Origin: an uncultured bacterium | Lineage (GTDB): Bacteria; Verrucomicrobiota; Kiritimatiellia; CAIKKV01; CAIYGI01 | Reading direction: 5' to 3' | Length of the DNA: 50,792 bases | Assembly (NCBI GenBank): GCA_903925685.1 | Contig: CAIYGI010000037.1 | Coordinates: forward strand, 1 to 50,792 | In this document: positions 1 through 50,792 of the stretch, piece after piece | How positions within the stretch are numbered: the first letter of the stretch is position 1 | Layout of the letters: the number at the start of each line of letters is the position of its first letter | Translations under genes and position numbers: made by a program | Notes under the pieces: generated by a model | Databases searched by the model: none | The model's input: the letters and a program-made list of their open reading frames with translations, nothing else | Told to the model about the DNA's origin: nothing

Positions 1-246
1 CGCTTGAGAATCTCCGGTTCATGGGCAAATGTGTGTAGTTCCATGCCGCTCTTGTAGCGGAAAGCCGGAATCTTGTCCAGTCATTTCGCCATCAACCCTT
101 GCTGGCACACATCCACGCCGCTACAGATGAAATGCCCCTGGACTCAAGAGCAAGTACCATCCACCAAGGCGAACGCATCATCATAATGAGGCGCATATCT
201 ATAACCAGAAAACCGCAGCCAGACGAGTAATGGGCGCGAATTCATT
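1..246. other. No confident gene at left window edge
   Basis: I see no supported gene here. On the minus strand a frame is open from about position 78 out through the left edge and could be the start or middle of a gene that continues outside the window, but an in-frame TGA lies just upstream and no ribosome binding site is visible. The rest is AT/GC-mixed spacer leading into the inverted octamer element at 247. Confidence 0.3.
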
Positions 247-331
247 GACGCGAAGGCGCAAAGACGCAAAGAATGCTTTCTTGAGTTAAAATCAACAACC
301 GCTTTTCTTTGCGTCTTAGCGCCTTTGCGTC
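247..331. repeat. Empty inverted octamer element (GACGCAAA type), copy 1
   Basis: The left arm (247-271) is three octamers of the type GACGCGAA, GGCGCAAA, GACGCAAA plus a final G. The right arm (307-331) is its inverted complement with only 2 mismatches in 25. The 35-nt loop contains TTGAGTTAA, which recurs in the loop of the second copy at 42513-42598. The element sits about 155 bp upstream of the TPR gene and could form a strong hairpin in DNA or RNA. No ORF lies inside it. Confidence 0.85.
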
Positions 332-488
332 GAATCTTCCGCTTTTTCGGTAATCCGTGGTTAACTCGATTACATCGAATTTCATGATGCGTTCGCCCTG
401 TACCATCCACAACCGGCGCTTGCCATGCGCGGCGCTTTGACGGAGAATGCCGCCCACAACGCCGCGCGCGTACGGCAAGGAAGTTCCT

Positions 489-1589
489 ATGACACATCGA
501 ATACTGCTTGCTGTTCTGGTTGTTGTTTTGAGTCTGCCCATCATCGGGGCCAGGGCGGATGAGGTTTCCTCCAACGCCGTGCCGGAGCGTGTCGCGGCCT
601 GCATGTTGCGCGACGCCTATTTGTTGTCCTCCAATGCCGAAGGGGCGCTGGGCGCCGGGCAGTCGTCCGAAGCCCTGACTGGCTTTACCAACGCCCTGGC
701 GCAGTTTCAGCGGATTCAAAAGCTGTACCCCGGCTGGCAGAGCGGGCTGGTCAATCACCGCGTGTCCGAGATTGATGACGTGGTGCGCCGCCTGCGCGCG
801 GGCGCGCCGGGCGAAGAGGTGGCCAGCGACGATCGCATACGGCGCCTGATACGCGACATGGAGCAGGTCCGCATCCTGCTGGCCTTGTCCGGCGAACCGC
901 GCGCCGCCACCGACGCCGAAGAAACCTCCATCCTGCGCGAACGGATCCGGCGGATGGAGGAGGAGAATGCGGCGCTGCAGCGGGCCAATCGGGCGCTGGT
1001 GGACGAAACGGCGCGCCTGGACGCGCGCCTTGCCAAACGCGAGAAGCGCAGCGAGCCCCGCCCGCAGGCCGGACTGGTGGCCAGCGTTTTGCGCCGCGAA
1101 GCCCAGCAATTGGAACAGCAACAACAGCCGGCCACCGCCATCGCGCTGCTGGCCGAGGCCTGCCTGCTGATGCCCGACAGCACCGAAATGACCCTGGCCT
1201 TCGGCCTGACGCAGATGCGCGCCGGCAAGTTTGCCGAGGCCCGCGACACGCTGCTTGCGCTGGCCGACCGCACGCGCACCAACGCCACGGTCTACACCGC
1301 GCTCGGATCGGCCTATATGGGCAACAACGACTTGAGCAGCGCCCGCGACGCCTTCGAAAAAGCCGTCTCGCTCAACCCCGAGATGGGCGACGCGCATTAC
1401 AACCTGGCCATGCTCTACATGGAGCGCGATCCCCCCGACACCGCCAACGCCGAGCGGGAATATATGCGGGCGATTCAGGCCGGCGCGGCCCCCGATCCGG
1501 CCTTGAGCAGCGCGATCCGCGATCTTTCGATCATCAAGGCCTTGAAGCAGAAGAAGAAGCCGGCGAGCGGTAATTCGGTGAAGCGGTGA
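489..1589 (+). CDS. Exported TPR-repeat protein with central coiled coil
   Basis: A protein of about 366 residues. I chose the ATG at 489 because AAGGAAG lies 6-7 nt upstream and it begins a clean Sec signal peptide (MTHRILLAVLVVVLSLP, ending near ARA). Residues about 140-180 form a charged coiled coil (repeated RRMEEENAALQ-type heptads). From about 200 to 340 there are TPR helices with typical patterns such as TALGSAYMGNNDLSSARDAF and HYNLAMLYMERD. It probably scaffolds a periplasmic or envelope complex; the partner is unknown. The C-terminus (NSVKR-stop) is encoded by the first octamers of the array at 1568-1615, so the native end may have been replaced. Confidence 0.75.
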   Translation: MTHRILLAVLVVVLSLPIIGARADEVSSNAVPERVAACMLRDAYLLSSNAEGALGAGQSSEALTGFTNALAQFQRIQKLYPGWQSGLVNHRVSEIDDVVRRLRAGAPGEEVASDDRIRRLIRDMEQVRILLALSGEPRAATDAEETSILRERIRRMEEENAALQRANRALVDETARLDARLAKREKRSEPRPQAGLVASVLRREAQQLEQQQQPATAIALLAEACLLMPDSTEMTLAFGLTQMRAGKFAEARDTLLALADRTRTNATVYTALGSAYMGNNDLSSARDAFEKAVSLNPEMGDAHYNLAMLYMERDPPDTANAEREYMRAIQAGAAPDPALSSAIRDLSIIKALKQKKKPASGNSVKR

Positions 1590-1615
1590 GTCGGTGAGTC
1601 GGTGAGGCGGTTAGG
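1568..1615. repeat. Left arm of octamer element around four-helix-bundle gene 1
   Basis: Six consecutive 8-bp units of consensus CGGTGAGT: CGGTAATT, CGGTGAAG, CGGTGAGT twice, CGGTGAGG, CGGTTAGG. They lie in inverted orientation to the units at 2005-2056. Three features are encoded in or touch this arm: the last residues and TGA of the plus-strand TPR gene (1589) and the TAA of the minus-strand four-helix-bundle gene (1611-1613). Confidence 0.9.
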
Positions 1616-1994
1616 CCTCGGGAATGTCGGTGAATTGGCGCGCTTTCATGAGCATTGCTCCCAGCATGCGGCCTACGGATTCAACATCGCGAGATAGGGA
1701 GGCATGAGCCTCTTTCGACAGATATTCGCAGTCTCTTGCATAGTCGAGCCAAGTGTCAGTTTCTGCATTCTCACCATCGCAATCCGTCAGTTTCGTCACA
1801 AAGTGGGCAGCGTACAGTCTTTTCGCCCATGCTTCGCGGAGATTGGCGCATACCGATCGTGAGCTGCGTCTGATCTGATCGGTCAAAGCATACCGCTCTT
1901 CGCGGGGCCAATCCTTGGATTGACGAAATATTTCCATCGAGAGCGCATACGCAAACTTGTAAACATCCAGATCCTTAGCCGACTTCGCCTTCAT
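1611..1994 (-). CDS. Four-helix-bundle protein (S23 / 23S rRNA-intervening-sequence family)
   Basis: 127 residues, typical length for the S23/TIGR02436 family. Visible hallmarks: the N-terminal LDVYKFAYALSMEIF helix, the signature DWPREERYALTDQIRRSSRS followed by VCANLREAWAKR, and the subgroup motif FVTKLTDCDGENAETDTWLDYA. Members were first found in insertions within 23S rRNA of Leptospira and Coxiella; related folds (Avd of diversity-generating retroelements) bind nucleic acid. The biochemical role of stand-alone copies is not established. The gene is bracketed by inverted octamer arrays (1568-1615, 2005-2056), the ATG lies 11 bp from the right arm, and its TAA is in the left arm. The ribosome binding site is weak (GGGGCGG). 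Gene plus arms looks like one element inserted between two convergent genes. Confidence 0.9.
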   Translation of the reverse strand: MKAKSAKDLDVYKFAYALSMEIFRQSKDWPREERYALTDQIRRSSRSVCANLREAWAKRLYAAHFVTKLTDCDGENAETDTWLDYARDCEYLSKEAHASLSRDVESVGRMLGAMLMKARQFTDIPEA

Positions 1995-2004
1995 GTCCGC
2001 CCCG

Positions 2005-2056
2005 CTTCACCGCTTCACCGTTTCACCGATTCACCGACTCACCGACTCACCGATTC
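2005..2056. repeat. Right arm of octamer element around four-helix-bundle gene 1
   Basis: Six full octamers (CTTCACCG twice, TTTCACCG, ATTCACCG, ACTCACCG twice) plus a decayed seventh. The two ACTCACCG units are exact reverse complements of the CGGTGAGT units at 1584-1599, giving a perfect 16-bp pairing core. Variation is confined mainly to the first two positions of each unit. The stop codon and last residues (ESVSR) of the downstream-facing CsgG-like gene are encoded in the outer units. Confidence 0.9.
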
Positions 2057-2968
2057 ACTCATCTGCAGCCACTGTCCCCTGGCGAATCCCTCGCCGTGCA
2101 CCACATCGGCCAGCGCCATGCGCCGTTCCGCCTTGACGATCCGCACGGTTCCGATCCGCCGGCCAGGCAAAAAACCCAGCACATCGCCGGTTTCGGGATC
2201 CGTCACCGGCCGCGCTGGCTCCATGACTTCGAAAGTGGCGCCAACGCGCACGCCGGTCTCCGTGCCGCCGTTCAGGATCAGCCGCTTCCCGGTCACTTCC
2301 GCCACCATCAGATGGCGCTGGTCCACCGGCACCTCGCGCAAAACGCGCGCCACGCCCTCGCGGATGGCCTCCCGGGTGGCTGTGCCAAGCGGCGTGCGGA
2401 AATAGGCGTCGCCGCCAAAGCGCACGCCCTTGTATTCGGTTTCGGCGTAGGCGTAACCAGCATGCGCCCGCCCTGCGCAATTGACGGAGCCGATGATGCG
2501 TCCGCTCTCGATATCCACCAGCGTCAGCGTCAGCGTCACGCGCGCCGTGTAGCCGCGCCCGATGAAGGCGATCCAGTTCAGGGCAAACCAGAAACTGCCG
2601 CCGCTTTCCTGCGAGAAGTCCGTGATCACGCCGCGAATCAGATATTGGGCGTTCTTCAAGCGGCCGACGGTCAGTTTGCGTTCCGGGCGGAACCAGGAGC
2701 TTTGCTGTTGTTTGAGTTCGCCGATCACGCTATCGAAATGCTGGCGTTCGACAACCTCCAAGTGCGGCACGCGCACGAGTTCGCTCACCAGCACGTCGGC
2801 CATTCCATCGCCCAGCCGCCACTGCCCGTCGTAACCGGACCGGTTCTCGAAGGAACTGACGGCGAACAGGGGCGCCACCGTATCGTCCGGCCAATTCGGC
2901 AGGCCCGGCCCATAGATGCCGCACCCCGCCGCAATCAGCCCCGCGATGATCGTCACCCAAACGCGCAT
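2039..2968 (-). CDS. CsgG/LpoB-like outer-membrane lipoprotein
   Basis: 309 residues with a lipoprotein signal: MRVWVTIIAGLIAAGC, lipobox IAAGC, lipid-attachment Cys at 16. Residues about 35-220 resemble the CsgG family (penicillin-binding-protein activator / curli secretion fold): APLFAVSSFENRSG at the start, ADVLVSELVRVPHLEVVER, then YLIRGVITDFS and a strand-rich region ending LVDIESGRIIGSV. The C-terminal ~80 residues form an extra beta-rich module (LILNGGTETGVRVGATFEV). The ribosome binding site GGAGG precedes the ATG. Likely an envelope lipoprotein; the exact role (secretion pore versus PBP activator) cannot be decided. The C-terminal ESVSR is derived from the adjacent octamer array. Confidence 0.75.
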   Translation of the reverse strand: MRVWVTIIAGLIAAGCGIYGPGLPNWPDDTVAPLFAVSSFENRSGYDGQWRLGDGMADVLVSELVRVPHLEVVERQHFDSVIGELKQQQSSWFRPERKLTVGRLKNAQYLIRGVITDFSQESGGSFWFALNWIAFIGRGYTARVTLTLTLVDIESGRIIGSVNCAGRAHAGYAYAETEYKGVRFGGDAYFRTPLGTATREAIREGVARVLREVPVDQRHLMVAEVTGKRLILNGGTETGVRVGATFEVMEPARPVTDPETGDVLGFLPGRRIGTVRIVKAERRMALADVVHGEGFARGQWLQMSESVSR

Positions 2969-2993
2969 TGAAACCTCCGCGCGTGACTTTGTT

Positions 2994-3154
2994 GTGAGTG
3001 GTGAGTAGTGAGTAGTGAGTGGTGAGTTGTGAGTGGTGAGTTGTGAGTGGTGAGTTGTGAGTTGTTAAAAGCAAAAGATGAAAACGTTTACCTTACAAAG
3101 ACTCAGCAACCTATTCACGACTCACGATTCACCACTCACCACTCACTACTCAAT
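2994..3154. repeat. Empty inverted 7-mer element
   Basis: Left arm 2994-3063: ten exact-length 7-bp units GTGAGTN, where only the last base varies (G, A or T). Right arm 3113-3154: six 7-bp units of type ACTCACN/ATTCACN, the inverted complement. The 49-nt loop has no ORF. It lies between the CsgG-like gene (downstream) and the RRM gene (upstream) on the minus strand; the RRM gene's TGA (3150-3152) falls in the innermost-to-gene unit. It resembles the element at 1568-2056 but with unit length 7, more units and no gene. Confidence 0.9.
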
Positions 3155-3566
3155 AATCCCGCCGACCGCCGGCGCGGCGCGGGTTGCGCGCCTCGTTCAC
3201 GACCAGTTGCCGGCCCAGCAATTCGCGTCCATGCATCGCCTGGATCGCCGCTTCGGCTTCCCGGCGCACGGGCATGACGACGAAACCGAAGCGTTTGGAT
3301 CGGCCCTGGAATCGGCCCGCCACCACCCTCACCGAAGCGATGCCGCCAAAGCGCTCGAACTCCTTGCGCAAGGCCGGCTCCTCCATCTCGGAGGGCAGGT
3401 TGCCGACATAAAGTTCAACTCCATCCGCGTCGCCGCGGACGCCGCCTCCGCCGCCGCGCGCGCGTTTCGGGGTCTTGCGTCCGATCAAAAATCCGACACC
3501 CGCCCCCGCCAAAAAAGCCACCGGCGCCATCACCTCTGGTTGCATCATAAACGATACTGACATCAT
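3150..3566 (-). CDS. RNA-binding RRM-domain protein with hydrophobic N-terminus
   Basis: 138 residues. A single RRM domain covers about 50-128: RNP2 is LYVGNL, RNP1 is KRFGFVVM (usual K/RGFGFV), with the typical EPALRKEFERFG and AIQAMHGRELLGRQLVVNEAR elements. Residues about 12-28 (MAPVAFLAGAGVGFLIG) are hydrophobic and glycine-rich, an unusual addition to the short bacterial RRM proteins (commonly about 80-100 residues), followed by a KR/G-rich linker. It probably binds single-stranded RNA, possibly at the membrane. The start is uncertain: in-frame Met residues at 7 and 13 are alternatives. Its stop codon is provided by the 7-mer array. Confidence 0.8.
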   Translation of the reverse strand: MMSVSFMMQPEVMAPVAFLAGAGVGFLIGRKTPKRARGGGGGVRGDADGVELYVGNLPSEMEEPALRKEFERFGGIASVRVVAGRFQGRSKRFGFVVMPVRREAEAAIQAMHGRELLGRQLVVNEARNPRRAGGRRDY

Positions 3567-3641
3567 ATTGCGTCTTCCCTGCTGTTTGCGTCTGTGAACA
3601 CGGCACGGCGTCCCGCCTGGGAAGCCGTGAGATGCCGCGTA

Positions 3642-5546
<1,905 letters not shown>

Positions 5547-5808
5547 ATGTCAGTCATCTCCGGCCCAATTCAGATTCCGGCATTGTCGCAAAAGAAATGT
5601 ATAATACAAGGATTTATTCCTCAACACAACCGAAAAACGTCCGACACCGAAAAACGTCCGCTTTTATTAAATTGCCCCGTCCGTCCGCTCAAGTTATGAT
5701 CCCACGCGTGGTGGGTGGAACAATCCTGATTGTTTCGAAGCGTAAAAGTCTCCCCGCCCGTGAACGATGACAAATCGGATTTGACGCCCCCCCAGGGAAG
5801 GAACCACG

Positions 5809-7194
5809 ATGAAGGAGATGATTCAGGAGTTGGTGCAACGCGCCCGCGCGGCGCAAAAGATCATCGAGTATTGGCCGCAGGAGCAGGTGGATATGATGGT
5901 CGCGGCGGTGGGCTGGGAACTTTACAAGGAGGAGAACGCCGTTCGGTGCGCGGAACTGGCCATCAGCGAAACAGGCATCGGCGTTTACGCGGACAAGCTG
6001 CTCAAGCATCGCAAGAAAACGCTCGGCACCCTGCGCGACCTGTACGGCGTGCGGACGGTCGGCGTGATCGAGGTGGACGAGGCCAAGGGGCTGATGAAGA
6101 TCGCGAAACCGGTCGGCGTGATCGCCGCCATCACCCCGGTGACCAATCCGACCTCGACCCCGGCCGGCAACGGCCTGGCGATTCTCAAGACCCGCAACGC
6201 CGTGATTTTCGGCCCCCACCCCCGCGCCAAACAAGCCACCGGCCTGGCGATCGAACTGATGCGGGCGGGATTGCGGCGCGCGGGGGCGCCGGAGGATCTG
6301 GTGCAGATTCTGCCCGAGGCATCGAAGGAGGCCGTGCAGGCCCTGATGCCAGCCGTGGATTTGGTGGTCGCCACCGGCGCCGGCGCGCTGGTCAAGGCCG
6401 CCTACTCCAGCGGCACGCCGGCCTATGGGGTCGGCGCCGGCAACGCCTGCGTGGTGGTGGACGAGACGGCCGTGATCGCGGACGCGGCCAAGAAGGTTTT
6501 CCTCAGCAAAACCTTCGATCATGCGACCTCGTGCTCGAGCGAGAACTCGCTGATCGTGCAGGATCGCGTCTGGGACGCCATGCTGGCGGCGCTGCAATCG
6601 CACGGCGGCTACCTGTGCAATCCCGCGCAAGCGGCGAAGTTAAAGGCGGCCATGTGGCCGGACGGCGCCCATCTCGATCCGCGCATCACCGCCCACGCCG
6701 CGGGCGAGATCGCCAAGCTGGCGGGATTGAGCGTGCCGGAAAGCACCCGCTTCCTGATGGTGCTGGGGACGGAACCGCTGGCCGGCGACCTGTTTGCCCG
6801 TGAGAAACTTTCGCCCGTGCTGACCCTCTGGAAGTACGGCCCGTTCTCCGATGCCGTGTCGCTGATCGAGCGCATTACGCGCCAGTGCGGCTGCGGCCAC
6901 TCCTGCGGCATCCATAGCACGAACGACGCGCACATCCTGGAACTGGCCACGCGCTGCCACGTCAGCCGCATGATGGTCAACCAGCCGCAGTGCTACGGCA
7001 ACAGCGGCAACTACGACAACGGCATGCCCTTCACGATGACGCTCGGTTGCGGCACCTGGGGCGGCAACATCACCAGCGAGAACGTTTGCTGGAAGCATTT
7101 CCTCAACACGACCTGGGTGTCGCGGCCGATTCCGCCCGTCCTGCCGGACGAACAGAAACTGTTCGGGACGCTCTGGGCAAAATTCGGCAAGTGA
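5809..7194 (+). CDS. CoA-acylating aldehyde dehydrogenase (EutE/SauS-like)
   Basis: 461 residues, the size of stand-alone acylating aldehyde dehydrogenases. It oxidises an aldehyde with NAD(P)+ and CoA to an acyl-CoA, or the reverse. Visible: the N-terminal YKEENAVRCAELAISETGIG region, nucleotide-binding VGVIAAITPVTNPTSTPAGN and ILKTRNAVIFGPHPRAK, and the catalytic cysteine in DHATSCSSENSL. The cysteine context resembles sulfoacetaldehyde or succinate-semialdehyde dehydrogenases at least as much as EutE, so the substrate is open. It is unlinked to microcompartment shell genes here and is not fused to an alcohol dehydrogenase domain. GGAAGGA precedes the ATG. Monocistronic, convergent with nagA. 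Confidence 0.85.
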   Translation: MKEMIQELVQRARAAQKIIEYWPQEQVDMMVAAVGWELYKEENAVRCAELAISETGIGVYADKLLKHRKKTLGTLRDLYGVRTVGVIEVDEAKGLMKIAKPVGVIAAITPVTNPTSTPAGNGLAILKTRNAVIFGPHPRAKQATGLAIELMRAGLRRAGAPEDLVQILPEASKEAVQALMPAVDLVVATGAGALVKAAYSSGTPAYGVGAGNACVVVDETAVIADAAKKVFLSKTFDHATSCSSENSLIVQDRVWDAMLAALQSHGGYLCNPAQAAKLKAAMWPDGAHLDPRITAHAAGEIAKLAGLSVPESTRFLMVLGTEPLAGDLFAREKLSPVLTLWKYGPFSDAVSLIERITRQCGCGHSCGIHSTNDAHILELATRCHVSRMMVNQPQCYGNSGNYDNGMPFTMTLGCGTWGGNITSENVCWKHFLNTTWVSRPIPPVLPDEQKLFGTLWAKFGK

Positions 7195-7252
7195 TCCGGT
7201 TTTTTCGGGTTAACCGATATCTGTCTGCCCTCCTTTGAGACACCGGTCATAG

Positions 7253-8437
7253 TCAAGCCATGCCGGCGCTGCGCATCCAGCCTTTTGCCGGAAGCGTCGA
7301 TCGCTTTTCCCCGCCAATGTAGGTGACAACGGTTGGCTGTTCGGATACCGTGAAGTCCAATACGCAGAAATCCGCCGCTTTACCCGGCGCAAGTTGGTCG
7401 GTGTCCAGACCCATCATTTTGCGCGGCTGCACCGAATAGCGCTTCCAGACCTCGCGCCAGGAACAACCCAGCATTTCCGCGGCCCGGAAGACCCCTTCCA
7501 GCGGGCGCAACGCCGAACCCGCAAAATTACTGGCGCCCGGCTTGCGGACCACCTGATCCGGGCCGACCTCCACCTCGGTCTGATCGAGCATGAACCGGCC
7601 TGGAGGCGCGCCGGCCGGATGCACGGCGTCGGTGGTGTACCAGAAGCGCGCGGGATCGACCGCCCGATGCAGGATCCGGAACAGTTGCGGTGAAACATGA
7701 ATACCGTCCGGTATCAACCCCGGATGCAGCGCCTCGGCCTCGATCGCACGCCATACGATGTTGTCGTGCCGATCCAGCGACTGGGGGCAGCCGTTGCCCA
7801 AATGGGTGAACGACACCGCACCGCCGCGAACGGCGGACGCGATTTCCCCGGCGGAGGCATTCGTATGGCCGAGGCTCACGCGGATGCCCAGCGAAACGGC
7901 CAGCGGAATGATACCGAGCACGCCGGCCTGCTCCGGCGCCACGGTCAGCAGGATCGGGTCGTCCCCGGCCGCCTCGCGCAACTCGCGGATATGCGCCGGC
8001 GTGGGGCTGACCATTTTCCCCTTGGCGTGCGCCCCGCAAAAGCCCGGAATCGGCGACATGAAGGGCCCCTCAATGTGCCAGCCGGCGATCGCGGCGCGCA
8101 GTTCCGGGTGCTTGTTCCGCCACCCGCGGACGCGCCGCACACGGCCGACGATCTTGGCCCAGTCGTCGGTGCAGAAAGTCGGAAAAAACTGGGCGCAACC
8201 GTCGCGCTGCAAGGCCCGGACAGCCTTGAGCATCTTCTCCGCGGTCAACTCCGGTGAACCGAACCACACGGTTCCGTAACCGTTCACCTGCAGGTCGGTC
8301 AAAGCTGGCGCGATCCAGATGTCCGGCGGGTGGGCGGCGGACGGTTCGAGCGACACGAGTTTTCCGGATCGCCATGAGACCAGAAGTCCCTGCCCGGTTG
8401 CATAATCCCTCGCCAAGATCGTTTCGTCGGTTTGCAT
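7253..8437 (-). CDS. nagA: N-acetylglucosamine-6-phosphate deacetylase-like amidohydrolase
   Basis: 394 residues, normal family length. It hydrolyses GlcNAc-6-P to GlcN-6-P and acetate in the cytoplasm. Motifs: GWHIEGPF with the metal-ligand Glu, LGHTNA (metal His), FTHLGNG (usual THLFNAM, His ligand), IPDGIHV, and the catalytic Asp in YTTDAVHPAG, then FAGSAL. The usual N-terminal HxH metal pair is replaced by PALTDLQVNGYG, as in many NagA proteins with a single metal site. The product feeds the glucosamine-6-P pool used by GlmM, encoded elsewhere in this window. A candidate palindromic operator lies just upstream. Confidence 0.88.
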   Translation of the reverse strand: MQTDETILARDYATGQGLLVSWRSGKLVSLEPSAAHPPDIWIAPALTDLQVNGYGTVWFGSPELTAEKMLKAVRALQRDGCAQFFPTFCTDDWAKIVGRVRRVRGWRNKHPELRAAIAGWHIEGPFMSPIPGFCGAHAKGKMVSPTPAHIRELREAAGDDPILLTVAPEQAGVLGIIPLAVSLGIRVSLGHTNASAGEIASAVRGGAVSFTHLGNGCPQSLDRHDNIVWRAIEAEALHPGLIPDGIHVSPQLFRILHRAVDPARFWYTTDAVHPAGAPPGRFMLDQTEVEVGPDQVVRKPGASNFAGSALRPLEGVFRAAEMLGCSWREVWKRYSVQPRKMMGLDTDQLAPGKAADFCVLDFTVSEQPTVVTYIGGEKRSTLPAKGWMRSAGMA

Positions 8438-8463
8438 GAAGATCGCGCTCCCTGCTCGTAACT

Positions 8464-8480
8464 TTTACCCATGCGGTAAA
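8464..8480. promoter_or_regulatory. Candidate operator upstream of nagA
   Basis: A 17-bp imperfect palindrome, TTTACC-CATGC-GGTAAA, lies 27 bp upstream of the nagA ATG. Its arms pair perfectly over 6 bp. Position and size fit a dimeric repressor site, for example a GntR- or LacI-type amino-sugar regulator, but no regulator gene is adjacent. Confidence 0.35.
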
Positions 8481-8654
8481 CGGAAAAGACGGTATCGGAA
8501 GCGCCACCGAGCGGCAAGCGAAAAGCGAGAGCGAAAAGCGAGAGATGCTGGAACACAAGTAACTACGCAGGCATTCAGAAGTCAGAGTTCAGGAGATCAG
8601 AATGAATGAAGCAATATCTTGGCGCGTAGCGCATTGGGCAAAAGCGGGAAGAGA

Positions 8655-8815
8655 AGAGGTGAACCACGGATGGACGCAGATGAACGCAAATGGGGAAGAA
8701 GAGTGTTCACGCGGAGGCGCGGGGAACGCGGAGAAGATTCACCACGAAGACGAAGGGGATGCTGGGCGGGAGGGCCGAGGCCCCGCAGGTCAGGATAGGC
8801 GGCGGCGCGGGTAGC
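8655..8815. repeat. Dispersed composite repeat, copy 1
   Basis: This noncoding stretch contains decayed short-unit arrays: 10-mers (GATGGACGCA, GATGAACGCA) and octamers (CACGCGGA, GGCGCGGG). It is followed by a GGCGGGAGGGCCGAGGCCCC segment and a GGCGGCGGCGCGG tail. The same blocks in the same order recur at 12568-12785. It directly abuts the 5' end of the truncated transposase. The part from 8438 to 8654 otherwise holds the nagA leader and a 13-bp tandem duplication near 8520-8545. Confidence 0.6.
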
Positions 8816-8821
8816 AGCCAG

Positions 8822-9451
8822 GGATTGACTCTGGCACTGACAAAGATCACTGATCGAGAGTGGAAAACCTTCGCCAAGGAGCCTGATGGAACCCTGCGAC
8901 AGTGGGCAGAGGTAGACTACGTGCCGACCGAGCGTTACGAACACAAGGACAGTCGGCCACTGCGCTATGTGGGCTTGCGACTGCTCAAGGCGCAGGGCGT
9001 ATTGTTCGCCGATGGCACCGATAGACGGCACCATGCGGTGATCACCAATCTGGATTATAGTGGTGACCGGTTGTTGAACTGGCATCGGGAAAAGGCTGGC
9101 ACAGTTGAGCACCTCCACGACGAGATCAAGAACGCATTAGGTGGTGGCCATATGCCCAGCCAGCGTTTCAACGTCAATGCTGCCTGGCTCAAACACGCGA
9201 TTCTGGCCTACAATCTGGCCAGTGCCATCAAGGAGCTATGCTTTGTTCTGGAGGAACGCAACGTCCGTTTCAAGAAGTACCGGCTTTTGATGGTGCATCT
9301 CGCCGGACGTATGAACCGCAACAACTGTGTGATGGGGCTGCGGCTGTGCGCTTCGCCGGCGGCGATTCTCCGAATGCGAAAAGTTTGGAGTGTCTTCAAA
9401 CTGCCCACGCATGCCACGTCCTCCAAACCGTTCGTCCATCGGCGCAGGTGA
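8822..9451 (+). pseudogene. IS1380-type transposase, 5'-truncated remnant
   Basis: About 209 codons remain of a transposase normally about 400-450 residues long. The conserved C-terminal part of the DDE domain is clear: DYSGDRLLNWHREKAGTVEHL, HDEIKNALGGGHMPSQRFNV, NAAWLKHAILAYNLASAIK. In the IS1380 family this block carries the final catalytic Glu. The N-terminal two-thirds, including the first catalytic Asp residues, is missing. The reading frame runs straight out of the dispersed repeat at 8655-8815, so the junction marks the truncation. No intact terminal inverted repeats are seen. Non-functional. Confidence 0.8.
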
Positions 9452-9660
9452 AGGTCTCGGGAGTGAGCACTCTATAGAATGCCGACTCGCATCCGAGGTC
9501 TGCCACGATGCATCCTTTTCCGATCACCGAAAAGCGGAAATCTTAAAAAAAACTCGCTTTTACGGCCCTTTATTCATCAAAGAAATCGCCCCATCGTCAT
9601 CCATCCTCCCTCCCAACCTGCCTCCAGCCCTCATTCCAAATCCTTAGGCGAGGATTTGGG

Positions 9661-9744
9661 ATCCACCTGCGTGCTTGACGCCACGGAATAGCCCATATCC
9701 TTTGCAACGTCCATCAAGTCAGCCTTCATGCAAGCCATCGAATA
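9661..9744 (-). pseudogene. Relic copy of a segment of the membrane-protein gene at 18839-19405
   Basis: About 84 bp nearly identical to 18938-19020. On the minus strand it encodes the same peptide block (SMACMKADLMDVAKD, then GYSVASST) found in the intact gene. Nothing else of that gene is present, so this is a displaced fragment. It shows that the island at 8.5-13 kb and the operon at 13-20 kb have exchanged sequence. The rest of 9452-9748 is noncoding, with AT-rich stretches around 9540-9560. Confidence 0.75.
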
Positions 9745-9748
9745 TCCA

Positions 9749-10069
9749 TTATTTCGTTCGCGATCCGTAAGCGGCTCCGGATTCCGCCACTTTTCGAATC
9801 GGCGCGGGGTCTGCATTGACCCCGATCTCGTACAAAAACTCCGGCGCAAAGTCAGCGCCATTCGGCCACTCGATGGTCCCCGTTTCCCGATTCATCGCCA
9901 CTTTACGAAAAAACACAGGATCCTGGAGCGGCTCGAATACCGGCCCGACCAGTTCCTTCTCGAGATCGATCACCTTGACGGCACCGTCGTCGAACTCCAC
10001 GCGCAGCCGGTAACCGCCCTCGTACGTCACAGCGTCTAGCGGACGCCCTTCGGCCTTCGTCAAACTCAT
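9749..10069 (-). CDS. DUF2442 domain protein
   Basis: 106 residues from the ATG at 10069. The DUF2442 core spans about 10-85: VTYEGGYRLRVEFDDGAVKV, IDLEKELVGPVFEPLQDP and IEWPNGADFAPEFLYEIG. These small proteins commonly sit beside a DUF4160 partner in what look like toxin-antitoxin-type pairs; no such partner is visible here. The last residues (ESGAAYGSRTK-stop) come from a 38-bp repeat at 9753-9790 that also ends an unrelated gene at 20730, so the original C-terminus has probably been replaced. Confidence 0.8.
   Translation of the reverse strand: MSLTKAEGRPLDAVTYEGGYRLRVEFDDGAVKVIDLEKELVGPVFEPLQDPVFFRKVAMNRETGTIEWPNGADFAPEFLYEIGVNADPAPIRKVAESGAAYGSRTK
9753..9790. repeat. 38-bp repeat forming a gene 3' end, copy 1
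   Basis: About 35 of 38 bases match 20737-20774. The core starts TTCGTTCGCGATCCGTAAG. In both places it lies at the 3' end of a minus-strand gene in the same frame, giving the C-terminal residues YGSRTK. Confidence 0.8.
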
Positions 10070-10338
10070 CCGCAAACAGGCCCGCCCGATATGAAGCACA
10101 GGAGAGGCAGGAGAACCTCCGTCCTCTCTTCGAAAGTGTTTTGGAACGCACGCCGGTTTTGCTGGAAATCGTCTCGCGTGCCCACGAATATTGCCGGCGC
10201 TATCTCTACAAGTAACAACCGCCCGCCTGTTCTCATCCCGCTCACGGCGGCCTCGTCGAGGCCGGCTCTTCGCCCCGGAGAACGAGCGGGGACTGCGAAA
10301 ACTGGCGGAGCGGGCGGAAGAGCGGATGGAAAGGTTGC
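10070..10338. other. Probable gene relic, unidentified
   Basis: No intact gene. The plus strand has two short frames with coding-like composition in different phases: about 10092-10217 (RQENLRPLFESVLERTPVLL, then a stop) and about 10260-10340 (FAPENERGLRKLAERAEERM). This pattern suggests one frameshifted and decayed gene, but I do not recognise the family. Confidence 0.3.
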
Positions 10339-10419
10339 GTCGAACAATGAGTAACCCGCCAGCGCAACCGAGGGCTAAAATGAAGCTAAGTGCTATTTCG
10401 AGGCTGACCCCTACCGTTC
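10339..10419. repeat. ~82-bp direct repeat left of TA island
   Basis: Matches 12275-12357 with about five differences, including two single-base indels. The two copies are in the same orientation and enclose both toxin-antitoxin pairs and a gene relic. Confidence 0.85.
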
Positions 10420-10475
10420 ACCAACGGCCCATGACCGGCGCGCCTGCCCTGGCCGTGAAGGCGTGAAACGAGTAC

Positions 10476-10504
10476 TTGACGCAAAAGGCGCGGTTTTGTA
10501 CATT
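10476..10504 (+). promoter_or_regulatory. Sigma-70 promoter of Phd/RelE operon
   Basis: -35 box TTGACG (10476-10481), 17-bp spacer and -10 box TACATT (10499-10504). It lies 26 bp upstream of the antitoxin ATG, which is preceded by a strong AAAGGAGG at about 10513-10520. Confidence 0.7.
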
Positions 10505-10530
10505 ATGTCCATGAAAGGAGGAATCAAACC

Positions 10531-10797
10531 ATGACTACCATGAGCATCGCCGAGGCCCGGAACAACCTGGCGGACACAATCAACCGCGTATCCTACGGGG
10601 GCGAGCGGATTGTATTCGCCCGGCGCGGGAAGCCGGTTGCCGCGCTGGTATCGGCCGGAGATCTGGCCCTGTTGCAACGAATCGAAGACGCCGAAGACAT
10701 TCAGACCGCCGCGAAGGTGTTGAAGGAATACGACCGGAACCCGGCCGCATTCACTACACTAGATGAATACAAGCGCGCGAGGCAGGCACGGGCATGA
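10531..10797 (+). CDS. Phd/YefM-family antitoxin
   Basis: 88 residues, typical length. The N-terminal Phd/YefM fold is clear: MTTMSIAEARNNLADTINRV, then GERIVFARRGKPVAALVSAG. The N-terminal half is expected to dimerise and bind the operator; the C-terminal half (EYDRNPAAFTTLDEYKRARQ) should wrap the toxin. It overlaps the toxin gene by 4 bp (ATGA). It probably autoregulates the promoter at 10476-10504 with the toxin as co-repressor. Confidence 0.92.
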   Translation: MTTMSIAEARNNLADTINRVSYGGERIVFARRGKPVAALVSAGDLALLQRIEDAEDIQTAAKVLKEYDRNPAAFTTLDEYKRARQARA

Positions 10798-11213
10798 GAT
10801 ACACGGTCCGCATGGACTCCCGCACCCGCAAGACGCTGGACCGGCTACCGGGCGACATGCACGGCCGCGTCGTGCGCAAACTGGAAGCCCTTGAAGAGAA
10901 TCCCCGTCCTTTCGGCGTCGAGAAGTTGACCGGACCGGAAGTCCTTTACCGCGTCCGCGCAGGCGACTGGCGCATTGTGTATTCGATCCGCGACCGCGAA
11001 CTTGTGGTTATCGTGATCCGCCGCCATTCAATATCCTCGACCGTCATTACCACCGCAAGGACGGGCCCACCGCCACGTATGGACAACGCTGAAAACGGCG
11101 TTCGGTGTTCGGTTTGGCCTCTGGGACAAAGCCTCCAGACAGATCGGTGCAAATGCTATTTGGGTAAACTGGCAAGCAATTCATCGGGACCGAGCACCTT
11201 CAGCGATGCATGA
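10794..11213 (+). CDS. RelE/ParE-family toxin with abnormal C-terminal extension
   Basis: Residues 1-78 are a normal RelE-superfamily toxin: RKTLDRLPGDMHGRVVRKLE, then NPRPFGVEKLTG, LYRVRAGDWRIVYSIRD and LVVIVIR. Family members end soon after that strand with a basic tail (typically RREVYR). Here the frame instead continues into RHSISSTVITTARTG and about 45 residues of non-family, low-complexity sequence, and it runs 58 bp into the convergent PIN gene. The native C-terminus, which carries catalytic basic or tyrosine residues in RelE enzymes, appears to be lost by insertion or deletion near 11027. Activity is doubtful. Confidence 0.8.
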   Translation: MRYTVRMDSRTRKTLDRLPGDMHGRVVRKLEALEENPRPFGVEKLTGPEVLYRVRAGDWRIVYSIRDRELVVIVIRRHSISSTVITTARTGPPPRMDNAENGVRCSVWPLGQSLQTDRCKCYLGKLASNSSGPSTFSDA

Positions 11214-11569
11214 CGGAAGTCTTTTTGATTTCGTGTAACAACGACTTCGGCCCCCGCCAGTCTTCCTGCCTGATCGAGCACCGCATCCTCAAAGTCCGCC
11301 AATTTGCTCTTGAGAGCTTCTTCCAACACGGCCCGGTTGACAGGTGCAATCTCAAACAGTTCCAGCAATTTTTGCAGTACTTGACAGGCGGTGGGGCGAG
11401 GCAAGGTTTGCGTCAGAAGATAGTCAATTGTCGTGATGGTAGTTGCACATAGGATCCCTTCGATTCTTGCATGTTCGGCCAAACCAAACACTTCGGCGGA
11501 GGCGCCGACGAATGGCTGGCGTGCGAGCAGCACATCGAGCACGACGTTCGTATCGAGCATTACCCTCAC
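11156..11569 (-). CDS. PIN-domain ribonuclease toxin (VapC-like)
   Basis: 137 residues. The acidic PIN quartet is visible: MLDTNVVLDVLL (Asp5), AEVFGLAEHARIEG, then LKSKLADFEDAVLDQAGRLA (Asp residues in DFEDAV) and VVTRNQKDF (Asp). Such toxins cleave RNA, often tRNA, in the cytoplasm. It overlaps the upstream antitoxin gene by 4 bp (ATGA at 11566-11569), as expected for a TA pair. It is convergent with the RelE gene, whose extended end runs into it. Confidence 0.9.
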   Translation of the reverse strand: MRVMLDTNVVLDVLLARQPFVGASAEVFGLAEHARIEGILCATTITTIDYLLTQTLPRPTACQVLQKLLELFEIAPVNRAVLEEALKSKLADFEDAVLDQAGRLAGAEVVVTRNQKDFRHASLKVLGPDELLASLPK

Positions 11570-11805
11570 GAATACTTCTCCCGCAGATGCGTCCGATAGT
11601 CAGACTCCCGGACGCCTTTATCTTTCAAAATGCCGACGAGCGAAGTCGTGATGGGTGGGAGTGGTGGTTCTTGACGTTGCCCCGACGCCAACGAGTCGAA
11701 GAACTCGCCAACGATTTGCGAAACCGACTTTCCCCGACGACTCGCCTCAACTTTGGCCGTCCTTACCATTTCCACGTCCATTCGTAATGTGAGTTTTGCA
11801 TTCAT
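11566..11805 (-). CDS. DUF6364-type antitoxin of the PIN toxin
   Basis: 79 residues from the ATG at 11805. The start NAKLTLRMDVEMVRTAKVEA followed by SRRGKSVSQIVGEFFDSL is a ribbon-helix-helix fold typical of DUF6364/CopG-like antitoxins. The C-terminal part (PITTSLVGILKDKG, DYRTHLREKY) should contact the toxin. A longer upstream-extended frame exists but lacks family similarity. First gene of a two-gene operon with the PIN toxin. Confidence 0.85.
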   Translation of the reverse strand: MNAKLTLRMDVEMVRTAKVEASRRGKSVSQIVGEFFDSLASGQRQEPPLPPITTSLVGILKDKGVRESDYRTHLREKYS

Positions 11806-12076
11806 GACGTACAAGTTACAGCCATCTATACGTCTTGTCAATCTCGTTATGAGCATTTTTTCGGAAGGTGAATTGATCCGTGAGGCAACGAACAAAACTC
11901 TATGTGTTCTTTGCGATCTTTCGCGGTGAATAATTCGGGCCGAAAAGGCTCCCCATCCTCGTCCGCCGGACCCGCCCGTGCTTCTGATCTCGGACTTCCG
12001 ACCTCAGACCTCCGCCTTCCTCCGTCCACCGCGGCTCCGTTCAATCACATTTTATCCCGAATACGCCACGGCCAGC

Positions 12077-12184
12077 ATGGACAACCGCCTGTTCGTCTTA
12101 AAATACGCAGTGGAACTGCCATCGAAGAACGAACTGGAGAAGTTCCTCCACGCGCGGCACCTGGAGATGGCGGGCAATGCCTGA
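12077..12184 (+). pseudogene. C-terminal relic of a DUF1016 (YhcG-type PD-(D/E)XK) gene
   Basis: 35 codons ending in TGA encode DNRLFVLKYAVELPSKNELE and KFLHARHLEM. This matches the usual C-terminus of DUF1016 / PDDEXK nuclease-domain proteins (LFVSKYQLELPK-type). The other ~300 residues are absent. The surrounding 11806-12475 stretch has no intact gene; it holds two versions of a CTTTCGCGGTGAA-containing repeat (about 11917-11965 and 12229-12275). Confidence 0.7.
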
Positions 12185-12274
12185 AGCGTCATGACTACCT
12201 TCACACTATCGCTCTATGCGGTCGTTGCAACCTTTCGCGGTGAAAAATTCTAGCCGAAAAGACTCATCATCCCC

Positions 12275-12357
12275 GTCGAACAATGCGTAACCCGCCAGCG
12301 CGAACCGAGGGCTCAAAATGAAGTTGAGTGCTATTTCGAGGCTGACCCCTACCGTTC
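12275..12357. repeat. ~82-bp direct repeat right of TA island
   Basis: Second copy of the repeat at 10339-10419, same orientation, with about five differences. Between the two lie the Phd/RelE pair, the PIN pair and the DUF1016 relic. Confidence 0.85.
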
Positions 12358-12479
12358 CAACCGCCGATTTCATTTGTCGCTTGTCGAAACCCCGCCCCGA
12401 TCTAACTTGCGCCACTCTAATCGGGTTGTCGGTTGCGTGTGTTGCCAAAGCCGCGCCCGCTACAAGGCGGCGACGCCTC

Positions 12480-12567
12480 TATAAGTGAATGTCCAAAGTC
12501 CATATACGACCCCACTCGCCCACTATAAGTGAATGTCCAAAGTCCATATACGACCCCACTCGCCCAC
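12480..12567. repeat. Perfect 44-bp tandem duplication
   Basis: Two identical, head-to-tail 44-bp units (12480-12523 and 12524-12567) starting TATAAGTGAATGTCCAAAG. Perfect identity implies a recent duplication. No ORF. Confidence 0.95.
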
Positions 12568-13020
12568 AGATGGATGCGAATGAACGCGGATGGGAAGAAG
12601 AGTTTTAACGCAGAGACGCGGGGGCGCAGAGGGAATGCGGGCGGAGGTTGGGCGGGAGGGCGAGACGGGCGGCCGAGGCCCCGGGGGGTTGGGTAGCGTT
12701 GGAGCGCCTCTGGCGCGACAACGCGGGACCGAGCACATGGGATGCGGGATCGCGTCGAGGCCCCGCAGGGCAGGTTAGGCGGCGGCGCGGTAGCGGCGAC
12801 GCCGGGACGGAGGAGAAGCCGCGCCGTAGAGGGATCGACGGGACACAGGCGTCGCGGGTTGGCACAGGGGGAGCCGGTCGGGCGTGGAGGCGCGTAGCGC
12901 CGGAACGACCGGGCGGCGGACGGCGGGCGGCGGGACGGATTGAGTGAAAAGAGGCGGTGCGGTTGTGATGTTCGGGGCGGGGGCGGGGCGCGGGAGCGCG
13001 GGGGTTTGGGGGATTGTATT
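12568..13020. repeat. Dispersed composite repeat, copy 2, in strongly G-skewed DNA
   Basis: The first ~215 bp repeat the blocks of 8655-8815: GATG/ACGC 10-mers, octamers (AACGCAGA, GACGCGGG, GGCGCAGA), a GGCCGAGGCCCC segment, then the GGCGGCGGCGCGG tail near 12780. The whole stretch to 13020 has a marked excess of G over C on the plus strand with many G-runs (such as GGGGCGGGGGCGGGG near 12975-12990). No gene is convincing. From 13070 to 13265 one plus-strand frame (LQKVQQADLSALLREAPYDW) looks partly coding but lacks a start and a recognisable family. 13270-13300 has a 15-bp tandem duplication. Confidence 0.55.
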
Positions 13021-13309
13021 GGGGGATTTGGTCAACGCCTAAACTCTAAATACAGGGCAGACCCCATTTTGGCCGATGGCCGTGTCGATCTGCAGAAGGT
13101 GCAACAAGCAGATCTCTCTGCGTTGCTCCGTGAAGCGCCTTACGATTGGAGGGATGGCAGTTATCCCCAACAGGTGGGCCGCAATCAGACCTATGACTAT
13201 CCATTTCCTCATGATTCTGTCGTGCGCCGCCTTCTCGATCGGCGAGTTTGCGAACCGTATCGAGTAAGCTTTGTTCGGTGTCAGTTTGTTCGGTGTCAGT
13301 TTGGTTCTG

Positions 13310-14071
13310 TCAAAAGCCTGTCAAATGGCGTATGCATCCAAACAGTGACAGAGCAATTGCAAAGTAGCCGAGCAGGAGACCCGCAATAGCCAGTCCTCGA
13401 CCACGATGGTACGTGATCCGCTTGAGTGCAATGTGACCTGTCACTACAGCGGGAATACCAGTCACGAATAGCGCACCGAGCGATATGAGTCCCAGAATGA
13501 ACGACCAGATTGCCAGACGGGAAAACGTCAGTCTTGGCAGCGGCGACGTGGATGTTGTTTGCAAGTCAGGTTTTGTAGGTTGCGAGTGATGCGTCGACGA
13601 AGGCGGCAGCGGCGGTATCGTTGGTGAAACCGGCGCTAAAGACGGCATAGGGGGTGGCAGAGGTGGCATTGTTGGTGTCGATGGCGAGTCTGGTTTCCAC
13701 ATGGTGCCGCATTTGAGACAGACGAAGACAATCCTTTTCTTTCCAGAAACTTCCGTCACTCCTCCGATTTCACAATTCGTTTTGTCCAGTTCTAAAGGAC
13801 TTGATTCGCAATGAGGGCATCGAATTGGTTCATCGTTTACAGACGCAGGGTCGTTTGCCGCGCTCACTTGCGACGGTGTTGTATTTGTCGATGTGGGACT
13901 GGTTAAAGGAACAACTTGAGGCGGTTGTGCCTCTTGTGGTTGTGAAGTTGCCGGATCGGGGAGTTTGATTGCGCCGTTGCAGGATGGGCAGTTGATTGTC
14001 GTGCCGACTATTTCCTGTGGCCCTTCGAGGGGTTGTTGGCAGTGCGGGCAGTTAAATTTGAAGTCGCTCAC
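13310..14071 (-). CDS. Zinc-ribbon membrane protein with DUF4190-like C-terminus
   Basis: 253 residues from the GTG at 14071, chosen because GAGGG lies 5 nt upstream; longer alternatives lack a site. Two zinc-ribbon-like Cys pairs: FNCPHCQQPL...INCPSC (residues ~5-35) and IRCPHCES...FVCLKCGTMW (~85-125). Long Pro/Ser/Thr linkers separate them. The C-terminal ~75 residues carry two or three membrane helices (FILGLISLGALFVTGIPAVV and GLAIAGLLLGYFAIALSLF) in the pattern of DUF4190. Last gene of the accessory operon. Function unknown; the layout suggests a membrane-anchored sensor or adaptor with an N-terminal cytoplasmic zinc-binding part. Confidence 0.7.
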   Translation of the reverse strand: MSDFKFNCPHCQQPLEGPQEIVGTTINCPSCNGAIKLPDPATSQPQEAQPPQVVPLTSPTSTNTTPSQVSAANDPASVNDEPIRCPHCESSPLELDKTNCEIGGVTEVSGKKRIVFVCLKCGTMWKPDSPSTPTMPPLPPPMPSLAPVSPTIPPLPPSSTHHSQPTKPDLQTTSTSPLPRLTFSRLAIWSFILGLISLGALFVTGIPAVVTGHIALKRITYHRGRGLAIAGLLLGYFAIALSLFGCIRHLTGF

Positions 14072-14188
14072 GTTGTCCCTCGCATTTGAATTTGGTGCTG
14101 ATATTAATCCAGCGCTGGTCCTGCAAAAGATCAGCAACTTTCGGTGGTTAGTACCTTCGCCAACCGTATACTATGGTTCGTCACTTCT

Positions 14189-15832
14189 TTACACGGTTAT
14201 TAGTCCAGTTTCGATTGCCTCGCAGACAAGTTCAACAAAGTGGCATGTTTTAGGATAGGTCCATGGTGTTGATCCGTCCTTAATCGGTCTATTTGAATCT
14301 AATGCTAGGAACTTTCCAAATTCAATTGGGCGTTTTGAACTACTTTGAAAGCCATAATGATATACATATTTATCAGTGAGAATGATGGCAAACAACGAAT
14401 CTTCAACCAACCACGTTTTTTCTTCGTAGGCAGCAATAATTGTCTCCGACGCAGGAAACCTTATGCACTTTTTCAATCTCATCATCACGTCTTGCGGAAT
14501 TCCGTCACCTTGGTAGGTGTTTTTGGGGAGGAATCCATTAAACGCTTTCACAGCCAGTTCTCGAACAAAGAAAGTCATGGAAGGATGTGCCAGCACTTTC
14601 TTGATAATGTCAGCAACCGTTTCACTGCTTATCTCCAATACTTCCGCCACCTGTGTTATGAGTCCCATTTCGGTCTCCGTTGCGGTTCCATCTGAGATAA
14701 CACAACGGTACAGGTCGCTAATAAGTTCTCCCTTACCCTTGTCATCGCCGTCAAAACTTTTCAAGTTGACTTCCGTCGTTTCATTTGCCACACGACAAAC
14801 ATCATCTTCCGAAAAGTCGTGCATCACTCCCCATAACTTGAGAAAAGCTCGTTCGGGAAGCGTGATTGGGCCATCAACGTTTGCGGTCAAAGATAGGCAT
14901 TTCAGCATCAGAAATTCTTGCGTGTAGTGTTTACAGGAGTTAATGATATGTTTAACGGTGTCGGGTATTGAAGATTCAGTTTGCTGCAATTGTCGAATTC
15001 GTTGTTCAACAGAGGACATTAGTCTTTGCCAATCTTTAGTGGCGACTAAATCCTTCTTAAGAGTGTTACATATGTTGGTTATCTGAAAGCATTGCATCTT
15101 GATTTCTGAGTTTCTATTCTTCAATATTTCTGCTTCTCGTGTCACTTCCGAAAAGGCTGACTTATAAGTCGGACACTCTTGCGGGAAAAGAGTGTACATT
15201 TCTGCTTTTAGGTTTCTTTTCTCTGAATCGACTTTCGGGTTATTATCTGATGTTTCATTAAGACTCTTTAGGCTTAATTGATAGACATCGAAGAGATTCC
15301 TGTTGAACCCCTTCATGAATACCGTCAAGTAGTCAGAATCTATTGTTATTTGGCTCTTATCCCGTAGTAGGTTCTTGAACAGTCGAAGACTGTCTGCGTA
15401 TCTTCCGAGATGGCTCAAACATAAAGCCATTTTGTAAACAGACATCTTGTGAGAAAAGACACCGTTCTTTTTTATATAGAAAGATTGAGGAAAACTCTTT
15501 TTTGCAACCTCGTAGAGTTGCAATGCTTCGCTCCAGTCTTCCTTCTCAAAGCACGTTTCTGCTAGGTTAAAGAAATGTTGCCCCTTTTCGTAATTCCTGG
15601 ACTCTTCTTCCTCTTCTTGTGCTTCTTTCAACCTTTGGCGTTCTTCTTCGTTGGCTTCATATGCTGCACGATTTGCGTCCGCCCTTGCTTGTTTGCTTTC
15701 TCTTTCGCTTTGGCGCCGTGCCTCTTGTAGTTCCTTTTGGACTGTGTCAAGTTTCTTTTTGATCTCGGATGTATCTATAACGGTTTTGGCGATGGCGATA
15801 TCTTCGATTAGTCTTCTCTTGTCAATGGTCAT
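14189..15832 (-). CDS. Coiled-coil / TPR / TerB-like protein, unknown function
   Basis: 547 residues and clearly AT-richer than the flanking core genes, suggesting transfer. Order: N-terminal charged coiled coil (about 20-85, KKLDTVQKELQEARRQSERE), TPR-like helices (about 88-170, FFNLAETCFEKEDWSEALQL and MALCLSHLGRYADSLRLFKN), a helical middle, then a TerB-like acidic helical domain (about 310-425, LTANVDGPITLPERAFLKLW, CVISDGTATETEMGL). The last ~100 residues are unassigned. TerB domains recur in stress and conflict systems. Its ATG overlaps the stop of the preceding ChaC-like fragment (ATGA). Confidence 0.6.
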   Translation of the reverse strand: MTIDKRRLIEDIAIAKTVIDTSEIKKKLDTVQKELQEARRQSERESKQARADANRAAYEANEEERQRLKEAQEEEEESRNYEKGQHFFNLAETCFEKEDWSEALQLYEVAKKSFPQSFYIKKNGVFSHKMSVYKMALCLSHLGRYADSLRLFKNLLRDKSQITIDSDYLTVFMKGFNRNLFDVYQLSLKSLNETSDNNPKVDSEKRNLKAEMYTLFPQECPTYKSAFSEVTREAEILKNRNSEIKMQCFQITNICNTLKKDLVATKDWQRLMSSVEQRIRQLQQTESSIPDTVKHIINSCKHYTQEFLMLKCLSLTANVDGPITLPERAFLKLWGVMHDFSEDDVCRVANETTEVNLKSFDGDDKGKGELISDLYRCVISDGTATETEMGLITQVAEVLEISSETVADIIKKVLAHPSMTFFVRELAVKAFNGFLPKNTYQGDGIPQDVMMRLKKCIRFPASETIIAAYEEKTWLVEDSLFAIILTDKYVYHYGFQSSSKRPIEFGKFLALDSNRPIKDGSTPWTYPKTCHFVELVCEAIETGLITV

Positions 15833-16035
15833 TGTTCATCTCCTCGGACATAATCACCTTCCATCGGCGTTCTCGCATTAGTCGGTCCGGGGCGTTGTTT
15901 CGTCCCCCAGTTCCGAACCGAGTTCTTGCTAAATGTCCGTCGGTACCCGCGCATGAGCCCGATGGTCTTGCGGGTGCAGGACAGACTCCCGTACCAGTCA
16001 TCCCACATCAGCGATCCATATCCGAAGACCCACAT
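15829..16035 (-). pseudogene. ChaC-like gamma-glutamylcyclotransferase fragment
   Basis: 68 codons cover only the N-terminal third of a ChaC-type protein (usually about 180 residues): MWVFGYGSLMWDDW (the conserved YGSL substrate-binding loop) and RGYRRTFSKNSVRNWGTKQR. The catalytic Glu lies further on in the family and is absent. The frame ends by overlapping the next gene's ATG, with GAGGAGATG as that gene's ribosome binding site. It is either a remnant retained for translational coupling or a shortened binding domain; remnant is more likely. Confidence 0.65.
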
Positions 16036-16039
16036 ATGA

Positions 16040-16594
16040 TTACCTCGACGCTCGCTTATACTCGTAGTGGATGGTGATTCCTTCTGGCGCGGTAATTGGC
16101 TCTCTAACCTCAGTCTTTTTGTCTAGGATAATCATCCAATATGCGGTCTGGTCTTGCCCTTGCGCATTGTGAAATATGCGCTTCAGTACGGATAGCTTGC
16201 GAATGTCGGCATGTATGTGACTCATGAAGTTAGCTTGTGACTCTCCGTTCGGCCGTCGGAGTTTGAGTTCAATGATTGCTTTGGGGATGTTGAATCCAAA
16301 TCCCTTGCTTGGCAACCGAGCGTGACGAAGAACGGCAAGATTCGACACATCGATCAATACAATGTCGGAGCGCATCTTCAAATTGCCCCCTCCATACCAG
16401 CGCACCTCGCTATGAAGGGAGATTGACCTGTCGCCGTCCTGAGTATCTTCTGCGGATCCGAAATAGCGAAGCAGGCGACAGCAGAGGTGGAATCTGAGAT
16501 CGTCTTCTGTAAGAAAGACATTGGGTGATTCGCGAAACAGCGCGATCACTTCGTCGATGGATGCAACGACGTTGTTCTTTTCTTCCGTGTTCAT
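16040..16594 (-). CDS. PD-(D/E)XK nuclease-like protein
   Basis: 184 residues. The region MRSDIVLIDVSNLAV, then FNIPKAIIELKLRRPNGESQ gives a D...(15-30)...E-x-K arrangement between strands, the core of PD-(D/E)XK restriction-type nucleases. Other features are an N-terminal helix (IDEVIALFRESPNVFLTEDD) and a C-terminal strand pair (AYWMIILDKKTE). No family name is recognised. It lies 4 bp upstream of the ChaC fragment and 106 bp downstream of the GTPase/FGE gene on the same strand, so it is probably part of the same accessory unit. If active it would act on nucleic acid in the cytoplasm. Confidence 0.5.
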   Translation of the reverse strand: MNTEEKNNVVASIDEVIALFRESPNVFLTEDDLRFHLCCRLLRYFGSAEDTQDGDRSISLHSEVRWYGGGNLKMRSDIVLIDVSNLAVLRHARLPSKGFGFNIPKAIIELKLRRPNGESQANFMSHIHADIRKLSVLKRIFHNAQGQDQTAYWMIILDKKTEVREPITAPEGITIHYEYKRASR

Positions 16595-16700
16595 ATCTTT
16601 TGTCGGCGACCAAAATCACGTACAGTCAGACCGTCATCCCTGCCAATAAAAAATCCGGCGTCGTTGCGTGCGAATTCGTAAAAAAAGGTAATCTTAGCCC

Positions 16701-18821
16701 TCAGTGGCCACACACCACGCGAAAGCCATCGCTGTCGTACGTGCGCGATGGATAGTCGTTGAGCCGGAACGCCGACAGACAAGCACCGGGAAAGAACATC
16801 CAGGAACCCCCGCGCAAAACACGGGAATCCCCCGATGCTGCGCCGGTTGGGTCTACCGTTGCCGCGCCATCATACGGCCCGTACCAGTCCTGACACCATT
16901 CCCAGACGTTGCCGTGCATGTCGTGAAGACCCCACGCATTGACCGCTTTTTGACCCACCGGATTTGTCGTTGCTCCGCTGTTCGAATCGTACCAGCCTGC
17001 TTGATCAAGCGCATTGGTTTCATTTCCGAAATTATACCGGGTTGTCGTGCCCGCCCGGCAAGCGTATTCCCATTGCGCTTCGGTTGGCAGGCGGTATGTA
17101 TAGCCAACGGGTAACCGCCCCGCCGCCTGTTCGCGTTGCGTCAACTTTCTGCAAAACTCCACGCAGTCGTTCCAACTCACACACTCCACAGGATTATCCG
17201 CACCCTTGAAATGGCTCGGGTTATTCCCCATCACCAATTCCCACTGCCGTTGGGTCACTTCCGTCTTGCCAATCCAAAAGGGGCGCGTAAGCTGCACCCG
17301 ATGCGCCGGCTTATCGTCCACCGAGCCATCGTTCGCCCCCATCTGAAATTCACCCGCCGCCACCGGTTGCAACGTCATGCCCAGATCGGGAATCGTCAGT
17401 GCCTGCTTTTGCCGCTCCGCTTCCGCCCGTGCTGCCGCTTGCCTGGCGGTTTCCGCCTGTGCCTGGGCCGCAGGCACCCATTCCCCACTGGGCGGGGGTG
17501 GCGGCCAGATTAAAAGGGCGGGGATGGTGCGACATCCGTCGAATTGTTGCAGGGCTTCTGTATACCGGCCTGCAGTCGCCAGTTCGTAGGCCCGGCTAAC
17601 AAGTGCATCGTTATCACTCTGGATGGATTGCCGTATTCCAATCAAAATTACCACGACTACCAGACAGGCCGATACAGTCACAACAATATGCACACGAGCT
17701 TTTACGGCCTTGGCCTTCTGTGTATTCTTTATTTGAAGCGCCTTTTCCGCATAATTATGTTGGAATACGGTAAGAATATGCTCCGCGTCCGCAAATTTTT
17801 CCCGTACATTTGCCCATGCGGCTGGCATCGCCATTGTTTCGAGCGTTAAAGTTTTCTCATGTGCGCGAGTTGCGTGGATAAAATCACGCCAAAACCCGAG
17901 TCTCTCCTCAACGCGACTGATTGCCTCGGCATAGAACGACTTGAGCGGGAGAGATACGGCTTTCAGTTTTTCCAGGGCCTTTTGGCCCTCTTCCACCAGC
18001 ATCGAGAAATCCTGAACGCCACCCGTGCCAAAGCAGGCAATCCGGTCCAACGCCGCGTGGCACACGCGCAGTTCCGACCTGGCCAATTGATCCTGTTCCG
18101 CCAAGATCAATCGCATCAGTTCACGGCAACTCCCGGAGGAATACCCCGGCTTGGGGCGCCCCTCTTCGTCCATGCCATCCACGGCTGAGATCGCGGTCAC
18201 CGACAAATCGGGATGCAGCAGTTTGAGCATGGGCAGTTTCTGGGCAAACAACCCGTCCGCCCCGCCGGCTTCCTTTAACGCCGCCGCATAACGGTCGGCC
18301 TGCGTAAATACCAGGTGCTGACGTTTGAGGTTCGGGAGTGTCTTCGCGTAATCGAAAATCCCCCGCGTGATCCACACCGTCTCAGCGTTGCGCGCATTGG
18401 CGCCCTGGTTCTCCACGTCGGCCAGGTTGAAAAGCACGATCAACGTGTCGGCATCCGTGAGATGCTCCAGAAACTCATCCAGTTCCGCGCGATGCGCGGC
18501 CAACTCCTCGGCCGACCGCTCGCCAAAGGCCAGCCGGTATAGTTCACCGGGATAATCCAGCATTTCGATAGTGTTCAGCACGGTCTGGCCGCTGCGCAGG
18601 GTCCACCGCATCGTGCGAAGCGCGTCGATCCCCGTGGCGCCCGGCCATGCCCGGTCCACCCGAAGTCGGTGTGGGACCTGCTGCATGAAAGTGTAGGCCG
18701 ACTGGTTCTCCGGCATCAGGTAAGGCTCGCTTTCGGAAATCTTTCCGAAACATTCGCTCAACGAGGCCATCAGCACCGTCTTCCCGCTGCCCTCGACACC
18801 GACGATCGCAACCTTGCTCAT
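16701..18821 (-). CDS. P-loop GTPase - transmembrane - FGE-sulfatase fusion protein
   Basis: 706 residues from the ATG at 18821; an upstream extension lacks GTPase similarity. Residues 1-240 are a TRAFAC-like NTPase: Walker A GVEGSGKT at 6-13, G3-like LDYPGEL, and G4-like FTQADRY. A helical linker follows (about 250-375), then a single transmembrane segment (VTVSACLVVVVILIGI, about 388-405), an Ala/Arg/Glu/Gln-rich coil, and a C-terminal formylglycine-generating-enzyme/sulfatase-modifying domain (about 475-706): FWIGKTEVTQRQWELVMGNN, YRLPTEAQWEYACRAG, GLHDMHGNVWEWCQDWYG, VLRGGSW. One membrane pass places the GTPase and the FGE domain on opposite sides. GTPase and FGE-sulfatase modules are known from predicted conflict systems; the specific job here is unknown. 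Confidence 0.8.
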   Translation of the reverse strand: MSKVAIVGVEGSGKTVLMASLSECFGKISESEPYLMPENQSAYTFMQQVPHRLRVDRAWPGATGIDALRTMRWTLRSGQTVLNTIEMLDYPGELYRLAFGERSAEELAAHRAELDEFLEHLTDADTLIVLFNLADVENQGANARNAETVWITRGIFDYAKTLPNLKRQHLVFTQADRYAAALKEAGGADGLFAQKLPMLKLLHPDLSVTAISAVDGMDEEGRPKPGYSSGSCRELMRLILAEQDQLARSELRVCHAALDRIACFGTGGVQDFSMLVEEGQKALEKLKAVSLPLKSFYAEAISRVEERLGFWRDFIHATRAHEKTLTLETMAMPAAWANVREKFADAEHILTVFQHNYAEKALQIKNTQKAKAVKARVHIVVTVSACLVVVVILIGIRQSIQSDNDALVSRAYELATAGRYTEALQQFDGCRTIPALLIWPPPPPSGEWVPAAQAQAETARQAAARAEAERQKQALTIPDLGMTLQPVAAGEFQMGANDGSVDDKPAHRVQLTRPFWIGKTEVTQRQWELVMGNNPSHFKGADNPVECVSWNDCVEFCRKLTQREQAAGRLPVGYTYRLPTEAQWEYACRAGTTTRYNFGNETNALDQAGWYDSNSGATTNPVGQKAVNAWGLHDMHGNVWEWCQDWYGPYDGAATVDPTGAASGDSRVLRGGSWMFFPGACLSAFRLNDYPSRTYDSDGFRVVCGH

Positions 18822-18838
18822 TTCATGCCCCCTATGAA

Positions 18839-19405
18839 TCACACATTGAACAATCCGCGGCGTTTGTAAAAATAGATCATCTGCGGCAGGCAGATAAAGA
18901 CGAACCCCGCAATCGCAAGCCACACAAAGCCTGCACCATCCACCCGCGTGCTTGACGCCACGGAATAGCCCAAATCCTTTGCAACGTCCATCAAATCAGC
19001 CTTCATACACGCCATCGAATAGCGGCTCCAAGCCGCGATGGGCGCTTTCAGCACCAGCACCGCCATCATCAACCACCAGCCCCAGGGTGTCCGGTTGCGC
19101 AATCCGACGAACAGGGCCACGCCAACAACGATGTCAGTCACATACCCGACCGCGAAAGACCCCATGCCGGCCTCGCCGCCAACCATGCACAAGCCGATGA
19201 CGCACAAGACAACGTTGGCTGGAACCAGAATATAATTCACGAAATTCAGCCACCGCGTTTCAAGTTTGCGGCCAGCCGTGGAAGTTCCGGCCCGTACCGG
19301 GTCAGAACCGCGTTCTGCCGTGGGGCTTGCCGTCAGGTCCGGCGACGACGCGGGGTTCTTCCCTCGATTCTTTTTTTCCTCAAGGAACCGTTCCGCTTCG
19401 ATCAT
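18839..19405 (-). CDS. Multi-pass membrane protein of the GTPase operon
   Basis: 188 residues from the ATG at 19405, which overlaps the stop of the upstream gene (ATGA). The N-terminal ~50 residues are polar (MIEAERFLEEKKNRG, then a Pro/Ser/Thr stretch). Four hydrophobic helices follow: NFVNYILVPANVVLCVIGLC, VGYVTDIVVGVALFVGL, WWLMMAVLVLKAPIAAW and FVWLAIAGFVFICLPQMIYF. The third loop (MKADLMDVAKDLGYSVASS) is the part duplicated as a relic at 9661-9744. I do not recognise a family. Tight coupling with its neighbours suggests it forms a membrane complex with the GTPase/FGE protein. Confidence 0.6.
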   Translation of the reverse strand: MIEAERFLEEKKNRGKNPASSPDLTASPTAERGSDPVRAGTSTAGRKLETRWLNFVNYILVPANVVLCVIGLCMVGGEAGMGSFAVGYVTDIVVGVALFVGLRNRTPWGWWLMMAVLVLKAPIAAWSRYSMACMKADLMDVAKDLGYSVASSTRVDGAGFVWLAIAGFVFICLPQMIYFYKRRGLFNV

Positions 19406-20148
19406 GTCAGCGACCTCCCGATCAGCACGCCCAACCATGGCAACAACCTCCCGATCAGCACACCCAACAAAAGCGCCCAGATCACCAGTAGTCCCACGAG
19501 CCGCCAGGGACAGCCCTGCGCCTTTCCTCTTACCGCCGTCTCGTCTGGACCTGACACAACAGTCTCCCGGCCTGGCTTCCGCACAACTGGCGACTGAGGC
19601 TCCGTCTTTTTCACATACTCGAAGCGACTTCCCCGTCCGTCTTCCGGTTCACTCCTGGAAATCCGCAATGTCCCTTCGGTGACCCCACCAACCGCGCCAC
19701 AGGCCGCCGACAGCGACCCTCGCGCGTCAAACATACCACACCCGGACTGGCTGGGGACTTGCCACGCCGTCCCCGGACCCTTCCCTCCGGCATAAGCGAT
19801 GGTATCGGGTGGTGTTTTCTGGGGCGTCTTGAACAGGGGTTCCAGCAGTAGTGCATCGGCATTGATTTCGCCGGCCTCACTTGCCTTGACATAACTCATG
19901 GCGAGGTAGGCGCAGTCCCGGCCGCGCGAGTCGCCTGCGATCTGTCGCATAAAGCGGTAAGCCAGCACCCACTCCCCGACGTTCACCACCCCGCACGTTC
20001 CCGGCGCGCCCTGCATGTCAAAGTCCGGCATTTTCCCGGCCGTCCGCCTCAATTGCTCCCTGAGGGCAATCGGAACAGTACACCCGTTCACCCAGCCATA
20101 ACCCTCGCGGGCGGCATAAACAAGAAATGGCAGTGTTATCGCCGACAT
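19402..20148 (-). CDS. Uncharacterised GTPase-operon protein with C-terminal membrane anchor
   Basis: 248 residues from the ATG at 20148 (AGGGAA just upstream). The N-terminal ~120 residues are globular (LPFLVYAAREGYGWVNGCTV, GEWVLAYRFMRQIAGDSRGR, CAYLAMSYVKASEAGEINAD). A variable Pro/Thr-rich linker leads to a C-terminal hydrophobic segment (GLLVIWALLLGVLIGRLLPW) followed by a near-copy, GVLIGR, from an in-frame duplication of about 33 bp. The N-terminal part may correspond to a GTPase-associated ('GAP1-N'-type) domain seen beside such GTPases, but this is from context and I am not sure. First large gene of the accessory operon. Confidence 0.5.
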   Translation of the reverse strand: MSAITLPFLVYAAREGYGWVNGCTVPIALREQLRRTAGKMPDFDMQGAPGTCGVVNVGEWVLAYRFMRQIAGDSRGRDCAYLAMSYVKASEAGEINADALLLEPLFKTPQKTPPDTIAYAGGKGPGTAWQVPSQSGCGMFDARGSLSAACGAVGGVTEGTLRISRSEPEDGRGSRFEYVKKTEPQSPVVRKPGRETVVSGPDETAVRGKAQGCPWRLVGLLVIWALLLGVLIGRLLPWLGVLIGRSLT

Positions 20149-20230
20149 TGTTCCCTTGAGATACAAGAATGTGCTCCTTCGGTGGTGGGGGGACGACTAC
20201 CGCCTGGTTCGCGCCCTGCTTCCTCCGGCC

Positions 20231-20461
20231 TCAGTGGGCGTGGCGGAGTTGGGCTTTGGCGACGCCCACCAGGGACCTGAGCGCAGCATTCACCGAGTCT
20301 TCGTTGGGAAAGTACTGCGCCACATCCGGGGAGAGCAGAACGAGGTTCGTTCCCTCCCGGAAACGCTTCGCATACTTTCCCCGCACGCCGGCATCCAACA
20401 AGGAGAGGTTGTACTCTGGCCGCAACTCGTCGTCCCTATCGCTGTCATTGATCTTCTTCAT
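20231..20461 (-). CDS. Small conserved protein, antitoxin-like
   Basis: 76 residues: ELRPEYNLSLLDAGVRGKYA, then KRFREGTNLVLLSPDVAQYF, FPNEDSVNAALRSLV. This is a widespread small family whose sequence (RPEYD...GVRGKY...GTN.VLL.PDVA..FP....VN.AL) is typically encoded next to toxin-like partners. No partner is adjacent here; the next gene downstream is the accessory-operon protein, 83 bp away. Probably an orphan antitoxin or a regulator. Confidence 0.65.
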   Translation of the reverse strand: MKKINDSDRDDELRPEYNLSLLDAGVRGKYAKRFREGTNLVLLSPDVAQYFPNEDSVNAALRSLVGVAKAQLRHAH

Positions 20462-20582
20462 ATCCTACCCCCTCGGACACTCCGGCGGCAAGCGTCTGGT
20501 TTCTGGCGAACGGGAATCAGTTTTTACTGTCATATGTGCAAATAACGCCCGTGCTTGCTCTCTTCAATCCGCGTAGCGGTTC

Positions 20583-20696
20583 CGTGGTTCAACTTGCGCC
20601 TTTCTCGTGCCTTGCCTCAAATCAATCCGCCCGCCGCCCGCCCAATCGGTTCCTTTTTCGTGTATTTCGCGTATTTCGTGGTCAAAATCTTCTCCG
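20583..20696. repeat. 114-bp direct repeat, left of PIN cassette
   Basis: Same length and orientation as 21490-21603, with 8 mismatches in 114. Both copies contain three 9-bp units of type TATTTCGYG (20654-20680 here). The PIN toxin-antitoxin pair lies exactly between them. Confidence 0.9.
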
Positions 20697-20729
20697 TCGT
20701 CCTCAGGCCACTGCCCAACCGCCCTATGT

Positions 20730-20924
20730 TCATTTCTTCGTTCGCGATCCGTAAGTGGTTCCGGCTTCCGCCACGACCGCACTTTGTCGCTTCGATTTTC
20801 TTGTTCGATCATCTGTCTTTTGCCGAGTCTGGTAGAAATGGACGATTTTGTGGGAATCAAACTCACATCGTTCCGATATTACTTTTCTAGAATCCCATAT
20901 CCGTTGCAGTGTTGAATCAGTCAT
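20730..20924 (-). CDS. Antitoxin partner of PIN toxin
   Basis: 64 residues. It starts MTDSTLQRIWDSRKVISERC and FDSHKIVHFYQTRQK, the pattern of short proteins that follow 'VYIETSIPS'-type PIN genes. The ATG overlaps the PIN stop (ATGA at 20921-20924). The last residues (AEAGTTYGSRTKK-stop) are encoded by the 38-bp repeat at 20737-20774, so the C-terminus is shared with the unrelated DUF2442 gene. The toxin gene comes first and the putative antitoxin second, the reverse of the usual order. Confidence 0.7.
   Translation of the reverse strand: MTDSTLQRIWDSRKVISERCEFDSHKIVHFYQTRQKTDDRTRKSKRQSAVVAEAGTTYGSRTKK
20737..20774. repeat. 38-bp repeat forming a gene 3' end, copy 2
   Basis: Second copy of the repeat at 9753-9790. 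It sits at the 3' end of the antitoxin gene in the same frame as in the DUF2442 gene. Confidence 0.8.
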
Positions 20925-21397
20925 GACATATCCTCCGTACAGAGTTCAATCGGCGTGACCAACGCGGGGACAAACAGCCCCAGTCGCGTGTTGATTATCC
21001 GTATGTGTTCAAACTTGTTTGCATTTGCAATATGGCTGCAATTCCAAGTGAGCAAGAAGTCACACTTGTGGTAGGACGCAAGCGCCAAATGCAACGCATC
21101 GCCAAGGCGTTCCCGCGGCATCAGATGATTTATGAGGTACGTGTCAATAATCTCCGCTATCTCATCTGGTATGTCCAACCGTGGAAGACCGGCCACTAAT
21201 TTAACAGCGTCTGCCTGCGTCTGATACTCACCCTCCTCCAATTCGGCAACGACGGCCTCACTCGTGACAAGTTCATAGCGCTCCTTGTACCGTTCCCACC
21301 ATTCCCGCGTCCAGGTTCTCCGGGCAATCATCTCCGGTTCCTGTCTGGTCTCGTAGAAAAAACTGGGAATTGAGGTCTCTATGTATACACTCTTCAT
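20921..21397 (-). CDS. PIN-domain toxin
   Basis: 158 residues beginning MKSVYIETSIPSFFYETRQE. In this PIN subgroup the first acidic residue is the Glu of YIETSIPS. Further acidic positions are in SEAVVAELEEGEY, GDALHLALASYHKCDFLLTW (Asp of GDALHLA) and NCSHIANANK. Typical for the group that cleaves RNA as part of VapBC-like pairs. It is AT-richer than core genes and is bracketed, with its partner, by 114-bp direct repeats. Confidence 0.88.
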   Translation of the reverse strand: MKSVYIETSIPSFFYETRQEPEMIARRTWTREWWERYKERYELVTSEAVVAELEEGEYQTQADAVKLVAGLPRLDIPDEIAEIIDTYLINHLMPRERLGDALHLALASYHKCDFLLTWNCSHIANANKFEHIRIINTRLGLFVPALVTPIELCTEDMS

Positions 21398-21489
21398 GAT
21401 GATGATGTTACTCGACTTGATTTATCTCTTCAAGGTCTCGATTTGTGGCTCCAACGGATCCGGATCCCCAATGCCCGGCAGATATAAAT

Positions 21490-21603
21490 CGTGGTTCAGT
21501 TTGCGCCTTTCTCGTGCCTTGTCTCAAATCAATCCGCCCACCGCCCGCCCAATCGGTTCCTTTTTCGTGTGTTTCGCGTGTTTCGTAGTCAAACTCTTCT
21601 CCG
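21490..21603. repeat. 114-bp direct repeat, right of PIN cassette
   Basis: Second copy of 20583-20696 (8 mismatches), again with three 9-bp TGTTTCGYG-type units. The rest of 21398-21744 is noncoding. Confidence 0.9.
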
Positions 21604-21744
21604 CCCGCCGAACTCTGTCCAACCCGCAGCCGCAACCGCGCCCTCACTATCAACGCTACGCCGTCGGCTTTTGCCACGCAAGGGCAATCTTGGGGTGCAA
21701 GATTAGGGTTAACTGGATGGCTGTTTGACTCAAGTTCTCCAGTA

Positions 21745-21816
21745 CCGCCACGGCTACGACGTGGCGGCTCTTCGCCACTCCCAGTCCAATCACTGTGCCA
21801 GCTCGTAGCGCTGGCA
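21745..21816. ncRNA. Twin hairpins with complementary 7-nt loops
   Basis: Hairpin 1 (21745-21767): 8-bp perfect stem CCGCCACG/CGTGGCGG with loop GCTACGA. Hairpin 2 (21795-21817): 8-bp perfect stem GTGCCAGC/GCTGGCAC with loop TCGTAGC. The two loops are exact reverse complements, so a kissing interaction is possible on either strand. The 27-nt linker has no obvious role. It lies in the gap between the PIN cassette and the 3' end of the gate-domain gene. Transcription is not shown; it may instead be a repeat-derived structure. Confidence 0.4.
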
Positions 21817-21874
21817 CTACTTCAACTTGTGGCGACTTGGTTCAATCAACCGCCCAGTAATGATTGTGAACCTA

Positions 21875-22843
21875 TTACCCAGCCGGTGTTGCGATGCGCC
21901 TGGCATTGATTCTTTCGGCGAGGCGTTTCAGCCATACTGCTATTCCCGCCAGGACGATGCGGGGGATGGTGAGCCACCAGGCCGATACGCCGATGGCCAC
22001 GAAGAGGCAGGTGTCCTCCAGCAGCGAATGGGAAATCGCGATGTGATAATTCAGCAGGTTGGCGTGCGCCCTGGAAAGCAGTCCGCGCCGGACGTTGTCG
22101 AGGATCACGCCCGCCCCGTAGGCCAGTCCAAGCGTGTTGGCGACGGTCCACAAGAAAGCGGTTTCGCTGGGCAGGCCCAAAAGCATCAGCGGATATTTCA
22201 AAATTCTCGAAAGGAAGCGCGTGACGCCGAATTCTTCGAGTATACGCTGGAGGATCATGAGCAGCGTGATCAGCACCATGATCTTCACGCAGAGGTATGA
22301 AATGTCGGCGACCCACAGCTTGAATTCCGCTGCAAACCCGGAAACGGCCGGCAGCGCCGCCGCGCCCGGCGACGCCACCCGTACCGCGTCGGCGGGAATC
22401 AGCGCGCTCAGCGCCAGGGCGGCCACGAAACTCGTCACGAGGCGCAGCCCCACCATGCGCCAGGGATTGGAGCCGGCCTTTCTCTGCACGGCGCACTCCA
22501 CCGGAATGTTATGCGAAATCAGACACATCACCGCCAGAATGGTCACCGTCCGTCCGGTCAATCCCAGCGTTTCGATGACCGCGATGCACGAGTAGATACT
22601 CAGTAAGCAGGAGGTGACAAAAACGATCGCCGCTTCGCCCGGCAGTCCAAACAGTCCGAAGAGGGGCTTGCAAAGGTGGGCCACGATATCGAGCAGTCCC
22701 GTGACCTTCATCAACAAAACGGCGAAGGAAACCGGCACGGTAATCAGCAGCAACCACAGTCCGGTCCGGACGGCGGAGGGCAACGCATGCACAAAACAAA
22801 GCCGCAACCTTTGCCAGATTGACAACTTCCCCTCCTGCCCCAT
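21875..22843 (-). CDS. Nucleoside-recognition (Gate) domain membrane protein
   Basis: 322 residues from the ATG at 22843; the alternative ATG at 22885 would add residues translated from the 7-mer array. About eight membrane helices. Two Gate-type repeats are visible: TGLLDIVAHLCKPLFGLFGL with PGEAAIVFVTSCLLSIYSCI, and RFLSRILKYPLMLLGLPSET with AFLWTVANTLGLAYGAGVI. Conserved features include LISHNIPVECAV and NYHIAISHSLLEDT. The fold is shared by SpmA/SpmB, YjiH and the FeoB channel; substrate is unknown for this type. Inner membrane. A 7-mer array lies just upstream of the start. Confidence 0.82.
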   Translation of the reverse strand: MGQEGKLSIWQRLRLCFVHALPSAVRTGLWLLLITVPVSFAVLLMKVTGLLDIVAHLCKPLFGLFGLPGEAAIVFVTSCLLSIYSCIAVIETLGLTGRTVTILAVMCLISHNIPVECAVQRKAGSNPWRMVGLRLVTSFVAALALSALIPADAVRVASPGAAALPAVSGFAAEFKLWVADISYLCVKIMVLITLLMILQRILEEFGVTRFLSRILKYPLMLLGLPSETAFLWTVANTLGLAYGAGVILDNVRRGLLSRAHANLLNYHIAISHSLLEDTCLFVAIGVSAWWLTIPRIVLAGIAVWLKRLAERINARRIATPAG

Positions 22844-22865
22844 CGCGTCCCCGTTTTCATTCTCC

Positions 22866-22922
22866 TCCACCTTCCACCCCTCCACCCTTCACCATCCACC
22901 CTCCACCTTCCACCTTCCACCC
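22866..22922. repeat. Single-arm 7-mer tandem array
   Basis: Eight 7-bp units of type TCCACCN (TCCACCT, TCCACCC, with one TTCACCA and one extra C at 22880). Unlike the arrays at 1568, 2994 and 49634, I find no inverted partner nearby. It lies between the tldD stop and the gate-domain gene start. Confidence 0.85.
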
Positions 22923-22939
22923 GCTATTTTTCCGCCCAA

Positions 22940-24541
22940 TCATCCGCAGGTGACCGACGACCAAAGTATCCACGGGCCGCCGCAACCGGCGTTGACGCTT
23001 TCCTTATGGTATTTGCCGCAGCCGCCGTACTTGTTTTCGGGAATCCCGCGCGGATGCCTGCTGCCGGTTTTGCCCTCGATCCGCGCCAGCATGTTGAAGA
23101 CGGGGTCGGAGAGTTCGACGTGGCCGCCGGTCGGTCCCACAAACAGCCGCCCGGTCAACCGCCCGTCGCGGATTTCCTCCAGGTACTCCGTGCCCGCCGT
23201 CAAACTGCCGCCCTTGGGATCCTCCATCCCGCCATGCGCCCAGTGGGCCAAAAAGCCCGACGGCACACGGGCGATCAGTTCATCGAGGGTCGCGTCGCCG
23301 GGGGTGAAATAGGTGTTGGTCTGCCGGACCATCAACGGGCGCCGCCAGGACTCGCGCTTGCCGTTGGCCGTGCGCGGCTCGCCCAGCGCCAGCGCCGCGG
23401 TCAGGTTGGTCATCGGCGCGGAAAGCCAGCCGTGGTCGAGGATCGTCTGTACACGCGCGAAACAGCCTTCGTGGTCGAAGAAATAGGAGCCATTCGGCCC
23501 GTGGAACAAATGATCCATCGAGAACACGGCGGGGTTGTTGACGATCGAAGCCTGGTCGTTGCCGACGCGCACCTGGCGTTCGCGCAACCCCGGGGCGACG
23601 CTCCGTCCACACATGCAGGTATCGCCTTCCTGCGTGTGGCCGAAGGCTTCATGGGCGATCACACCGGTCACATCGGGCCCCGTGATCAGCCGGTAGGCGC
23701 CCGGCGGCAGGCGTTCGGCCCGCGAGAGCCGAGCCGGCATTTCCGCCGACTGCGCCAGCGAATCGTCCGGCAGCACGGCGATTTCCAGTCCGCCCAAACC
23801 GCCCGCCAGCGTGCGGCCGGTCTGCCCGCCGGGCATGATGCCGAGCGCATAAAGCAGCGCCACCGGCAGAACCTGCGACACGTTGCGCGTGCGGTCCACG
23901 AAAACGTGCGTATGCACCGTCTGCCGGGCAAGCACGCGCACTTCGGCCAGCGCGGGAAAAGCCTCGGCGTCCGGCCGGGCCGCATTTTCACGCTGCAAAA
24001 AGGCGCCGTTGGCCGCCAGCACGCGCTGCCGCGTGGCCGCCGCCATTGTCCGCAGGCCGTCGGCCGTCGTAATCCAGGGATCAACCGTGCAGCGTACGCC
24101 AAGGTGCACGGGTTGCTCGACGGCAGGCGGGCTGGCGGGCATCTGCGACCGCAATTCCGGCGGCAGCGGATCGGCATATTCCTCGGCCCAACTGCGCGGC
24201 TTGTAAACCGGCAGCGCCATTCCGGTCGAGTCATCCGACTCCACGCGCGCCCGCAGCGCCCGCGCCATTTCGATCAAGGCGGACTCGTCCAGGCGGTTGC
24301 AGGCGGACTCATACTGGATGCCGCGAGCGAAGATGCGCAGCACGACGCCGCGGTCGGTGTCCTGCTGCACGCCCTCGGTGCGCCCGCAGACGGCGCCCAA
24401 TGTGACCGTCTCCTCCAGCCAGGCGAAGGCGTACCATTCGTCAGTGCGGCCCTGCTCCAAAATCGCGACCAGTTGCGGCAGCAGCGCCCGCAGCTCCTGC
24501 AGGCGTTCTGGGAAACGGGCCGGTAAGCGTGTGTCTTGCAT
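22940..24541 (-). CDS. tldD: TldD-type metalloprotease subunit
   Basis: 533 residues. The zinc motif HExxxH is visible as IAHEAFGHTQEGD, with metal-ligand Cys expected near the C-terminus (SLTAGTEYLEEIRDG region and after). Also GPNGSYFFDHEG and GPTGGHVELSDPVFNM. TldD forms a heterodimeric cytoplasmic protease with TldE (PmbA) that processes unfolded peptides such as microcin B17 and CcdA. It lies 11 bp downstream of tldE. It is longer than E. coli TldD (about 480 residues), with extra sequence in the N-terminal half. Confidence 0.85.
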   Translation of the reverse strand: MQDTRLPARFPERLQELRALLPQLVAILEQGRTDEWYAFAWLEETVTLGAVCGRTEGVQQDTDRGVVLRIFARGIQYESACNRLDESALIEMARALRARVESDDSTGMALPVYKPRSWAEEYADPLPPELRSQMPASPPAVEQPVHLGVRCTVDPWITTADGLRTMAAATRQRVLAANGAFLQRENAARPDAEAFPALAEVRVLARQTVHTHVFVDRTRNVSQVLPVALLYALGIMPGGQTGRTLAGGLGGLEIAVLPDDSLAQSAEMPARLSRAERLPPGAYRLITGPDVTGVIAHEAFGHTQEGDTCMCGRSVAPGLRERQVRVGNDQASIVNNPAVFSMDHLFHGPNGSYFFDHEGCFARVQTILDHGWLSAPMTNLTAALALGEPRTANGKRESWRRPLMVRQTNTYFTPGDATLDELIARVPSGFLAHWAHGGMEDPKGGSLTAGTEYLEEIRDGRLTGRLFVGPTGGHVELSDPVFNMLARIEGKTGSRHPRGIPENKYGGCGKYHKESVNAGCGGPWILWSSVTCG

Positions 24542-24552
24542 GTGATTATTCC

Positions 24553-25935
24553 TCAGGCGCCGGCCACCTGGATGCCGGAGCGGATCAGCATGGCGTCGGG
24601 GCCATCGTAACCGCGGGAGGGTTTCCATCCGTCGGGCAGGTCGTTGCGCACGATCCTGCGGTTGCTGAAGGCGCAATCGCGCAGATTTTCGCGCAGGCTG
24701 CCGGAGACCACGCCGCCCTTGATCGTCACCGACGGCTGTCCGGCGCGATGGCGGCGGCCGAGTTTGATTTCGCTGCTCCAGGTGAGGGTGCGGGGATTGA
24801 TCAGCAGTGACGAAAAGGTGCGGATTTCCAGCACATCGGGCAGCGTTGCGAACCATTCCGCCCTGCCGCCGCGTCCCAGCGAGACGAGCATGTTGCCGCA
24901 GATGCCGTTGGCGGGGCGGCCCAGATACTGGCCCATGCGGGCGCTGACCAACTGCCTGCGCACCACCCCGTCCTCGATCACGAGGCACCGTTCGGCGGGC
25001 AGTCCCTCGCCCGTGTAGGGAGTGCTTTCCGCCATGGCGGGCAGGAAGGGATCCAGCGCGAGCGTGAGCGCCTCGCCGGCCGGGGCGCGCGGCCCGTCGG
25101 CCACACTGTCGCCGGGCAGCAGATGCGGACCGCGCTCGTACTCGGCGTCGGCCTGCAGCTGGCCGCGCAGTTCGTAAAGCAGCGCCGTGATCGCCTCGGG
25201 GCCGATGACGATGGTCGCCTGGCGGCTGGTCGGAGGCAATTCGGAGCCGGTCAGGGCGCCGGCTTCCTCGGCTACGCGGTCGAAAAAGGCCGGCAGATCG
25301 AGCCCGTCCACATGAGTGGCCTCGACGAGCGGACTGACCTCCTGGACATTCGGCCCGGGCAGTCGTTCGGCCGCGAGTTCGAAATAGACCTCCGACAACG
25401 CGCGCCCGGTGGAGATGCCGGTGGAGCTTTCGAGCCTTTGACGGCGGAAGTTTACATAGGCCTCGGCGCTGTTGATGTGCACCACGCCCAGCCGGGCGGC
25501 TTCGCGGCGGGCGCCGGCGATCAGCCGGGCATGCTCGGCGCCGGGATCGGCGGCGACGGCCGGATCGGACGTCGTCACAGCCGGATAACCCGCGGGCGGC
25601 GCCGACGGCAGTTCCCAGGGCGGATTGTCGACGCCCCGGCTGGCCGCGCAGGCGGCGGCGATCTGCGCGGTCAGATCGGCCATGGGATCGAGCGTCACCA
25701 CCGCCACGCCCTGGCGCACGGGCGCGCCCTGCCGCGTGAAGACCCGCAGCGTGGCGCGGTCGTCCGCGACCTGCCGGGCCTGAAAGACGGTCAAGGCATT
25801 GCCTTCGCCGCCGATCATCAGCGCCTGATGGGAAGCGGCGGTCTCGGTGGTCAGCGTCCAGCCGAAGAGCCCGCTCCCCGGTTGCGCCGCCACTTCCGCC
25901 AGTGCGCGTCGAATATCCTGTATCTCGCAAGCCAT
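24553..25935 (-). CDS. TldE/PmbA-type protease subunit
   Basis: 460 residues from the ATG at 25935 (GCGAGG upstream). TldD/PmbA family without the HExxxH motif: the central helix reads ATIVIGPEAITALLYELRGQ where TldD has HEAFGH, as expected for the non-catalytic TldE partner. Further family features: STGISTGRALSEVYFE, LPAERCLVIEDGVVRRQLVS, NPRTLTWSSEIKLG and SVTIKGGVVSGSLRENLRDC. First gene of the tldE-tldD operon, divergent from the trpB-like gene. Confidence 0.8.
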   Translation of the reverse strand: MACEIQDIRRALAEVAAQPGSGLFGWTLTTETAASHQALMIGGEGNALTVFQARQVADDRATLRVFTRQGAPVRQGVAVVTLDPMADLTAQIAAACAASRGVDNPPWELPSAPPAGYPAVTTSDPAVAADPGAEHARLIAGARREAARLGVVHINSAEAYVNFRRQRLESSTGISTGRALSEVYFELAAERLPGPNVQEVSPLVEATHVDGLDLPAFFDRVAEEAGALTGSELPPTSRQATIVIGPEAITALLYELRGQLQADAEYERGPHLLPGDSVADGPRAPAGEALTLALDPFLPAMAESTPYTGEGLPAERCLVIEDGVVRRQLVSARMGQYLGRPANGICGNMLVSLGRGGRAEWFATLPDVLEIRTFSSLLINPRTLTWSSEIKLGRRHRAGQPSVTIKGGVVSGSLRENLRDCAFSNRRIVRNDLPDGWKPSRGYDGPDAMLIRSGIQVAGA

Positions 25936-26055
25936 GATGTTAACCTCGCTGGGCGTATACTTTACGCTATTCGCCGCGGCAGGCAAAGCGAACAGTAATT
26001 TGCTCTTGCACATAGAAACGCCGTGGAGTAAGTTCCAGCTATCCTTGCTTACGAA

Positions 26056-27441
26056 ATGGGAGTCAAAGTGCAAAACATCAAAGTTTTTCTGAACGAAGAC
26101 GAGATGCCTCGTCAGTGGTACAACATCGCGGCCGATTTCGCCCGCCCCATGCCTCCGCCGGTTGGACCTGACGGCAAGCCGTTGACGCCGGAGATGCTGG
26201 CGCCGGTTTTCCCGATGAACCTGATCGAGCAGGAAATGAGCACCCAGCGCTGGATCGATATTCCGGACGAGGTGCTGCAACTGCTCTGGCAATGGCGCCC
26301 CTCGCCGCTGATGCGGGCCTACCGTCTGGAGCAGGCGCTCAAGACGCCGGCCAAAATTTATTACAAGAACGAGGGCTATTCGCCCCCCGGCAGCCACAAG
26401 CCCAACACGGCCATACCGCAGGCCTACTACAACAAAAAGTTCGGCATCAAACGGCTGGCGACCGAAACCGGCGCCGGACAGTGGGGCTCGGCGCTCGCGA
26501 TGGCCTGCAAGATGATCGGGTTGGAATGCACCGTTTACATGGTGCGCATCAGTTTCGACCAGAAGCCCTTCCGCAAGATCATGATGCAGACCTGGGGCGC
26601 CGAGTGTCTGCCCAGCCCGAGCGACCGCACCGCGACCGGCCGCCGCATCCTGGCCGAGGATCCCAACACCCCGGGCAGTCTGGGGATCGCCATCAGCGAA
26701 GCGATCGAGGACACGGTTCACTCCAAGAACACCCGCTACTCGCTGGGCAGCGTGCTCAATCACGTCTGCCTGCACCAGACGATCATCGGACTCGAAGCCA
26801 AGAAGCAGATGGCCAAGATCGGCGCCTATCCGGACGTGGTCATCGGCTGCGCCGGGGGCGGCTCGAATTTCGCCGGGCTGGCCTTCCCCTTCGTGTCCGA
26901 CAAAATGGCCGGACGCAATCAGCTCCGTTTCATCGCCGTCGAACCGGCGGCCTGCCCGAAGATGACCCGCGGCAAGTTCGTCTACGATTCGGGCGATGTA
27001 GCGATGATGACGCCGTTGCTGCCGATGTACAGCCTGGGCCACGCCTTCGTCCCCAAACCGATTCACGCCGGCGGTTTGCGCTACCATGGCATGGCGCCGC
27101 TGGTCAGCCACCTGCTGCGCGAAAAGCTGATCGAAGCCCGCGCCGTGCAGCAGCTCGAGTGCTACCGCGCCGCGCTGCTCTGGGCGCACACGGAAGGCTA
27201 CATTCCCGCGCCCGAGACAGCGCACGCCATCGCGGTGGCCATTCAGGAGGCCAATCGCGCGAAGGAAGAGGGCAAGGAACGGACCATTCTGTTGAACTGG
27301 TCGGGCCACGGGCTGATGGACCTCAGCGGTTACGACGCCTACCTGCAAGGCAAACTGCGCGACTACGTGCTGCCCGAGCAGGATCTGCAGGCTTCCCTGG
27401 CCAGCATCGCCGACCTGCCCAAACCTCCGGCGCTGGTGTAA
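26056..27441 (+). CDS. trpB: TrpB2-type tryptophan synthase beta chain
   Basis: 461 residues, longer than TrpB1 (about 400), as expected for the TrpB2 group. It joins indole and serine to make tryptophan using PLP. Motifs: PLP-lysine in [22 protein letters not shown], phosphate-binding [16 protein letters not shown], and the N-terminal [20 protein letters not shown]. No trpA or other trp genes are adjacent; TrpB2 enzymes often act alone as indole-salvage enzymes. The start at 26056 precedes [19 protein letters not shown]. Divergent from tldE. Confidence 0.92.
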
Positions 27442-27460
27442 TGTCCACGGAATAAACGCC

Positions 27461-27916
27461 ATGCGTTGCCCTCGTTGCGGTCACTTGGAAGATAAGGTTC
27501 TCGACAGCCGCACCTCGCGGAGCGGCGATCTAATCCGTCGCCGCCGCGCCTGTCTGGGCTGCAATCATCGCTTCACCACCCGCGAAGAGGTTGTCCGCGC
27601 CCGTTTGAACGTGATCAAACGCGACGGCCGGCGGGAAACCTTCGAACGCGACAAACTGGTCAACGGCGTCCAGCGCGCCTGCGAAAAACGCCCCGTCAGC
27701 GCGGAGCAGATCGAAACCTTCGTGGACAACCTGGTCGCCGAAATCGAGAACGATTTCGAACTCGAGGTTCCGAGCGAAAAGATCGGCGAGAAGGTCATGG
27801 CGAGCCTGGAGAACCTCGACGAAGTCGCCTATGTGCGTTTCGCCTCGGTCTACCGCCGTTTCAAGGACGTGAACCAATTCATCAACGCCATCCGCGGGCT
27901 GGTGAGCCGCGTATGA
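27461..27916 (+). CDS. nrdR: Transcriptional repressor NrdR
   Basis: 151 residues, standard length. The N-terminal zinc ribbon has CPRCGH (4 residues in) and CLGCNHRFTTRE; an ATP-cone domain follows (VIKRDGRRETFERDKLVNGV, EVPSEKIGEKVMASLENLDE, VAYVRFASVYRRFKDV). It represses ribonucleotide reductase genes when dATP is bound. It sits 19 bp after the trpB-like gene and overlaps the next gene by 4 bp (ATGA). Confidence 0.97.
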   Translation: MRCPRCGHLEDKVLDSRTSRSGDLIRRRRACLGCNHRFTTREEVVRARLNVIKRDGRRETFERDKLVNGVQRACEKRPVSAEQIETFVDNLVAEIENDFELEVPSEKIGEKVMASLENLDEVAYVRFASVYRRFKDVNQFINAIRGLVSRV

Positions 27917-28560
27917 TCTGGAATGCCTCCCAACCGGCGGCGACCGCGGAAACGCTGGAGCCGCCCGTCCGCGAAGCGCTGTCGCGCGGACTGGATGCCG
28001 CGCTCTCGCCCGCCGCGCCGATCGAGGAGATCGTCCACAGCGTCGCCGCCTGGCTGCACGACCACCGCCGCGCTTCCGCTGCGCGCCCGCCGGCGCGCGA
28101 AGAACTCAGCCTGCTCACCGCCCAGGCTCTGCATGCCGTCGGGCATCCACTGTGCGCCCGCCGGATGGCGCTGGTCGGCAGCGGGCTGGTGCGCTCCTCG
28201 GTCTGGGCCTTTGCCGCGGGCGGCACCGTCTGGACGCTCGATCTCGCGCCGCTCGTGAGTAAGCCCGCCGATCGCTACGAACTGCCCTTCCTGGTCCTGC
28301 TGCGCACCACGCTGCGCCACCTGGCCTCCATCTGGCCCAACAACGGCGCCCCGCTTGTTCTCGGCCTTCGCCATCTGCGCGCCACGGTGGAAATGTTGCT
28401 TGGACCGCAGGCCACGCGCCGCGAAAAAGACCGCCTGGCGCGCGACATCCGCGTCTTTGTCGCCCAGGCCGCGGCAGCAGACGGCGCGCGCCCGGTCACT
28501 TGCGTGGTTCTCGATCCCGTACACACGCCGTCATTCAAAAGTAAAGGATGCCAAGCATGA
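27913..28560 (+). CDS. Hypothetical protein between nrdR and purC
   Basis: 215 residues, alanine- and arginine-rich, no family recognised. No signal peptide or clear membrane helix. An N-terminal helical region (REALSRGLDAALSPAAPIEE) is followed by a more mixed region (SSVWAFAAGGTVWTLDLAPL) and a long helix (LRHLRATVEMLLGPQATRRE). It overlaps nrdR and purC by 4 bp each (ATGA), so translation is coupled on both sides and the gene is real. Role unknown; the position suggests an accessory function in nucleotide metabolism. Confidence 0.7.
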   Translation: MIWNASQPAATAETLEPPVREALSRGLDAALSPAAPIEEIVHSVAAWLHDHRRASAARPPAREELSLLTAQALHAVGHPLCARRMALVGSGLVRSSVWAFAAGGTVWTLDLAPLVSKPADRYELPFLVLLRTTLRHLASIWPNNGAPLVLGLRHLRATVEMLLGPQATRREKDRLARDIRVFVAQAAAADGARPVTCVVLDPVHTPSFKSKGCQA

Positions 28561-29522
28561 TAGACTCCACGCGACTGCGTGAAGAACTGCCCAACACCCT
28601 CGACACGACCGACTTTCCCAGACTGGGCGAACGGCGTCCCGGAAAAGTGCGCGACAGTTATCTGCAGCCGGGGCGGCGCCTGCTGGTCACCACCGACCGC
28701 GTATCGGCGTTCGACGTCATCCTCGGCTCCATTCCGTTCAAGGGACAGGTGTTGAACCAGTTGGCCGCCTTCTGGTTCGAAAAAACGCGGGACATCGTTC
28801 CCAACCATGTCATCAGCGTCCCCGACCCCAACGTGATGGTGGTCCGCGAGTGCGAACAATTGCCCTTGGAATTCATCGTGCGCGGCTACATCACCGGCGT
28901 CACCAAGACCTCGGCCTGGTTCAACTACGAACGCGGCGCGCGCGATTTCTGCGGCCATCGCCTGCCTGAGGGGCTTAAAAAAGACCAGCGGCTTGCGCAG
29001 CCCATTCTGACGCCAACCACCAAGCACGAGGTGCATGACCGCCCTATCGGACGCGACGAGGCCATCTCCGAGCGCCTGATCGACGCCGCCACCTTCGACG
29101 AAGCCGCCGCCATCTGCTTCCGTCTCTTCAAAGCAGGCGTCCGCCACGCCGCCGGGCAGGGACTGATCCTGGTCGACACCAAGTACGAGATCGGACGTCT
29201 CGATGGCCGCCTGGTGATCTCGGACGAAATCCATACCCCGGACTCCTCGCGCTACTGGTTCAGAGACACATATGCAGAGCGCTTCGCCGCCGGCCAGGAA
29301 CAGCGTAAACTGGACAAGGAGTATGTTCGCGAGTGGCTGGTGTCACAGGGATTCCGCGGCGATGGCACCCCCCCGCCGCTGCCCGACGCGATTCGCATCG
29401 AGGCCGCCCGGCGCTACATTCAAGCCTTTGAGTTGCTGACGGGGCAGCCCTTCGTGCCGCCCTCGGAACCAGCCGCCACCCGCATCCCAAAAAACCTTCG
29501 GAAAGCCGGCTTAACGATATAA
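28557..29522 (+). CDS. purC: SAICAR synthase
   Basis: 321 residues, the longer (yeast Ade1-like) form. It ligates aspartate to CAIR with ATP in purine synthesis. Motifs: RPGKVRDSYLQPGRRLLVTT, DRVSAFDVILGSIPFKGQVL, PLEFIVRGYITG, GLILVDTKYEIG and SDEIHTPDSSRYW, with a C-terminal KEYVREWLVSQGF tail. I used the ATG at 28557, which overlaps the upstream stop and has AAGGA at 9 nt spacing, rather than the ATG at 28548. Confidence 0.96.
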   Translation: MIDSTRLREELPNTLDTTDFPRLGERRPGKVRDSYLQPGRRLLVTTDRVSAFDVILGSIPFKGQVLNQLAAFWFEKTRDIVPNHVISVPDPNVMVVRECEQLPLEFIVRGYITGVTKTSAWFNYERGARDFCGHRLPEGLKKDQRLAQPILTPTTKHEVHDRPIGRDEAISERLIDAATFDEAAAICFRLFKAGVRHAAGQGLILVDTKYEIGRLDGRLVISDEIHTPDSSRYWFRDTYAERFAAGQEQRKLDKEYVREWLVSQGFRGDGTPPPLPDAIRIEAARRYIQAFELLTGQPFVPPSEPAATRIPKNLRKAGLTI

Positions 29523-29528
29523 ACGGAA

Positions 29529-29552
29529 GAGCCCGATCCAAGGATCGGGCTC
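29529..29552. terminator. Bidirectional hairpin terminator after purC
   Basis: A perfect 11-bp stem (GAGCCCGATCC / GGATCGGGCTC) separated by AA, 7 bp after the purC stop and before the convergent YkgJ-like gene. No strong U-tract follows on the plus strand, so it may act as a bidirectional or processing stem. Confidence 0.7.
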
Positions 29553-29633
29553 CCGCCACTCGGTCAGAAGCATGGGATTTATTGGCTCATTAAGCCATCC
29601 TTTATCGCTTCCAACCTCAGGTCGAGAACACGG

Positions 29634-29981
29634 TTACTTATTCGCCCCTTGCCCGGCTTGCGGCCATGAGTAGCCGCAGGGGCTGTTCGGCGCGATCAGG
29701 TCGCGGTCGGCGATGTCCCGGGGATCGATCGGGAAGTTGCTGCAATTCGGAGGGCGATGTTTGTAGAGCCTGCAAGCCGGCAGTCCATTGTCCTCGAAAA
29801 AGTGGATGCAGCGCACGAATAACCGGCAACAGGCGCCGCAGCGCCGGCACTCGCCCGAACGCATGGCCAGACTGTCGCGCACATATCCGGGACGGCAGAC
29901 ATTCCAGAAGAGCCGGCGCGGGGTACCCCAGAGAAGAATCAATTTATTCCGCACTCGCGTGATAACTTCGGATAAGCTCAT
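29634..29981 (-). CDS. YkgJ-family cysteine-cluster protein
   Basis: 115 residues. The CxxCxxCC-type metal site is CRRCGACCRLF, with further ligands in CIHFFEDNGLPACRLYKHRP, CSNFPIDPRD and the C-terminal SPCGYSW. YkgJ-family proteins bind zinc or Fe-S; many are uncharacterised. It has a basic N-terminal helix (VITRVRNKLILLWG) ahead of the cluster. Convergent with purC. Confidence 0.85.
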   Translation of the reverse strand: MSLSEVITRVRNKLILLWGTPRRLFWNVCRPGYVRDSLAMRSGECRRCGACCRLFVRCIHFFEDNGLPACRLYKHRPPNCSNFPIDPRDIADRDLIAPNSPCGYSWPQAGQGANK

Positions 29982-30189
29982 AATTTATCTAACAAAACCC
30001 GAAAACCGGACGATTTGCCGCCGATACCAGGGCTTCGATGTCGCTCCTTGCGTAAGAAGAAGAGCATAAGTCTAAAAAGGTGTCAACCCGTTGCTTCCCG
30101 GGAAGTCCAGACGGCCCTTGACGGATACGCCCCGTTCCGCCTACATATGTGTCCGACGAACGGTTCTTTTGTCCCGGCGTCGAACAACC

Positions 30190-31233
30190 ATGGACCATGC
30201 CATTTACGGACGAGTGTTACAGGGCGAGGCCGCGCAATTGGACTCCGCCCTGCAACGGTTCCAAAACCAACCGGTGGATTGGGAATGGATGCCCGTGCAA
30301 TCATCGGAACCGGACCGGCGCACAACCATCGGCGCCGCCGTCAACGTCACCGGTCCCGGCACCTATTTCCGGCGCGCCCAGCGCACGCTATACTTCGAAC
30401 CGACAACCAAGGAAGGCTGGTGGTTCGACCGCACCGACCTTCCCGAATCACTGCCAATCCGCGTTACCGCGGCCAACGTCTGGACCACCCAGCGTAACAT
30501 CGTGCTTTGCAGCGGCTCCCCGCACAACTACATGCGCATGGTCGAACACATCGTGGCGCTCAAACGCGGTCTCTCCATCGACAATCTGATGATTCGCATG
30601 AATTCCGGCGATCCGCCCCTTTTCGAACGCGGCAGCCTCGATCTGGTTGAAGCTTTCGACCGGGCAGGGCTGCAAATGCTCGACCAGCCGGCCAGCTATG
30701 TCACCGTGCGCCAGCCGGTCTCCATTGCGGGCCCCCGCGGCAGCTTTCTGATCGTGCGCCCCTGTACCGCCGCGCGCGCCACCCTTGACCTGGATGTGGC
30801 GGTGGATTTTCAAACGGCGATCCGCCAGCAGCGGCTGCGCATCCGGCTGACACCGGAAACCGCCCGTTACGGCGCGCCGGCCCGGACCAACTGCACCTAC
30901 CTGCAGATGCTGCTCGCGCGCAGCGCCGGCACTTTGTTTGCCGATACACGCAACATGGGCTACACAAACAAGAACATATTGATCGCCGGCCGCCATGGCT
31001 ACGTCAATCAGCCGCGCATGGAGCACAACGGCAAGGCCCTGGAAGCGGTCTGGCACCGCACGATTCTCGACCTCCTGGCCGCAATCGCATTAATCGACGG
31101 CGGCCGCTTCGTTGGCGAGGTCTGGTCCTACAAATCCGGGCATTCCCTGGACGTAAATCTCGTGCGGCACCTCGACTGGCATGATCTGCTGACCCCCTTC
31201 CATCCGACCGAATCGAACCGGACAACACCGTGA
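30190..31233 (+). CDS. lpxC: UDP-3-O-acyl-N-acetylglucosamine deacetylase
   Basis: 347 residues from the ATG at 30190 (MDHAIYGRVL). It deacetylates UDP-3-O-acyl-GlcNAc, the committed step of lipid A synthesis. The zinc His residues lie in RMVEHIVAL and KSGHSLDVNL; an Asp is in SLDVNLVRHLDW. It is a divergent LpxC: the usual start (QRTL...SG.GLH.G) is replaced by FQNQPVDWEWMP, and the RRAQRTLYFEP region is atypical. The overlap with the glycogen synthase gene (GTGA at 31230-31233) couples the two. No clear ribosome binding site is seen at 30190. Confidence 0.75.
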   Translation: MDHAIYGRVLQGEAAQLDSALQRFQNQPVDWEWMPVQSSEPDRRTTIGAAVNVTGPGTYFRRAQRTLYFEPTTKEGWWFDRTDLPESLPIRVTAANVWTTQRNIVLCSGSPHNYMRMVEHIVALKRGLSIDNLMIRMNSGDPPLFERGSLDLVEAFDRAGLQMLDQPASYVTVRQPVSIAGPRGSFLIVRPCTAARATLDLDVAVDFQTAIRQQRLRIRLTPETARYGAPARTNCTYLQMLLARSAGTLFADTRNMGYTNKNILIAGRHGYVNQPRMEHNGKALEAVWHRTILDLLAAIALIDGGRFVGEVWSYKSGHSLDVNLVRHLDWHDLLTPFHPTESNRTTP

Positions 31234-33059
31234 GCGACCGTTCGCACAGACACCCGACCGGGGAACGCTTCACAGAGCCGATGCTCTTCGAAGTGGCCTG
31301 GGAGACCTGTCAACAGGTGGGCGGCATCTACACGGTGCTCCGATCCAAGACTCCGTTTGCGGTCCGTAACTGGGGCGACCGTTATTGCCTGATCGGTCCC
31401 TACATGCCGGACACCACTCCCGCCGAATTCGAGGAGTGCCCCGCCGATGGCCCCTTTGCCGCCATCGTCCGGCGGCTGCACGAGCAGGGCATCGAAGTTC
31501 ATCACGGACGCTGGCTGATCACCGGACGTCCGCGCTGCCTGCTGATCGATCCGCGGACGCAGTTGAACCGTTTGAACGAGATCGCGTACCGCCTCTGGGA
31601 ACACCACCACATCGCCACCGTGGCGGCGGATGAACTGCTCAAGCTGGCGCAAGCCTTCGGCTACGGGGTCGAACAAATTTTCCGCACGGTGGTCGACCTG
31701 ATGGCGCCCGGCGTAACCGCAATCGGCCACTTCCACGAATGGATGGCAGGCACCTGCATTCCTGAACTGCGCCGCGACAATCTGCCCCTGGCAATCGTCT
31801 TCACCACCCACGCCACCTTGCTGGGACGCTATCTGGCGATGCACGACCCGTGGTTCTACGACCATGTGCCGTTCGTGGACTGGATGGCCAATGCCCGCCG
31901 TTTCAACATCGAAACCCAGGTCTCCCTAGAACGCGCCGCCGCGCATGGCGCCCATGTTTTCACCACCGTGAGCGACATCACCGCCTACGAGTGCGAACAT
32001 CTGCTGGGACGGGCGCCGGACATCCTGCTGCCCAACGGCTTGAACATCGAACGCTTCGTGGCCCTGCACGAATTCCAGAACCTGCACCGGCAGTACAAGG
32101 AGGCGATCAACCAGTTCGTGATCGCGCACTTTTTCCCCAGCTACTCGTTCGATCTCGACAGCACGATCTACTGCTTCATCTCCGGCCGTTACGAGTACCG
32201 CAACAAGGGCTTCGACATGACCATCGAGGCCATGGCGCGCCTGAACTGGCGGATGAAGCAGGCGCGCATCAATCGCACGGTGGTCTTTTTCATCGTCACC
32301 AAGCGCCCCATCCGCTCGCTGAACACCGAGGCGCTGCACCGGCGCGCGATGATGGGCGAAATGCGCGACAACTGCGAGGCCATCAAACAGCAGTTGGGCG
32401 ACCGCCTGTTCACCTCCACCGCCATGGGCCAGACCCCGCGCTACGACGACCTGGTGGACGACTACTGGAAACTGCGGCTGCGCCGCATGATCCATGCCTG
32501 GCACTCGAACAAATTGCCGACCATCGTCACGCACGACCTGGAGGACGAGGGCCACGACGAGATCCTGAACCAGTTGCGGAGCACGCATCTTTTCAATGCG
32601 GCGGACGATCCGGTCAAGGTCGTCTACCATCCCGAATTCGTCTCCGCCAACGACCCGCTCTTCGCGCTCGATTACGATCAGTTTGTGCGCGGCTGCCACA
32701 TCGGCATCTTCCCGAGCGCCTACGAGCCCTGGGGCTACGCTCCGCTGGAATGCACGGCGCTCGGCCTGCCTTCCGTGACCAGCGACCTCTCGGGTTTCGG
32801 CACATATCTGCTGCGCAACATGCCGGATCACGAACAAAACGGCCTCTATGTCATCCGCCGCCGCTACACCGCCTACGATGCCGCCGTCAATCAACTCTCA
32901 GACCGGCTCTTCGACTTCCTCTCGATGGGTCGCCGCGACCGCATTGCCCTTCGCAACCGCGCGGAGAGTTGCGCCGAACATTTCGACTGGGGAAGCCTGG
33001 GCCGGCATTACACCGCCGCCCATCAACTTGCGCTCAAGCGCGTGAAGGAGCTGCCATGA
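31230..33059 (+). CDS. GT3-family (eukaryotic-type) glycogen synthase
   Basis: 609 residues. Family GT3 is the fungal/animal glycogen synthase, distinct from bacterial GlgA (GT5). Motifs: QVGGIYTVLRSKT, TAIGHFHEWMAGT, FTTHATLLGRYLA, VSDITAYECEHLLGRAPD, LPNGLNIERF, FISGRYEYRNKGFD, and FPSAYEPWGYAPLECTALGL with SVTSDLSGFG, where Glu residues bind the sugar nucleotide. It would extend glycogen from UDP-glucose in the cytoplasm. The long N-terminal regulatory tail of eukaryotic enzymes is missing. GTG start chosen by overlap with lpxC; an in-frame ATG at 31281 is the alternative. Confidence 0.93.
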   Translation: MSDRSHRHPTGERFTEPMLFEVAWETCQQVGGIYTVLRSKTPFAVRNWGDRYCLIGPYMPDTTPAEFEECPADGPFAAIVRRLHEQGIEVHHGRWLITGRPRCLLIDPRTQLNRLNEIAYRLWEHHHIATVAADELLKLAQAFGYGVEQIFRTVVDLMAPGVTAIGHFHEWMAGTCIPELRRDNLPLAIVFTTHATLLGRYLAMHDPWFYDHVPFVDWMANARRFNIETQVSLERAAAHGAHVFTTVSDITAYECEHLLGRAPDILLPNGLNIERFVALHEFQNLHRQYKEAINQFVIAHFFPSYSFDLDSTIYCFISGRYEYRNKGFDMTIEAMARLNWRMKQARINRTVVFFIVTKRPIRSLNTEALHRRAMMGEMRDNCEAIKQQLGDRLFTSTAMGQTPRYDDLVDDYWKLRLRRMIHAWHSNKLPTIVTHDLEDEGHDEILNQLRSTHLFNAADDPVKVVYHPEFVSANDPLFALDYDQFVRGCHIGIFPSAYEPWGYAPLECTALGLPSVTSDLSGFGTYLLRNMPDHEQNGLYVIRRRYTAYDAAVNQLSDRLFDFLSMGRRDRIALRNRAESCAEHFDWGSLGRHYTAAHQLALKRVKELP

Positions 33060-33418
33060 ATATGAATCGAATCCGAGTCCGTTCCATTTTCCTGCTCATC
33101 GCCCTGTCCGTCGCCGCCGCGCCCATTCCCGCTCGCGCGGCCGACGCCTCCGATAAGAAAGTCGAGGGCACGGTGCAGGCGATCACCGTTAACAACGAAA
33201 AGGATTTCACGATCAACGGCAAAACCTATCCGATGGAGCAACTGGCCCGCCGCCTAAAGTCGGCCGGCGCCAAGGCCGACAGCGAAATCCGCGTGCAGAT
33301 TCCCAGGGATACGCCGGTGGCGACACTGACGAAGCTTTCCACCCTCCTGATGCAGGCCGGCTACGTCAAGTTCATCTTCGTCAAACCGCGCCACGCCGAA
33401 TCCATCCCCGGAAAATAA
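33056..33418 (+). CDS. Exported ExbD-like periplasmic-domain protein
   Basis: 120 residues, with an ATG overlapping the glycogen synthase stop (ATGA at 33056-33059). Signal peptide: basic NRIRVRS, hydrophobic core IFLLIALSVAAAP, cleavage near ARAADA. The mature part (about 40-110) resembles the periplasmic domain of ExbD/TolR: FTINGKTYPMEQLARRLKSA, RVQIPRDTPVATLTKLSTLL, QAGYVKFIFVKP. No ExbD transmembrane anchor or ExbB gene is present, so it is a soluble ExbD-like protein of unknown role. Confidence 0.65.
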   Translation: MNMNRIRVRSIFLLIALSVAAAPIPARAADASDKKVEGTVQAITVNNEKDFTINGKTYPMEQLARRLKSAGAKADSEIRVQIPRDTPVATLTKLSTLLMQAGYVKFIFVKPRHAESIPGK

Positions 33419-33474
33419 TTCCCCAGTCCATTCCAATCTCCATCCTTTGCCACGGTCTCGCCAAAAGGAACCCC

Positions 33475-34419
33475 ATGCCCTACGCCTCGACCAAGCAACT
33501 CATCCAGCGCGCCGCACACGCCGGCACCGTGATTCCCGCCTTCAACATCCCCTACCTCCCCATGGTCGAACCCGTCGCCCGCGCCCTCAAAGACTGCAAC
33601 AGCGTCGGCCTTATCGTGGTCGCACGCCTCGAATGGGAAAAATTCGAATCCAAAAGCCTCGAAGCCGTTCGCGACGAATACGAAAAATTCAAGTCCCCCG
33701 CCCACACGCGCCTCCACCTCGATCACGTCCCCGTCATCGACGAGGACGATCGGCGCGTGGATTACCCCGCCATCATCACCCGCGCCATCGCCGCAGGCTA
33801 CGAATCCGTCATGGTCGACGGCTCGCGCCTCCCCTTCGATGAAAATGTCGCCTGCACCCGAGCCATCGCTCAGCTCGCCCACGCCTCAAACATTCCCGTC
33901 GAAGCCGAACTCGGCGCCGTCATGGGCCACGAAAGCGGTCCGCTCCCACCCTACGAGGAACTCTTCGCCTCCGGAAAAGGCTTCACCGATCCCGACGAAG
34001 CCGCCCGCTTCGTCCAGGCCACCGGCGTGGACTGGCTATCCGTCGCCATCGGCAATATCCATGGCGCCATCTCCGCCGCCACCAAGGGCCAGCAAAAAGT
34101 CGCCGCCCGCCTCGACATCCAACATCTCGACCGGATTCACCAAAAGACCGGCATCCCGCTCGTTCTTCACGGCGGCACCGGTATCCGCAAGAAATTCATC
34201 CTCGACTCCATCCGCCACGGCATCGCCAAGATCAATGTCGCCACCGCCATCCGCCAACCCTATGAACGCCACCTGGCCAAAGGCGTCATCGCCGCGCAAG
34301 ATGCCGTCTATGCCGCCATGCTCACCGTCATCCGCGACGAGCTTGAAGTGCAAAACTCGAACATCAGGCTCAACCAGGAAGACAAACCATATCTCCACTA
34401 CGAACTCAACTCCCTATGA
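33475..34419 (+). CDS. Class II aldolase (fructose/tagatose-bisphosphate aldolase family)
   Basis: 314 residues. Zinc and catalytic features: LHLDHVPVIDEDD (Asp/His), VMVDGSRLPFDEN, PVEAELGAVMGHESG, WLSVAIGNIHGA and VLHGGTGIRKKFI, then KINVATAIRQPYERH. This is the class II, zinc-dependent aldolase pattern. With an FGGY kinase next to it (4-bp overlap) it probably cleaves a ketose phosphate released by that kinase, rather than serving central glycolysis. AAGGAA lies upstream of the ATG. Confidence 0.85.
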   Translation: MPYASTKQLIQRAAHAGTVIPAFNIPYLPMVEPVARALKDCNSVGLIVVARLEWEKFESKSLEAVRDEYEKFKSPAHTRLHLDHVPVIDEDDRRVDYPAIITRAIAAGYESVMVDGSRLPFDENVACTRAIAQLAHASNIPVEAELGAVMGHESGPLPPYEELFASGKGFTDPDEAARFVQATGVDWLSVAIGNIHGAISAATKGQQKVAARLDIQHLDRIHQKTGIPLVLHGGTGIRKKFILDSIRHGIAKINVATAIRQPYERHLAKGVIAAQDAVYAAMLTVIRDELEVQNSNIRLNQEDKPYLHYELNSL

Positions 34420-35906
34420 GCCTCCTCGGCATAGATCTCGGAACCTCCGGCTGCAAAGCCGGCGCGTTCGCGCTCGACGGCGCCTGTATCGCCCAGGCCT
34501 ACCGCGAGTACGATATGCTCCATCCGCAGCCCGGCTGGTCCGAACTCGATAGCGGCCAGGTCTGGCGCCAGACAAGAACCGTCATCGCAGAAGTCGCCGC
34601 CCAAACCAGAACCGACCCCGTCACCGCCCTGTCCATCAGCGCGTTCGGCGAAGCCTTTGTGCCCGTCTCCAAAACCCGAACAATCCTGGACAACAGCATT
34701 CTCTGTGTGGATAACCGTGGCCAGGAACACATCGAACGACTGATCAAGCATTTCGGCCTCGAAAAACTCTATTCCATCAACCCCAACCTCCTCGGCCCCA
34801 ACTACTCCCTTCCGAAACTACTCTGGCTCCGCGAACACCGCCCCGAAATCTACCAACAGGCCGAATATTTCCTCCTCTGGGCCGATCTGGTCGCCTTCAT
34901 GCTCGGCGCCTCACCAGTCACCAACAACTCCCACGCCAACCGCACCCTGCTCCTCGATCTCAACCGTAACGACTGGTCCGATGAACTGCTCAATTGGAGT
35001 GGCATCCCATGCCGAAAACTCGGCCCCGTCGTTCCAGGTGGAACCGATATCGGCACGGTCTCAAAAGCCATGGCCGCCGAACTCGGCCTCCCCTCCGGCG
35101 TCCGGATCGTCGCCGGCGGCCACGACCAGTGCTGCAACGCTCTCGGCTGCGGCGGAATCTCCGCCGGCCGTGCCGTCTACGGAATGGGTTCCTTCGACTG
35201 CATCACCCCCGTGTACAAAAAACCCGCCGATCCCCTGTCCATGCTCCGCGAAAATCTAAACATCGAGCACCACGTGCTTCCAGATCTGTATGTGTCGTTT
35301 TTATACAATCAGAGCGGCCTGCTCGCGAAATGGTTCCGCGACACCTTCGCCTCCGCCGATGTCCCTCCGCCCGGAATTGGCATCTACCAACACCTCGAGG
35401 CCGAACTCCCGGACGATCCCACCAACATCCTCGTTCTCCCCCATTTCGATCCTCCCCCGCATCATTCGTCCGACACCGCCGGCGCCATCGTCGGACTCAA
35501 AACCAACACCACGCGCGGCGAAATCCTCAAGGCCATTTACGAAGGCGCAACCTTGTACTTCATGCAGGGCATCGCCTCACTCCGCCGCATCGGGATCGAC
35601 ACCACCAGCTTTATCGCCTCTGGCGGCGGATCCAAATCCGATCCCGGCCTCCAACTCCGCGCCGACATTCTCGGTATCCCATTCATCCGCCCCCGCATCA
35701 CCGAAGCCGGCGTCCTCGGCGCCGCCATCCTCGCCGGACTCGCCACCGGCGCCTTGCAAACTCCTGAAGAAGCAACCCGACTCTTCGTCAAACAGGATCG
35801 CATCTTCACCCCCAACCCCCAACGCCACGCCGCCTATCTCGAAAAACACGCCCTTTATCAACAACTCTACCCGTCCCTCCGTCCGATCCTGAAACACCTC
35901 CCATGA
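34416..35906 (+). CDS. FGGY-family carbohydrate kinase
   Basis: 496 residues. FGGY/xylulokinase features: phosphate-1 loop GIDLGTSGCKAGAF, HPQPGWSELDSGQVW, SISAFGEAFVPV, the catalytic-Asp region VAGGHDQCCNALGC and ATP-binding FIASGGGSKSDPGLQLRADI. It phosphorylates a sugar or polyol; substrate (xylulose, ribulose or similar) cannot be fixed from sequence. The ATG overlaps the aldolase stop (ATGA). Confidence 0.88.
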   Translation: MSLLGIDLGTSGCKAGAFALDGACIAQAYREYDMLHPQPGWSELDSGQVWRQTRTVIAEVAAQTRTDPVTALSISAFGEAFVPVSKTRTILDNSILCVDNRGQEHIERLIKHFGLEKLYSINPNLLGPNYSLPKLLWLREHRPEIYQQAEYFLLWADLVAFMLGASPVTNNSHANRTLLLDLNRNDWSDELLNWSGIPCRKLGPVVPGGTDIGTVSKAMAAELGLPSGVRIVAGGHDQCCNALGCGGISAGRAVYGMGSFDCITPVYKKPADPLSMLRENLNIEHHVLPDLYVSFLYNQSGLLAKWFRDTFASADVPPPGIGIYQHLEAELPDDPTNILVLPHFDPPPHHSSDTAGAIVGLKTNTTRGEILKAIYEGATLYFMQGIASLRRIGIDTTSFIASGGGSKSDPGLQLRADILGIPFIRPRITEAGVLGAAILAGLATGALQTPEEATRLFVKQDRIFTPNPQRHAAYLEKHALYQQLYPSLRPILKHLP

Positions 35907-35981
35907 CTAGCGCTTTTCAACAGAACAATCTAAAATACCCTCTTTGCAAACAAATCAGCAGTTCAATGGAGGAAGGTTAAC

Positions 35982-37310
35982 ATGGCTAAGATTGTATTCA
36001 TCGGCGCCGGCAGCATTGGCTTCACTCGTGGACTCGTCCGGGACATCTTCACCTTCCCCCTGCTCAAGGAAAATCTGACCATCGGCCTGGTGGACACCAA
36101 TCCGGAACGCCTCCTTTTCGCGAAACGCTCCGTCGCCAAGATCATGACCCAGGGCGGATACACGGCCAAAATCGAAGTCTCATGCAACCGCAAGGAGGTC
36201 CTCAAGGGCGCCGATGCCGTCATGGTCACCATCCTTTCCGGCGATGTGTCCGTCTGGCAGCACGACATCCTGATTCCCAAAAAATACGGAATCGACATCA
36301 ATATCGGAGACACCCGCGGCCCCTCCGGCATCTTCCGCGCCCTGCGCACCATCCCCGAGATGCTCGCCATCTGCAAGGATGTAGAAAAGTTCGCGCCCAA
36401 CGCCATCCTGCTCAACTACACCAACCCCATGGCCATGCTCTGCAACGCCATGCAACAGAAAAGCAGCCTCAAGATCACCGGACTCTGTCACAGCGTGCAA
36501 GGCACGGCCAATATGCTCGAAAAATGGGCCGGCGTTCCCGTAGGCGAAATGGACTATCTCTGCGCCGGCATCAATCACCTCGCCTGGTACCTCAAACTCG
36601 AACACAAGGGCCGCGACCTCTATCCCCGTTTGAAGAGAGTCGTCTCAGCCGACAGGAAAATCTACAACGCCGAACAGGTCCGCAACGAAATGTTTCTCGC
36701 GCTCGGCCGCTACGTCACCGAGTCCAGCGGCCACAATTCCGAATACAATTGGTGGTTCCGCAAGAGCCCCGCGCTGATCAAAAAGTATTGCGCCTCCGGC
36801 ACCAACTGGAATCCCGGCCATCACGCCTATATCCTCAAAGAATACCTGCACCGGAAAACATCCTGGAAAAAGGACGCCGAAACGTGGTTCGCTAAGCCGG
36901 AAATCTCCCTCGCGCGCGGCCACGAATACGCCGCCCCCATCGCCAACGCCTGCCTCGGCGGCGAACTCTACAAGTTCAACGGCAACGTTCCCAACACCGG
37001 CCTCGTCACCAACCTGCCCGCAGGCTGCTGCGTCGAAGTCCCGGTCCTGGCCAGCCGCCGCGGCTTTGAACCCATGTTCGCCGGCGCACTTCCGCTGCCC
37101 GTTGTGGCCCTCACCTCCCTGAGCGCGACCGTTGAAATGATGGCCGTGCAAGGCGCCTTGACCGGGAATGCCGAACTCGTCTATCAGGCCATCGCCAACG
37201 ATCCGCTCACCGCCGCCGTCCTGTCCCTCGCCGAAATCCGTAAAATGGTCGCCGAGATGTTCAAGCAGAACAAGACGTACCTGCCCCACTTCAAAAATAT
37301 CAACCTCTGA
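35982..37310 (+). CDS. GH4-family alpha-glycosidase
   Basis: 442 residues. GH4 enzymes use NAD+ and a divalent metal. Visible: Rossmann GAGSIGFTRGLVRDIF, VDTNPERL, a TRGPSGIFRALRTIPEM loop, NYTNPMAML, metal Cys in GLCHSVQGTANM and GINHLAWYL. The pattern is nearest alpha-galactosidase/alpha-glucosidase (MelA/AglA-like). A strong GGAGGAAGG precedes the ATG. With the aldolase and kinase it forms a sugar-degradation group; no transporter or regulator gene is adjacent. Confidence 0.9.
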   Translation: MAKIVFIGAGSIGFTRGLVRDIFTFPLLKENLTIGLVDTNPERLLFAKRSVAKIMTQGGYTAKIEVSCNRKEVLKGADAVMVTILSGDVSVWQHDILIPKKYGIDINIGDTRGPSGIFRALRTIPEMLAICKDVEKFAPNAILLNYTNPMAMLCNAMQQKSSLKITGLCHSVQGTANMLEKWAGVPVGEMDYLCAGINHLAWYLKLEHKGRDLYPRLKRVVSADRKIYNAEQVRNEMFLALGRYVTESSGHNSEYNWWFRKSPALIKKYCASGTNWNPGHHAYILKEYLHRKTSWKKDAETWFAKPEISLARGHEYAAPIANACLGGELYKFNGNVPNTGLVTNLPAGCCVEVPVLASRRGFEPMFAGALPLPVVALTSLSATVEMMAVQGALTGNAELVYQAIANDPLTAAVLSLAEIRKMVAEMFKQNKTYLPHFKNINL

Positions 37311-37563
37311 GCGGCGCAATTGCTTCTTTGCCGGTCAATCTTAAACACACGAAAATGAACCCTGAAAATCATCCGACACGACGAAACCGTTTACTTCAAC
37401 GTCGTCATCACGGTTATTTAACTACCGATGAGAAGAGTTCGTTTCATGTTTCGTACTTTCTTTGCTTATGTTGCGTGTAACCCAACTCACAATTACGCAC
37501 GGTGGGCCTCCGTCTTAAGGAATTCCCACAGATCGGCATTGAGTTTGTCTTTCTGCGTGTCCG

Positions 37564-37671
37564 CTAGAACCACAGAAAGTGTTTCCCGCCGACTATAAAA
37601 CATCCCGACAGCAGCAGGCATGCCAAAATCTGCATTAGCAGCATAATTTTCACAAGCATGTTCTTTTTCAT
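37564..37671 (-). CDS. Very small putative lipoprotein
   Basis: 35 residues: MKKNMLVKIMLLMQILACLL followed by LSGC, a consensus lipobox, with only 11 residues after the Cys. GGAGGG lies 5 nt upstream of the ATG, which favours a real gene of entericidin type. A second overlapping minus-strand frame (37493-37621, DTQKDKLNADLWEFLKTEAH) has protein-like composition and is an alternative. The 37311-37492 stretch contains nothing else I can name. Confidence 0.4.
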   Translation of the reverse strand: MKKNMLVKIMLLMQILACLLLSGCFIVGGKHFLWF

Positions 37672-37709
37672 ATCAACCCTCCATATCTCCAGTTGAACGG
37701 CCTTTGCCG

Positions 37710-37766
37710 GCATGTGTTTAACGCATGCCGGCTGTTAGTCGTGTGCGCCCCTTAAATTCGACCCAT
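37710..37766. repeat. 57-bp direct repeat, left of stress cassette
   Basis: 54 of 57 bases match 38841-38897, same orientation. It contains an inverted GCATG...CATGC pair around TGTTTAAYG and ends AAATTCGACCCAT. It brackets the YceI and small-protein genes with the other copy. Confidence 0.9.
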
Positions 37767-37809
37767 AATAAAGAATAAACACAACCAATAGAATTGTTCC
37801 GATGTTCAC
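37735..37809 (-). CDS. Tiny hydrophobic peptide, DUF3309-like start
   Basis: 24 residues from a GTG at 37809 with AGAGAGGAAA upstream: MNIGTILLVVFILYYGS and a short tail. The start matches DUF3309 small membrane proteins (MSLGTILL-type), but the C-terminus runs into the 57-bp repeat. In another frame the repeat reads MGRI-stop, the usual end of such peptides. It is probably a frameshifted or truncated small membrane-protein gene. Confidence 0.3.
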   Translation of the reverse strand: MNIGTILLVVFILYYGSNLRGAHD

Positions 37810-37840
37810 AGTCTTTTTCCTCTCTTTAAGGTTTCCGATC

Positions 37841-38320
37841 TCATGGTTTTTTCCACTCTTTACGAAAACAATATATGCGAGTGTTTAGTCCTTTACTATG
37901 GGGTACCTTGAGTACGACTTCCTTCGTCACGCTCTTAATCGTAAGATCGCCAGCAACGGCATAAGCGTCGTCACCGGTGCTCTTCCACGCCTTGCTTTTG
38001 AAGCTCATGGCCGGAAATTTGGCGGCGGCAAAGAAATTGGTGGAGCGCAAGTCGTCGTCGCGCTGGCGCGTATTCGTGGTCAGGCTGGCCACTTCAATGA
38101 CCGCCGCGGCGGTGCTGTTTTCGAGGTGGTCACGATCCACTACGAAGGTTCCTTTCACCTTGCTGAAGAAGCCGGGAACCTTGGTGAAGAAGTGCGCGAC
38201 GGTGAAGCCGACCCAAGTGTGCATGGGGTCGATCTCGTAGGTTTCGACGCCGGCCCGAGCCGACGCAAGCGAACCAAACGCAAGGCCGGCGACGACAAGC
38301 GCAAGTATGGAACGTTGCAT
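37841..38320 (-). pseudogene. YceI-family periplasmic protein, 3'-truncated
   Basis: 159 codons from the ATG at 38320 (AAAGGA upstream). Signal peptide QRSILALVVAGLAFGSLASA, then the YceI lipocalin-like start YEIDPMHTWVGFTVAHFFTK, GTFVVDRDHLENSTAAAVIE, LRSTNFFAAAKFPAMSFKSK and DLTIKSVTKEVVLKV. Family members then have about 50 more residues, with a GxxxF-type motif and a final strand. Here the sequence switches to unrelated PHSKGLNTRIYCF and stops. YceI proteins bind isoprenoid lipids; this one is likely inactive or only partly folded. Confidence 0.75.
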
Positions 38321-38379
38321 CTTTGTCCTTTCTTTGTGCGGTTCGTCTGTGAAACTATTCATGGGGACGGAAGGCGGCA

Positions 38380-38586
38380 TCAACGGATTTCAGTGCTGTG
38401 GCTTAGATCACTTTTCTTCCGGCCAGATCCGCTTTTCCTGCCGCCGCCGGTAAGTTTGTTCACGGTGGCCCAAGCACGCGCTTCAGCGTTTTTTGTGGCC
38501 AACCCATTTTTCTGGTAGCCGGCTTCGATGTGTGCCGCCTGACGTTTCTGTTTATCCGTGTAGCTGGATTTATCGCCTTGAGGCAT
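38380..38586 (-). CDS. Small basic 'plasmid-stabilisation-like' stress protein
   Basis: 68 residues from the ATG at 38586. MPQGDKSSYTDKQKRQAAHI, then EAGYQKNGLATKNAEARAWA and TVNKLTGGGRKSGSGRKK match a widespread small family often annotated as plasmid stabilisation or KGG-like protein. It is highly basic with a flexible Gly/Lys/Ser tail. Function unknown. It overlaps the end of the upstream gene by 17 bp. Confidence 0.75.
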   Translation of the reverse strand: MPQGDKSSYTDKQKRQAAHIEAGYQKNGLATKNAEARAWATVNKLTGGGRKSGSGRKKSDLSHSTEIR

Positions 38587-38833
38587 GGACGGTTCCTTCC
38601 TTCGGTCGGGACGGCATGCATGCCGTTCGCCACGCCGCTTCGCTTTTGTGCTCATAGTCGTCGAAGGCTTTGACCAATCCTGTGAGCACTTCCGCCGAAG
38701 TCTCGAAGAGCGCCTGCGCCTTAGGCTCCGCGACTTTTTCAACATCTCCGCGAAGATGCTTAATGAGTTTCCGCATCCGAGTTTTGATCTTCTTCGTGTG
38801 GCGCAGCGGGTTTTTCTTGGAATGTGGTTTCAT
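38570..38833 (-). CDS. Small basic helical protein, hypothetical
   Basis: 87 residues. The basic start (MKPHSKKNPLRHTKKIKTRM) is followed by an amphipathic helical core (HLRGDVEKVAEPKAQALFET, SAEVLTGLVKAFDDYEHKSE), which resembles small hypothetical proteins that neighbour KGG-type stress genes. The last ~18 residues (ACMPSRPKEGTVHASRR) read through the next gene's leader and may not be native. Co-oriented and overlapping with the downstream gene. From 38898 to 39140 I see only a possible C-terminal peptide relic (VVVGWGLVGVLLLMGRI, minus strand) and no intact gene. Confidence 0.55.
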   Translation of the reverse strand: MKPHSKKNPLRHTKKIKTRMRKLIKHLRGDVEKVAEPKAQALFETSAEVLTGLVKAFDDYEHKSEAAWRTACMPSRPKEGTVHASRR

Positions 38834-38840
38834 AATTTTC

Positions 38841-38897
38841 GCATGTGTTTAATGCATGCCGGCTGTTAGTCGTGCTCGCCCCTTAAATTCGACCCAT
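38841..38897. repeat. 57-bp direct repeat, right of stress cassette
   Basis: Second copy of 37710-37766 (3 mismatches). On the minus strand the end of this copy provides MGRI-stop for a short hydrophobic peptide frame (about 38881-38940) that lacks a start codon. Confidence 0.9.
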
Positions 38898-39140
38898 CAG
38901 AAGCAATACCCCAACCAAGCCCCACCCCACCACGACGAAGTTTGGACTTTTACGGTTTCACGGGGATGTTCTATACGTACAGAGCAAATTGTAATCTTTT
39001 TAAGTGGGGTCGGATTGGGGCGCTTTTTGTAACGAAGCGGGCAGAGACGATGCGAGACGAAGAGAGGTAAGGCGTGTTGCCGGAAGGCGCAAATCCCGGT
39101 ATTTACTAGGAAACAACGTCAATTTACAGTAAAAAAATAA

Positions 39141-39216
39141 TGGAGCCAGCGGTCGGGCTCGAACCGACGACCTGCTGATTACAAATCAGCTGCTCTACCA
39201 ACTGAGCTACACTGGC
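39141..39216 (-). tRNA. tRNA-Thr (anticodon TGT)
   Basis: 76 nt with encoded CCA. Acceptor GCCAGTG pairs with CGCTGGC (one G-T), discriminator T. D-loop AGCTCAGTTGGTAGAGC, anticodon stem CTGAT/ATCAG around TTTGTAA (anticodon TGT, reads ACA), T-loop GGTTCGAGCCC. All stems are intact. Confidence 0.97.
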
Positions 39217-39344
39217 GTTCGCCAAGCAACGATGCCAGAAACACCCAAGCGCACTCAAGCCCCATTTTTATCCTTTTATCCTCATTTTCTCATCTTGTGG
39301 CATCCCTGCAACTGTGCCATTCTTGCCGCTATACGGGTGATCTA

Positions 39345-41219
39345 ATGACGAAGCCGCGCATTTTAATTGTCGAGAGCGAAACGCTGACCGCGCAGGATCT
39401 GACGAACCAGCTGCGCCGGCAGGGTTTTCATATCGCCGGCCTCGCGGCCAGCGGCCGCGAGGCGGTCCGCAAGGCGCGGCGCCTCAGGCCCGACGCCATT
39501 CTGACGGAACTGATCCTGAGCGGCGAGATGAACGGCCTCCAGGCCATGGAACAGATACGCGCACACCACGATCTGCCCGTGGTCTACCTGACCGACTGCC
39601 ACGATGAGTCCCTGTTGCGCCGCGCCGAAGCCACCAACCCGAGCAGTATCCTCTTAAAACCTTACATGCCCCGGGAACTGGCATGGTGCATGCGACTTGC
39701 CATTCACAACTATCAGTGCATGAAGGCGTTGGGCGATCGCGCCGGCTCCCTGCAGGCCATCATCGACAGCCTGGACGAGGGGTTGCTGCTCACGGACACT
39801 CACAACCGGGTCCTGATGCTCAACGCCGCGGCCGCGGAGCTCACCGGCCGGTCGGCGGAGAACGCCCACGGCCGTATGCTGCATGAGGTGGTGCGGCCCG
39901 CCGCGGAAGCGGCATCCCCCACCCCCGCGGCGGCAGCGACCGAGAACGCCAGCGAACTCTCCATGCACTCCGCCGACGGCACGCCATGCACGATCCAGAT
40001 GCGCAATTTGCCGATCAACGGCGCGGACGGCCAGATTCGCGGCATTTTGGTCGCACTCAGGGACGTGACCGCCGAACGCGAGCGTGTCCAGCGCACGATG
40101 GAAGAACAGAAGATGTCCGCCGTCAGCAATCTGGCCTCCAATCTTTCCCGTACGGGCGCGAATCTCCACAAACTCATCCGCGTCCGCGCCGAAGCCATGC
40201 TCGATTACCTGCCCAACGATTCGCGGGCGCGCCAGGACACCGAGGGCATCATTGCCGCCGTGGAGCGGGTCGGGGCCTTGACACGCCAGGTCGCAAGCGT
40301 GGCACGGGCCAGCGGCCATGCCGCCAAACACACGCCGCTGGCCCCGATTCACCTGACGGACGCCGTGAACACGGCTGTCGAACTGGTGCGCACGCCTTTT
40401 GACGCGCAAAACATCCAAATCGAGGTTCACCTGGCCGAACCGCCGCCGATCGTGCAAGGCGACAGCGTGGACCTGGGCGACGCCATCATCAACCTGCTTT
40501 TCAACGCGGCGGACGCCATGCCCAAGGGCGGCGTGATCGCCATCGAAACCCGCCATCAGCACATTTTGCGGCCCGATTTGAAAGCCAACCCGCGGGCCAA
40601 GCCCGGCGAGTACGCCGTGCTGCGCGTACACAATACAGGGGTCGCCAACACGCCGGAACCGCCGCCGCCTGGCCAACCGTCGGCTGCGGCCAAGCCGTCC
40701 GAGTTTCAAACGGACATCGGGCTGGCGTTGATTCAGCAGGTGACGCTGCGTTGCGGCGGCTGGGTGCGCAGTGCGCATGACGCCGACCGCGGAACGACCA
40801 TGGCGCTCTATTTCCCGATCGCCACCGGCAGCGCGCGCGCGCCGGCCAGGCGCCATGCGCTGGTGATGGACGACGATCTTGAAACCTGCCGGGAAATGAC
40901 CGCCTATCTCGAAGATGTCGGCATCGCCGCCCGCTGCCTGACGCAGCGCGACACGGTTGCCGCGCAATTGCAGGCGCACGCCAGCCGCACCGAGTTGTTC
41001 GTGATCGATGCCATGTACGGCGGCTCTCCCGCCAGCGAGTGGATCAAAACTTTGTACGCGCTCAATCCCGCCGCCAACCTGCTGCTCGTAAGCGGCTTCT
41101 CGCGCGAAATGCTGCGCACCCGCCTGCCGCACGGTCCGTGGCGCTTTCTGCAAAAACCCTTCGATCGCGAGCAATTCCAGAGTGCCGTACACCGGATTCT
41201 GGAACCCAAGACCACATGA
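39345..41219 (+). CDS. REC-PAS-HATPase-REC hybrid protein with degenerate phosphotransfer sites
   Basis: 624 residues from the ATG at 39345. Domains: REC (1-120), PAS (about 130-255), a DHp-like helix pair (265-345), HATPase (about 360-495), second REC (about 505-620). Key residues are altered. The first REC has Glu55 (AILTELILSG) where the phosphoacceptor Asp belongs and Ser11 in the acidic pocket (VESE). The DHp segment reads SNLASNLSRTGANLHKLI, without the usual VAHDFNN-type His. The HATPase N-box (NLLFNAADAM) is kept, but the DxGxG box reads HNTGVANT. The second REC keeps its Asp (VIDAMYGG) and Lys (QKPF). It likely acts as a regulatory pseudokinase. The stop overlaps pyrC (ATGA). Confidence 0.85.
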   Translation: MTKPRILIVESETLTAQDLTNQLRRQGFHIAGLAASGREAVRKARRLRPDAILTELILSGEMNGLQAMEQIRAHHDLPVVYLTDCHDESLLRRAEATNPSSILLKPYMPRELAWCMRLAIHNYQCMKALGDRAGSLQAIIDSLDEGLLLTDTHNRVLMLNAAAAELTGRSAENAHGRMLHEVVRPAAEAASPTPAAAATENASELSMHSADGTPCTIQMRNLPINGADGQIRGILVALRDVTAERERVQRTMEEQKMSAVSNLASNLSRTGANLHKLIRVRAEAMLDYLPNDSRARQDTEGIIAAVERVGALTRQVASVARASGHAAKHTPLAPIHLTDAVNTAVELVRTPFDAQNIQIEVHLAEPPPIVQGDSVDLGDAIINLLFNAADAMPKGGVIAIETRHQHILRPDLKANPRAKPGEYAVLRVHNTGVANTPEPPPPGQPSAAAKPSEFQTDIGLALIQQVTLRCGGWVRSAHDADRGTTMALYFPIATGSARAPARRHALVMDDDLETCREMTAYLEDVGIAARCLTQRDTVAAQLQAHASRTELFVIDAMYGGSPASEWIKTLYALNPAANLLLVSGFSREMLRTRLPHGPWRFLQKPFDREQFQSAVHRILEPKTT

Positions 41220-42514
41220 ACGGCACAAACGCCGCATTCACGCTTGAAAACGCGCGTCTGTTGGATCCCGCGACGGGACGCGATGGGCCGGGCTGTTTGT
41301 CCATAGCCGATGGACATATCGCCAACTCAGCTTCCATGGGGCAGGCGCGCCGGATCGATGCCCGCGGTTGGACCGTGGCGCCAGGATTCGTAGACTTGCA
41401 TGTGCATTTTCGGGAGCCGGGCGGGGAAGCCGCCGAAACGACGGCCAGCGGCGCGCGCGCCGCGGCGCGCGGCGGATTCACCACCGTTCTGACCATGCCC
41501 AACACCCAGCCGCCGATCGACACCCCCGACCGTCTGCGAACCGCACTGGCTCGACACGCGGAGGTGTCCGCTACCGCGCGCGTGCTGGCCTCGGCCTGCG
41601 TCACCCGTGAACGCGCTGGCGTTGGACTGGCCGATCTCGCGGCCCTCGCGGCGGCCGGCGCCAGCGCCTTTACCGACGATGGCGCCGCCGTGAACGACGC
41701 GCAACTGATGCGCGCCGCGCTCGCCGCCTGCGCCCGTCTGAACCGGCCGCTCTTGCAGCACGCGCTCGATCCCGCCACCCGCGGCGTAGCCCACGACGGC
41801 GCCTTTGCCGCGCGCCATGGTTTCCCCGGCATCCCCGACACGGCGGAAACAGGCCTGATCGCCCGCGACCTGGAACTGGCCGCCGAAACCGGCGGCGCCC
41901 TGCATATACAGCACCTCTCGGCGGCGGGCAGCCTGCCGCTGCTCACGGCCGCCCGCCGCGCCGGCGTCCGCGTGACGGCCGAAGCCACGCCGCACCATCT
42001 CTTCTTTTGCGACGACGACATTCCGGACACCGACACCAATTACAAGATGTCCCCTCCGCTGCGCACGGCAGCCGACCGCGCGGCCCTGCGGCTGGCGGTC
42101 TCCACCGGCGAAATCGGCGTGCTGGCCACCGATCATGCGCCGCATACGGCGGAGCGCAAGGCGCTGGGCTGGATGGATGCGCCATTCGGCGTACTGGGAC
42201 TGGAGAGCGCCGTCGGCGCCACCTACCGCGCCCTCGTCATCGAACAGCGCATGGCGGCGCTCGACTGGGTGGCGCGCTGGACCAGCGGCCCCGCCAGCGT
42301 GCTCGGCCTGCCTGCACCCAGCCTGGAGATCGGCGCCACGGCCGATCTCGTGGTGCTGGACCTGGACGCCGAATGGACCATGACCGCGTCCGATCTTGCA
42401 TCGCAATCGCGCAATTGTCCCTTCCTGGGACAACGCCTGAAGGGCCGCGTCGTAGCCACGCTGCTGGGAGGGCGATGCACCTGGGCGTCGCAGCAGTGGC
42501 TGGAACGATTTTGA
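41216..42514 (+). CDS. pyrC: Dihydroorotase
   Basis: 432 residues, class I dihydroorotase size. It cyclises carbamoyl-aspartate in pyrimidine synthesis. Zinc/active-site motifs: DLHVHFREPGGE (HxH), TMPNTQPPIDTP, LQHALDP (usual HxxD/E), HIQHLSAAG and ATDHAPHT with the catalytic Asp; TPHHLFF is also typical. All ligands look present, so it should be active rather than the PyrX type. Its TGA lies at the first bases of the octamer element at 42513. Confidence 0.92.
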   Translation: MNGTNAAFTLENARLLDPATGRDGPGCLSIADGHIANSASMGQARRIDARGWTVAPGFVDLHVHFREPGGEAAETTASGARAAARGGFTTVLTMPNTQPPIDTPDRLRTALARHAEVSATARVLASACVTRERAGVGLADLAALAAAGASAFTDDGAAVNDAQLMRAALAACARLNRPLLQHALDPATRGVAHDGAFAARHGFPGIPDTAETGLIARDLELAAETGGALHIQHLSAAGSLPLLTAARRAGVRVTAEATPHHLFFCDDDIPDTDTNYKMSPPLRTAADRAALRLAVSTGEIGVLATDHAPHTAERKALGWMDAPFGVLGLESAVGATYRALVIEQRMAALDWVARWTSGPASVLGLPAPSLEIGATADLVVLDLDAEWTMTASDLASQSRNCPFLGQRLKGRVVATLLGGRCTWASQQWLERF

Positions 42515-42598
42515 CGCAAAGGCGCTAAGACGCAAAGAAAACGAGGCGATTTGAGTTAACTTAAAAATGTATTCTTCGCGCCTTGGCGTCTCTGCGTC
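42513..42598. repeat. Empty inverted octamer element (GACGCAAA type), copy 2
   Basis: Left arm 42513-42537 (GACGCAAA, GGCGCTAA, GACGCAAA, G) and right arm 42574-42598, whose complement matches at 20 of 25 positions. The 36-nt loop again contains TTGAGTTAA, as in copy 1 (247-331). It lies at the 3' end of pyrC, sharing the TGA, and before the convergent SIMPL pseudogene. Confidence 0.85.
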
Positions 42599-42623
42599 AA
42601 TGACTTGATTCAGGTTGTAGGCG

Positions 42624-43171
42624 CTAACGGACTTCGTACCTTGCGCTGACTACGGCGGTGATTTCCTTTTCGTAGGAGGTCGTGTCGTTCATGCCCTCGG
42701 CCGAGGTGGCCGTCACGCCTGCCGGGTTGATCTGCATCACACCCATTTGTCCGTGGTGATGACGGTCGGAGAATCCTGGAAACCTCCCGCCGGTGCCTTG
42801 ACCACTTCCTTCTTGTAGTGCCGGGCGGTCGTGATGGACGACAGCGTGATGTCCGCCGGCGGAATGCCAGCCGCAACCACAAAGGCCTTAACTTTGTCCG
42901 ATTCGCTCTTCAGCGTGTCGTAGGCTTTGACCAAATCGTCATCGTTCGCCGTGATGGTGCCGCTCCATGTGACAAGGTCCGACACGATCGCCTTGCGGGC
43001 GGAACCGGTAACTGAAAGGGTCTTCGGCTCCAGTTTCACCGAGAGATAGGCCCAGGCCAAAATTGCAACGCAGACCACGTTTGCCAGCGCAAACAGGTAC
43101 CCGCCCGCCTTCAGCGTCACCACCAGTTTTCCCGGAAGCCCGCGACCTTGATCATTGTTATTATCGCTCAT
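42624..43171 (-). pseudogene. SIMPL-domain (DUF541) protein with internal deletion and frameshift
   Basis: The N-terminal part (MSDNNNDQG..., one membrane helix LKAGGYLFALANVVCVAILA, then LSVTGSARKAIVSDLVTWSG) reads in one frame to a TGA at 42737. From about 42748 the next frame gives INPAGVTATSAEGMNDTTSY and EKEITAVVSARYEVR-stop (42624), the canonical SIMPL C-terminus. About 80-100 residues normally lying between these are missing. So a deletion near 42745 removed the middle and shifted the frame. SIMPL proteins are periplasmic and their role is poorly defined. Follows lptE by 1 bp. Confidence 0.8.
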
Positions 43172-43172
43172 T

Positions 43173-43700
43173 TTACCAGTACTCGACCACGGCGCGGACG
43201 AGGCGGTAGCCCAGGTCCTTGGCGGCGGCGGGCAGCGCGTTGCGGCTGGCGAACGAGAGATCGCCGGCGACCGCGAAGACGGTTTCGCCGGTGATACCCG
43301 TGCGTTTGACGCTGATCTTGCCCGACTTGAGGGTCCTGAATGTCATTTCGGCGGTCAGCACCAGGCGGTATTCCTCCGTGGTGGTGAGGCGTTGGGACTC
43401 GTAACGCACGGGTATCAAATCGTACTTTGTCACCTTCACATTAAGAATCGTGTCGGCCACATTCTGGTCCACGACCTTGAGCGTGCCATCCTTGCCGAAC
43501 TCCAGGATCGTGGCGTTGGTGGTGTCGAACTCGATCCGCGACTGGTCCGTGCCGTTCTCGAACATCGGCACATAGACCGTGCGCACGCCCGCCGGCAGCG
43601 AGGTGCCGAGTTGATAACCCGTGCAACCGCCGCACAGCCAGACACACAGCCACAGCGCCGTCAGTCCCCGTCCTGTTTGCCGCATACGCATACGCGTCAT
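43173..43700 (-). CDS. LptE-like LPS-assembly lipoprotein
   Basis: 175 residues from the ATG at 43700 that overlaps the bamD-like stop (ATGA). Lipoprotein signal: basic TRMRMRQTGRG, then LTALWLCVWLCGGC (lipid-attachment Cys). The mature part (GYQLGTSLPAGVRTVYVPMF, ENGTDQSRIEFDTTNATILE, YDLIPVRYESQRLTTTEEYR) resembles the LptE/RlpB fold of divergent phyla. It would plug LptD in the outer membrane. Context with bamD supports an outer-membrane biogenesis role. Confidence 0.75.
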   Translation of the reverse strand: MTRMRMRQTGRGLTALWLCVWLCGGCTGYQLGTSLPAGVRTVYVPMFENGTDQSRIEFDTTNATILEFGKDGTLKVVDQNVADTILNVKVTKYDLIPVRYESQRLTTTEEYRLVLTAEMTFRTLKSGKISVKRTGITGETVFAVAGDLSFASRNALPAAAKDLGYRLVRAVVEYW

Positions 43701-44674
43701 CCTTTCCGCAACACGTCCAAGCGTGTCCGCACCGTTGCCGCCCGAGGATCGCTCGGGAACCGTTTCAAAAACGCCTCGTACATCGGGATGGCCGCCGCCG
43801 GCCGGTGCGCCAGCCGGTCGTAATAATGGGCCTTCTCGTAGGCCATGGCGGCCAGGCGGAGGTCGAGGCGTTCGACTTCGCGGGCCGCCTTGCCGGCGAA
43901 GGCGGTGGCGGAGAAATCGCGCGAGAACTGGAGCAGGGCCAGGCGGGCCGTCTCGCAGATGGCCTCGTCGTTGGGCCGGTTGTCGCTGAGCGACGCCAGG
44001 CACGAGGCGCGCCGGAAGGCCGCTTCCGGCGCCAGCGCGGCGGTGTAGTAACGGCTCTGCACGGCGTCGTAGGCCGCCATGGCCTCTTCGAATTCGTCGC
44101 TCTTTTCGTGAATCAGTCCGACCTGGAACTGGGCGTAGGGCGCATTGGTCCAATCGGGGGCATTCTCGACGATCTTTTCGAACATCGGCCGCGCGCGCTC
44201 CGGCGCGTGGAACCCGCCAAACAGCCATTGCATGCGTTTCGTGTCGCGCACGCGTTCGGCCAGCGCCAGCTGGCGGCCCATGATCTCGGTGTACGGAAAC
44301 TGCCCGGCGTAGTAATCCACCAGGTACTGGTATTCCAGGAAGGCATCGTGGTCCATCCCGCGCTTCTCCAGCGTGCGGGCGTAGGCAATCTGCGCGGTGG
44401 GCGCCTCGGAGGCATCGGGCCAGCCGTAGACAACGGCGCGGTAGGCGTGGCCAGCCGCGCGCCAGCGGCCTTGCGCGTCCAGCGCCCGCCCTTCGGCCAT
44501 CTGGGCCGCGGCGGTCGCGCAGGTGATTTTGACCCAAAAGCCCGGCACGCGCCGCGAATCGGCGCGCTTGATTGCATCCGAAGAGTATTGGGCGCCGGCC
44601 GGCGAGGCTAACGCCGCCACCAGCAGCGCCACCCCGGTCAGCCGCGCGAATCCGTTTCCACAATAATTATGCAT
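43697..44674 (-). CDS. BamD-like outer-membrane assembly TPR protein
   Basis: 325 residues. Sec signal peptide (FARLTGVALLVAALASPAGA, cleavage near AQY) without a lipobox Cys, unlike classical BamD. Five TPR-like repeats from residue 55 on: AGHAYRAVVYGWPDASEAPT, HDAFLEYQYLVDYYAGQFPY, ARPMFEKIVENAPDWTNAPY, FEEAMAAYDAVQSRYYTAAL and AAIPMYEAFLKRFPSDPRAA. This is the BamD/YbgF pattern. First gene of the bamD/lptE/SIMPL set. Confidence 0.75.
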   Translation of the reverse strand: MHNYCGNGFARLTGVALLVAALASPAGAQYSSDAIKRADSRRVPGFWVKITCATAAAQMAEGRALDAQGRWRAAGHAYRAVVYGWPDASEAPTAQIAYARTLEKRGMDHDAFLEYQYLVDYYAGQFPYTEIMGRQLALAERVRDTKRMQWLFGGFHAPERARPMFEKIVENAPDWTNAPYAQFQVGLIHEKSDEFEEAMAAYDAVQSRYYTAALAPEAAFRRASCLASLSDNRPNDEAICETARLALLQFSRDFSATAFAGKAAREVERLDLRLAAMAYEKAHYYDRLAHRPAAAIPMYEAFLKRFPSDPRAATVRTRLDVLRKG

Positions 44675-44801
44675 GCGTGCCAGTACTGTACGTCCTGTCT
44701 CCGTCCGTGGTCAAGGCACAGTTGCCAGGTGCCAGGCACAGTTGCCATGCCACTTCAAAGCGGCTATGCTGCCGGCATTCGTAAACATCGAGGGCCATGC
44801 C

Positions 44802-46154
44802 ATGAAACCACTTTTTGGAACCGATGGAATTCGCGGGCAGGCCAATCGTTATCCCGTCACGCCGGAGTTGACGCTGCAACTCGGCAAGGCGCTTGGCAAG
44901 ATCGTCAAGGCCGCCGGACACGGCAGCCGCCGCGCTATCATCGGCAAGGACACGCGCCTTTCGGGCTACATGCTCGAAACCGCGATCACGAGCGGGCTGG
45001 TTTCGATGGGCGTGGACGTCATGCTGGTCGGCCCCATGCCCACCCCGGCCGTCGCCCACCTGACGCGCTCGATGGCGGCCGACATCGGCATCATGCTGAC
45101 GGCCTCGCACAATCCCTTCGACGACAACGGGATCAAGATTTTCGGGGCGGATGGCTTCAAGTTGCCGGATGCCAGCGAAAGCGAGATCACCCGCCTGATC
45201 GAATCCGACGACCTGAACAGCGAGCACATCCGCTCCGATCAGCTGGGCAAGGCCTACCGCATCGACGATGCCCGCGGACGTTACATCGAATTCGCCAAAA
45301 GCACGGTGCAGGATGCGCGGCTCGACGGCATCAAGTTGGTGCTCGATTGCGCCAACGGCGCGGCCTACCACATCGCGCCGCTGATTTTCCAGGAACTCGG
45401 CGCCACGGTCGTCACGCTCTGCGCCGAACCCGACGGTTACAACATCAACAACAACTGCGGCGCCTTGCATCCCGATCACGTCGCGTCCGCCGTCCTGCGG
45501 GAACATGCCGATTTTGGAGTGGCGCTGGACGGCGACGCCGACCGCGTGATCTTTTGCGACGCCGCCGGCCGTATCGTGGACGGCGACCGCATTCTCGCCA
45601 TGCTGGCGCTCGACTTCCGGCAGCGCGGCGAACTGGGGAAAAACTCGATCGTCTGCACCACGATGAGCAACCTGGGGTTGTATGAGGCCCTGCAAGCCCA
45701 TGACATCAAGGTCGTCACCAGCGACGTCGGCGACCGCCAGGTGATCGAAGCCATGCGGCATGGCGGCTACAATGTCGGCGGCGAGAAATCCGGCCATTTG
45801 ATCTTCATGCGCTACGCCACCACGGGCGACGGCATCATCAGCGCGCTCCAGGTGCTGTGCCTGATGAAGCGCAGCGGCGCCACCCTGGCCAAGCTGGCGG
45901 ATTGCATGCGGGAATATCCGCAAACCCTCGTGAGCCTGCCCGTAAAGTCGCGCATCCCGCTGGAAGAGCTGCCGAAGCTGCAAGCCGTGATGGCTGCCGC
46001 GACCAAGGCGCTGGACAAACAGGGGCGGCTTGTCGTGCGCTACTCCGGCACGGAAAACAAAATCCGCCTGCTTGTCGAAGCCCGCGATGAAGGGCTGGTC
46101 AAAACCTGGATCGCACGGCTGACCGAGGCCGTGCATGAGGAGTTGAACGCGTGA
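44802..46154 (+). CDS. glmM: Phosphoglucosamine mutase
   Basis: 450 residues from the ATG at 44802 ([20 protein letters not shown]). It converts GlcN-6-P to GlcN-1-P. Active-site phosphoserine in [13 protein letters not shown] (usual TASHNP), metal loop [13 protein letters not shown], sugar loop [10 protein letters not shown] and phosphate loop [14 protein letters not shown]. All are intact. First gene of a compact UDP-GlcNAc operon; the GTG of the next gene overlaps its TGA. Confidence 0.97.
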
Positions 46155-47068
46155 ATGCCATCCTGCTCGATGCGGGCGCGCCGGAGACGGCGCAGCCGCT
46201 GACCTGCACACGACCGCTGGCCGCCTGCACGGTGGCCAACCAAACGCTGGCCGCCGCCCAAAAAGCCCGTTTGCGACAGACCGGGCTGACGGTCGTTGAA
46301 ACCGCCGCCACCGGTAAACCGGCGCTGTTCCAACGCGGGGATGCCTGGGTTTCAGTCGCCCAATTGGCCATGCTGGCGCTGCACAGCGGGCCGCTCGCGC
46401 TGCTGACCGTGGACGGTACGCCGCTGGCCTGGACCGGACACCACAAGGCCGCGGCCGAACCCGGCGCCGCCCGCCTCGCAGCCGACGCCGGATCTTTCGT
46501 AATCCGCTATCCGTGGGATCTGCTGCGCATTAACGAGGAACTGATCGGCGCGCTGAAAGCGGGCGACATTCAGGGCGAGTTCAGTCCGCACGCCAACATC
46601 GAGGGTCTGCTGGTGCTGGGCCCGGGCTCCCGCGTCCTGCCGGGCGTCTATATCGAGGGGCACGTCGTGATCGGCGCCCGCTGCAAGATCGGGCCCAATT
46701 GCTATCTCCGCGGCGCCACGGCCATCGGCGACGACTGCCATGTCGGCCAGGCGGTCGAGATCAAGAACTCGATCCTGATGGCAGGCACCAGCGTCGGCCA
46801 CCTCAGTTACATCGGCGATTCGATCATTGGCGAAAAGGTCAACTTCGGCGCCGGCACGATCACCGCCAACCTGCGTCACGACGGCCGCAACCACCAGTCA
46901 ACCGTGGGCCCAAACCTGGTTGACACCGGCCGCCGCAAGTTCGGCGTAATAGCGGGCGATGGCGTCCACACCGGCATTAACACGAGCTTTTACCCCGGCC
47001 GCAAACTCTGGCCGGAGGTTTGCACCCGTCCCGGCGAAATCGTCGCGCGCGACCTGGCCGGCAACTGA
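46151..47068 (+). CDS. GlmU-like hexapeptide protein with degenerate nucleotidyltransferase half
   Basis: 305 residues, GTG start overlapping the glmM stop (GTGA). The C-terminal ~170 residues are a left-handed beta-helix: [80 protein letters not shown]. The last segment matches GlmU's acetyltransferase active site. The N-terminal half lacks the GxGTRM nucleotidyl loop of GlmU. Position between glmM and glmS implies the GlcN-1-P acetyltransferase step, or both GlmU steps with an unrecognised uridylyl half. It could also be a two-domain sugar-1-P nucleotidyltransferase of GlmU type. Confidence 0.8.
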
Positions 47069-47090
47069 ACCACAGGAGGAGATTTTCAAC

Positions 47091-48932
<1,842 letters not shown>

Positions 48933-48962
48933 TCCCGCCTGCAACCAGTTAACCGCTGATTT

Positions 48963-49023
48963 CGCCCGGCCTGTTCCGCGAACAGATTCAGCCCTATCCG
49001 AAGAAGATACGGGATGCCGGGCG
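48963..49023. terminator. Nested stem-loop between convergent glmS and a hypothetical gene
   Basis: The outer 8-bp stem CGCCCGGC (48963-48970) pairs with GCCGGGCG (49016-49023). It encloses a perfect 6-bp hairpin CTGTTC-CGC-GAACAG (48971-48985). Position between convergent genes suggests a bidirectional terminator. The branched, 61-nt closed shape is more elaborate than a simple terminator and lacks a U-tract. Confidence 0.5.
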
Positions 49024-49044
49024 ACTAACCATCAACCCGCCGCG

Positions 49045-49617
49045 TCAAGTCAAACCGTTTGACGACCCGCCATCGCGCTCGCCGCCCAAACTGCCGTGGA
49101 AGGCCAGGTAAAAGAGCGCGCTCTGGAAGACGCAGCGTAATCCGACGCCTTCGGCTTCGGTCAGCAGAATGTGGCCCTTGAAAACTACTTCGCCGGCCTT
49201 TTCCTTGCGCGAGATGTCGAGCGCATAGCCCGGCGGCTCGGCGCTGTGGCGCAGGCCGATCAGCGTGTTGGCCGCGCCGGCTTCATGATATATCCCGCGC
49301 GGACCGCCCGCCTGCTCGGTTTTTCCTTCCAGCACGCGCAGGAATTCGCAGATGTCGGTGAAATCGAGTTTCACCGTCACCTTGGCGGCCCAGTCGAATG
49401 TCGCCGCCGGATGCCCGCCCGCGCCGCGCGCCGTCTTCTGGCGCGCCATTTCGAGGAAGAAACAGTCGTATCGATCCTCGCCGGGACGATTAAGCCTGAG
49501 TTCGAGCTGGATCGCCGCGCCGGTCACGTTGGCGTTGGGATGATAGAAGGTCAGCCGCCGCCCGTAGTTGCGGTGCGGCTCCGGCGGCGTGTCAGGTATT
49601 ATCGGTGTTGTGCTCAT
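49045..49617 (-). CDS. Hypothetical protein downstream of ssb (possible nucleic-acid-binding fold)
   Basis: 190 residues, cytoplasmic. Mixed beta-rich sequence: RRLTFYHPNANVTGAAIQLE, DRYDCFFLEMARQKTARGAG, FDWAAKVTVKLDFTDICEFL, GLRHSAEPPGYALDISRKEK and FQSALFYLAFHGS. The FYHPNANVTGAAIQLEL strand followed by curved strands and a late helix recalls Whirly/PC4-type ssDNA-binding folds, and its place after ssb agrees, but I cannot name a family. The four-helix-bundle element separates it from ssb. Confidence 0.5.
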   Translation of the reverse strand: MSTTPIIPDTPPEPHRNYGRRLTFYHPNANVTGAAIQLELRLNRPGEDRYDCFFLEMARQKTARGAGGHPAATFDWAAKVTVKLDFTDICEFLRVLEGKTEQAGGPRGIYHEAGAANTLIGLRHSAEPPGYALDISRKEKAGEVVFKGHILLTEAEGVGLRCVFQSALFYLAFHGSLGGERDGGSSNGLT

Positions 49618-49633
49618 AATTTGCCTTTTTTAA

Positions 49634-49713
49634 ACATTAGACTGTTAGGCTGTTAGACTGTTAGACTGTTAGACTGTTAGGCTGTTAGGCTGTTAGGCTG
49701 TTAGGCTGTTAGG
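49634..49713. repeat. Left arm of octamer element around four-helix-bundle gene 2
   Basis: Nine exact 8-bp units CTGTTAGG/CTGTTAGA (49642-49713) plus one decayed unit (ACATTAGA) at the outer edge. Only the eighth base varies (three consecutive A-type units, the rest G-type). The last unit supplies the TAA of the four-helix-bundle gene (49709-49711). The inverted partner is at 50082-50105. Confidence 0.95.
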
Positions 49714-50065
49714 AGTTACGGATGGATCGCATCAAGGCGCTCAGGACCTTACCGGCCTCCACCATTTTTATATCACACTCAGAGACGTCTGATGCAGCCG
49801 AATATCCCAAGCGCCCGGCCAGATTGAGTTGGTAATGCAGTTCCCTCAATGAAGCAAAGGCCACTTCAAGAAATCGGAGATATTCAGCCTGGGTCTCACG
49901 CGCACAACCTTCAACAATGTTCGATGGAACCGAAACTGCCGCTCTTCGCATCTGAGATGTCAGCCCATACATTTCCTCTCTGGGAAACCGTCGTGTTGCC
50001 CGATAAATCAATACTGCCACCTCGTCTGCCAGTTCAAACGCCCGAAGCTTCGTATGATCTCGCAT
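49709..50065 (-). CDS. Four-helix-bundle protein (S23 family), second copy
   Basis: 118 residues. Hallmarks: KLRAFELADEVAVLIYRATR, FPREEMYGLTSQMRRAAVSV, then PSNIVEGCARET, FLEVAFASLRELHYQLNLAG. This is the common S23 subgroup, distinct from the first copy (which has the LTDCDGENAET motif); only the FPREE.YGLT.Q.RR signature is strongly shared. AGGAGG lies 6 nt before the ATG and touches the right octamer arm. Its stop is in the left arm. Inserted between ssb and its downstream gene on the same strand. Confidence 0.92.
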   Translation of the reverse strand: MRDHTKLRAFELADEVAVLIYRATRRFPREEMYGLTSQMRRAAVSVPSNIVEGCARETQAEYLRFLEVAFASLRELHYQLNLAGRLGYSAASDVSECDIKMVEAGKVLSALMRSIRNS

Positions 50066-50081
50066 TCTTTCCTCCTAAAAG

Positions 50082-50113
50082 TCTAACAGCCTAACAGTCT
50101 AACAGCCTATTCT
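50082..50113. repeat. Right arm of octamer element around four-helix-bundle gene 2
   Basis: Three 8-bp units TCTAACAG, CCTAACAG, TCTAACAG (50082-50105) and a decayed fourth unit (CCTATTCT). Inverted complement of the left-arm units. It lies between the ssb stop and the ribosome binding site of the four-helix-bundle gene, so it would be in the 5' leader of that gene and the 3' trailer of ssb. Confidence 0.92.
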
Positions 50114-50118
50114 TTAAA

Positions 50119-50526
50119 TTAGACCGCCGGCAAAATTGGTTCATCGTCCGCGACCGGCGGTTTGGCTTCGTCGGTTTTGCCGCTCCCCTTGGTGCGGGCC
50201 AGGAAGTGTACCCGCTCGGCCTGCACGCGCAGGCGGTTGCGCTTTTCGCCCTTGTCGCTCTCCCATTGCTCGAAGTGCAGATGTCCCTCGATCAGCACGG
50301 ACGAACCCTTTTGAAGATATTGCCCGCAAACCTCGGCCTGCTTGTTCCAGACCACGATTTCCACAAAGCAGGGCTGTTCGACCCGCTCGCCTTCCTTGTT
50401 GGTGTAGCTTTCCGACACCGCCAGCCCCATATCCGCGACACTGGCCCCGGCCGGCGTACGACGCAGCGCGGGATCGCGCGTCAGGTTGCCCATCAATATC
50501 ACCCGGTTCATATTGTTCGCACTCAT
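50119..50526 (-). CDS. ssb: Single-stranded DNA-binding protein
   Basis: 135 residues from the ATG at 50526 (MSANNMNRVILMGNLTRDPA), with GAGG about 10 nt upstream; the ATG at 50511 is an alternative. OB-fold features: LTRDPALRRTPAGASVADMG, FVEIVVWNKQAEVCGQYLQK and GSSVLIEGHLHFEQWESDKG, RVQAERVHFL. The tail is acidic and ends DDEPILPAV, not the classical DDDIPF tip, so interaction with partner proteins may differ. The 266 bp upstream to the window end contain no confident gene. Confidence 0.93.
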   Translation of the reverse strand: MSANNMNRVILMGNLTRDPALRRTPAGASVADMGLAVSESYTNKEGERVEQPCFVEIVVWNKQAEVCGQYLQKGSSVLIEGHLHFEQWESDKGEKRNRLRVQAERVHFLARTKGSGKTDEAKPPVADDEPILPAV

Positions 50527-50792
50527 GTTCCTCATCTCCTCGTAAACGCGCAGCGCCGGACAATCCATGCGCCATTTTCGCGTTCCTAAAGATATGAAGG
50601 AAACAGATCGAAACTTTTCCACCATGCCGCTAAATTCCATAACACTTAGGTTCTTGAGAGTCCCGTTTTGTGACTCATGCGACCAAGCGTAGTCCTTCGG
50701 CCCTGTCGATGTCAATATAGTGGCGGATGAATTTCGCAAGGGCGTGGGATTGTGGTGAATCCGCGAGAAATAGCGGGAGGCTATGGCGCAAA

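Follow-up and report, generated by a model that had tools for sequence, protein, structure and literature searches.

S23 genes between inverted arrays of 7- and 8-bp units as a probable widespread mobile element of bacteria

Genes of the S23 family, together with inverted arms built of 7- or 8-bp units, probably form a widespread mobile element, in which the S23 protein would act in trans on hairpins. S23 genes are small genes of long-mysterious function, known chiefly from rRNA insertions. The proposed element would consist of a G-rich arm located 5′ of the S23 gene and a complementary, C-rich arm located 3′ of it. The window is the whole stretch of DNA that was analysed, 50,792 nucleotides in length. 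Its first S23 element (element 1, 1568-2058) and the neighbouring genes are as follows:

447-1589, plus strand: left neighbour, TPR protein, whose stop codon TGA (1587-1589) lies within the 3′ arm of element 1
1568-1616: 3′ arm of element 1, made of six 8-bp units that complement the 5′ arm and holding the S23 stop codon
1611-1994, minus strand: S23 / four-helix-bundle gene of element 1, 127 aa, PF05635 and TIGR02436
2002-2058: 5′ arm of element 1, seven 8-bp units, preceding the S23 start in the coding-strand direction
2039-2968, minus strand: right neighbour, CsgG-like lipoprotein, whose stop codon (2039-2041) lies within the 5′ arm of element 1

The preliminary description of this DNA reported arrays in exact 8-bp phase that surround an S23 gene and nothing else, and a listing of the units together with the ORF and profile searches confirmed it. 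The same description counted six octamers on each side, which is correct for the left array (CGGTAATT CGGTGAAG CGGTGAGT CGGTGAGT CGGTGAGG CGGTTAGG in this order), whereas the right array has seven (CCGCTTCA twice, CCGTTTCA, CCGATTCA, CCGACTCA twice and CCGATTCA; CGGTGAGT/CGGTGAAT type when read on the coding strand). Positions 1578-1611 and 2025-2058 are 91% complementary over 34 nt, and the arm-to-arm score is 26.5, while just 1.0% of 1,215 segments drawn at random from this genome reach a score of 15 or more. The S23 stop codon lies inside the left array and the ATG is 7 bp away from the right array. The proposed pairing of the transcript ends through the arms is borne out by the predicted fold of the transcript strand, in which the arms are paired (z = -5.7). 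The neighbouring genes are convergent, and both of their stop codons are the TGA of CGG-TGA inside the arms. The position at a convergent junction is thus true for element 1 but is not general, as S23 elements sit between co-directional genes too, e.g., beside carB. An S23 element lies directly upstream of carB in two distant lineages, namely in the window's genome (L009) and in Xanthomonas dyei (L235).

The second S23 element of the window, element 2 (49637-50109), is absent from the preliminary description. Its octamer differs from that of element 1, and its transcript is predicted to fold with the arms paired (z = -4.3):

49637-49713: 3′ arm of element 2, with some 9.6 TTAGGCTG units in inverted orientation to the 5′ arm
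49709-50065, minus strand: second S23 gene, 118 aa, of a different subfamily from the S23 of element 1
50074-50109: 5′ arm of element 2, 8-bp units CCTAACAG/TCTAACAG, on the coding strand CTGTTAGG/CTGTTAGA

With a second S23 gene enclosed by arrays in like manner, the finding concerns a class of elements rather than one locus. Element 2 adjoins a single-strand binding protein gene.

The family assignment rests on profile searches. The protein of element 1 matches PF05635 with E=1.5e-29 and TIGR02436 with E=7.9e-27, and the scores clear the curated cut-offs of these S23 families (102.8 and 106.4 bits against 33.8, 93.6 and 109 bits against 24). XCC0516, whose structure has been solved (2gsc), is among the homologues of the family. 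The S23 protein of element 1 also shows a weak bAvd/DivGenRetAVD similarity and shares the four-helix bundle with the Avd proteins of diversity-generating retroelements (DGR). This similarity, together with arms that would pair in the transcript, led to the consideration of a retroelement, in which S23 would be an Avd-like partner of a reverse transcriptase copying the hairpin RNA into DNA. Such a route has scarcely any probability. The scores against NF033474 (DGR Avd) are 37.4 and 31.0 bits, below the curated cut-off of 80 bits, and one protein (P0001) is just above the wider Pfam bAvd cut-off (40.4 vs 40 bits). The RVT_1 search gave no match in the window's genome (G000) or in G001, G032, G055, G058, G059, G061, G086 and G092, nine genomes, several of them drafts, which all carry S23 and most of which hold many arrays. 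Five of these nine are Xanthomonas genomes, out of eight array-bearing ones of that genus in which RVT_1 was sought. As several array-rich genomes gave no RVT_1 match, the elements can apparently do without a reverse transcriptase; the retroelement route, to which the preliminary description had pointed through Avd, was rejected and can be regarded as largely refuted.

The association between arms and S23 genes extends far beyond the window, whose genome is a 4.12 Mb draft with ten PF05635 hits above the cut-off. Inverted-matching flanks were found at all ten of these genes, with scores of 19-50, while swapped flank pairs have a mean score of 9.9 and a 99th percentile of 20. The weak hits L011-L017, below the family cut-off and mostly without matching arms, were left out of the counts. 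Each of the ten S23 genes has its own unit or a close variant in its arms, and the units include TCAGAAT, TTAGGCTG, CGGTGAGT, AGGTGCT, GTGAGTG, GGTGGAG and GATGAAC; several S23 types with different units therefore coexist in one genome. A truncated S23 gene (L008, 1486-1731) retains both arms and is a possible step toward gene-free hairpins.

In the wider set of 153 S23 loci, taken from relatives of the same class and from a scan across bacterial phyla (DNA scan alignment including XCC0516), the flanks match in inverted orientation with a score of at least 15 at 116 (76%), in many phyla, and about a quarter of the loci have weak or absent arms. The same score is reached by 2.9% of swapped flank pairs and, among random 350-bp segments, by 1.0% in the window's own genome (n=1,215) and 3.2% near other loci (n=403); matching the flanks of the 153 loci in direct orientation yields 16%. 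The comparison with random genes that had been proposed for S23 flanks in relatives thus came out strongly in favor of arms that belong to the S23 gene. Of the 116 loci, 98 have arms that fit a period of 7 best and 16 a period of 8; the matched arm has a median of 33 nt, or about 4.5 units, and G outnumbers C in the coding-strand reading of the 5′ arm at 107. Arms are also present at 28 of 35 S23 loci from viral-labelled contigs and at all eight cyanobacterial plasmid loci examined, one of them with short arms. S23 genes with arms were further observed within CRISPR loci, between cmr2 (cas10) and cmr3 in Picosynechococcus (L380, 838-1194) and between cas6 and cas4 in Pseudanabaena (L379, 901-1260). 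A survey of CRISPR-linked proteins names the 23S rRNA intervening sequence protein (IVP) (PMC10910872), which may reflect insertion rather than function.

The type of the S23 protein and the unit of its arms go together. Between genomes, the more alike two S23 proteins are, the more alike their arm units tend to be (Mantel r=0.29 for 5-mers, none of 999 permutations as high). After the removal of pairs with similar outer flanks, non-orthologous S23 copies at least 70% identical have a mean unit cosine of 0.53, compared to about 0.05 (0.054) for all pairs, and the cosine of 0.115 for pairs of 55-60% identity is near background. An example is the TCAGAAT-type arms. They occur at unrelated sites around six S23 copies, spread over five genomes, whose proteins are for the most part 77-94% identical. 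The plasmid S23 proteins of Trichormus, Nostoc and Aulosira are 71-76% identical to those of the TCAGAAT copies, and their arms are of TCAGGAG/TCAGAAT. The DNA similarity of non-orthologous copies starts and stops in the arms, and copies at unrelated sites whose similarity stops at the element ends are L001, L028, L162, L159, L157 and L025. Since like proteins share units at unrelated sites and the similarity is bounded by the arms, the arms travel with the S23 gene.

Such pairing bears on the suggestion that S23 inserts into pre-existing inverted arrays as a preferred target, so that the arms belong to the site. The intervening sequences (IVSs) of rRNA are also found at hairpin tips (PMC4990558), and gene-free hairpins would provide sites of this kind. 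Subfamily and unit are paired at unrelated sites and across phyla, and the carA-carB site has no arrays in species lacking the X. dyei element, which makes a target preference very improbable as the explanation of the arms; as the only reading, it is rejected by the protein-unit pairing.

Hairpins of S23 units are not restricted to S23 genes. Two features of the window carry units known from other S23 elements of its genome:

2994-3158: gene-free hairpin, GTGAGTG array at 2994-3065 and CACTCAC array at 3115-3152, with a loop of about 50-70 nt and the unit class of S23 element L006
22864-22922: single heptamer array CCTCCAC, with the unit of S23 element L007 (GGTGGAG)

Gene-free hairpins of another 8-mer, of the GACGCAAA type, are located at 247-331 and 42511-42600 of the window. 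The stretch 165-401 matches many places in G001, a genome of the same genus, and is thus a high-copy dispersed repeat. A perfect tandem duplication of a 44-bp unit is present at 12479-12567.

A survey of 393 kb sampled from the window's genome revealed numerous pairs of inverted arrays that enclose no S23 gene. Their loop is usually 20-130 nt long, and these gene-free hairpins are more numerous than the S23 copies. Arrays of period 7 are the commonest (10.7 per 100 kb, compared to 0-2.5 for periods 5, 6, 8, 9 and 10). When 39 gene-free arrays were compared with the genome's own S23 units, the mean best cosine was 0.60; foreign sets gave 0.24 and none of 500 was as high. Active copying of the arrays, as proposed in the preliminary description, is supported by these S23 units in gene-free hairpins and by the gain or replacement of units at orthologous sites considered below. 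Period-7 arrays number 0 and 0.5 per 100 kb in two relatives that lack S23, and 2.0 in a relative with eight S23 hits. One misfit is G032, which has 18 family hits although a sample of 118 kb showed no clean array of period 7.

It could be supposed that the arrays arise by themselves, through replication slippage and template switching in hairpins, and spread by ectopic recombination, with S23 as a passenger in a loop. Heptamer arrays are known from many bacteria, with no partner named for them (PMC4692102, PMC4679880), and the excess of gene-free hairpins over S23 copies would fit such an origin. This origin is nevertheless quite unlikely, because inverted arrays enclose seven of seven S23 genes versus two other ORFs in the 393 kb, the enclosure recurs in many phyla, and the abundance of arrays tracks the resident S23 type. 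A HAD hydrolase gene (L063, 6597-7345) and a double-zinc-ribbon/phosphoribosyltransferase gene (L049, 13728-14525) were observed inside inverted heptamer arrays, possibly as cargo captured between two hairpins.

The relation between the resident S23 type and array abundance was followed, as a correlation, in Xanthomonas. An earlier report describes 70-75 inverted pairs of GGGAATC arrays per genome, with no assigned partner (PMC4692102). The orthologues of XCC0516 carry GGGAATC arms, and type A S23 has arms of GGGAATC/GGGATTC. A second S23 type, with GGGACCG arms, is present in only three of 35 species genomes: G060 (X. dyei), G075 and G086. The GGGACCG 14-mer GGGACCGGGGACCG was counted 43, 25 and 37 times in these three genomes, against a median of 0 in the other 32; the exceptions among the latter are G089 with 19, G085 with 5 and G061, G078 and G079 with 4 each. 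G089 is a draft in which S23 was not found, through loss or an assembly gap. The GGGAATC 14-mer GGGAATCGGGAATC has a median of 100 in genomes with an intact type A S23 and counts of 12, 15, 41, 0, 22 and 25 in the six without it. The two comparisons, of GGGACCG and GGGAATC, give Mann-Whitney p=4.7e-4 and 1.1e-4 with phylogeny ignored. In G085, the sole S23 has GGGACCC arms, and GGGACCC arrays stand at the compared sites. Another dispersed Xanthomonas repeat (L281, 7264-7442), with dozens of matches per genome, is probably a REP-type family.

Seven X. dyei hairpins (sites A-G) were compared with the orthologous sites of relatives. Site B is a clean gain: a hairpin of about 98 bp is present in G060 and its close relative G092, and none is found in G058, G059, G066, G081 and G087. 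At site D, the hairpin occurs in G060 and G092, with other sequence in G058 and G059, and the hairpin of site F is common to G060 and G092. At sites A, C, E and G, the hairpin boundaries are the same between species and both arms differ in unit, in register, the unit being GGGAATC, GGGATTC, GGGACCC or GGGACCG depending on the species; at site A, the loop is partly alignable. G086 and X. dyei have a common version of the hairpin at sites A and C, so the arms of X. dyei may be explained by recombination import instead of rewriting. Even so, at some point within the genus the two arms must have switched unit jointly. In X. dyei, carA and carB flank the type-B S23 gene; in other species this interval is free of arrays and filled differently. 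As the content differs between species, this is a hotspot, and it offers no clean empty site for the gene-bearing copy; the filled and empty sites compared are thus the gains of gene-free hairpins at B (clean) and D and, for a gene-bearing copy, the content-variable carA-carB site only.

The conserved positions of hairpins also bring in an explanation based on host regulation. The arrays would be regulatory hairpins of the host, such as mRNA 3′ ends and terminators, and S23 would be a TRAP-like RNA-binding regulator; the units would turn over by selection to stay bound, and the spread would be slow and not driven by an element. A hairpin often has the same position in different species but another unit, and the earlier report places 90% of Xanthomonas arrays between the same ORFs (PMC4692102). 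The arm median of about 4.5 units fits one unit per subunit of a pentamer, and the G-rich 5′ arm can supply a Shine-Dalgarno-like sequence. The coexistence of S23 types, the copies at unrelated sites, in distant phyla and on plasmids, and the similarity bounded by the arms speak against regulation as the explanation, which is unlikely while retaining a small, real chance. The same observations amount to the behavior of a mobile element.

For the proposed mobile element, the following mechanism can be considered. Within the hairpin arms, the S23 protein would most likely bind its own unit in the form of single-stranded DNA or RNA, and it would act in trans on every hairpin of that unit. The hairpins would then spread to new intergenic sites, and their arms would be rewritten to the resident unit. 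The element encodes neither a transposase nor a reverse transcriptase, so the cutting and copying of strands must fall to host replication or repair. The S23p of X. campestris is described, in a study citing Lin 2006, as a homopentamer ring of four-helix bundles (PMC4990558); one unit per subunit is an attractive idea in view of the 4.5 units per arm, and the likeness to TRAP-like ring RNA-binding proteins is one of analogy. Recognition of its own arms by the S23 protein is indirectly supported by the protein-unit pairing and the Xanthomonas comparison, and the scattering of the repeats over genomes that carry the gene points to the protein as a driver of their spread or upkeep. From sequence comparison we infer that the protein binds its unit directly and works in trans, and that the host does the copying.

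Several known systems resemble the proposed element. The first are the REPIN/RAYT systems, which the element is proposed to match in its way of working: one protein gene is tied to a repeat, gene-free inverted doublets form intergenic hairpins and the repeat type follows the resident protein (PMC3116915). Dispersed gene-free inverted doublets and a repeat type following the protein type were found for S23 as well. In contrast, S23 is the only gene in the element, and its four-helix bundle has no known catalytic residue and is unrelated to the Y1 tyrosine transposase. The S23 arms are tandem 7-8-bp arrays instead of single palindromes, and two elements of one genome can have entirely different units.

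The second are the 23S rRNA IVSs, such as those of Coxiella and Leptospira, which encode the same protein family, are similar in length at about 430 nt and possess complementary ends (PMC4990558). In Coxiella, the IVS carries two to three tandem GACAGAT heptamers just upstream of the S23 ORF, variable between strains, and its S23p is apparently not expressed (PMC4990558). Element 1 has the complementary ends but lies between the TPR and CsgG-like genes rather than in a 23S rRNA helix. Unlike IVSs, the elements described here are free-standing between protein genes and numerous; both of their arms hold longer arrays, and gene-free copies are dispersed as well. Given the tandem GACAGAT before the Coxiella ORF, the 23S rRNA IVSs look like copies of S23 elements that landed in rRNA.

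The third are the intergenic repeats with a 7-bp period: GGGAATC in Xanthomonas, where pairs are inverted (PMC4692102), GGGGA(T/C)T in Nostoc, the STRR of Calothrix and TAACTGA in Beggiatoaceae. The available portions of these sources name no S23-like protein partner, whereas the present analysis identifies the Xanthomonas unit as that of the arms around its S23 gene. The P6b stem of the Nostoc/Calothrix trnL intron is likewise built of heptamers (Class I TDNGATT, Class II NNTGAGT) and has undergone repeated whole-unit replacement in place (PMC4476775). It differs in belonging to a group I intron with no S23 gene inside, and its link to S23 is only a suggestion by analogy. In the open-licence literature, no paper was found that joins S23 and tandem or heptamer repeats as one system, save the Coxiella IVS paper, which notes heptamers ahead of the S23 ORF (PMC4990558).

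A broader reading is held tentatively, with somewhat less than even confidence: S23 may found a new kind of mobile system, in which a non-catalytic ring protein reads a 7-8-bp unit, spreads hairpins and rewrites both arms with host enzymes only, and of which the rRNA IVSs and the heptamers of Xanthomonas, perhaps also of cyanobacteria, would be manifestations. The finding joins three puzzles kept apart in the literature found, namely the function of the S23/IVP protein, the origin of the 23S IVSs and the excess of heptamer repeats in bacterial genomes, and each of them gains a testable partner, as the S23 type predicts the unit. It also calls for caution, since S23 genes beside CRISPR or other systems may be insertions and not parts of these systems. 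Should arm rewriting truly proceed with neither a transposase nor a reverse transcriptase, it would represent a new route of copying.

What the first reader, a model, noticed from the sequence alone, without database searches (positions are those of the whole stretch)
49634..50113. Second, independent four-helix-bundle element with a different octamer
The same layout recurs with another S23 subtype and another octamer (CTGTTAGR, nine units left, three units right, inverted). Protein subgroup and array sequence both differ from the locus at 1568, yet unit length, inverted pairing, gene inside and stop codon inside the arm are identical. Two loci in 50 kb make coincidence unlikely and suggest co-variation of protein subtype and repeat unit. 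It splits ssb from its likely operon partner, so insertion is plausible.
Basis: partly seen in the sequence, partly recalled or inferred. Interest (0 to 1): 0.88.

Follow-up and report, generated by a model that had tools for sequence, protein, structure and literature searches.

The report
Mobile four-helix gene with repeat arms
A small gene of unknown function (the S23, or 23S-rRNA-intervening-sequence, family) sits between two mirror-image runs of a short DNA word inside an operon; the same arrangement, with a different word for each protein type, recurs around such genes in about 20 phyla, which points to a widespread, overlooked kind of tiny selfish element without a recognisable transposase.

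Summary
A 118-aa S23 (PF05635) gene lies at 49709-50065 (-) between inverted octamer arrays at 49636-49717 and 50074-50110; the stop codon and Shine-Dalgarno lie inside the arms. It is one case of a very general pattern. In this genome and 38 relatives, S23 genes are flanked by inverted 7- or 8-base arrays. The same holds in 70 of 80 named loci from about 20 phyla. The repeat word follows the S23 clade, not the host: Mantel r 0.36 between different genomes, permutation maximum 0.07. Related S23 genes carry the same arms into unrelated gene contexts.

At ssb, four distant relatives have ssb and its partner gene 0 to ~90 nt apart (empty site). The sister species lacks S23 and keeps degraded arms. 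The CTGTTAGR word occurs at ~24 dispersed sites here, mostly gene-less hairpins. One is an internally deleted S23 element, and at least three differ cleanly between sister species.

Best reading: a free-standing relative of 23S-rRNA intervening sequences, spread by S23 acting on its cognate arms. Mobility and cognate pairing are well supported. Binding is inferred. The DNA-cutting enzyme is unknown: no reverse transcriptase was found and there is no consistent target duplication.

The parts
49636..50110 (-). whole element (about 475 bp): inverted octamer arms with one gene inside
   Evidence: TRF and array mask; folded as RNA the ends pair as a ~30-bp stem
49636..49717 (-). 3' arm (relative to the gene): ~10 octamers CTGTTAGR on the + strand
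49709..50065 (-). S23 / 23S_rRNA_IVP / four-helix-bundle gene, 118 aa; stop codon inside the arm
   Evidence: PDB relative 2GSC, E 1.3e-25
50071..50076 (-). Shine-Dalgarno AGGAGG overlapping the inner edge of the 5' arm
   Evidence: sequence
50074..50110 (-). 5' arm: ~4.5 octamers, inverse of the other arm
50119..50739 (-). ssb (single-strand DNA-binding protein), upstream neighbour split from its partner; the listed TTG start may be too far upstream
   Evidence: PF00436 1.8e-32
49045..49617 (-). 190-aa gene without a named family, downstream partner of ssb; directly follows ssb in several relatives
1575..2062 (-). first S23 element of the window (octamer GGTGARTC arms around gene 1614-1994), independent copy of the same architecture

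Best explanation
The feature is one copy of a free-standing, intra-operonic mobile element of the S23 (23S rRNA intervening-sequence protein) type: 5' array, S23 gene, inverted 3' array, about 475 bp. The arms are the cognate recognition sequence of the S23 protein made inside them. In the transcript, and possibly as extruded DNA, they pair into a long stem that brings the two ends together. S23, whose crystallised relative is a pentameric ring of four-helix bundles, is most likely a non-catalytic nucleic-acid-binding factor that marks and protects this stem and promotes copying of arm-bounded DNA to new sites with host enzymes. It can also act on gene-less copies (miniature hairpins). Inserted in the operon's own direction, the element is translated from the operon mRNA, and the stem can be cut out or processed (RNase III does this to 23S rRNA intervening sequences), so it is tolerated. 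Shown here: anatomy, generality, protein-word co-variation, spread to unrelated contexts, gene-less relatives, presence/absence between sister species, purifying selection on S23. Inferred: S23-arm binding, RNA versus DNA target, RNase III processing, which enzyme moves the DNA.
For: Arms: of 131 S23 ORFs in 39 genomes, 68 have flanks that pair as inverted repeats above the 99th percentile of mismatched flanks (about 1.3 expected); autocorrelation in the flanks of 106 full-length genes peaks only at lags 7, 14 and 8. Generality: 80 named loci from about 20 phyla, 46 of 78 above the 99% null, 70 of 80 with arrays. Cognate pairing: Mantel r 0.357 across genomes, permuted sd 0.018; unrelated S23 genes in one genome have no more similar arms (0.027) than in different genomes (0.031); cross-phylum r 0.125, sd 0.016; the closest outside relatives (67% aa, other families) carry the same TAGGCTGT word. 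Spread: 100 of 108 S23 pairs at least 55% identical share no flanking gene, yet 80-93% identical ones share arms. Empty site at ssb. CTGTTAGR: 70 hits at ~24 sites here, 6 in the sister species, none in 36 others save 3 degenerate hits in one. Gene-less copies with shared cores; L233 is an internally deleted S23 element, E 5e-18. Presence/absence at three sites. Co-directional insertion 105 to 14. dN/dS 0.04-0.19 in most closely related pairs. Own arms pair better than a related element's arms in 65 of 70 pairs. A prediction made beforehand came true: S23 genes of Luteimonas and Dokdonella, relatives of Xanthomonas, lie between GGGAATC-type arms.
Against: S23 has no nuclease, transposase or polymerase signature, so it cannot be the whole machinery. 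No consistent target-site duplication was seen at the clean sites, and the direction (insertion or precise loss) cannot be told from two species. Within the CTGTTAGR family own arms do not pair better than foreign ones (p 0.16). About a third of S23 loci show only one clear arm or degenerate arms. Some closely related S23 pairs have different arms or none (L102/L107, 95% identical; L030/L054, 72%). Binding, transcription and processing were not tested. L002 and L010, the two CTGTTAGR S23 copies, show weaker constraint (dN/dS 0.31) and L010 is truncated.
Confidence: 0.74

Rival explanations
1. The arms are mobilised by another enzyme (for example a Y1/RAYT-type transposase or a replication-slippage and template-switching process acting on hairpins), and S23 is a passenger or a regulator that happens to sit in them.
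For: S23 has no catalytic domain; gene-less hairpins outnumber S23 copies about ten to one; an unrelated gene (GxxExxY) also occurs between inverted octamer arms at the same kinds of site; some CTGTTAGR copies have an extra REP-like palindrome at the end.
Against: A passenger would not determine the word: arms follow the S23 clade across genomes and phyla. Only two weak Y1 transposase matches in this genome, with no link to the arms looked for or seen. No reverse transcriptase.
Confidence: 0.15
2. A stationary regulatory device: S23 binds the stem in its own mRNA and controls translation of itself and of the operon; tandem units vary in number by slippage (phase variation).
For: Shine-Dalgarno and stop codon lie inside the arms; co-directional placement in operons; unit number varies among Coxiella strains upstream of the S23 start (PMC4990558).
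Against: Does not explain empty sites, the same element in unrelated contexts, or gene-less copies at ~20 places. It may hold in addition to mobility.
Confidence: 0.08
3. Accessory of a diversity-generating retroelement (bAvd-like protein).
For: Distant sequence similarity to bAvd (33 bits, below the 40-bit cut-off) and to NF033474 (31 bits, below its 80-bit cut-off).
Against: No reverse transcriptase in the genome; both family cut-offs missed; no template or variable repeat was noticed, though none was sought.
Confidence: 0.01
4. Chance or host-wide simple repeats: the genome is rich in 7-8-base arrays and S23 merely lies near some.
For: Arrays also occur without S23 (window 2990-3158, 22888-22924).
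Against: Control ORFs have inverted arms in 8% (inflated, since array loci were among those sampled) against 46% of S23 genes at the same threshold; words differ among S23 loci of one genome and agree between related S23 of different genomes.
Confidence: 0.02

Closest known systems
23S rRNA intervening sequences (IVS) with S23 ORF (Coxiella, Leptospira, Brucella; PMC4990558)
   Same: Same protein family, single ORF, inverted ends that pair, ~430-480 nt; the Coxiella IVS has 2-3 tandem heptamers GACAGAT just upstream of the S23 start codon, variable among strains
   Different: Here between protein genes in operons, not in rRNA; both arms are long tandem arrays; clade-specific words; gene-less relatives; many copies per genome
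Heptamer arrays of Xanthomonas and Nostoc (GGGAATC, GGGGAYT; PMC4692102)
   Same: Dispersed intergenic heptamer arrays, many in inverted pairs (70 in X. campestris); their word flanks S23 in Luteimonas and Dokdonella
   Different: The authors treated them as quadruplex-forming simple repeats and linked them to no gene or mobile element
TAACTGA heptamer repeats of Beggiatoaceae (PMC4679880)
   Same: Dispersed heptamers; [quoted passage not shown]
   Different: Mostly direct, not inverted; no S23 link made
REPIN-RAYT systems
   Same: Works like: one protein gene per family plus dispersed gene-less hairpins of cognate sequence (general knowledge)
   Different: RAYT is a Y1 transposase; S23 is not; arms are tandem 7-8-mers
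MITEs
   Same: Short, gene-less, inverted ends, one internally deleted from a gene-bearing element
   Different: No transposase parent, no consistent target duplication
bAvd of diversity-generating retroelements
   Same: Distantly similar four-helix-bundle protein; a pentamer (general knowledge)
   Different: No reverse transcriptase in the genome

Membership tests
S23 / 23S_rRNA_IVP protein family (PF05635, TIGR02436) | profile match above the curated cut-off | tested here: met
   106 bits against 33.8; 109 against 24
S23 / 23S_rRNA_IVP protein family (PF05635, TIGR02436) | RxxxSxxxNxxE motif noted for Xcc0516 relatives (PMC3936711) | tested here: met
   RAAVSVPSNIVE in the window protein; the leading G of the published GxxR is not conserved
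23S rRNA IVS | located inside a 23S rRNA gene | tested here: not met
   flanked by ssb and a protein gene; Rfam finds no rRNA in the window or in 19 other S23 loci
23S rRNA IVS | inverted ends that form a stem | tested here: met
   predicted ~30-bp terminal stem
23S rRNA IVS | excision by RNase III | not testable with these tools
   needs RNA from an rnc mutant
MITE | gene-less copies sharing termini with a gene-bearing copy | tested here: met
MITE | target-site duplication | tested here: not met
   no consistent duplication at L228, L231, L221
MITE | parent element encodes a transposase | tested here: not met
   the only ORF found in the element is S23
REPIN-RAYT | RAYT (Y1 transposase) gene flanked by the hairpins | tested here: not met
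   two weak Y1 matches in the genome; CTGTTAGR flanks S23
diversity-generating retroelement (bAvd) | reverse transcriptase gene | tested here: not met
   no PF00078 match in the genome, 96% complete
diversity-generating retroelement (bAvd) | bAvd profile above cut-off | tested here: not met
   33 bits against 40

The most novel reading that the evidence does not exclude
A new class of mobile element without its own cutting enzyme, found across bacteria and probably archaea: a ring-forming S23 protein reads a short clade-specific word, and tandem inverted copies of that word are sufficient for DNA to be copied to new places by host enzymes. Many unexplained heptamer arrays in bacterial genomes would be its footprints.
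Probability: 0.4. Interest if true: 0.93.

Novelty: new variant of a known kind. Interest (0 to 1): 0.86.

Why it matters
S23 proteins are among the common 'hypothetical' genes, with a pentamer structure known since 2006 and no function, and heptamer arrays in Xanthomonas, Nostoc and Beggiatoaceae have been unexplained separately. Linking the two gives the proteins a testable ligand (the flanking word), gives the arrays a likely origin, and turns 23S rRNA intervening sequences into one special case of a wider element. Because the word changes with the protein clade, it offers a ready-made series of protein-sequence pairs for working out a recognition code. Reported S23 genes in cas operons (PMC3936711, PMC10910872) may simply be further insertions of this kind.

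Tried and rejected
One paper search with an over-long phrase failed. Reverse-transcriptase mobilisation: no RVT_1 match. Y1/RAYT transposase: only two weak matches. Target-site duplication: searched for by eye at seven orthologous sites, none consistent. Location in rRNA for S23 loci with weak arms: none among 19. Co-evolution of arms inside the CTGTTAGR family: no significant effect (p 0.16). Chance origin of arrays: zero in shuffles. Longer 'four helix bundle suffix' relatives (L012-L018) were set apart: most have no 7-8-base arms at the gene. GxxExxY loci as a second carrier of arms: true for some, not most. Structure prediction was not run because solved relatives exist. No paper in the held library makes the S23-array link; subscription journals and preprints could not be searched, so earlier description elsewhere is possible.

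Full report
What is there. The window is one whole contig (C37, 50,792 bases) of a 4.12-Mb, 347-contig genome, 96% complete. Between ssb (50119-50739, -) and a 190-aa gene without a named family (49045-49617, -) lies a ~500-nt gap that holds an octamer array (49636-49717), a 118-aa gene on the minus strand (49709-50065) and the inverse octamer array (50074-50110). The gene is PF05635 / TIGR02436, the 23S rRNA intervening-sequence or S23 family. Its best solved relative is XCC0516 of Xanthomonas campestris, 2GSC, E 1.3e-25, described as a pentamer ring of four-helix bundles (PMC4990558). The stop codon lies in the last unit of the left array and the Shine-Dalgarno overlaps the first unit of the right one. 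The word is expected 0.01 times in the window by chance and found 11 times.

It is not an isolated oddity. This genome has 18 matches to TIGR02436, and 37 of 39 genomes examined have at least one. I took DNA around 127 loci. Nearly every ordinary S23 locus of this genome sits between inverted short arrays, each with its own word: GAAGTCA, CTGTTAGR (8), GGTGARTC (8), GGTAGGT, GTGAGTN, GATGAAC, GAACATC, GGTGGAG. Over 131 ORFs, 68 have flanks that pair as inverted repeats better than 99% of mismatched flank pairs. In 106 full-length loci the sequence autocorrelation rises only at lags 7, 14 and 8, and only close to the gene. Control ORFs show such arms in 8%, inflated because array loci were included, against 46% of S23 genes. 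Limits: loci were taken in order of match strength, many genomes are fragmented drafts, and shuffled or mismatched controls do not remove shared ancestry.

The word follows the protein. Among 91 S23 loci with arrays, protein identity and arm similarity between different genomes correlate at r 0.357, while 2000 permutations never exceed 0.069. Unrelated S23 genes within one genome have no more similar arms than those of different genomes. Related S23 genes usually stand in different places: of 108 pairs at least 55% identical, 100 share no flanking gene; pairs that are 80-93% identical, from different genera, still share arms. The closest outside relatives of the window protein, 67% identical and from two other families, carry the same TAGGCTGT word. 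For another clade (AGACCAT), the array pattern is found in 4 of 5 host genomes and in 5 of 34 others (hypergeometric p about 0.007, my own arithmetic). Exceptions exist: L102 and L107 are 95% identical and have no shared arms.

It extends far beyond this class. A scan of named genomes with XCC0516 gave 80 loci, from Proteobacteria, Bacteroidetes, Planctomycetes, Acidobacteria, Nitrospirae, Chloroflexi, Clostridia, candidate phyla and one archaeal bin. 46 of 78 had inverted arms above the 99% null, the lag-7 peak was 0.38 against 0.26, and 70 of 80 had arrays. I had written down a prediction beforehand: because X. campestris has 186 GGGAATC arrays, 70 of them in inverted pairs (PMC4692102), and has an S23 gene, its S23 relatives should lie between GGGAATC arms. 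No Xanthomonas record was returned, but the two nearest, Luteimonas and Dokdonella, have S23 between GGGAATC or GGGATTC arms, in a gap between what reads as accB and accC (gene names are my reading of the translated flanks).

Evidence of movement. In seven of the twelve genomes that have the 190-aa gene, ssb lies next to it. The gap is about 0, 11, 15 and 90 nt in four other families. In the sister species (88% identical ssb, 95% identical 190-aa protein) there is no S23; the gap holds degraded CTGTTAGR arms around another small hairpin. In a further family (G028) the gap holds a GxxExxY gene between inverted repeats. Two further sites are occupied by different elements in the two sister species. 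The CTGTTAGR word occurs 70 times at about 24 sites here, 6 times in the sister species and, save for three degenerate hits in one genome, nowhere in the other genomes searched. Only two sites here have S23, one truncated. Many of the rest are 80-160-nt hairpins with shared cores; L233 keeps the first 65 nt of an S23 element at 86% (E 5e-18), so it is an internal-deletion derivative. Comparing sites with about 93% identical flanks, three hairpins are present here and absent in the sister species. No consistent target duplication is seen and the absent sites carry short stretches resembling the arm, so precise loss cannot be excluded.

How it may work. Flanking genes are parallel at 119 of 155 loci, and S23 points the same way in 105 of them, against 14 opposite, so the gene can be read from the host operon's mRNA. 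Folded as RNA, the window element closes with a ~30-bp stem. 23S rRNA intervening sequences have such stems and are cut out by RNase III, and the Coxiella one has 2-3 heptamers GACAGAT before its S23 start codon, variable among strains (PMC4990558). S23 in elements at unrelated sites evolves under strong purifying selection, dN/dS 0.04-0.19 in most closely related pairs, so the protein matters for persistence. Among related S23 loci the two arms of one element match each other better than a relative's arm in 65 of 70 pairs. I therefore take S23 to be a sequence-specific binder of its own arms that promotes spread of arm-bounded DNA with host enzymes. Binding and the enzyme are inference. No reverse transcriptase was found and Y1 transposases are scarce.

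What is known. I found no paper that connects free-standing S23 genes with inverted arrays. Known are S23 in rRNA intervening sequences, heptamer arrays without an assigned protein, and S23 genes in cas operons (PMC3936711; PMC10910872). The library lacks most subscription journals and preprints. I rate it a new variant of a known kind (the IVS), with a fair chance that it deserves its own class.

Noticed in passing
window 2990-3158: Inverted pair of heptamer arrays (GTGAGTN / ACTCACN), ~50 nt apart, with no gene inside; same word as S23 locus L006; hundreds of hits in this genome, including an array of over 230 nt on contig C183.
   Followed up: partly
window 22864-22924: Single heptamer array CCTCCAC, the word of S23 locus L009, without partner or gene.
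   Followed up: no
window 245-335: Hairpin of octamers GACGCAAA / CTTTGCGT without a gene; the same word frames GxxExxY genes elsewhere in this genome (L213).
   Followed up: partly
L137, L211, L208, L213, L218: GxxExxY genes (TIGR04256) between inverted octamer-like arms, in L137 and L211 at sites where this genome has an S23 element: a possible second protein using the same architecture.
   Followed up: partly
L012, L014, L015, L016, L018: Longer four-helix-bundle relatives (~165-290 aa) often have a hairpin or 9-base repeats just upstream of or beside the gene.
   Followed up: no
L225, L229, L232, L143, L146, L151: Some CTGTTAGR hairpins are bordered by a REP-like palindrome GCATCCYNNNGGATGC; origin unknown.
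   Followed up: no
L237 (contig C98) and L108: Same gap before a UDP-glucose dehydrogenase-like gene holds two different S23 elements with different words in two sister species.
   Followed up: yes
window 12479-12567: Perfect tandem duplication of a 44-base unit.
   Followed up: no
L102, L107: S23 proteins 95% identical in two genomes, unrelated flanking genes, and no clear shared arms: an exception to the rule.
   Followed up: no
L304 2983-3028 and 3556-3601: Two Acido-Lenti-1 RNA matches (RF01687) near an S23 gene in a KSB1 genome.
   Followed up: no
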